Shown in pieces: positions 1 through 35,167 of a DNA stretch of 35,167 nucleotides. This DNA comes from Candidatus Omnitrophota bacterium. Its GTDB lineage: Bacteria > Omnitrophota > Gorgyraeia > Gorgyraeales > Gorgyraeaceae. The stretch is taken from NCBI GenBank assembly GCA_018824145.1, contig JAHJHC010000077.1, forward strand, positions 1-35,167, written 5' to 3'. The notes beneath the pieces were generated by a model, which did not search any database, was not told the origin of the DNA, and saw only the letters and a list, made by a program, of their open reading frames with translations. The position numbers were made by a program, and so were the translations under genes. Position 1 is the first letter of the stretch. Every line of letters starts with the position of its first letter.

Positions 1-53
1 AGGCATTACTGTGTCTTTATTGCGGGGGAAGCCTGAATCGCAGCGTAGGTTTT

Positions 54-239
54 ATGGGAAAACTAAAATATCCAACACCGAGGATAATAAGCTCTATTGT
101 TGTTGTATTGACATTGATAGGTTTTATTCTATTGATCTCGATTTTCTCCGGGTGTAGAAGTATTTATGTAGGCGGCAGTGGGAAGGTCGGAGAAGTGACT
201 GGCAGCGGAGGAGTAAATATCCCTGTACCGACGAAATAG
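54..239 (+). CDS. small putative lipoprotein
   Basis: 61-aa ORF with hydrophobic N-terminus and lipobox-like ISIFSGC followed by a Gly-rich tail. Confidence 0.5.
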   Translation: MGKLKYPTPRIISSIVVVLTLIGFILLISIFSGCRSIYVGGSGKVGEVTGSGGVNIPVPTK

Positions 240-271
240 TAATCGTAGAATAGAACATGGGAGGATGTAGA

Positions 272-640
272 ATGCATAAATTATTAGTGGTAGATGACGA
301 TATCGAGGCCTGTGATTTTCTGAAGCGGTTTTTTGAGAAAAAAGACTTCCAGGTTTTTGTTGCTAATGATGGGGAAAGCGCCGTATCTATGGTCAAGAAG
401 AAGCGGCCTGACATAATACTTTTGGATATAAAGATGCCTGGCCAGTCTGGGATGAAAGTTCTACAAGAAATAAAGGAAATTGATAAAAAATCCAAGGTTA
501 TTATGATGACAGGTGTTGACGAAGACACGGTGGTTGAATTAGCCAGGGAATACGGGGCTACAGGATATATTATAAAGCCGTTCAGTTTAGAATACTTAGA
601 AAACGATATTATGCCGAAGATATTAGAGGAGCTTATTTGA
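272..640 (+). CDS. single-domain response regulator (receiver)
   Basis: HKLLVVDDD, DIILLDIKMP, MMTG and IIKPF receiver motifs. GGGAGG SD favours ATG 272 over the listed 257. Confidence 0.92.
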   Translation: MHKLLVVDDDIEACDFLKRFFEKKDFQVFVANDGESAVSMVKKKRPDIILLDIKMPGQSGMKVLQEIKEIDKKSKVIMMTGVDEDTVVELAREYGATGYIIKPFSLEYLENDIMPKILEELI

Positions 641-658
641 ATCTTCGAAAGGATATAT

Positions 659-1045
659 ATGGTTAGAAAAATCATGTTATCTATCGTATCGGTTTTATTT
701 TTAGTCAATATGTGCGGATGCGCAGTATTGATAGGAGGCGCTGCCGGTGCAACCGGGACATCAAAGTGGCTTTCGGGAAAATTGACTCAACGTGTGGATG
801 TTTCTTCAGAAAAGAGCTTGTCCTCGGTTAAATCCGCCTTAAAGTCTCTAAGACTAAATGTATCGAAAGAGACGATAACAGATGATATGATTCAGATCAA
901 GAGCAATTATAGCGACGGAAAGACTATATGGATAGATATCAGGCCTTTATCTTCTACAAAGTCACAAATAGACGTGCGTGTAGGCGCAGTCAGTGATAGA
1001 GAGGCAGCGCAAGAGATTTTAGACAGAATTTTAAAATATTTATAA
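659..1045 (+). CDS. DUF3568-like lipoprotein
   Basis: Signal/lipobox (LVNMCGCAVL), GGAAGATG stretch and an alpha/beta domain resembling the DUF3568 family. Confidence 0.65.
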   Translation: MVRKIMLSIVSVLFLVNMCGCAVLIGGAAGATGTSKWLSGKLTQRVDVSSEKSLSSVKSALKSLRLNVSKETITDDMIQIKSNYSDGKTIWIDIRPLSSTKSQIDVRVGAVSDREAAQEILDRILKYL

Positions 1046-1074
1046 TATAGATTATTGTAAGCCAGGAGGAAAGA

Positions 1075-1869
1075 ATGAAAAAGACAGCTATTTTTATTTC
1101 TATTGCACTGATCGGCCTTTTTATCCTTTCAGTTACTAAAAATATTATGGTTAAAGTCGCACTTACAGGAGGGGTAAGGGCCATAACTGGCCTGAAGTTA
1201 AGTATCAGGAGCATTAATGTAGGGATTTTTAAGACTTTGATAGATATAAAAGGATTGAAATTGTACAACCCAGACGGCTTCTCTGATAAATTAATGGCAG
1301 ACATACCTGAGATTTACGTTGATTACAAGTTAGGCCCTTTTTTGAGAAAGGAAATACATTTTGAAAAGTTGAAGCTAAACTTGAAAGAATTTATTGTTGT
1401 GAAGAACGAAAAAGGTGAAGTTAATCTTGATTCTTTAAAGGTAGTTAAGGAAAAGAAAGAAAAGGCTAAACCTGCTAAAGAAGGAAAAAAGACAGCATTC
1501 CAAATAGATGTCCTGGAGTTAAGCATAGGTAAGGTTATATATAAAGATTATACTGCAGGGCCCATCCCGAAAGTCAGAGAGTTCGACGTCAATATTGACG
1601 GGAGGTATGAGAATATAAATAATCCGCGCACATTCGCGAATTTAATTATAGTTAAGGCACTTTTGAATACTACGATCTCAAATCTGGCTGATTTTGATTT
1701 AGGGCCCTTAACCGAAGGACTGAAGGGCACTGTAGGAACAGCTGTTAATGCAGTTAGTAAAACAGCAGACACTACTAAAGACGTAGTGGGTAAGGCAAAA
1801 GATACTGCAGAAGAGGCAACAGAAAAGGTTACAGAGACTTTAAAGGGTATTCTCCCTTTTGGTAAATAA
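1075..1869 (+). CDS. AsmA/DUF748-like membrane-anchored protein
   Basis: N-terminal TM helix, then LKLSIRSINVGIFKTLIDIKGLKLYNPDGFSD typical of AsmA-like proteins; amphipathic Ala/Lys/Thr-rich C-terminus. Confidence 0.65.
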   Translation: MKKTAIFISIALIGLFILSVTKNIMVKVALTGGVRAITGLKLSIRSINVGIFKTLIDIKGLKLYNPDGFSDKLMADIPEIYVDYKLGPFLRKEIHFEKLKLNLKEFIVVKNEKGEVNLDSLKVVKEKKEKAKPAKEGKKTAFQIDVLELSIGKVIYKDYTAGPIPKVREFDVNIDGRYENINNPRTFANLIIVKALLNTTISNLADFDLGPLTEGLKGTVGTAVNAVSKTADTTKDVVGKAKDTAEEATEKVTETLKGILPFGK

Positions 1870-1911
1870 TAGAAGGGTTAGGGTGAGGGAGAAAGGGTAG
1901 AGGTGCAAATT

Positions 1912-2289
1912 ATGTTAAAATTTAGAAAAGGCTTCACTATTCTGGAACTCTTGATAGTGGTTTTGATTATAGGCATACTTGCTGCTGTGGGTATACCCCA
2001 GCTTGCAGAGTCTCTTGAAAAATCAAAGACTGCGGATGCAAAGTCAGGTTTATATCAGATATACAGAGCAGAAGAAGAATATGCTGCAAATAGATACGGA
2101 GTTTATACGAATTCTGTAGACGATCTTTTTGACGTAGCCCTCACTGAGAGATATTGGATCTTTACTATAGATACACCTACTTCCGTTTCCTTTACTGCAA
2201 TTGCCACCCGGACAGGCGGGGCATATAGCGGTCAAACCATATCCATAGATAATAACGCTAACATATCCGGAAATTGGGAATTTCTCTAA
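1912..2289 (+). CDS. type IV pilin-like / pseudopilin protein
   Basis: MLKFRKGFTILELLIVVLIIGILAAVGIPQL prepilin peptidase and N-methylation motif. AGAGG SD precedes ATG 1912. Confidence 0.9.
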   Translation: MLKFRKGFTILELLIVVLIIGILAAVGIPQLAESLEKSKTADAKSGLYQIYRAEEEYAANRYGVYTNSVDDLFDVALTERYWIFTIDTPTSVSFTAIATRTGGAYSGQTISIDNNANISGNWEFL

Positions 2290-3086
2290 TGAGCAGGCCC
2301 GTCATGAAAGAGAAAAAGACCATCCTTATAATAGATGATGAAAAAGTCCTTGTGGAAATGCTTAAGGCTCGATTTGAAAAAAGTTACAATGTCTTAGTAG
2401 CTTATGACGGCAAGTCGGGCCTTGAGATCACCAATGAATCAAAACCCCACCTTATCATATTGGATATAAATATGCCCAAAATGAACGGAATAGAGTTCTA
2501 TGGTAATATATGCAGCGAGGATAAAAAACCACGGTATCCGATTTTGGTTTTAACTGCCCGGGGGGAATTGGAGAGTCTTTTTAAAGATATCGATGTGGAT
2601 GGTTTTATAACAAAGCCGTTCAGGGTTGATGAACTCAATAAGGAGATCGAAATCATAATAACCAAAAGATACGGAAGCCGCGCAAGGAGAAGATTAGATA
2701 CAATAAATATCCCTAAGAAGGTTTTGATAGTCGAAGATGATGGGCTGGTTTCTGATAAACTATCGGTCAAGTTTCTAAATGCTGGATACACAGTAACTTC
2801 TTCAAATAGCGGCATGGATGCTGTTGAAAAAGTACTGGCTGATGTGCCGGATTTACTGGTGATCAAGCTTGGGCTATCGGATTTAAGCGGTGACATAGTG
2901 GTTGCTAAGCTGAAACAGATGCCCAGGACCATGGATATGGCAGTTGTAGTATATATTCCGGAGGATAAAGAAATTAATTATTATATAGCAGAAAACATAT
3001 CTAGGCATATAGGAGTGAGAATAGTCCCATCTGACAACCCTTCTTTAATTTTAGAAAAGGCCAAAGATGTTTTGAAAGAGATATAG
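2289..3086 (+). CDS. two-receiver response regulator (second receiver degenerate)
   Basis: Receiver 1: ILIIDDEK, LIILDINMP, LTARG, ITKPF. Receiver 2: KVLIVEDD, but LVIKLGL in place of the Asp phosphoacceptor. Confidence 0.88.
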   Translation: MSRPVMKEKKTILIIDDEKVLVEMLKARFEKSYNVLVAYDGKSGLEITNESKPHLIILDINMPKMNGIEFYGNICSEDKKPRYPILVLTARGELESLFKDIDVDGFITKPFRVDELNKEIEIIITKRYGSRARRRLDTINIPKKVLIVEDDGLVSDKLSVKFLNAGYTVTSSNSGMDAVEKVLADVPDLLVIKLGLSDLSGDIVVAKLKQMPRTMDMAVVVYIPEDKEINYYIAENISRHIGVRIVPSDNPSLILEKAKDVLKEI

Positions 3087-3118
3087 TAAAGTCTGCCAAA
3101 AAAATCCCCAATAAATCC

Positions 3119-3148
3119 CTTCCCAATGAGCTATATTTGTGCTATACT
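3119..3148 (+). promoter_or_regulatory. candidate sigma70 promoter (TTCCCA-N17-TATACT)
   Basis: TATACT at 3143-3148 with 17-nt spacing to a weak -35. Confidence 0.35.
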
Positions 3149-3240
3149 TATTAATATATAATAAGAGGTTGAAAGTGTATTTGGTCTATCTTATAATAAA
3201 GTTTAAAAAAGCTTATAATTTGTAGAAATAGGGGTATCTC

Positions 3241-3570
3241 ATGATAAAAAATACAATTTCTATTAGTCTATTGATATTAATCATCACCATTAGTTTTATA
3301 AATAACCCTACCTATGCTGTTCCTGAATCAGTGAAAAGTACTAAAATGGGCACCAAAAAACAGGTAGAACAAGACTATGAAAGAGAGCGTCAGTTTATTG
3401 AAAAAAGAAGCCTTATAGAAGAAGTTAGAGGAAAGATAAATGAAGAAGCTGAAGATACGTTGCAACAACAAGAAGCAGAACCATGCCCAGATCCATTATT
3501 TTCGCCTAAATTTCTAGGGCCATTTAAAGATGAACCCGTGCATATTCCGTTGTCTAGTGAAAAAGATTAA
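3241..3570 (+). CDS. small secreted hypothetical protein
   Basis: Signal peptide (MIKNTISISLLILIITISFINNPTYA), charged helical remainder. Confidence 0.6.
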   Translation: MIKNTISISLLILIITISFINNPTYAVPESVKSTKMGTKKQVEQDYERERQFIEKRSLIEEVRGKINEEAEDTLQQQEAEPCPDPLFSPKFLGPFKDEPVHIPLSSEKD

Positions 3571-3640
3571 GCCACAGATGCCAGTGTAGCTGCACCATCT
3601 CATGGTGCCAATGTGCCAAGTAGAATTTTTTACCAAAATT

Positions 3641-6600
3641 ATGATAAAGTTTAAAAAAGGTAATAACTTGAAGGTTGTAGCAATATTATTGAGCATAGTA
3701 TTCTTATGTAATACCAGTCTATATTCCTGCCCTGGTTCAGAAGATACTCTAAGAGTTCCTGTTGGAGAAGCTGGTACCCGTAGACGCATGAAAGAAGTTT
3801 ATGATGAACAGGAAAAACACACAGTCCCTAATCGTGCAACGGATATTGAAAGCTTGGGAAGACTTTTACAGGAAAAAGGCTTTATAGAAGATTTTGATGT
3901 AATCAAGCTGATAGGACAGGGTTCTTTCTCTGCGGTATACAGGGAAACAACGAGTCACGGTGATTACTCCGTGCACTTGAGCACTGCAATAACTCCTTCC
4001 ATGGTTCGCTTCTATGATCAGATTAGATTAATAGCATATGAGGCAGGATTGCCGATTCAACCATTCGTTCGTGATAGCGCCAACCAACCCTACACAGAGG
4101 CAGATGGATGTATTGTTACCGTTACAACCTTTGTTGAAGGAGAGCCTGGCGAGTGGGGTCAAATGACGCAGAAGCAGTTGCTGGTTACGGCAGAGGCTCT
4201 TTGTCGATTTCATAGAGCCATGAGGGAAAATCTACCATTATTGAAACACTTGTATGACTCCATGAGGGAGGAATTATCGATTCGAGAACGGGTTGATCCC
4301 AAAAACAAAGGCTGGCCGTCAATCGATTTGTACCACCTTGATGAAGCCCTTGAGCAATTTGAAATTCTCCGGGAAGGTGCCCAGGGACAAAATACAAGAG
4401 AAGCCAGGGCTTTCCTTGATAATTATGATTTTTTTATAAAGCAGCTCGAAACCTTAACTGAAAACATAACACCACATCTTCAAGATGAAGGTTTGCTTTG
4501 TACCATCGGGCACGGTGATTACAATCCTAGGAATGTACTATTGCGGGATGGTTCGCTTCTTACAGGTATCCTGGATTTGGATTTCGCTGCGGTGATGCCT
4601 CGCATCGCTGATTTGATTAACCTTATGATCGTAAGTCAAACTCCAACTTCGAGGTTGCAATTCGACATAGATAAAGTCGAAACGTTCATTCTCGCTTATC
4701 AACAGGCGGCCGAGGAGCCCTTGACGGACATAGAGCGTAAACTGTTGCCAGAGATAATGCGTTGGTTTTATCTACAGCTTGTGTTGACAGATGCTTACTA
4801 TGTTCTGCGAGGTGGGGTTGAGTGGTCGATAGAAGAATCTCTTATGCAAGAACGCCAGGCATTGGAAAATATTCCAACATGGGATTGGGCCGAACTCGCT
4901 ACAAAAATCGCACAAGATGCTATGACTGTGAAGGAAGCAGCTGTAATATTAGACGGGATGCAAACTGCCTTTGGGAGTGTATCAGGAGAAGATCTGAGGG
5001 ATTTGGTAGCTACTATGGAGCCTTTGACAGTACCACAGCGCCGAGCGTTAGAAAGAATGATAAGAACGGGAGAGCAGACAGGACAGATTGTTTCTGACAG
5101 GGGTGAAAGACCAGCATTAGCTGGAGAAGGAGATCTTAACTGGCATCCACATTTAGATTTCGATGATGTCTTAGAACTTGGACTTACAAGCGATGATATG
5201 TATGCATTAGTTGGCGAAGCCGCATATTTAATTCAGACTGGAAGCATTAATCTTAAGGGGAGCCTTCTTTTGTCGCAAAAGATAGTTCGTTTTCGCCTGT
5301 ACCCTTCAACGCAATTTGGAGGTTTTATTGTGTGTGTGACAAGCATTAAGGACCAGATGACTGAAGGAGTCGTAGAGTTTCCTGGAGTTGGTGCCGAAGT
5401 TATACATTTCCCATCCCAAGACGCGAGCTACGAGGGAGTCGGGATAATTGAAGGAGCAGCCCGCGGTGCAAGTATGGGGCCACTATGGGCAGCAATAGAA
5501 GCGGCCAGAGAATTAATAGCAGCGGGCAAATATCAAGAAGCCTTAGCTATATTAATGCCAGCATTGACGTTGGCTCGAATATATACACAAGGAAAAACTC
5601 CGGATTTTGATGGATATCAAACAGCGATAGCTGTATCTGATAGAATAGCTGAAGTTGAGACAATTATTGATGTGGATAGAGACCTTACTGAAGGGATTCC
5701 TGCAGCAGAGGCTTTAGTCGCAGAAGCCCAGGCAGCATTAGCTCAGGCGAATAGATGTCGCTGGGGACCGAACAGAGGACAAGTTTTGTTTGAATATAAA
5801 GGAAGGGTTACATTAAAAATCCCGGAATTATTTAGCTCCTTTAGGCAAGTTTTAGTTGACGAAGAGCTAGTTGAACTTATTGGGACAGAACGTATTAATG
5901 AGATATTAGAGTTTATAGCTTCAATGTATGAAAATGATCCCGGACGTTTTGAAGAAAATCTGATTAATGAAACTATTCATCATGGAGGAAAACTAAGTGG
6001 TTTTTCTGCTCTAACAGGAAGAGTAGATGATGAGGAAGTTGGTGAACCAAATATCCTTCTTATTACTTTAAATCCTGTTACTCGTGGTATTAGATTAGCT
6101 GTCCATTATTCTGCAAAAGATAAACATAGTAAAGAATTCAGCGCTGTTTATGCACTTAGATCTGAGGTCGAAGTCCCCGGGCCGCAAATAAATTCTGTTG
6201 AGATGTCTTCAATGCCTGTTCCGGCAGTAAAAGTGGTTTTTCCTAAATTCCGCATTGCATTTAATGGTGATGTAGTTATAGTTGATGGTTTGACCAACCG
6301 AAGAATCCAGAATCCTACTCGACAAGCTATCATTAGTATAATAAGAGAAGCTACAGGTAATCACATGGTTAGCTTAGATTTAACAAAGTTACTTAGAAAA
6401 TTGGGTGCAATACGTCTCCATGCACATATTATTGCTGATCCAGAAGGGCGTAAATGGCTTGTTGTAGGTAAAGAAGCTTCAGGTAAGGCTGCTCTTGCTG
6501 GAAAGATACATGAACGCCCTGAGTTGTATGGAAAATGGGACTTGTTTGCAGCAATACAAGCTGCAGCATTTTTAGATCCAGATGACAAAGATGTATTGGT

Positions 6601-9600
6601 AGCTGGCGATCTCCAGGGAGATAGGCCTACGAGGAGGTTGTATTATCTAGATAGGGATACAAGGCATGTAGATACAGGTATGACTCCAAAACGTGGCTTT
6701 TACAAGATATATGGCATAATAATCATGGATAGTTCTCCCATGTTTTCTGGTTCTTATCAACGTTTTTTGACTCCTTTAGACAACTTAGAAGAAATACTCG
6801 GTCGTGCTATAGCAAGAATGCCATTAACGAAGGCATATGAAGGTTATTTAGATGATATAACTGAATTATTTGAAAGGGTTGCTAAAACATTACCAATAAT
6901 CTTGGTACATAGACCCAAAGACACGCCACTGCCTGTTTTTGAAGAAATGGTTAATAGAGTAGTTGATCTGACCACCAGCGCTTCTGCCGGGATTGAAACA
7001 CATGTTCAACTTTCAAATGATGCACCGGGTGGGGAAGGAGGACAGGCTGGTAACGTTGGGCCAGTTTTAGATGCTCAAATGGCTTTAGATGCAGGAAGAC
7101 ATAAAGAAGCTTATGACTTATTAATGGAGGCTTTATTAGGTGAGGATTATGTGGCTGAGGTTTTTACAGGAGAAGCTATGGAAGAAGTGATAGACAGATT
7201 GATTGAACATTATCCTGAAACTACAGAAGAAGGAAGAATACTTAGAGCGATGAGGCCTATAGTAGAGGAGCATCAATATGATGCTGACCAGACTGCGATG
7301 AAGGCAACATTAGCTCAGACAGCAGAAAAGGTTGTCAGTGACGCATTAAACAATTTGTCTCCACGTGAACTAGAAGTCTTGAAGCTAGCAGCTCAAGGTT
7401 TGATGAATAGTGAAATTGTCAGTAAATTATCGCCTATCAGATGGAAAGGTAAGGTTAAAAATCATATAGGGGAAGGTGCGGTTAGAAAGCATCTGAAGCA
7501 TATTTATCAAAAACTCGGTCTCACTAAGACGACTCGTGATAAACGACAACGAGCGATTATAATAGCATTAGAAAATAACGTTGTAGATTTTCCGGATTGG
7601 GTTAGAAATGCAGGGGTAAAACTAAGAGATATCCTTTCTCCTAGAGAACAAGAAGTTCTCGAATTGGTAGCCAAAGCGTTTACGAGTAAGCAAATTGCAG
7701 ATAAATTGGGTATAAAAACTAGAACAGTTAGGATCCATATAAATAGCATCAGTAGAAAAATAAGGGATGAGATTGAGAGTGGTAGATTAGAGGACTATAT
7801 GACTCGTCACGAGATGGCATTGCTTTGGTTTTTCCAAAATGGAAAATATGTATCAAACACAGATGTCGCACTAGTTAATAAGGCTCTAGAAGAAAGATTA
7901 AGAACAGTAAGAGATGACATGGGAAGCATGACGTACTTGATGAACCCCAATCAATTTTATTTTGGTGCCCCCTCAGTAGCTAAATATGGATTGAGTTCTG
8001 CAAAAGAGGCCCGTGAATTAAAAGAAAGGTTGCGGGTTGAAAGGGCGGCAATGGATAAAACTTTGAGGGCATTTAGTAGGCTTGCGCCAGAGACTAAAGT
8101 AGTATTTAGATTGGATGGTGTAATGGTTGATGATGCGGAATTGAGAGTTTTAATCGAAGAAATTAGAGAAGGCAGGATAGATTTTCCTGTTGCCATTTCT
8201 GCTTCTGAAGACGATAGGGCTACTACTTGTTTCTTTGACAGAAGACCTGGATTTGGCCCATTATCAATTGGTTGTTACAGTCAAGAGTTGCAGCGTGTAA
8301 TAGTAAAGAAGCTATCTCCAGGCGAGAGACGCATATTTGATATTATACACAATAACCTTGGCGATACTCTTACTGTAGATATTCTTGTAAAACGAACGAG
8401 GTTAGTTGATGTTGAAGTTACTATGTATGTGAGAGGACTTAGTTTTGAGTTAGGACTTGCGATGAGATGGAATGTGCCTCATGATGAAAGAATCGTTGCT
8501 ATCCAGGAATATTTATTGTCTCAACAAGCAGTTGCAGCCGAAGAAGCAATGGAAGCCTTAAATGATCCTGATAATATCAGGGGAGCTGAAGAAGCTATTT
8601 CAACATTACTAGATGGCGCTGCAATAGGGGTTTCTGATACATCAATAGAAGAGCTTGCTCGAAGAAGAGATGAGTTGGATGAGCTTATGGCAGAACTGAG
8701 GGTAGTATTATCGTCGAGTAGTACATTGCAATCTGAAGGAGAGGATACTGTATTACTATATGGAAGCTTGAAGCGTTTAAGGGAAGCTATAGATATAGAA
8801 TTAGCAAGAATAGGACATTTAAAAGATGCTGTTGATACGGCAGAAACAGAGTTAGATGCAGCTCGTAAGAAAGCTGCAAGAGAAATAGCTGCGATAGAAG
8901 ATTCAGCAGGAGATCGTCATTTTTCTCGTAGGTCTAGAAGAATAGAAGACAAATACAACATTCCTGAGTTAAGAGGTGCTTTAAATAGAGCAGAGCAAGC
9001 TTACCTGAATGCTACCAGGTATAGGCAGATAGACTCAGAGGGAAGAAAAGCAGGTTATGTAATGGCAATATCTCACGTAAGGGAAATCATTGATCAGAAA
9101 AAACAGCAGGTAGAAGGACAAGAGCATCGACCTCCAAAATCAGAGCGGAAGAGAGAAGGACATCTCATTGTAGATGCAAAGCCTCATAGACGTCATCCGA
9201 TTATAGGGAGATTAATTGAAGGCGAAGCAATAGATGAAGTTATCAATAATTTACGAGAGGTAGAAATCCCTGAAATCTTAGAAGCTTTACTCGATGATAT
9301 AGCAGAATTGCGAGGACTGACAAGGATACCCGGTGGATTTACATACACTAATCCTATACTAGATAGCTATGGAATTAGTACGAGAGAAGAGGCTGAGTTG
9401 TTATGTACTCAGTTGCTAAGGATAAGGAGAATTGTAGACATTGAGTTAATAAGAAGAAAGCATCTAAGAGAAGCTGTTGATAGAGCAATGGAAGAGTTAG
9501 CGTTGGCTCGTACTAAAGCTGAGAGAGAAATAGCTACATTAACTTTAGGAGGGGTCAAATTAAGACGTGGAAAGGTTAGGGAAATATATGAAAGACACGG

Positions 9601-10021
9601 GATACGTGACTTAGAGTTAGCGTTACATAGAGTAGTGGAAGCTTACCGCAACCCTGCTAGGCAGACAGATGCGGAGGATGATTATGACTGGGTACGAGAA
9701 GCAATAGTAGTCTTGGAAGATGTAGTTGCTTTTAGCGCTGAGTATGCATTATTAGAACATGGAGTTGATGTAGAAGCTGGACAAAGAGCAGTTATTATAA
9801 CTACGGATCCTCTACAAGAAGAGCGTTTGATGAATCAGCCAGAAATAAGAGAGAGATTAGGATACGATATATTTATCATAAGATTAGAAAGAGGTACTGA
9901 AGCAGAGATACAGTGGAATGCTCTATTAGGTGATTATGGAGTGCGTTATGATTTTAATACAATGACGATTGAAGAGATAATTAATAACAGGAATTTGATT
10001 GAAGTACTTGTCGGAGTATAG
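3641..10021 (+). CDS. giant multidomain protein: signal-like N-terminus, APH/choline-kinase-like domain, degenerate P-loop region, two LuxR-type HTH segments, duplicated C-terminal helical module
   Basis: Uninterrupted ORF (listed start 3602; ATG 3641, [29 protein letters not shown], looks more natural). [11 protein letters not shown]...[34 protein letters not shown]...[49 protein letters not shown]. Confidence 0.85.
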   Translation: [2126 protein letters not shown]

Positions 10022-10119
10022 TAATATAAAAACCCCTCTTGAAATCCCACCATTTCATCTTGCCTATATAATTCCACAGTAGTATTTATACTTTTTTGCA
10101 TTTAAGTCAAACTCAAAGT

Positions 10120-10148
10120 TTGAAACTTTAGGATAGGTAGAGTATAAT
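10120..10148 (+). promoter_or_regulatory. sigma70-like promoter TTGAAA-N17-TATAAT
   Basis: TTGAAA 10120-10125, 17-nt spacer, TATAAT 10143-10148; upstream of the SD AAAGGAG and GTG 10171. Confidence 0.75.
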
Positions 10149-10170
10149 TAGGGACTAAAGGAGATCTTCG

Positions 10171-10740
10171 GTGAAAAAGTTGTTCCTGTCAATTTTAATA
10201 TTATCTATTATGTTTTGTTCACTTGCTATAGCAGAAGAGCTGGAACGAGAGGGCCCCGATGGGTTAAAATATGTGGAACAAGTCTTGAAATATAAGGGTA
10301 TAAGGCGGCATAGGATAAAAAAGACTAATGATGCAGAACAATTATTTATTACAGCGGTAGAATTACTCAAAGAAGGGTATTATGATAATAGCATGGAATA
10401 TTTAAAAAAGGCTATAAGGAAAGATCCAATATATCTTGATGCTCATTTTATATTGGCTAGCTTATATGAGAGAGAAGGTGATTTAGAGAGCATGGAGAAA
10501 GAATATAGATTCTTTCTGAAGAAATCGCACGTAATGCGTAAATGGAAAGAAGAAAGTTTTGGGCTAAAAGATAAGGAATTTGAATTTATCAAAAGGAAAT
10601 TTGATTATTATAATATTCCATTAAAAGAGCCGACCTCTCACTATATAAATACTAAATATTGGGTTATCGGAACGTTATTCATACTGGTTGTTATATCAAT
10701 AATATTTGTATTAATAAGAAAATCATCGGATTTATTTTAA
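10171..10740 (+). CDS. TPR-containing membrane protein
   Basis: GTG start with SD, signal peptide, TPR-like repeats (EGYYDNSMEYLKKAIRKDPIYLDAHFILASLYEREGD), C-terminal TM helix. Confidence 0.75.
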   Translation: MKKLFLSILILSIMFCSLAIAEELEREGPDGLKYVEQVLKYKGIRRHRIKKTNDAEQLFITAVELLKEGYYDNSMEYLKKAIRKDPIYLDAHFILASLYEREGDLESMEKEYRFFLKKSHVMRKWKEESFGLKDKEFEFIKRKFDYYNIPLKEPTSHYINTKYWVIGTLFILVVISIIFVLIRKSSDLF

Positions 10741-10821
10741 TAAATAAAAATAAGGACATAAGAGGGACATAAGAACATAAAAGACATAAAGACATAAGAG
10801 ACGTTTACCACAGTGAAGCAG

Positions 10822-10836
10822 AAGCTGTCCCAGCTT
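10822..10836. repeat. short perfect hairpin AAGCTG-TCC-CAGCTT in the intergenic region
   Basis: Read directly; sits next to GGGAACCTGTCCCC. Confidence 0.45.
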
Positions 10837-11033
10837 TATTCGGGAACCTGTCCCCACAATATTTTTATCAATTCACTTCCCCCTTGCCTATATAATTCTA
10901 CAGTAGTAACATACCCGTATAAGGCTTACAAAAAAATAAAATTTTTTGAAAGAAAATGATGGGGTGGTGTGTCTATATATTAAAGGGGGAGAGGAGAGTT
11001 AGTGAATTGGGGAAAAACCAAAGGAGGTGTTTA

Positions 11034-12605
11034 GTGAAATGCTTTACTGTTTTATCAGTAGTTTTTGTGTCTTTGTTTTGTGCTGTAGCTTTTAGTTTTG
11101 CTGACGAACTCTGGGAGCCAGTGACTGGGATTAACGAGCCTGATATAAGAGAGGTTGTGGTGATGGAAGGGGTCGTCTTTGCAGCGTCAGAGAAGAGATT
11201 GTATAGGAGTGAAGATGGTGGTGTTACGTGGGAAATAGTGTTTTCAGCAAAAGGGGAGGGTAATATTATTAATTTTATCAGTATTTCGGAAAAGGCGGTA
11301 TTTGTCTGCACAGAGAAGGGTGTTTATAAAAGTTTGGATGGTAAGTCCAAATGGAGAACCATATTTAAAGGAGTAGGCCCGGAGGAGAATAGCATATTGC
11401 ATATAGCATTTTTGGAAGAGGGAAAGATTTATATTGGGACAAGAGGAGGGCTTTTTGTCAGTAATGATAATGGAGTAACTTGGGAAAAGGATTCCGGTGG
11501 GGCAGGGAATCTTAGTGTGAGATGGATTGCGCCTAAAGGGAAGGAGCTATTTCTTGCAACTGAATATGGTGTATATAAGGGTTCGGATTCTGGGTGGAGA
11601 AGGGTTTTTGTAACCCAAAGAGAAGAAGCAGAATATGATAGTGATTTGCAAGACGAAGCAGTAAGCGCAGTAAAGCCGGTTAATAGCATAATGGTGGATA
11701 AAGAGAGGATATTTCTTGCGGCAGATTTGGGGATATTTGTCAGCGATGATAATGGAGAGACCTGGCAGAGCTTTACATCAGATGGCCTTATGTCACGGAA
11801 GGTAAAAAGACTTTTATTTAAAGATAATGTTTATGCAGGGACGGAAGAAGGTGTTTTTGTTTTTGAAGAAAAAGGTAAAAAATGGAGGGCTTTGTATAAA
11901 GGCATGGCGGCTGACAAAGCGCAGTCTATAACAAGGGCAAATGATGGGACTATCTGGGTAGCAACTAATAAAGGGTTGTATAGGTCAAACGGGACTTCGG
12001 CTGTCATTGCGAGGAACGTAGTGACGAAGCAATCTCAAGAAGAGATTGCTTCGTTCCTTCCAGTCGCTCGCAATGACAAAAGGAATGCAGAGGAAAATAT
12101 TTTAGAGCTGTTTAACCACGAACCTAGTATTAAAGAAATGCAAAATGTAGCTATTGAATATGCAGAAGTGCATCCTGGCAAAATAAAAGAGTGGAGGGAT
12201 CGCGCTCAAAAAAAGGCGCTCCTTCCTGATGTATCAGTCGGGCTAGATAGATATGTTACCGACTACTGGCACTGGGATGCAGGAGCAAACCCAGATGTTT
12301 TGGTCAGGGGCGATGATGCCATAAGCTGGGATGTTACTATGTCATGGAAGCTTGGCGAGTTAGTCTGGAATGATGACCAAACAAGCATTGATACAAGAAG
12401 TCGTCTCATGGTGCAGCTGAGAGACGATATATTAGATGAGATTACTAGGACATATTTTGAGCGTCGAAGACTGCAGATAGAATCTTATATATCACCACTG
12501 GAAGATCTGAGACTAAAACTGGAAAGAGAATTGAGGATACAGGAACTCACAGCAGACTTAGATGCCTTGACAGGAGGCTATTTTTCTGAGAGGGTAAAAC
12601 CATAG
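11034..12605 (+). CDS. BNR/YCF48-like beta-propeller protein with extra C-terminal domain
   Basis: Repeated ...VYKS.D.G..W, FVSNDNGVTWEK, FVSDDNGETWQS. AAGGAGG SD (11021-11027) favours GTG 11034 over the listed 10956. Confidence 0.75.
   Translation: MKCFTVLSVVFVSLFCAVAFSFADELWEPVTGINEPDIREVVVMEGVVFAASEKRLYRSEDGGVTWEIVFSAKGEGNIINFISISEKAVFVCTEKGVYKSLDGKSKWRTIFKGVGPEENSILHIAFLEEGKIYIGTRGGLFVSNDNGVTWEKDSGGAGNLSVRWIAPKGKELFLATEYGVYKGSDSGWRRVFVTQREEAEYDSDLQDEAVSAVKPVNSIMVDKERIFLAADLGIFVSDDNGETWQSFTSDGLMSRKVKRLLFKDNVYAGTEEGVFVFEEKGKKWRALYKGMAADKAQSITRANDGTIWVATNKGLYRSNGTSAVIARNVVTKQSQEEIASFLPVARNDKRNAEENILELFNHEPSIKEMQNVAIEYAEVHPGKIKEWRDRAQKKALLPDVSVGLDRYVTDYWHWDAGANPDVLVRGDDAISWDVTMSWKLGELVWNDDQTSIDTRSRLMVQLRDDILDEITRTYFERRRLQIESYISPLEDLRLKLERELRIQELTADLDALTGGYFSERVKP
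12003..12077. repeat. 75-bp palindromic repeat element inserted in frame in the BNR-protein gene
   Basis: GTCATTGCGAG...CTCGCAATGAC and GAAGCAATCTC-AAGAA-GAGATTGCTTC, both perfect 11-bp inverted arms. Confidence 0.85.
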
Positions 12606-12660
12606 GAGCTTATCTGGTCAGATGGCATAGGGAATTTATGAGTTCCTTCAGATGCTCCTA
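12603..12660. repeat. imperfect inverted repeat / hairpin containing the upstream stop codon
   Basis: TAGGAGC(tt)ATCTG ... CAGATGCTCCTA with inner GGAA...TTCC; no clear U-tract follows. Confidence 0.55.
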
Positions 12661-12745
12661 TTCGTCATATCCTCAGGATAAAATTCAGCCATACAACGTA
12701 CATTCACTTTGTTTTGTAAGTTGTGACATATATTCTGAGCCTACC

Positions 12746-12774
12746 TTGACAAATAGAAAAGCATGTGGTATACT
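12746..12774 (+). promoter_or_regulatory. strong sigma70 promoter TTGACA-N17-TATACT
   Basis: TTGACA 12746-12751, 17-nt spacer, TATACT 12769-12774; upstream of the CvpA-like gene. Confidence 0.8.
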
Positions 12775-12811
12775 TCCTGCATATCTGTTTTTTGTTTCCT
12801 CGTTTTAATAT

Positions 12812-13357
12812 ATGCCTCATATAAAATTTAATTGGATTGATATTCTATTCGTAACGCTATTAATTAGAATAGGTTACGTAGCTTTAAAAGACGGCATTTT
12901 ATTAGAGTTTTTTAGAGTTTTAGGCTTATTAATTGCATTTATTTTATCGTTTAATAATTATACCTTAATAGGTGATTTTTTATCAAATCATATCAAATGG
13001 ACTGGCACAGGACCAGGTATAGCTTCGTTTTTATTGATATTTTTGTCCGTACTGTTCATAGTTAAAATTTTTTCTCGGATAGCAAACCTGTTTTTAGCTG
13101 GTGGTAATATCTCTATAACTAATAGATTAATAGGTTTTATTTTGGGGCTAGGAAGATGGCTTTTATCAATAAGCCTGATATATATTTTGGCTATAAATAC
13201 CCCCTTTGAATATTTATCTAAGAGTGTACGCGCCAGGTCTTTTTCCGGTGAATATATTGCAAATATTGCGCCGGGTGTATATAAAATTTGTATTGATTTT
13301 TATCCTTGGAGTAAGGTCGAAACCCCACTTGTGAAATTATTAGAATTGGAGGGCTAA
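12812..13357 (+). CDS. CvpA family membrane protein
   Basis: FNWIDILFVTLLIRIGYVALKDGILLEFFRVLGLLIAFILSF... four-TM CvpA pattern. Confidence 0.75.
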   Translation: MPHIKFNWIDILFVTLLIRIGYVALKDGILLEFFRVLGLLIAFILSFNNYTLIGDFLSNHIKWTGTGPGIASFLLIFLSVLFIVKIFSRIANLFLAGGNISITNRLIGFILGLGRWLLSISLIYILAINTPFEYLSKSVRARSFSGEYIANIAPGVYKICIDFYPWSKVETPLVKLLELEG

Positions 13358-14320
13358 GTGAAACTAATAGACATCTATCAGACTGCAGTAAATTTTGGTA
13401 TGAAAATGGATCCCAGAGGAAGGGATAAGGTAAAAAAAGAACTTTTAAGGGCAAAAAAAGAGTATGATCAGTTGAGTGAACGTGATAAGGAATTCTATGA
13501 TAAAGAAAGGTTAGTCCATCCATATAGTGATACGCGTATCCTTTTTGGTAAAAGGGATTCCGAGATCAAGACAATGCTTGTGGGTATAGATATAGAAGTA
13601 GGGGAGGTTCTTTTGGCAGACAGATTGAGGGAGAAGGGCGAGGAGATAGATCTATTGCTTTCTCATCATCCTGAAGGTATGGCTCTGGCTAACTTTTTTA
13701 ACGTTATGTATATGCAGATTGATATATTGGAGAATATAGGTGTGCCCGTAAATGTCGCTGAAAGTTTACTGTCACAAAGAATAAAGGAAGTGGAGAGGAA
13801 GGTTTTACCTATTAATCACATGCGTCCGGTAGATGCAGCGAGACTTCTCGACCTTTCGTTTATGACATGTCACACACCGGCTGATAATTGTGTGGCTAAG
13901 TATTTACAGGGTTTGCTTGATAAGAAAAAACCAGAGACCCTTGGTGAAATACTGGATATCCTTATAGCTATCCCGGAATATAAGGCTTCGGCAAAATTAG
14001 GTTTACAACCTAAGATTGTAAGAGGCAATCCTTCGAGCAAGGCCGGAAAGATATTTGTAGACATGACAGGCGGGACAGAGGGATCAAAGAATATATTCAA
14101 TAAGCTTTCTCAGGCAGGGATATCAACATTGGTTTCGATGCATCTTAGTGAAGAACATTTCAAAAAGGCCCAAGAAGAGCATTTGAATGTGATTATTGCC
14201 GGCCATATTGCGAGTGATAATCTGGGGCTTAATCTTCTTCTCGATGAAGTAGAGAAAAAACAAAAGTTTAAGATGCTGACTTGTTCGGGATTTCAGAGAT
14301 TTTCCCGATCACATAAATAG
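13358..14320 (+). CDS. NIF3/DUF34-family protein
   Basis: LLLSHHPEG..., CHTPADN, GTEGSKNIFNKLSQAGISTLVSMHLSEEH..., IIAGHIASDNLGLNLLLDE. Confidence 0.75.
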   Translation: MKLIDIYQTAVNFGMKMDPRGRDKVKKELLRAKKEYDQLSERDKEFYDKERLVHPYSDTRILFGKRDSEIKTMLVGIDIEVGEVLLADRLREKGEEIDLLLSHHPEGMALANFFNVMYMQIDILENIGVPVNVAESLLSQRIKEVERKVLPINHMRPVDAARLLDLSFMTCHTPADNCVAKYLQGLLDKKKPETLGEILDILIAIPEYKASAKLGLQPKIVRGNPSSKAGKIFVDMTGGTEGSKNIFNKLSQAGISTLVSMHLSEEHFKKAQEEHLNVIIAGHIASDNLGLNLLLDEVEKKQKFKMLTCSGFQRFSRSHK

Positions 14321-14360
14321 TTATATATAAACACCGCAAGAGGTTTTTTCTAGGCATTTG

Positions 14361-14374
14361 TGAAAACGTTTTCT
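14361..14374. promoter_or_regulatory. cre/LacI-family-like operator palindrome TGAAAACGTTTTCT
   Basis: Contains perfect 12-bp palindrome GAAAACGTTTTC about 28 nt upstream of the dnaG start. Confidence 0.45.
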
Positions 14375-14401
14375 GAGAGAAGCAGAGCGACGAGGTAACT
14401 T

Positions 14402-16207
14402 GTGGCAAAGATACCAGAACACATATTGAATGATATTCAGGATAGATGTGATATAGTCGAGGTGATCTCAGGCTATATACCGTTGAGGTCTAGTGGCAGG
14501 AATTTTAAGGCGTGCTGTCCTTTTCACCATGAGAAGACGCCTTCTTTTATAGTAAGCCCTGATAAGCAGATATATCATTGTTTTGGCTGTAATTCCGGCG
14601 GGAATGTATTCAGTTTTATAAAGGAATATGAAAAAATAGATTTTATTGAGGCAGTAAAGATGTTAGCTGAGAAGGCAGGTGTGAGGCTTCCGGAATACAG
14701 GAAACAGAATAAAGAAGAGGATTCTCTTGTTAGTACGATTTATACTATAAATGATATCACGAGCGCTTTCTATAGTAATTTATTGGAAAAAGCTCATTCC
14801 TCTTCGCCTGTGAAGCGGTACATAGAAAAAAGAGGGATTGATGAAGGCGTGATGAAAAAGTTTAGGATTTCATATGCGGATTCTTCCTGGAGGTCTTTAT
14901 CCGACTATTTGTCAAATAGGGGAGTGAAATTAGAAATAGCTTCTAAGGCTGGCTTGATCCTGAAAAGTAAAGAAGGTTCTTATTATGATCTTTTCAGAGA
15001 CAGGTTGATTTTTCCCATATATGACGTTAAGGGTAGGGTACTAGGTTTTGGTGCAAGGGTTTTGGATGATTCCCTTCCTAAGTATATAAATTCTCCTGAA
15101 ACGGCCGTATATAAGAAGAGTCAGCATCTCTATGGGCTTAATTTTGCAAAGCCGTACATTAAAGAGAAAGGTTTTGCAATAATCGTCGAAGGATATATTG
15201 ATGTGGTAATGTCTCACCAGTACGGCATAAATAATACGCTTTCTTCTTTGGGAACTGCGCTGACGCTGGAACAAATAAGATTACTGAGAAGATATACGCA
15301 TAATATTGTGATGGTGTATGACGCGGATCAAGCGGGCGAGTTGGCAGCATTAAGGGGTCTTGATTTATTTCTGGAAGAAGGCATGAATGTCAAGGTTGCG
15401 ATCTTGGATCAGGGACATGATCCCGACAGTTTCATAAGAAAATTCGGTCCCCGGGGATTTAATACAGCAATAAAAAAAGCAAAGAGTCTTTTTACCTATA
15501 AATTAGACATATTGAACAAAAAGTTCGACAGCGGTGAGTTAGAACTAAAGGCAGAGATAGTAAAAGAAATGTTATCTACGATTTTGAGGGTCAGAAATGC
15601 TGTTACAAAGGCAGAATATATAAAAAATTTATCCCAAGAGCTTTCTATAAAAGAAGACGCAATATGGGAGGAAGTAAAAAAAATTAAGAAAGGACGTAGT
15701 GCTTACGAAATGCGGACCACGGGTCATCCCTCGGATTTGCTCGGGACAGGCGAATCACGAAAAATAAATATTCCACCTGCAGAAAAGATCTTATTGAGAC
15801 TAATGCTTGAAGATGCGAATGTAGTAGATAGAGTAAAGGCCAATCTCCTGCCGGTTGATTTTAAGAGTTCCGAGACAAGGTATTTGGTTGAAACACTTTT
15901 TAATTTGAATAGAACCGCCGATTTTATAGATGTAACAAAGCTTATTAATTTCTTAGAAGACACGGTTTCGCCCAACATAATTTCTTTTATTGTTAACGAA
16001 GAAATCGTGATAAATAATAAGGAAAAAAATATTTCAGATTGCATAAAAACAATTAAGAAGGAAAGGAGAGATGGGAAACTAAAAGACATTCAGAATCAGA
16101 TTGTTATTGCTCAGAAAAACGGCCATGAAGATGAAGCGAAGAGTCTTTTGAAGGAATTTAGCAAGTTGATAAAGGATGAAGGTAACGTAAAAGAGGTCTC
16201 TGAATAA
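14402..16207 (+). CDS. dnaG: DNA primase
   Basis: CHC2 zinc finger (CPFHHEKTPSFIVSPDKQIYHCFGCNSGGN), TOPRIM (IIVEGYIDVVM), VYDADQAG. Confidence 0.97.
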   Translation: MAKIPEHILNDIQDRCDIVEVISGYIPLRSSGRNFKACCPFHHEKTPSFIVSPDKQIYHCFGCNSGGNVFSFIKEYEKIDFIEAVKMLAEKAGVRLPEYRKQNKEEDSLVSTIYTINDITSAFYSNLLEKAHSSSPVKRYIEKRGIDEGVMKKFRISYADSSWRSLSDYLSNRGVKLEIASKAGLILKSKEGSYYDLFRDRLIFPIYDVKGRVLGFGARVLDDSLPKYINSPETAVYKKSQHLYGLNFAKPYIKEKGFAIIVEGYIDVVMSHQYGINNTLSSLGTALTLEQIRLLRRYTHNIVMVYDADQAGELAALRGLDLFLEEGMNVKVAILDQGHDPDSFIRKFGPRGFNTAIKKAKSLFTYKLDILNKKFDSGELELKAEIVKEMLSTILRVRNAVTKAEYIKNLSQELSIKEDAIWEEVKKIKKGRSAYEMRTTGHPSDLLGTGESRKINIPPAEKILLRLMLEDANVVDRVKANLLPVDFKSSETRYLVETLFNLNRTADFIDVTKLINFLEDTVSPNIISFIVNEEIVINNKEKNISDCIKTIKKERRDGKLKDIQNQIVIAQKNGHEDEAKSLLKEFSKLIKDEGNVKEVSE

Positions 16208-16230
16208 TTTTCAAAACAAGGAGATAGTCT

Positions 16231-17832
16231 ATGAAAAAGACACACGAAACCAGGAAAAAAGGAAAGGATGCAAGGCGTTTATTTAACGAACTGGTAGAGC
16301 ATGGCAAGAAAAAAGGACATCTGACTTATGAAGAGATAAATGAGTTATTGCCTGATGGAATTGTCTCTGCTTCACAGATAGAGAAGGTTTTTACGATCTT
16401 GGATAAAGAAGATATAATGATAGTAGATACGGAGGAGGAATTCAATGCGCACAAGAAAAAAACTGGGGGCAATGGAAAACATAAACATCGTACTGATAAA
16501 CAGGCCTCGTCACCTTCGGTAGGGGCGCTAGATACGGGCATAGAAGATCCTGTAAAGATGTATCTAAGGCAAATGGGACAGATACCGCTTCTTTCCAGGG
16601 ATGATGAGATAAAGTTGGCTCAAGAAATAGAAATGAGAGAAGAAGAGTTTAAAAGGGTGGTTTTGAGTTGCCCTTATATTAAAGATAGTGTGTTAACCAT
16701 CGCAAATAATATGTTGGCGAGAGAGATCAATATAGAAGAGATAATAAAAGAGGAGCCGACAGTAAGGAAAGAAGACGATGCTTACAGAAAGATCGAGCGT
16801 TTGATCAAAAAAATAAAGGCTTCAAAAAAAGGAAAAAATATAATAGAAATGTGCTTGGAGTTTAACTTCTGTACGTCTATCATAGAGGATTTTGCAAATA
16901 ACATAAGGATGGCCATATCTGAGATGGATGCTATTGATAGAGAGATCCATAGGATGCGTAAACGCAAAATAAGAGGTAGCATAAAGTCTTTTGAAAAAAA
17001 GAGGAAGGATATAGAGAAGAGATTTGGCAAGAAATATGAAGATATAAAGAAAGACTTCTCTCTTATTAGAAAGCAGGCCTTGAGATTTAATAGGGTCAAA
17101 AAGGCTATGGTAGAGGCGAATTTGAGACTTGTCGTAAGTATTGCGAAAAAATACACAAATAGAGGCCTTTCCTTTTTGGACTTGATTCAGGAAGGCAATA
17201 TCGGTCTTATGAAGGCAGTAGAGAAGTTCGAATATAAGCGTGGGTATAAATTTTCTACTTATGCGACATGGTGGATAAGACAGGCTGTGACACGTTCCAT
17301 AGCTGACCAGGCTAGGACTATAAGAATACCTGTTCACATGACAGAAACGATAAATAAGCTTATAAGGGTTTCAAGGATACTTGTACAGGAAAACGGCAGG
17401 GAGCCCACAGCCGAGGAGATTGCCTCTGAAATGAGGATGAGCGTCGAAAAAGTCAGGGGCATATTAAAGATAGCCCAGGAACCTATATCTTTACAGACGC
17501 CCATAGGGGACGAAGGCGATACTAATTTCGGTGATTTTATAGAGGATAAAAAAGCGATTTCTCCGGCTAATGCTACTGCGTACACTATGCTGAAAGAAGA
17601 GATGGATAATATCCTTAATACACTCACTGAAAGAGAAAAAAGGGTTCTAAGGCTCAGGTTTGGAATAGGCGATGGTTATCCGAGGACACTTGAAGAAGTG
17701 GGCAGTATTTTTAATGTCACGAGAGAAAGGGTGCGACAGATAGAGGCAAAGGCATTGCGTAAATTGAGACACCCCACTAGAAGCAGGAGACTTAAAAATT
17801 TCCTTGAGATGGCTTTTGGTCAGGAGCTATGA
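16231..17832 (+). CDS. rpoD: RNA polymerase primary sigma factor (sigma70)
   Basis: [76 protein letters not shown]. Confidence 0.97.
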
Positions 17833-17875
17833 TTGTTTTTTGGCGGACTAACTATTACAGAAGGAGAGAAGAGTC

Positions 17876-18532
17876 ATGTTGAAAACAAAAAGAATATCTT
17901 TATATGTAGTTTTTTGTCTATTTATTTCAGGTTGTGTTGCAACTTCCAAGACAGTAACACCGACTGGTATCCCGGGAAAAACAACTCCAGTCGTACAAGA
18001 GAAGGTGATCCAGGAGAGCAGTCCTATTGCAGAAGAAAAAGTTGCAGAAGTTCGTGATGATGTGCAAGATTTTGCCCCAGTTAGAAAAGAAAAGGGACCA
18101 ATTACGGAAAAAGGGGGACCTGCTCGGATTACACATTCGCAGATTACAAACTTGATAAGCGAGATCTTTGATATTCAGTCTTCCGAGACGTTGTCGGGAC
18201 AGCCTAGATTTTCAGGGACTTCAGAGAATAATCTTGCAACGTTAGAGATTATAGGTGAAAAAGATGATGTCTTGCAGGCATCGGTAAAATTGATGTATCC
18301 GAAGGACGTTGAGGCTATCAATATCGATTTAAATAATGCAATAATGCTCAGATTTTTGAGAAATGTCGCGCCTGAATTCGAAGACTGGTCGAGTAGGGTC
18401 AAAGATATAATAGCCAAGTTCTATTCGACAGAAAAGGATGATGGGGAACGGGATAAAATAACATTGGCCGGGAAAAATATAGAGATTTTATACAATAAAG
18501 AGTCTATTTTGATAACGACAAAATTCAAATAG
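17876..18532 (+). CDS. putative lipoprotein
   Basis: Signal with lipobox (VFCLFISGC). Confidence 0.6.
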   Translation: MLKTKRISLYVVFCLFISGCVATSKTVTPTGIPGKTTPVVQEKVIQESSPIAEEKVAEVRDDVQDFAPVRKEKGPITEKGGPARITHSQITNLISEIFDIQSSETLSGQPRFSGTSENNLATLEIIGEKDDVLQASVKLMYPKDVEAINIDLNNAIMLRFLRNVAPEFEDWSSRVKDIIAKFYSTEKDDGERDKITLAGKNIEILYNKESILITTKFK

Positions 18533-18559
18533 TCGTTTTGTAAGGTTTGCGATAACGTT

Positions 18560-20011
18560 ATGAAAGCATTGAAGAGACAAATCCTAATATTCGTAATGAT
18601 TATGTCTTCGGTTAGTTATGTCCACGCCTATGAGGATCCGTTCAAGGAAGAATCCGCAAAGATATCAGAGCTTTACCGGAAATATGAATATTCGAAAGCG
18701 ATTAATATGGCTCACCAGCTTTTGACGTTAGCGGAAGAAAAGTTCGGAGAAGAGCATTTTTTTGTTGTTAAGACGTTAAATACCCTGGCGACATTTTACC
18801 ACGGTCAAGGTAGATACGCCGAAGCCGAACCTCTTTACAAAAGAGTATTAGATATAAAGATGAAGAATCTCGGTAAAGACCATCCTGATCTGGCAGGTTA
18901 CCTTAGTAATCTGGCGATGCTTTTTCATGATCAAGGAAGGTATGTCGAAGCCGAACCTCTTTACAAAAGAGCGCTGAATATGAAGATCAAGGCATTCGGA
19001 GAGCAGCATCATGATGTAGGGGCATCTTTGAGCAATTTGGCTATGCTTTACCATGATCAAGGGAGATATGCCGAAGCCGAACCCCTATATAAACGAGCAC
19101 TGGAAATACAAAAAAGATCTTTTGGAGAGGATCATGTCTATGTAACGAGTTATATGAACAATATAGCGTCCCTTTACCATGATCAAGGGAGATATGCCGA
19201 AGCCGAGCCTCTTTACCAACGGGCATTAGAAATAAGAAAGAAATCTCTCAAGAAAGGACACACTGACATAGGCACGTCTTTGAATAATCTGGCTGGATTT
19301 TATATTGAGCAAGGGAGGTACGCTGAAACCGAATCTCTTTACCAACAGGCATTGGAAATAAAGATCGAGGCCTTTGGAAGAAATCATCCTGATGTGGCAG
19401 CCCTTCTCAATAATCTGGGGTTGCTTTATTATAAAGAGGGCAGATATGATGAATCAGAATCTCTTTGCGGACAGGCATTGGAGATTACTGAAGAATACTT
19501 CGGGAAAGATCATCCTCATGTGGCTATATCGTTAAATAATCTGGCAAAACTTTATCATCTGCAGGGTAAACATTCTAAGGCAGAGAAGTATTACAAGATG
19601 GCTTTGGAGATTAGTAAGAAGGTATTGGATAAAGATCACCCTGATATATTGACAGTTTTAAACAATCTCGCAATGCTTTACCATGGTCAAGGAAAATACA
19701 TAGATGCAGAAGCCCTTTATAAGCGGGTGTTGACTATGAGAATGAAAAGCCTTGGTAAGAATCATTCCGATGTAGCTGCATCTTTAAACAATCTAGCCTC
19801 GATTTATGTTGATCAGGGAAAATATGATGAGGCAGAGCGCGATTACAAATGGGCTTTAGGAATATATGAAAAATGTTTTGACAAGAATCATGTTGATATA
19901 GCAACTGTATTATGGAATATGGAAACACTTTACAAAAAGATTGGCAAGGAAAAAGAAGCAGAAAACCTAATAGAACGCGATGCAATTATTAGTTCTGGCA
20001 ATCAATTGTAA
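18560..20011 (+). CDS. exported kinesin-light-chain-like TPR protein
   Basis: Signal peptide and about ten 42-aa units of the type LYHDQGRYAEAEPLYKRALEI...FG.DHPDVA.SLNNLA. Confidence 0.9.
   Translation: MKALKRQILIFVMIMSSVSYVHAYEDPFKEESAKISELYRKYEYSKAINMAHQLLTLAEEKFGEEHFFVVKTLNTLATFYHGQGRYAEAEPLYKRVLDIKMKNLGKDHPDLAGYLSNLAMLFHDQGRYVEAEPLYKRALNMKIKAFGEQHHDVGASLSNLAMLYHDQGRYAEAEPLYKRALEIQKRSFGEDHVYVTSYMNNIASLYHDQGRYAEAEPLYQRALEIRKKSLKKGHTDIGTSLNNLAGFYIEQGRYAETESLYQQALEIKIEAFGRNHPDVAALLNNLGLLYYKEGRYDESESLCGQALEITEEYFGKDHPHVAISLNNLAKLYHLQGKHSKAEKYYKMALEISKKVLDKDHPDILTVLNNLAMLYHGQGKYIDAEALYKRVLTMRMKSLGKNHSDVAASLNNLASIYVDQGKYDEAERDYKWALGIYEKCFDKNHVDIATVLWNMETLYKKIGKEKEAENLIERDAIISSGNQL
18776..19990 (+). 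repeat. 126-bp tandem repeat array encoding TPR units
   Basis: Identical 35-mer ctttaccatgatcaagggagatatgccgaagccga at 19046-19080 and 19172-19206, exactly 126 bp apart; more diverged copies flank it. Confidence 0.85.
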
Positions 20012-20099
20012 GACGTTAGATTTATTTGTCCCCCTCCTTTGGCCAGGATACCTGACACATAATCAAAAGAGCAATATATGTTTAGTTAATTTAGTTCTA

Positions 20100-20128
20100 T
20101 TGAAGTCTAGGCTATCAAGTGCTAAAAT
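20100..20128 (+). promoter_or_regulatory. sigma70-like promoter TTGAAG-N17-TAAAAT
   Basis: Predicted transcription start lies about 5 nt before ATG 20140. Confidence 0.55.
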
Positions 20129-20139
20129 AAGTACTAATT

Positions 20140-21603
20140 ATGACTATCCCGAAGTTTAATCGCATATTCAGAAAGGTGATTTATTGTGCTTTGCTTTTTA
20201 CAATATGCGTTATAATTGCATTTTTTATTTTTGAAGTGGGATTGCGGATTGCAGGAGATGCTTGGCAATATCTTTTTAAAAGGACCCAATCGTCTAATAA
20301 TATTTTTTATGTTTATGTTATCGGAGGCTCTACGTCATATGGATTTCCTTATGGCGAGAAGATTTCGTTCCCGAAAATAATATCATATATGTTTGATGGA
20401 AAAATAAATAAAAAAAATGTTAAGGTTATTAATTTAGCGATTCCCGGACATGATTTGGAAACTCAATATTGGAAATTTTATCAGGAATTATTTAAGAGGC
20501 CTCGAAAAGAAGGGATTTTATTAATATATTCCGGGATAAATGAACATATAACCGATACTTATTACGATCATTCTTTTAAATATTGGCAATTTATGCAGAG
20601 ATCCATATTGTTATCAAAATCATTGTTATTATTAAAAAATATTTCCAGGCCTAAGTTTATTGTTAATAGGATGGAGCATTTGTTATACGATAATTCGCTT
20701 TCAAGATATGAATACAGGGTAGAAAAAACAATAAAACTAGCCAGGAAATATGGTTTAAGAATAATACTTTCTACTTTAGTGGGAAATATTTCTGAAATCC
20801 ATCCGTGCGGAACAGATCCCCGTCGGCAGGAGTTTATGGAATTATTTGAATTCGGGAGAGAATTTGAGAGAAAAGGTCCTTTTGTTAAAGCAATATGTAT
20901 TTATAAGAAAATTTCGAAAAAATACAACATAGGTTCATGTAATTTATATTATCATTTGGCTAAATGCTATCAGGATTTAGGGCAATATGAAAGTGCAAGA
21001 GAATATTATCACATGGCAATTGATAATGGAGCAGGAAATCGGCCGACTCGAGGGCAAAATAGGGTTATAAGGAAAATAGCTAAAAAATACAACACAGGAT
21101 TAGCAGATGTAGCTGAATATTTTAAAGAGGCATCCCCCAATGGCTTAATGGGATACAATTTATTCTCCGATGGCCATCACCCTAACATAGAAGGGTATCT
21201 TCTTATGTCAAGATGTATAGCAGATGAGATGCAAAGGATTCTAAACAGTAAGATTTCTCGCATGCCTACAAGAGAAGAGATAATTCACTGTTTTGATTTT
21301 AACCACAATGATTCTTTTAAGGCATATCTTACTAGTATAGATTGGATTTGTGGATTAGGTCTTGAATGCGTACAAAATGAACGAGCCGAGTCTATAAAAA
21401 GGGTTGAATTTTATTTAAAGAAGATGGATGAAATTCATCCAGATTCTCTGGATACTTGTCTGGCTCATCTTTTAGTAGCTACTTTAAAAATGGATAAAAA
21501 AGAAGTGATTTACTGGATGGAAAAAGGCAAGTTTTCAAAAGAAAACAGCCCGATTCTAGAAAAGATATTTTGGGTACATGAACATCTTGAAGGATTATTA
21601 TGA
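20140..21603 (+). CDS. membrane-anchored SGNH/GDSL-hydrolase-like protein with TPR insert
   Basis: N-terminal TM, VYVIGGSTSYGFPYG, IYSGINEH, DGHHPNIEGYLLMSRCIADEM; TPR-like segment LYYHLAKCYQDLGQYESAREYYHMAIDNG. Confidence 0.75.
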   Translation: MTIPKFNRIFRKVIYCALLFTICVIIAFFIFEVGLRIAGDAWQYLFKRTQSSNNIFYVYVIGGSTSYGFPYGEKISFPKIISYMFDGKINKKNVKVINLAIPGHDLETQYWKFYQELFKRPRKEGILLIYSGINEHITDTYYDHSFKYWQFMQRSILLSKSLLLLKNISRPKFIVNRMEHLLYDNSLSRYEYRVEKTIKLARKYGLRIILSTLVGNISEIHPCGTDPRRQEFMELFEFGREFERKGPFVKAICIYKKISKKYNIGSCNLYYHLAKCYQDLGQYESAREYYHMAIDNGAGNRPTRGQNRVIRKIAKKYNTGLADVAEYFKEASPNGLMGYNLFSDGHHPNIEGYLLMSRCIADEMQRILNSKISRMPTREEIIHCFDFNHNDSFKAYLTSIDWICGLGLECVQNERAESIKRVEFYLKKMDEIHPDSLDTCLAHLLVATLKMDKKEVIYWMEKGKFSKENSPILEKIFWVHEHLEGLL

Positions 21604-23123
21604 AAAGAAATAAGGAGCTTTTAATTAAAATTTTATTTTTTTCATTTCTTGTTTTAGCGCCAAGGTTATTTTTCTTTTTTATTACTGAAAACTTTTATAA
21701 TGAGGAGCCCCCATTTTATATTTATGATGCCCTGCAGATAATAAAATCAGGAGAAATCCCGTTGCAGCATAACCATCCGGGAGGATATCAATTGATCCTT
21801 GCGGCCATTATATCATTGTCAAAATTTATATCAGATAAGATAAGTCCGATATTATTGCCGAGATTGATTACTCTTCTTTTAGGGATATTTAGTGCGGGGA
21901 TTTATTATTTACTTATAAAATATTTATTCAAAAAATCAAATGCATTGATTTCTTTCATTATTCTGTGTTTACATTATCCTTTTATAATCTTGAGCGTTAA
22001 TACGCTTAATTATATGCCGATGTATTTCTTTGTGCTGCTGGGGATTTTGACATTTATTTATTTTCTAGATAAAAATGACGTTAAATATTATATTTGCTCT
22101 GCTATATCTATTGCTTTCGCCGCTATGATGCGACAGGCTGCCTGGCCGCTCCCATTTATACTGACGCTGATTCTTATATCGAAGAGAAGGATACTTCAAT
22201 CTGTTCTTTTTTTTCTTCTAACATTTGCCTATCCTATTTACTATATGGTTCGATTGTATCATGATAATGCCCCGTTTGCATTTTATTACGTTGGCGGAGG
22301 CCTTGATGATAAATGTGTGAATACTTTAAATACGAACTTGATTTTTGCATTCCCCGAATATCTTATAAACAACTACCCTTCCTATCTTTTTATTGCCGGA
22401 CTTGCGGGGATTGTCATTTCTTTATTTAGATACGCCAAAGGCTATAACCATAAAATAATTTTAGCAATTTTTTTCCTGACGAATTTTATGATATACAATT
22501 TTCTGGTGATGACTAATAATTTCATATTTATAAGTGAATACGGAAGTCTTCATCCTCGATACAGTGTTCTGTTTATCTTACTCCTCCTCCCTTTTTCTAT
22601 AGAAATCCTAGAAAAAATCTCAGCTAATATTTTCCGATTTAAAAAAAATGTTGCTATGCTGGTAGTAGCCATTTTGATGATTCCTTCTATGGTTTTATCA
22701 TGGCAAGGAGTATCATCTGATTTAAAACAATATATGGTGCCTGAGGCTTATAATGATCTATCCGATTATTTAAAAAAAAATATATCCAAACAATCGAAAT
22801 TAATAATTGCCTCAAATAGGCGTCAATATATAGTCCACGCTTTAATAAAAAGCAATAGGACTTATGATGTTATTAATTTTTTTGATCCACCTTCCTTTGG
22901 ACATGAATATATTCTGGATGAATTAACCGCAGAAGGATTGTGTAATTCAGCAGAAGATGTTATTAAAGAGTATAAATTAGATAATGATACAGATTACGCG
23001 ATTATTTTTGATTCGTCACTTACGAGATTGAAGCAGGTAGATATTTCTCATTTAGAATCTCGCTACCCTAATAAAGAATATAAGATTGTCAGATTCGGAG
23101 ATATACTTTTGATTAGGCCGTAA
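21600..23123 (+). CDS. multi-TM glycosyltransferase, GT39/PMT-like
   Basis: Polytopic protein with IPLQHNHPGGYQLILAAI and ARL/PRL periplasmic loop motifs; start overlaps previous stop. Confidence 0.65.
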   Translation: MKRNKELLIKILFFSFLVLAPRLFFFFITENFYNEEPPFYIYDALQIIKSGEIPLQHNHPGGYQLILAAIISLSKFISDKISPILLPRLITLLLGIFSAGIYYLLIKYLFKKSNALISFIILCLHYPFIILSVNTLNYMPMYFFVLLGILTFIYFLDKNDVKYYICSAISIAFAAMMRQAAWPLPFILTLILISKRRILQSVLFFLLTFAYPIYYMVRLYHDNAPFAFYYVGGGLDDKCVNTLNTNLIFAFPEYLINNYPSYLFIAGLAGIVISLFRYAKGYNHKIILAIFFLTNFMIYNFLVMTNNFIFISEYGSLHPRYSVLFILLLLPFSIEILEKISANIFRFKKNVAMLVVAILMIPSMVLSWQGVSSDLKQYMVPEAYNDLSDYLKKNISKQSKLIIASNRRQYIVHALIKSNRTYDVINFFDPPSFGHEYILDELTAEGLCNSAEDVIKEYKLDNDTDYAIIFDSSLTRLKQVDISHLESRYPNKEYKIVRFGDILLIRP

Positions 23124-23154
23124 AGCATAATTTAATCTTATATATTTAAAGATT

Positions 23155-24771
23155 ATGAGGCAAAATGTTAAAATAGATACATTGATTTTAATTATTATAC
23201 TTATTTTTCATTTTGGCGCTAATTTTGTATGGTTAAGTATAGATGAGAACCCTTTTCTCCCAGATGAAATTTTTCATATCCATGACTACCATTCTTTTTA
23301 TAGTGGAATCAAAGATATTAATGTTATAAAAGAACTCCCCTTTATATCAATAAAAAAAATATTTCTATTGTTTAACATCAGTACACAGGCATGGCCTAGG
23401 TTTGTCTATTTTACTTCCTACCTTTTTACTCTGTTTTTAGGATATAGCATATTTACACTAAAGATATCGAATATGTTGTATTTTGCAATTTTAATCTTTT
23501 CGCTATACTTTATTGGCAGGAAATGTCTTGATGCTAAAACAGGACTTTTAGCTGCTTTTATGGTTTCTTTTTATCCGGGAGTATGTGGTATTTCAAGGGT
23601 ATATGGTATTGATTTTCCTTTAGCAGCTATGGCAAGTTTGACAACGTTATTTTTATTGCTTTCAGAAAATTTCTCGCGCAGAAAATATTCTATTTTTTTT
23701 GGCATTTCATTGGGAATAGGCTTTCTTGTAAAAGGGACGATATTATTGTTTGTATCAGGTATAATAGGATACATTTTTTTCAGAATTTTAAAGGACAGGG
23801 ATTTGCAATTGCGACGACAGAGACTAAGGAATTTTTACCTTTCCATTTTAACAGCGCTGGTAATTTCATCTGTGTGGTGGTTTGGAAACTTTAAAGAAAT
23901 TTATTGCAATCTTTATGTTAATATAATAGGAAGGACAATAGGATATCCTCATACCGTATACCAGAGGATATTTTACTATTTGACACATATCATTGAAGAT
24001 ATTTCAGTAATTTTTTTAGTTATATTTATTGCTGGTTTTTTTCTAGCTATCAAAAATAAAATGCGTCATATAATAGAAGTATCGCTTTGGATCATAATAC
24101 CTTATGTGTTGTTAAGTATGATGGCTATAAAGAATGGAAGATATTATGCTCCAAGTTATCCGGCCTTTGCCTTGATTACTGCGTATGGGATTTCGAGTAT
24201 TCAATCGAAGCGTATTCGAAGATTTTTCACAATATTCGTTGTTATCATGAGTATGGCCTTATTTTATAAATTGAGTTTCAATATAGGATTTTTTCCGAGG
24301 ATAAATATAGTAGAGCCATATAGATGGCATCTTGCCAAAAAGATTCCGCCTTATTGGATAGATAGATATTGTCACTCGCCAGTAGATACTAATTACAAAG
24401 ATATAACCGAAAAGATAGTGGGTATGATTCAAAAGAAAGAAATGCGCAGTGATAAAAAGATATTAATTGGCTTGGAGACGGAATGTGTCGATTTTGATAC
24501 AGTGAGGATTTTGCATTTGATAAAGTATTATATTATTACCGAATACGAAAGTTATATTTTGAAAATAGAACAAGAAGAAAGGTTTTACGAAAATGAATGT
24601 ATGGAGTTAGATTATGTTATTGTCGTTACAGACGTGGGGTCAAGAGAAGGAGTTTATCAAGAAAAAAAATATTTCAGTGATGAGAAACACGAAAAGCTTA
24701 TTGAGGTCATGAAAGAAATAGCTTATCCTATCAGAAAGGAGATAGTTTTATATAAGAATATAGCAAAATAA
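23155..24771 (+). CDS. multi-TM glycosyltransferase, GT39/PMT-like
   Basis: ENPFLPDEIFHI motif, many TM segments, AFMVSFYPGVCGISRVYGIDFPLAAMASLTTLFLLLS. Confidence 0.7.
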   Translation: MRQNVKIDTLILIIILIFHFGANFVWLSIDENPFLPDEIFHIHDYHSFYSGIKDINVIKELPFISIKKIFLLFNISTQAWPRFVYFTSYLFTLFLGYSIFTLKISNMLYFAILIFSLYFIGRKCLDAKTGLLAAFMVSFYPGVCGISRVYGIDFPLAAMASLTTLFLLLSENFSRRKYSIFFGISLGIGFLVKGTILLFVSGIIGYIFFRILKDRDLQLRRQRLRNFYLSILTALVISSVWWFGNFKEIYCNLYVNIIGRTIGYPHTVYQRIFYYLTHIIEDISVIFLVIFIAGFFLAIKNKMRHIIEVSLWIIIPYVLLSMMAIKNGRYYAPSYPAFALITAYGISSIQSKRIRRFFTIFVVIMSMALFYKLSFNIGFFPRINIVEPYRWHLAKKIPPYWIDRYCHSPVDTNYKDITEKIVGMIQKKEMRSDKKILIGLETECVDFDTVRILHLIKYYIITEYESYILKIEQEERFYENECMELDYVIVVTDVGSREGVYQEKKYFSDEKHEKLIEVMKEIAYPIRKEIVLYKNIAK

Positions 24772-24840
24772 TCATGCGGGGAGTTAATCTAGTATGATTT
24801 TTATGAAAACAATTGCTACCAAAAAAGCTGTTTTGCCTAA

Positions 24841-25080
24841 TATTCAAGAGAAATCAGCTCTCTGAATCTAACTGGACAAGCTTTAGCTATTCCACACATG
24901 ATACATTGTGGAGGCAGTTGTGGTTATCCCGGAGGATGTAATAATGTTAGTCCTGAAGCATTAGATTTTAGGGTAAAAGTTAACGAACTTCCTGCAAATA
25001 TACATGTTAAGCTTTGGCGAAATGAACCAGAAAATGTTAATCAAAAACCTGATATGCTGTTTATGCTTGATTTGATATAA
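24841..25080 (+). CDS. orphan Cys/Gly-rich small ORF, possibly fragmentary (ATG 24898)
   Basis: Open frame YSREISSLNLTGQALAIPHMIHCGGSCGYPGGCNNVSPEALDFRVKVNELPANIHVKLWRN...; no SD or clear start. Confidence 0.3.
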   Translation, partial: YSREISSLNLTGQALAIPHMIHCGGSCGYPGGCNNVSPEALDFRVKVNELPANIHVKLWRNEPENVNQKPDMLFMLDLI

Positions 25081-25121
25081 AAAGTTTCCTCACTTTAAAT
25101 AACAGCTTCCAAAAAATCTCC

Positions 25122-25150
25122 TTGTCATAATATATTCCAAGTGATATAAT
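25122..25150 (+). promoter_or_regulatory. sigma70-like promoter TTGTCA-N17-TATAAT for the tRNA cluster
   Basis: TTGTCA 25122-25127, 17-nt spacer, TATAAT 25145-25150. Confidence 0.75.
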
Positions 25151-25164
25151 TACTATTTCACAGG

Positions 25165-25236
25165 GCCCATGGTTCGACGCGGCCGCCTTCCTTCGACAAG
25201 CTCAGGACAGGTCGGCGTCCTTGCTCACCATAGGGC
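25165..25236. repeat. GC-rich palindromic repeat element in the tRNA leader
   Basis: GCCCATGGT...GGCCGCC...CTTCGACAAGCTCAGGACAGG...GGCGTCC...ACCATAGGGC imperfect inverted arms; composition differs strongly from flanks. Confidence 0.65.
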
Positions 25237-25256
25237 TTCAACAAGTAAAATATCAC

Positions 25257-25333
25257 GGGCCCATAGCTCAGTTGGTTAGAGCACCTGACTCATAATCAGG
25301 GTGTCCAAGGTTCAAGTCCTTGTGGGCCCACCA
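25257..25333 (+). tRNA. tRNA with CAU anticodon (Ile2/lysidine type or Met)
   Basis: GGGCCCA/TGGGCCC acceptor stem, CTGACTCATAATCAG anticodon arm, GGTTCAAGTCC T arm, encoded CCA. Confidence 0.95.
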
Positions 25334-25386
25334 TGAACCACTCGCTAAGTGGACGTGTTAAAATTAGTTTTCGCTCGGGTTCATGG
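25331..25386. repeat. inverted repeat beginning in the tRNA CCA end
   Basis: CCATGAACC (25331-25339) / GGTTCATGG (25378-25386), perfect 9 bp. Confidence 0.8.
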
Positions 25387-25409
25387 CAGGCCATTAACTA
25401 TAACGAATA
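25383..25409 (+). repeat. tRNA-trailing 27-nt repeat, copy 1
   Basis: atggcaggccattaactataacgaata; copy 2 at 25592-25618 differs at one base. Confidence 0.85.
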
Positions 25410-25419
25410 ATGGTTAATG

Positions 25420-25476
25420 CCCTGTACCGGAGCGAACACTATATTAAGATAAGAGAATTTAGCGACTGGTACAGGG
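25420..25476. repeat. inverted repeat ending inside the tRNA-Val 5' end
   Basis: CCCTGTACC (25420-25428) / GGTACAGGG (25468-25476), perfect 9 bp. Confidence 0.8.
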
Positions 25477-25550
25477 CGATTAGCTCAGTTGGTTAGAGTG
25501 CTGCCCTCACATGGCAGAGGTCACTGGTTCAAATCCAGTATCGCCCACCA
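25474..25550 (+). tRNA. tRNA-Val (CAC)
   Basis: GGGCGAT/ATCGCCC acceptor, CTGCC-CTCACAT-GGCAG anticodon arm, GGTTCAAATCC T arm, encoded CCA. Confidence 0.95.
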
Positions 25551-25591
25551 TCCTACGCTCAAATAGGGCGAATCTTCGAAGTATGCTTCGG

Positions 25592-25618
25592 ATGGCAGGC
25601 CATTAATTATAACGAATA
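25592..25618 (+). repeat. tRNA-trailing 27-nt repeat, copy 2
   Basis: atggcaggccattaattataacgaata, preceded by GGATGG pairing with the tRNA-Val CCATCC end. Confidence 0.85.
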
Positions 25619-25640
25619 GTAGATAATAAGGAGTATATAT

Positions 25641-26378
25641 TTGAATCAGGCAAAGACGATTAAGGAACAGATTGGTTTTTTGATAGAGCTTCAGGTAATA
25701 GATAAGGAAATTTATGTATTAACCGCAGAAAAGACGGGTATACCTGGAAAGATCAAGGCTATGGAGCAGGCATTGGAGACTAAAAAATCAGGTATTAAAC
25801 AGGCGGAGGAAAAATTAAAGAGTTTACAGGTATCGTTGAAAGATAAAGAAGTAACGTTGCAACAAAAAGAAGAGCAGATTAAAAAATTACAGGTGCAGCT
25901 TTATCAACTTAAAACCAATAAAGAATATTCTACAATGCTCTCAGAGATAGAAGGGATAAAGGCAGATAATTCTCTTATCGAAGAAGAGATGATAAAATTC
26001 ATGGATGAGATTGATCTGGCTAAAAAGAAAATAGCAGAAGAAAAAGAATTGTTCAAGAAAGAAGAGGCGGGAACTCAAAAGGAAAAGGATGAGATGAAGA
26101 CGCGAGATAGAGAGATTGATGCGCGTCTTTCAGGACTTTTTGCTCAAAGAGAGAAAATTGCCCCCAATATCGAAAAGCAGATTCTGTCGAGATATGAAAA
26201 AGTTCTTAAAAATAAAGACGGCCTTGCTATTGTGCCGGTAGAGCATAATGCATGCGGGGGGTGTCATATGAACCTTCCGCCGCAGGTTGTCAGTGAGGCG
26301 AAACTTAAAGAGGATATTATTGTATGTGGGAGTTGCAGTAGAATCCTCTATGTAGATGACAATGTCGAAATCGATTGA
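25641..26378 (+). CDS. CT398-like coiled-coil C4 zinc-ribbon protein
   Basis: Long coiled coil, then CGGCHMNLPPQVVSEAKLKEDIIVCGSCSRILY. TTG start with AAGGAG SD. Confidence 0.85.
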   Translation: MNQAKTIKEQIGFLIELQVIDKEIYVLTAEKTGIPGKIKAMEQALETKKSGIKQAEEKLKSLQVSLKDKEVTLQQKEEQIKKLQVQLYQLKTNKEYSTMLSEIEGIKADNSLIEEEMIKFMDEIDLAKKKIAEEKELFKKEEAGTQKEKDEMKTRDREIDARLSGLFAQREKIAPNIEKQILSRYEKVLKNKDGLAIVPVEHNACGGCHMNLPPQVVSEAKLKEDIIVCGSCSRILYVDDNVEID

Positions 26379-26790
26379 AATCTTTATAGACGGTGCATCA
26401 AGAGGGAACCCTGGCCCTTCAGGCGTAGGAATCGTATTCTTCGATAATAACGGCAATGTTGTAAAAAAATTATTTAAATTTATAGGAAATACAACAAATA
26501 ATATTGCCGAATACACCTCTCTCATTTATGCATTGCAAGAGGCGCTTATAGATAGATATGAAATTGTTACAATAAAGTCTGACAGTGAATTATTGACAAG
26601 ACAACTTAGGGGCGAATATAAAGTAAAAAATGAAAATCTAAGGACTTTTTATGAACAATTTTTGCATCTTTTGCGCGGTTTCACTGAACTCAAAGTGATT
26701 TCTATTGATAGGAAAGATAATTCTGTAGCAGATAAACTCGCTAATAAAGCGATTGATTCACGGATCGATAGTTCATTAAAAACTGAATAG
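26362..26790 (+). CDS. ribonuclease HI family protein
   Basis: IFIDGASRGNPGPSGVGIVF, NNIAEYTSLIYALQEAL, SDSELLTRQLRGEYKVK. Confidence 0.9.
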   Translation: MSKSIEIFIDGASRGNPGPSGVGIVFFDNNGNVVKKLFKFIGNTTNNIAEYTSLIYALQEALIDRYEIVTIKSDSELLTRQLRGEYKVKNENLRTFYEQFLHLLRGFTELKVISIDRKDNSVADKLANKAIDSRIDSSLKTE

Positions 26791-27171
26791 GCGCAGGTTG
26801 GATAGTCGCCTCCGCCCAAGGCGGGGGAGGAAAGTCCGGGCTCCACAGGGCAGTGTAGCGGGTAACACCCGTCCCCACCACAAAACGTTGGTGGGAGGAT
26901 TTAGAGCCACAGAGACGAGTCAGGACAGAACCGCAGATTATACGATAAAAATGTCTTGATTGACATAATATTTGTATTATCTACGGTTCTGTCCTGGGTG
27001 AAACGAGGTAATCTCTACGCGGAGCAAAACCAGATAGGTCTCGCTAAGAAGAGTGGCCCGTTCGAAATAGCGAGATGGGTAGGTTGCTTGATCCTGACAG
27101 TAATGTCAGGTATTAGATAGATGACTATCGCCCATTTATATGGGTACAGAACCCGGCTTATAGGCCTGCGT
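26791..27171 (+). ncRNA. rnpB: RNase P RNA, type A-like
   Basis: GAGGAAAGTCCGGGCTCC near 5' end, ACAGAACCCGGCTTATAGGCC near 3' end; P1 pairing GCGCAGG/CCTGCGT. Confidence 0.95.
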
Positions 27172-27207
27172 CATATTCATAATTCCTTCCACACCTCCCT
27201 CCGCCAC

Positions 27208-27235
27208 TTGATTTCTCCAGAATATATGATATATT
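27208..27235 (+). promoter_or_regulatory. candidate promoter TTGATT-N16-TATATT
   Basis: Places the transcription start at about ATG 27243. Confidence 0.4.
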
Positions 27236-27242
27236 TTGACAT

Positions 27243-28199
27243 ATGCGTGTGATATTGAATATGTTAGTGATTTTGTTTTTTTCAGCGACTACCCTTTGTG
27301 CTGATACTATAATTATGCGGGACAAAAGGATTATTAAAGGATTGGTCGTTGATGAATATGTGGATAGTATTGTATTGAGCACTGTTGATGGTGAGAAGGA
27401 TATTTTTAGAAGGGATATTGAAAATATCGAATACGATCTGCCAGAGCAGAATTTTGTGCAGCTTGGAAAGGCATGCGATGCTAAAGGATGGCACGATAAG
27501 GCAGCGGATTATTACAAGAAAGCGCTGGACTTGAATCCTGATTATCATGAGGCAAGAAATGCATATCACGCTAGCTACACAAAGATGTGGCACAAGAAAG
27601 AAAAAACAGTAAAAAAAGAGATCGAATACCGTAACATTGTGCGGGATTGGTGGGAAAATAAGGAAAAGCCAGGTTCTTTAACAGCCAGGGACGAAGTAGC
27701 TTTATTGAAAAAAACATTAGGTCTTTCTCTATTAGAGAGAGATGGCTTCTTTGTAGTAGATGAGGTAATGCCTTTTTCCAGTGCCAAAAGGGCAGAAATC
27801 GATAAAGGAGATATTTTGGTAGGTATATGGGGAAAGGTGGTTAGTTATGCAAATATGGAGGATGTGATAGGCGAATTATTAGGCCCTAAGTATTCTGAGG
27901 TAAATATACTGTTGGAGAAACAAATTTCCGTGCCTATACGGGATAACGATGACAACTTATATAAAGAACTCGGTGTTCTTTTAGAATTCGAATACGAAGG
28001 TCTTGTGATAAGGGATGTTACAGTTGGAAAGAGAGGGGAATCAGCTGGTTTTAAAAAAGCGGATTTTGTAACGGCCATAGACGGAAATGTTACTAGATAT
28101 CTACCTCTGGCTAGCGTCATTGCGCTTATCAATAGGACAAGGAATAATAAGAATATCATTTTTTCTATAAGAAGAAATGTAAATCTAAGGAGACAGTGA
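27243..28199 (+). CDS. secreted TPR and PDZ-domain protein
   Basis: Signal peptide, TPR (GWHDKAADYYKKALDLNPDYHEARNAY), PDZ-like (VDEVMPFSSAKRAEIDKGDILVGIWGK; VGKRGESAGFKKADFVTAIDG). Confidence 0.75.
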   Translation: MRVILNMLVILFFSATTLCADTIIMRDKRIIKGLVVDEYVDSIVLSTVDGEKDIFRRDIENIEYDLPEQNFVQLGKACDAKGWHDKAADYYKKALDLNPDYHEARNAYHASYTKMWHKKEKTVKKEIEYRNIVRDWWENKEKPGSLTARDEVALLKKTLGLSLLERDGFFVVDEVMPFSSAKRAEIDKGDILVGIWGKVVSYANMEDVIGELLGPKYSEVNILLEKQISVPIRDNDDNLYKELGVLLEFEYEGLVIRDVTVGKRGESAGFKKADFVTAIDGNVTRYLPLASVIALINRTRNNKNIIFSIRRNVNLRRQ

Positions 28200-28801
28200 T
28201 GGCAGCGGAACTACTTTTTAGGAGAAGGCGGTATATAATAAAGAAAGGTTTCCAGCTTAGGTATATAGGTATAATCTTTGCGGTAGCACTACTATCTTCT
28301 ATGGTTACAGGGTATACGGTATTTACGACTGGCTGGAGCTTGCTGGGTGAGAAACTCGCAAACGTTTATCCTCAAGGAAGACTTTTGGGGGTACTTCAGA
28401 CTACAAACTTGACGTTAGTCAAAAATCTTTTATTAAGTTCGCCTTTGATTTTTATCTTAGGGCTTTTGTTTTCTCATAAAATAGCAGGCCCGATATTTAG
28501 GATTGAGAAAACTCTTGATGATATTGCCAAAGGTAATCTGGCGCTAAGGGTCAGGCTTAGGAGAGGCGATGAACTCGGGGATCTTGCCGATATAATAAAT
28601 GCAATGATAGAAAAGCTTAATAATACTGTAAAGTTAGATAAAATGGTGAGTTCGAAAATACAAAAAGATTTAGACGCCATAAGAAAAATAATCTCCAGTC
28701 AATCTTATGATCGTACCATGCTAGAGGCCTCCATAAACGATTTGCAATCAAATATAAATGAGCTCAACTCTTCTCTTAATAAGTGGGACACTGGTTCGTG
28801 A
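28199..28801 (+). CDS. two-TM HAMP-domain protein
   Basis: Two TM segments, HKIAGPIFRIEKTLDDIAKGNLALRVRLRRGDELGDLADIINAMIEKLN HAMP, then a short coiled coil. GTG 28196 is an alternative start. Confidence 0.8.
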   Translation: MAAELLFRRRRYIIKKGFQLRYIGIIFAVALLSSMVTGYTVFTTGWSLLGEKLANVYPQGRLLGVLQTTNLTLVKNLLLSSPLIFILGLLFSHKIAGPIFRIEKTLDDIAKGNLALRVRLRRGDELGDLADIINAMIEKLNNTVKLDKMVSSKIQKDLDAIRKIISSQSYDRTMLEASINDLQSNINELNSSLNKWDTGS

Positions 28802-28845
28802 TTTTATGGCCTTTGTCCTTTACAATTCAATAGTACTAAAAACTC

Positions 28846-28874
28846 TTGAAATATCTCGCTATTTATGGTATAAA
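28846..28874 (+). promoter_or_regulatory. sigma70-like promoter TTGAAA-N17-TATAAA
   Basis: TTGAAA 28846-28851, 17-nt spacer, TATAAA 28869-28874; lies in the listed 28846 ORF N-terminus. Confidence 0.6.
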
Positions 28875-28926
28875 AACTCGCAGGAGTGAACCTAAATTAA
28901 ACAAATCGGATAAATCAGATATATCT

Positions 28927-29148
28927 ATGTGTTACAAGAAGAAAACTTTTATTGTTTTTGGTACACTTTTTTACTTAATCATCTCTCCATCACCTGCTTG
29001 GGCTTATCTGGATCCTGGTGCAGGAAGTTATTTTTTTCAGATTTTTATCAGTTTCCTGTTGGCCGCTTTTTTTGTCGCCAAGGTATACTGGGAAAATCTA
29101 AAAAACTTCATCAGGAATAAGTTTTTTCGTCGAAAGAATAACAAGTGA
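28927..29148 (+). CDS. small membrane protein with YLDPGAGSYFFQ motif
   Basis: Signal peptide then AYLDPGAGSYFFQIFISFLLAAFFVAKVYW; ATG 28927 preferred over the TTG at 28846. Confidence 0.7.
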   Translation: MCYKKKTFIVFGTLFYLIISPSPAWAYLDPGAGSYFFQIFISFLLAAFFVAKVYWENLKNFIRNKFFRRKNNK

Positions 29149-30527
29149 ATCATACGATTAATCCTATTCCAAGTTCTTTTCGCGATCCGAGTGGATTTTT
29201 GTTTGTCCAGAACCAGACTCTTTACCGTGCTATAACCAATTTCTACAAAGAAGATTACGATTTTCTCATGGAGTCAGGTTTATATCAAGATCTGATCGAA
29301 GAAGAACTGCTTATTTCTCATCGGGAAGTTGAGAATGTTTCTCAAGAAAATAGTTTTTATAAGATTATACAGCCAGAGAAGATTCCGTTTATTTCGTATT
29401 CGTATGAATGGACATTCAGTCAGCTTAAAGATGCCGCGCTTCTTACCCTTGCCATACAAAAAAAAGCTCTTGCATATGGCATGACTCTCAAAGACTGCAG
29501 CGCATATAATATACAATTCCGAAACGGCAAATGCATTTTTATTGATACACTCTCTTTTGAACGATACCAACCAGGGACTCCGTGGGTTGCCTACCTGCAG
29601 TTTTGTCAACATTTTCTTGCCCCCCTGGCGTTAATGGCTTATACCGACATTCGTCTCAACCAATTAATCAAGATTTATACCAATGGAATACCTCTTGACC
29701 TAGCACGTTGCCTCTTACCAGTATATACTTATGTGATCAGTTCTTTATTGATGCATATTCATATGCATGCTAGATTCCAAGAAAAATATTCAACTAAAAG
29801 AATAAATCGACATAAATTTTTTATGGGTTTGAATTCTTTCAGAGGGCTTATTGATAGTCTTGAAGGTGGTATAAAAAGACTCAGGGTCGGGAAACGTTCT
29901 TCACCATGGACACGGTATTATGAAACTAATCATTATTCTCCTATTGCGTTACAACATAAAAGCCAAATCGTTGCTGATTTCATAGAGAAAACCAGACCAC
30001 AGACTGTTTGGGATCTAGGCGCAAATACCGGGCTTTTCAGCACTATGGCAGCAAGCAGTGGTGCTCTTGTTATAGCGTTCGATGTCGAACCTGCTTGTAT
30101 TGAAGTGCTCTATCACCAATCGCGAGAGAGCAAGCAGATCAATCTTTTGCCCCTTGTGCTTGATATAACCAATCCTTCTCAGTCGTTGGGCTGGGCTCAT
30201 AAGGAGAGACTTTCTCTTGTAGAGCGTGGTCCGGCAGACTTTGTGTTAGCCTTGGCTCTTGTTCATCATCTTCGTATAGCAGGTAATATCCCGTTTAAAA
30301 ACATTGCAGCATTTTTCAGAAAGATTGCAAGGATTCTTGTCATTGAATTTATTCCTAAGAGTGAAGAAGAGGTGCAACGTCTTCTTACGGTGAGAGCTGA
30401 TATTTTTTCCGATTATTCCCGGGGACAGTTTGAAGAGGAGTTTAACAGGTATTTCCGTATTGAAGAAACGGTTCCTTTACGGGATTCACAAAGAATACTA
30501 TATTTAATGCACCGAAACAATGACTAG
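29145..30527 (+). CDS. class I SAM-dependent methyltransferase
   Basis: TVWDLGANTGLFSTMAASSGALVIAFDVEPACIEVLY, FVLALALVHHL; GTGA overlap with previous gene. Confidence 0.8.
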   Translation: MNHTINPIPSSFRDPSGFLFVQNQTLYRAITNFYKEDYDFLMESGLYQDLIEEELLISHREVENVSQENSFYKIIQPEKIPFISYSYEWTFSQLKDAALLTLAIQKKALAYGMTLKDCSAYNIQFRNGKCIFIDTLSFERYQPGTPWVAYLQFCQHFLAPLALMAYTDIRLNQLIKIYTNGIPLDLARCLLPVYTYVISSLLMHIHMHARFQEKYSTKRINRHKFFMGLNSFRGLIDSLEGGIKRLRVGKRSSPWTRYYETNHYSPIALQHKSQIVADFIEKTRPQTVWDLGANTGLFSTMAASSGALVIAFDVEPACIEVLYHQSRESKQINLLPLVLDITNPSQSLGWAHKERLSLVERGPADFVLALALVHHLRIAGNIPFKNIAAFFRKIARILVIEFIPKSEEEVQRLLTVRADIFSDYSRGQFEEEFNRYFRIEETVPLRDSQRILYLMHRNND

Positions 30528-32334
30528 ATTTCCTACTGAAAAATGTCGTTTCGTCCTTATTGATAGTTGCCTTGCGATTCTTCCATTCCTCGTTATTTTT
30601 ATTTTAATTCCTACCACACTTTTCTTTGGTAATTTCATAGAATTTAAAAGCGATTATTTAAGTTTAGTCCCGCTATATTTACTTGTTGGGATATTATTCC
30701 TTTTTCTTTTTTTTATTTTGTATGCATTTCCATCGCATATTCGCAATAACATCTCTGGTTTGCTTTTCTGGACAGGGATTTTCATGCTGTTATCAGATCT
30801 ATGTTTTTCTGTAAAGTGGGATATGAAGGAAACAGACTATATAATCCATGAGCCGCTCTGGCAAATAATTGCTCAGTTTGTTTTAGTAGGGATTATCCTG
30901 TGGTGTGCATTCCGTTTTTCCCTATCGAGGGTAAAAAAAATTATAGTCCCCTTTGTAGCTTCTTTATTTATTGTTAATATTGTCGTTTTTACAGCTAACT
31001 ACTTTGTAAAAACAAAAAAACGTAATAGTATGCAATCATCACATACTCAATCAGTACAAAGAAATTCTATTCACAGTGCCATTGGCAATACATATCATAT
31101 TATCTTTGATGCTTACAGCAGCGATGAGTTTAATAAACTATTAGACGATAAAGAAGTCATCGGAAAATTGAGAGGATTTGTTTTTTATAAAAATACGTTT
31201 TCAAATTATATCACGACTGGTTTTTCGGTACCGAGTTTTCTTACTGGAACTTTTTATAGAGAAGACTATGCTCGATGGATGCTTCGTCCGTGTAGCGAAG
31301 GTATTTTTGAAGAGGTTGCAAAGGCTGGATGGAGCCTATGGCAATATATTCCCGATCAAAACTATAGTTGGCGTCACGAAAAAACACAGAACTCGATAAT
31401 CGGAAGTGAACTTCTCAATGAAAGTATTGTTAGGTTAAGAACATTCCGCTTGATAAAGTTTTCTAGTGTTCGAATCGCCCCAGTTATTTTACGAAAAGAA
31501 ACATTGTGTATCTTAGACCGGATACTTGGCTATTTATTTTTTCTTTTAAATCCATATGCAGTAGTCTATTATGGACTTTCTGAGTATAAACAAGGTGATT
31601 TAGGTAACATTTTGCAACAAGTGCCGATGTGCCGTCATTTTATTGAGCAGGAGTCGATCCAACAAGAGACAGGACGGTACGTATTTGCACATTTTATTTT
31701 TCCTCATCCTCCCATGGTGTGGGATTCTGAATGCAATTTTGTACAGGAGTCTAGTTATAGCGAACAATGTCTTTGTGCAGCGAAATTTATTTTTAAGTTT
31801 ATACAAGTATTAAAAGATACGGGGCGATTTGATAATTCACTTATTGTTATTCATGGTGATCACGGAGAGGAGTCCGCTCTTTCTCTTAAGTTGCCAGCGC
31901 TTACGGTTCCCGATGAAATTTTAACAAAATTCAGTTCGGTAGGAATGGTGATATCGTCGGAGCAGTATTTAAATTATAGCCGTCCTTTTTTATTGATAAA
32001 ACAGCCGTTTTCTTCTGCAAAACCATTGGTTGTTTCTGATGTTCAGGTGCAGCTTGCAGACCTACCGGCTAGTATATATCATCTCCTTAGCATTGATCGG
32101 GAAACTGAGGAGGGAGAGTCACTTTTTAGAGTACGAAATACTTCCGACCGTGAAATTCATATGTTTGTGACCAGTAGAGAGAAACCGTTGAAAGTAGTGC
32201 ATATTTCGTTTACCTCCGATAAAGGCTGGCGGCTCTATCCCGATATTCCGCAACGTAAAAAGATAAACTTGGAAAAGAAAAATAACGAAAAAAATAAGAA
32301 TGATGGGGAATGGAGAATTAGAATTAAGAATTAA
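30520..32334 (+). CDS. membrane sulfatase / alkaline-phosphatase superfamily protein
   Basis: N-terminal TM block, YHIIFDAYSSDEF, HFIFPHPPMVWD, SLIVIHGDHGEE. Confidence 0.75.
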   Translation: MTRFPTEKCRFVLIDSCLAILPFLVIFILIPTTLFFGNFIEFKSDYLSLVPLYLLVGILFLFLFFILYAFPSHIRNNISGLLFWTGIFMLLSDLCFSVKWDMKETDYIIHEPLWQIIAQFVLVGIILWCAFRFSLSRVKKIIVPFVASLFIVNIVVFTANYFVKTKKRNSMQSSHTQSVQRNSIHSAIGNTYHIIFDAYSSDEFNKLLDDKEVIGKLRGFVFYKNTFSNYITTGFSVPSFLTGTFYREDYARWMLRPCSEGIFEEVAKAGWSLWQYIPDQNYSWRHEKTQNSIIGSELLNESIVRLRTFRLIKFSSVRIAPVILRKETLCILDRILGYLFFLLNPYAVVYYGLSEYKQGDLGNILQQVPMCRHFIEQESIQQETGRYVFAHFIFPHPPMVWDSECNFVQESSYSEQCLCAAKFIFKFIQVLKDTGRFDNSLIVIHGDHGEESALSLKLPALTVPDEILTKFSSVGMVISSEQYLNYSRPFLLIKQPFSSAKPLVVSDVQVQLADLPASIYHLLSIDRETEEGESLFRVRNTSDREIHMFVTSREKPLKVVHISFTSDKGWRLYPDIPQRKKINLEKKNNEKNKNDGEWRIRIKN

Positions 32335-32383
32335 GGACAGTTCTTGCATAGAATTAGGCATGATTCTGGCCCCTAATCCAATA

Positions 32384-32412
32384 TTGACAACATCTGGATT
32401 CTTTGTTATACT
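32384..32412 (+). promoter_or_regulatory. strong sigma70 promoter TTGACA-N17-TATACT
   Basis: TTGACA 32384-32389, 17-nt spacer, TATACT 32407-32412; only 11 nt before ATG 32424. Confidence 0.75.
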
Positions 32413-32423
32413 GACAAGCACTT

Positions 32424-33578
32424 ATGCGCATATGTCATGTTATTACGAAGCCGGAACTTGGTGGCGCTCAGCTTACAACGCTACATATTCTTTCCAGACT
32501 CCCCAAAGATAAATACGATGTATCTGTCATTACCTCACCCAAAGGAATGCTTGGTCCTGAATTTAGTAATTTACAAAGAGTAAAATCTTATTTCTTGCCA
32601 TTCTTCACCCGTCCTATAAATCCCCTATATGATATATTTGCATTTATTGCTATATATTATATATATAGCAGGGATAGATATTTTTTAGTTCATACGCATA
32701 GTTCTAAGGCTGGAATTATTGGCCGCTGGGCAGCTCGCGTAGCCAAGATACCTGTAATTATACATACTGTACATGGTTGGTCTTTTAACGATTATCAGCC
32801 ATTGATCTTAAAGAAGCTCTATATATTCTTAGAAAAAGTGACTGCAAGGTTTACAACAAAGATTATTTGCGTCTCAGAAAGAGATATAGAGACAGGGTTA
32901 AGATATAAAATAGCTCCGAAAGACAAATTTGTATTTATAAAATACGGCATATTGCTTTCAGAGTTTAGAAAGGGAAGAAAAGAGGCTGATAATCTATTGC
33001 AGAAAAAAAAGGAATTAGGTATTTTTAATAATGACCCTATAGTAGGTATGATCTCCTGCCTTAAGCCCCAGAAGTCCCCTATGGATTTCATTAAGGCGTC
33101 TTTGGAGATTTATAAAAGGAGGCCTGATGTAAATTTTTTGCTGATCGGCGACGGGGCTTTAAAGACAAAATGTAAAAGACTATTATCTGATACATCTTTG
33201 AATGGGAAATTTATCTTTGCCGGATGGCGGAGGGATATTTCAAGTATTCTGGATGTTTTGGATGTAGTAGTCCTTACAAGTAAATGGGAGGGCATGCCTA
33301 TTTCTATAATAGAGGCTTTTTGTAAAGGATGTCCTGTCGTCGCTACGGACGTAGGCGGTACGTCTGAACTTGTGAAAGATGGGGTTACAGGGTATCTTAC
33401 CCGGCCAGGCTCATATAAAGAAATAGCTGGAAAGGTCTTGAGGATTCTTGAGGATAGGGCATGTTTTAGTAAGATGAAGGAAGAAGCTTCTTTATCAATA
33501 GACGATTCCTTTGGTGTAGGAAGAATGGTGAAGGAGATAGAAGAATTATATTGCAATACTAAAAGGACTTCCTTGTGA
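32424..33578 (+). CDS. glycosyltransferase family 1/4 (GT-B)
   Basis: [69 protein letters not shown]. Confidence 0.92.
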
Positions 33579-34576
33579 TTTATCTTTCGACATTCATAAT
33601 CGCTTTTATTTTAGTAGTATTCATATCACCTGTCAGCATTAAAATAAGTGAAAGATTAAATATATTCTCTAAACCAAAGAGCGGAGAGGAGAAGGGGAAA
33701 CCGTGTCTCGGTGGTATAGGTATATTTATAGCAGTTGCATCGGCATTTGTACTAATATATGCATTAAGAATAAATTGTACAGTCGGATTTATCGGGATAA
33801 TTGTTTCATCAATATTAATTGTTTCTTTAGGCCTGATAGATGATGCCAAAGACCTAGGGCCTTTTGTTAAGATTGTAGTAGAATTAGCAGCAATAGGAAT
33901 TTTAGTGTTGTTTGGCATTGTTACAAAGATATCTTTTTTGCCGATATGGGCAAATGTCTTGGTTACATTTATATGGGTTTTGTTTATAACCAATGCATTT
34001 AATCTATTAGATATCGTAGATGGTTTGACCTCAGGGCTCGTGATTATTGTTTCTTTTACGTTATTAGTCATTTCTTTAGTAAACAGAGATATGTTTTCGA
34101 GTAGTATTTTAGCCGCATTAATGGGGGCCTATCTTGGATTTTTAAAATACAATTACCCTCCGGCAAGGGTTTATATGGGAGATACGGGGAGTTTATTTTC
34201 AGGTTTTTTATTAGCAGTAATAGCTATCAGTATTAGTTATGCGCCTCCTGATAGGCCAGTTGCCCTCATTACGCCAATTCTTGTAATGAGCCTTCCTATA
34301 TACGATACGTTTTTCTTAATGATTATGAGGATGAGGAAACAAGAGTCAATTTTCAGTAAGACTGATGATCACTTTGCATTGAGATTGGTAACGATTGGTT
34401 ACAGCGTGCGTAAAAGCATATGGATCATGTATTTATTCAGTATACTATTAGCAATTGCTTCGTTAATAGTAGCTTTTAGTTCAAACTTTGTGGGTATTTT
34501 TGTAATTGGTGTTGTGATTTTGGTATTTATTTTTATGGGTAGAAAAGTAGGTATGGTAAAAATACAGGGTAAATAA
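33575..34576 (+). CDS. MraY/WecA/TagO-like UDP-sugar phosphotransferase
   Basis: [55 protein letters not shown]. Confidence 0.9.
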
Positions 34577-35167
34577 TGTCTAGTACTCAAAAGAAAGATA
34601 AAATTGTGATTTTAGGCGCAGGATTAGCGGGTTTGAGCACAGCCTATCATTTAAAGCGTGGATACGCATTATTTGAAAAAGATGCGGAACCAGGAGGGAT
34701 GGCCAGGTCTATAAATCAGGACGGTTATATATTTGATTATGACGGTCATCTTTTATATTTCAAAGATGAGTATACTTTTTCGTTGGTCAGGCAACTCTTG
34801 GGTGAAAATCTGGCGCCTCATAAACGTAACTCATGGATATATTCAAAGGGCAGTTTTACGCGATATCCATTCCAGGCAAATTTTTATGGGCTTCCAAAAG
34901 GTGTGGTTAGAGATTGTCTCTTAGGTCTTATAAAAGCTAGAGGGAGTTTTTTCTCGACAAATCTTTCTAATAGAGAGGGTGGGTCTGGAGAAGGATCGAA
35001 TGGAAATTTTGAGAACTGGATAAGAAGGACGTTTGGAAATGGTATAGCTTAACATTTTATGCTCCCATATAATAGAAAATTCTGGACTATTGAACCGGCT
35101 GATATTACCTGTGACTGGTTAGATGGTTTTGTGCCAGTGCCTACACTTGAAGATGCAGTAGTAGGTG
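34576..35167 (+). pseudogene. FAD-dependent amine-oxidase/protoporphyrinogen-oxidase-like protein, interrupted by an in-frame TAA at 35050-35052 and running off the window
   Basis: IVILGAGLAGLSTAYHLKRGYALFEKDAEPGGMARS; after TAA the same frame continues HFMLPYNRKFWTIEPADITCDWLDGFVPVPTLEDAVVG. Confidence 0.7.

Follow-up and report, generated by a model that had tools for sequence, protein, structure and literature searches.

The stretch of DNA analyzed here, referred to as the window, comprises 35,167 nucleotides of a Candidatus Omnitrophota contig and raises the question of why a giant open reading frame (ORF) should carry domains of cytoplasmic type behind a hydrophobic, signal-like N-terminus. 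The first-pass annotation had described a single ORF of about 2.1k aa, and the frame is indeed free of stops from the ATG at 3641 to the stop codon at 10021. The longest version of the frame opens at 3602 and would encode 2,139 aa, but we prefer the start at 3641 because relatives begin at the matching MxxFKK position. The joining of separate genes by assembly error, a concern raised in that annotation, is unlikely, since the same leader heads many other long, stop-free ORFs in this and other genomes. In a peptide-pattern search of named genomes, no counterpart of the window protein was found. A phage origin was considered and set aside (0 matches among 50,697 phage records). The features of the locus, all on the plus strand, are as follows.

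3592..3608, plus strand: hairpin GCACCATC/TCATGGTGC, upstream of the ATG; forms in the predicted fold
3626..3640, plus strand: T-run and conserved spacer TTTTTTACCAAAATT, immediately before the ATG
3641..10021, plus strand: giant ORF, read from the ATG at 3641 as its probable start; 2,126 aa plus stop
3641..3727, plus strand: predicted Sec-type signal peptide (leader family profile; cleavage site placed by eye from the alignment)
3749..3760, plus strand: LRVP motif after the signal peptide (aligned column)
3911..4714, plus strand: APH-type kinase domain (PF01636, E 1.9e-15, residues 104-371)
6467..6490, plus strand: GKEASGKA, the degenerate P-loop of the first-pass annotation (unsupported)
7049..7333, plus strand: module common to other leader proteins (L105, 48% identity)
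7343..7534, plus strand: LuxR/GerE HTH, copy 1 (PF00196)
7346..7849, plus strand: HTH-bearing module, also present in the C128 leader protein (59% identity, dS 0.29)
7631..7762, plus strand: LuxR/GerE HTH, copy 2 (PF00196 best stretch, residues 1344-1387)
8732..9040, plus strand: duplicated helical module, copy 1 (copy-versus-copy alignment)
9377..9676, plus strand: duplicated helical module, copy 2 (copy-versus-copy alignment)
9719..10018, plus strand: putative C-terminal domain (CTD); the C-terminus resembles those of G005:C41 (38%, E 7.5e-10) and L073_2867 (35%)
9995..10018, plus strand: C-terminal tail IEVLVGV-COOH, a small residue plus V, fitting the family tail rule

As first described, the protein had a signal-like N-terminus, an APH-like kinase core, a degenerate P-loop, two LuxR-type HTHs, and a duplicated C-terminal module; of this description, together with the ORF itself, only the P-loop lacks support. 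The kinase core is supported by the PF01636 match and by both motifs, HGDYNPRN at 4511 and DLDFA at 4574, which give the HGD..N / D.D pattern; sequence matches of this domain in the PDB are weak. PF00196 matched two stretches (E 5.6e-22), and an alignment of one HTH copy with the other gives 8e-07; neither a receiver nor a sensor domain was found next to them. The copies of the duplicated module are identical at 44 of 104 positions (42%; E 2e-15), with an alignment score of 152, where shuffled sequences reached 58 at most. The sequence GKEASGKA violates the Walker A consensus and lies in a region with no Pfam or PDB sequence match, and a search for a strict Walker A motif ([AG]xxxxGK[ST]) across the whole window protein found none. 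Judged from its sequence, the HTH-bearing module is a recent copy shared with the C128 leader protein. AlphaFold2 run on the single sequence gave unusable models (pLDDT of 48 for the CTD region and 39 for the APH region).

The N-terminus proved to be more than an accident of one protein, since it is kept in relatives. Profile searches of 19 genomes of the window's Omnitrophota family detected the leader, i.e., a signal peptide followed by LR[VP]P, in 18 genomes, with up to 19 matches per genome; a signal-peptide-only profile recovered the class in 16 of the 19, and its non-seed matches run on into LR. The window leader, a seed member of both profiles, matches the leader family profile (A1) at E 4.0e-28 and the signal-peptide-only profile at 3.4e-14. 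Signal-peptide anatomy is kept across 64 aligned leaders: a lysine-rich start, then a short hydrophobic run that leads into a Y-[GAS] site. Proline occupies the aligned LR[VP]P column in 47 of the 64, for which the LR of the motif was the selection criterion. Leader-like starts were also seen ahead of giant ORFs across the phylum Omnitrophota, where one frame of 8,103 aa has the CTD at its end. Dozens of unrelated proteins carry a leader with this anatomy and a conserved motif downstream of the cleavage site, which speaks against the earlier suggestion that the N-terminus misleads and the protein is an unusual intracellular regulator. Nothing in the window sequence favors processing, as the other suggestion, a polyprotein, would have it; what survives of that interpretation is the placement of cytoplasmic-type domains behind a signal-like N-terminus. 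The remark that the domain arrangement follows no known standard architecture also stands: we found none, the leader has no match in Pfam, and the CTD has no convincing match in Pfam, NCBIfam, or the PDB.

What deserves attention is not the window protein alone but a class found throughout the family, in which the leader and the C-terminal end stay constant while the body varies. Unrelated bodies of cytosolic type stand behind the leader, among them PFK, glutamate dehydrogenase (GDH), TIM plus proline dehydrogenase, starch synthase, phosphorylase, methyltransferases, and HATPases; a TM-like segment occurs in only 4 of 64 bodies. Many leader-borne bodies lack any family match. Known active-site motifs are retained in all three enzyme bodies checked (PFK, GDH, and TIM), and the window's own genome carries additional, standalone standard PFK and GDH genes. 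Bodies are mosaic, with copying of modules among leader proteins. In seven of eight homologous leader-protein pairs dN/dS was 0.12-0.47, the window/C128 HTH module giving 0.78, and these pairs are mostly under purifying selection.

The leader proteins had been picked by the leader alone before their C-termini were compared. The final residue was V, I, or L in 52 of the 64 (81%) versus 35 of 125 control ORFs (28%; p = 2e-12) and in 33 of 41 members of the non-homologous, non-CTD subset (p 3.6e-9), under a rule (a small residue, then V/I/L) formulated, like the hairpin rule below, on the same data used to test it. The window tail (..EVLVGV) conforms to this rule. In addition, 16 of the 64 leader proteins have in common a divergent CTD of ∼105 aa (mean column identity, 23%), which always occupies the extreme C-terminus, also in 14 non-seed ORFs, and the matches of the window CTD in G005:C41 and L073_2867 lie at their own C-termini. 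The window protein scores 3.8e-12 against the CTD profile as a seed and is not recovered when held out, one of 7 of 17 members missed in the held-out test. Six of the 15 CTD ORFs retrieved have no signal peptide at the ORF start. A HAD-like origin of the CTD, hinted at by FDGDTVLA in L017, drew no support from Pfam, NCBIfam, or the PDB and remains an idea.

Many leader genes also share an element before the start codon, a hairpin plus U-tract. The T-run and spacer occupy the same place in 43 of 64 leader genes and in 18 of 106 controls, and a hairpin abutting the T-run was found in 35 of 64 versus 2.75 in shuffles and 9 of 106 controls, by a per-sequence test with which MAFFT pair counts agree only partly because the aligner shifts the hairpin arms. 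The window gene has the T-run and fails the strict test for an abutting hairpin; its 5′ region as a whole folds no better than shuffles (z -0.19) and has no Rfam match, and no obvious Shine-Dalgarno sequence precedes the ATG.

On balance, we favor the reading that the window protein is one cargo of a lineage-specific, Sec-exported, doubly tagged class, where we infer export, the roles of the tags, and the destination. Sec would carry the chain across the inner membrane, and signal peptidase I would cut after Y-[GAS], so that LR[VP]P comes to lie close to the new N-terminus. In keeping with this, the window genome encodes one signal peptidase I and at least five secretins. A partner in the periplasm or outer membrane might then read LR[VP]P and the CTD or tail as signals for sorting or retention, and the hairpin may tune expression of the set of leader genes. 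New cargo could arise by the fusion of copied domains, or of spare housekeeping-enzyme paralogues, between the two constant ends, and the bodies would work beyond the cytoplasm, either in the envelope or inside a partner cell. A front signal and a frequent end tag on inner-cell enzymes and DNA-binding domains suggest an undescribed export route for cytoplasmic machinery. The fuller proposal, a new two-signal sorting system (Sec leader plus LR[VP]P, and CTD or short hydrophobic tail) that exports duplicated cytosolic enzymes and DNA-binding proteins that are still active to the envelope or a partner cell under shared attenuator-type control, we advance only tentatively.

Many bodies, including kinases, dehydrogenases, and the LuxR HTHs, depend on ATP, NAD, or DNA, all in short supply once the cytoplasm is left, and we counted this against export. 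The divergence of the CTD, the members missed in the held-out test, the CTD ORFs that open without a signal peptide, the fitting of the tail and hairpin rules to their own test data, and the dN/dS of the window/C128 module weigh on the same side. Domains that use ATP, NAD, or DNA would make immediate sense in the cytoplasm if the leader were an uncut anchor and the proteins were membrane-tethered regulators or metabolic scaffolds. We consider this unlikely, however: the lysine-rich start, short hydrophobic stretch, and Y-[GAS] site are those of a signal peptide, and under the positive-inside rule, a guide to membrane-protein orientation, the body of leader proteins would face outward. Less likely again, the same export class could consist of effectors sent to a prey or partner cell, whose cytoplasm would be the place where the bodies work. 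A cytoplasm is what such bodies need, since kinases, dehydrogenases, and DNA-binding domains have their substrates there, and predicted predators and symbionts that have giant ORFs occur among the Omnitrophota (PMC10066038), but starch synthase and phosphorylase bodies fit nutrient handling equally well. Least likely is a decaying graveyard, in which a recombination-prone 5′ end (promoter, hairpin, and leader) captures gene fragments whose products have no selected function: mosaic bodies with module copying, L275 (a decayed leader/CTD remnant), the dN/dS of the window/C128 module, and the bodies without family matches would fit it, but the low dN/dS of the remaining pairs, the motifs retained in the PFK, GDH, and TIM bodies, stop-free ORFs thousands of codons long, and conserved C-terminal ends all argue against it.

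As a class of doubly tagged exported proteins, the leader proteins appear analogous to type IX secretion (T9SS) cargo and to phytoplasma sequence-variable mosaic (SVM) proteins, but are not members of either group. T9SS cargo belongs to another phylum, the Bacteroidota, whereas the Omnitrophota cargo is of cytosolic type, and its leader and CTD match no NCBIfam or Pfam model of T9SS signals; neither the whole window protein nor 19 CTDs matched the T9SS sorting models of these databases. Phytoplasma SVM proteins likewise have one conserved signal sequence ahead of variable mosaic bodies, but the Omnitrophota bodies are large, with enzyme domains and a conserved C-terminus, and SVM_signal (PF12113) matched 1 of 42 leaders at best, at a nonsignificant E of 0.072, and none of the others. 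Two types of domain can be recognized in the window protein, from the APH phosphotransferase and LuxR/NarL regulator superfamilies, but here both are fused in a 2.1k-aa protein behind an export leader.

The Omnitrophota group consists of tiny uncultured bacteria, and their giant ORFs have long been puzzling, being reported as little conserved and sparse in annotated domains. Those of Velamenicoccus and relatives are likewise very long and poorly annotated; the published account assigns them few domains, TM helices, and roles in adhesion or as a coat, and mentions neither a leader or end in common nor any enzyme cargo (PMC10066038). With a shared leader and a shared end, many giant ORFs would form a class searchable by sequence, and would hint at metabolism carried out by exported proteins in bacteria presumed to live attached to, or at the expense of, other cells. 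Should the ends prove to be sorting signals, the secretion pathway would be unlike those described, with a cargo list readable from the genome.

The giant ORF that the first-pass annotation had placed at 3641-10021 (forward strand) is real and unbroken. Pfam gave a single APH domain (residues 104-371, counted in the frame starting at 3602; E = 1.9e-15), with the claimed kinase-core motifs HGDYNPRN (4511) and DLDFA (4574), and two GerE HTHs (E = 5.6e-22), in agreement with the two LuxR-type HTHs proposed. The suggested duplication of a C-terminal module was also borne out (44/104 identities, E = 2e-15; score 152 against a shuffled maximum of 58). The "P-loop" had to be abandoned: GKEASGKA (6467) does not qualify as a Walker A motif, and nothing matches the region around it. 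The 35,167 bases of the window are contig C96 of a draft genome (1.73 Mb in 149 contigs), and the nearest named relatives of the gene at 13358-14320 (73-76% identity) are mostly Omnitrophota MAGs such as CG1_02_40_15 and UBA10183, which places the window in Candidatus Omnitrophota.

A search of this genome with the protein showed that its first 70 residues, a putative Sec-type signal peptide followed by LR[VP]P (the leader), recur on other long ORFs. Leader ORFs are listed by contig:

C128: glutamate-dehydrogenase domain, receiver domain just below its cut-off, two GerE HTHs
C125: 2,515 aa
C132: from the own-genome search with the window protein
C120: phosphofructokinase
C56: FG-GAP
C58: full glutamate dehydrogenase, found by a pattern search for the LR motif

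A profile of seven leaders matched in 18 of the 19 genomes of the family, at most 19 times per genome, and thinly elsewhere in the class. The consensus from 64 complete ORFs, whose start codons were picked by hand, is M..FKK..NLKIIS....FL.NS..Y[GAS]..S....LR[VP]P, then a conserved arginine. LR was the filter for this set and is thus present in 64/64 by construction; the P after it, which was no filter criterion, occurs in 47/64. A second profile, which covered just the first 30 residues and lacked LR, recovered 16/19 genomes, and its readable non-seed matches (L140, L147, L148, L161) run on into LR, a test that is only partly independent since its seeds came from the earlier leader profile. 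Phylum-wide, the hydrophobic leader is found ahead of many giant ORFs, with LR[VP]P fading out (73/384 genomes). None of the libraries searched gave a convincing match to the leader. Leader genes often adjoin one another (L085, L091, L114, L123, L131), and some of these neighbors are diverged duplicates, for example the TPR proteins at L085 and L091. At L136 and L151 (genome G014), leader-like starts stand on short frames that soon stop, possibly decayed copies.

A C-terminal domain (CTD) of about 105 residues is common to 16 of the 64 leader proteins, and iterated profiles of it matched almost only at extreme C-termini. Its sequence diverges strongly (23% mean column identity), and leave-one-out runs recovered 10 of 17 held-out members at E < 0.05, the window protein being among the seven missed; among 2,791 ORFs, other leader proteins (L275, L276, L278) made up most of the best non-members, with L102_5756 appearing once. 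The C-terminus of the window protein is most directly tied to those of G005:C41, a contig of another genome (38%, E = 7.5e-10), and L073_2867 (35%, 2.4e-06), and these C-terminal matches make the protein a likely, though unproven, member of the wider CTD family. A family-wide search brought in 15 further loci, of which L295 completes a seed. The CTD ends within six residues of the stop in all 15, with V/I/L as the last residue in 13; five carry a signal peptide, four run off the contig, and six, several of them short fragments, have no signal peptide at the ORF start. Seven of the eight CTD matches in the own genome, all seven being profile seeds, fall in leader ORFs. Within the sample the CTD is confined to the own family (8/384 phylum genomes, all f1, the handle of that family), and the library searches gave it no convincing match either. 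An open frame of 8,103 aa that is truncated by the contig end (L289, G015:C5) terminates in a CTD (..KDALTGV). At L275:528-850 (own contig C14), a 55-aa leader fragment directly adjoins a 62-aa CTD-like fragment (ending DELRQHLDQA); the pair is apparently what is left of a leader gene in decay. A second leader class, with [ST][LI]FK[ND]K[KQ]V[DN]Y after the signal peptide in place of LR[VP]P, was seen on proteins of 2,000-4,000 aa (L277, L279, L284, L294, L295), three of which (L284, L294, L295) have this CTD at their C-termini.

We compared the last residues of the 64 proteins, picked by N-terminus only, with those of 125 other ORFs from the same loci, which were taken as longest open frames and may not all be genes. 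The last residue was V/I/L in 52/64 (81%) against 35/125 (28%; p = 2e-12). V/I/L was avoided at position -2 (2% against 30%) and favored at -5 (48% against 24%), and K/R was favored at -7 (47% against 21%). With CTD proteins removed and one protein kept per C-terminal homology cluster, 33/41 still ended in V/I/L (p = 3.6e-9); the rule was formulated on the same data it describes and has had partial checks only.

Between these ends the bodies vary. Pfam, run on 47 leader proteins, left many without a match and found in others PFK, glutamate dehydrogenase (GDH; twice), proline dehydrogenase + TIM, ThiG, starch synthase, glycogen phosphorylase, phosphoglucomutase + glucosamine-6-P isomerase, PPDK, HIT, LMW phosphatase and methyltransferases. 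Further bodies held orphan HATPases, sigma-70 region 2, GNAT, nucleotidyltransferase, a second APH, TPR, HEAT, LysM and others. The own genome also encodes a standard PFK (E = 5.9e-117) and a standard GDH (E = 8.8e-94) as genes of their own; the leader-borne and the separate PFK are identical at 104/309 positions. The leader-borne enzymes retain known active-site motifs (PFK: GGGDC, PK[ST]IDND, MGR; GDH: GGxKG, DVPAGD, EGAN.PT, NAGGVA; TIM: NWK, GHS, YGxSVK). Bodies are mosaic, with the same modules in differing contexts; the HTH module common to the window protein and C128 has dS 0.29 and dN/dS 0.78, and dN/dS was 0.12-0.47 in seven of eight homologous pairs of leader proteins. A simple hydropathy scan found a TM-like segment in only 4/64 bodies. 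On own contig C56, an open frame of 10,184 aa (L021-L022, 1-30553) extends past the contig start and contains DnaJ, ARMT1-like and five GerE domains.

Taken together, these sequence comparisons show a family-wide design of constant leader, variable body and constant end. In published accounts, the giant ORFs of Omnitrophota are poorly conserved, carry few annotated domains and are possibly adhesins or a coat (PMC10066038; also PMC12057145, PMC11573180); the literature searched, with preprints on giant genes outside its scope, makes no mention of a common leader, common end or enzyme cargo. A similar logic is known from T9SS cargo, with its signal peptide plus CTD (PMC12618676, PMC5445135), and from phytoplasma sequence-variable mosaic proteins; sequence tests for T9SS cargo were negative for leader/CTD proteins, as were those for the phytoplasma proteins for leader proteins. 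The own genome has one signal peptidase I gene and at least five secretins. We propose that leader proteins would be exported by Sec and cleaved by signal peptidase, that LR[VP]P and the CTD or tail may serve in sorting or retention, and that the proteins would leave through one of the secretins or stay in the periplasm, their bodies working outside the cytoplasm. They might instead be membrane-tethered with the body inside the cell, which we consider improbable; the best argument for this is that many bodies depend on ATP, NAD or DNA. Under export, the strangest point would be the presence of ATP-, NAD- and DNA-dependent domains outside, which speaks for delivery to a partner cell or for an undescribed biochemistry of the envelope.

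Just 5′ of the start, many leader genes have a hairpin (often AUAGCC...GGCUAU), then U6-7 and a short spacer ending AUU-AUG, with no obvious Shine-Dalgarno before the start codon. The T-run stands at a fixed position in 43/64 leader genes against 18/106 controls, and a hairpin directly abuts it in 35/64 against 2.75 in dinucleotide shuffles and 9/106 control genes, by a rule formulated on the same data and only partially checked. The element matched no Rfam family and looks like an attenuator. The giant gene of the window shows the T-run, with a hairpin close by; it failed the strict abutting test, and its 5′ region folds no better than shuffles (z = -0.19). Just upstream of it lies a 109-aa ORF (3241-3570) with its own signal-like N-terminus, without LR[VP]P.
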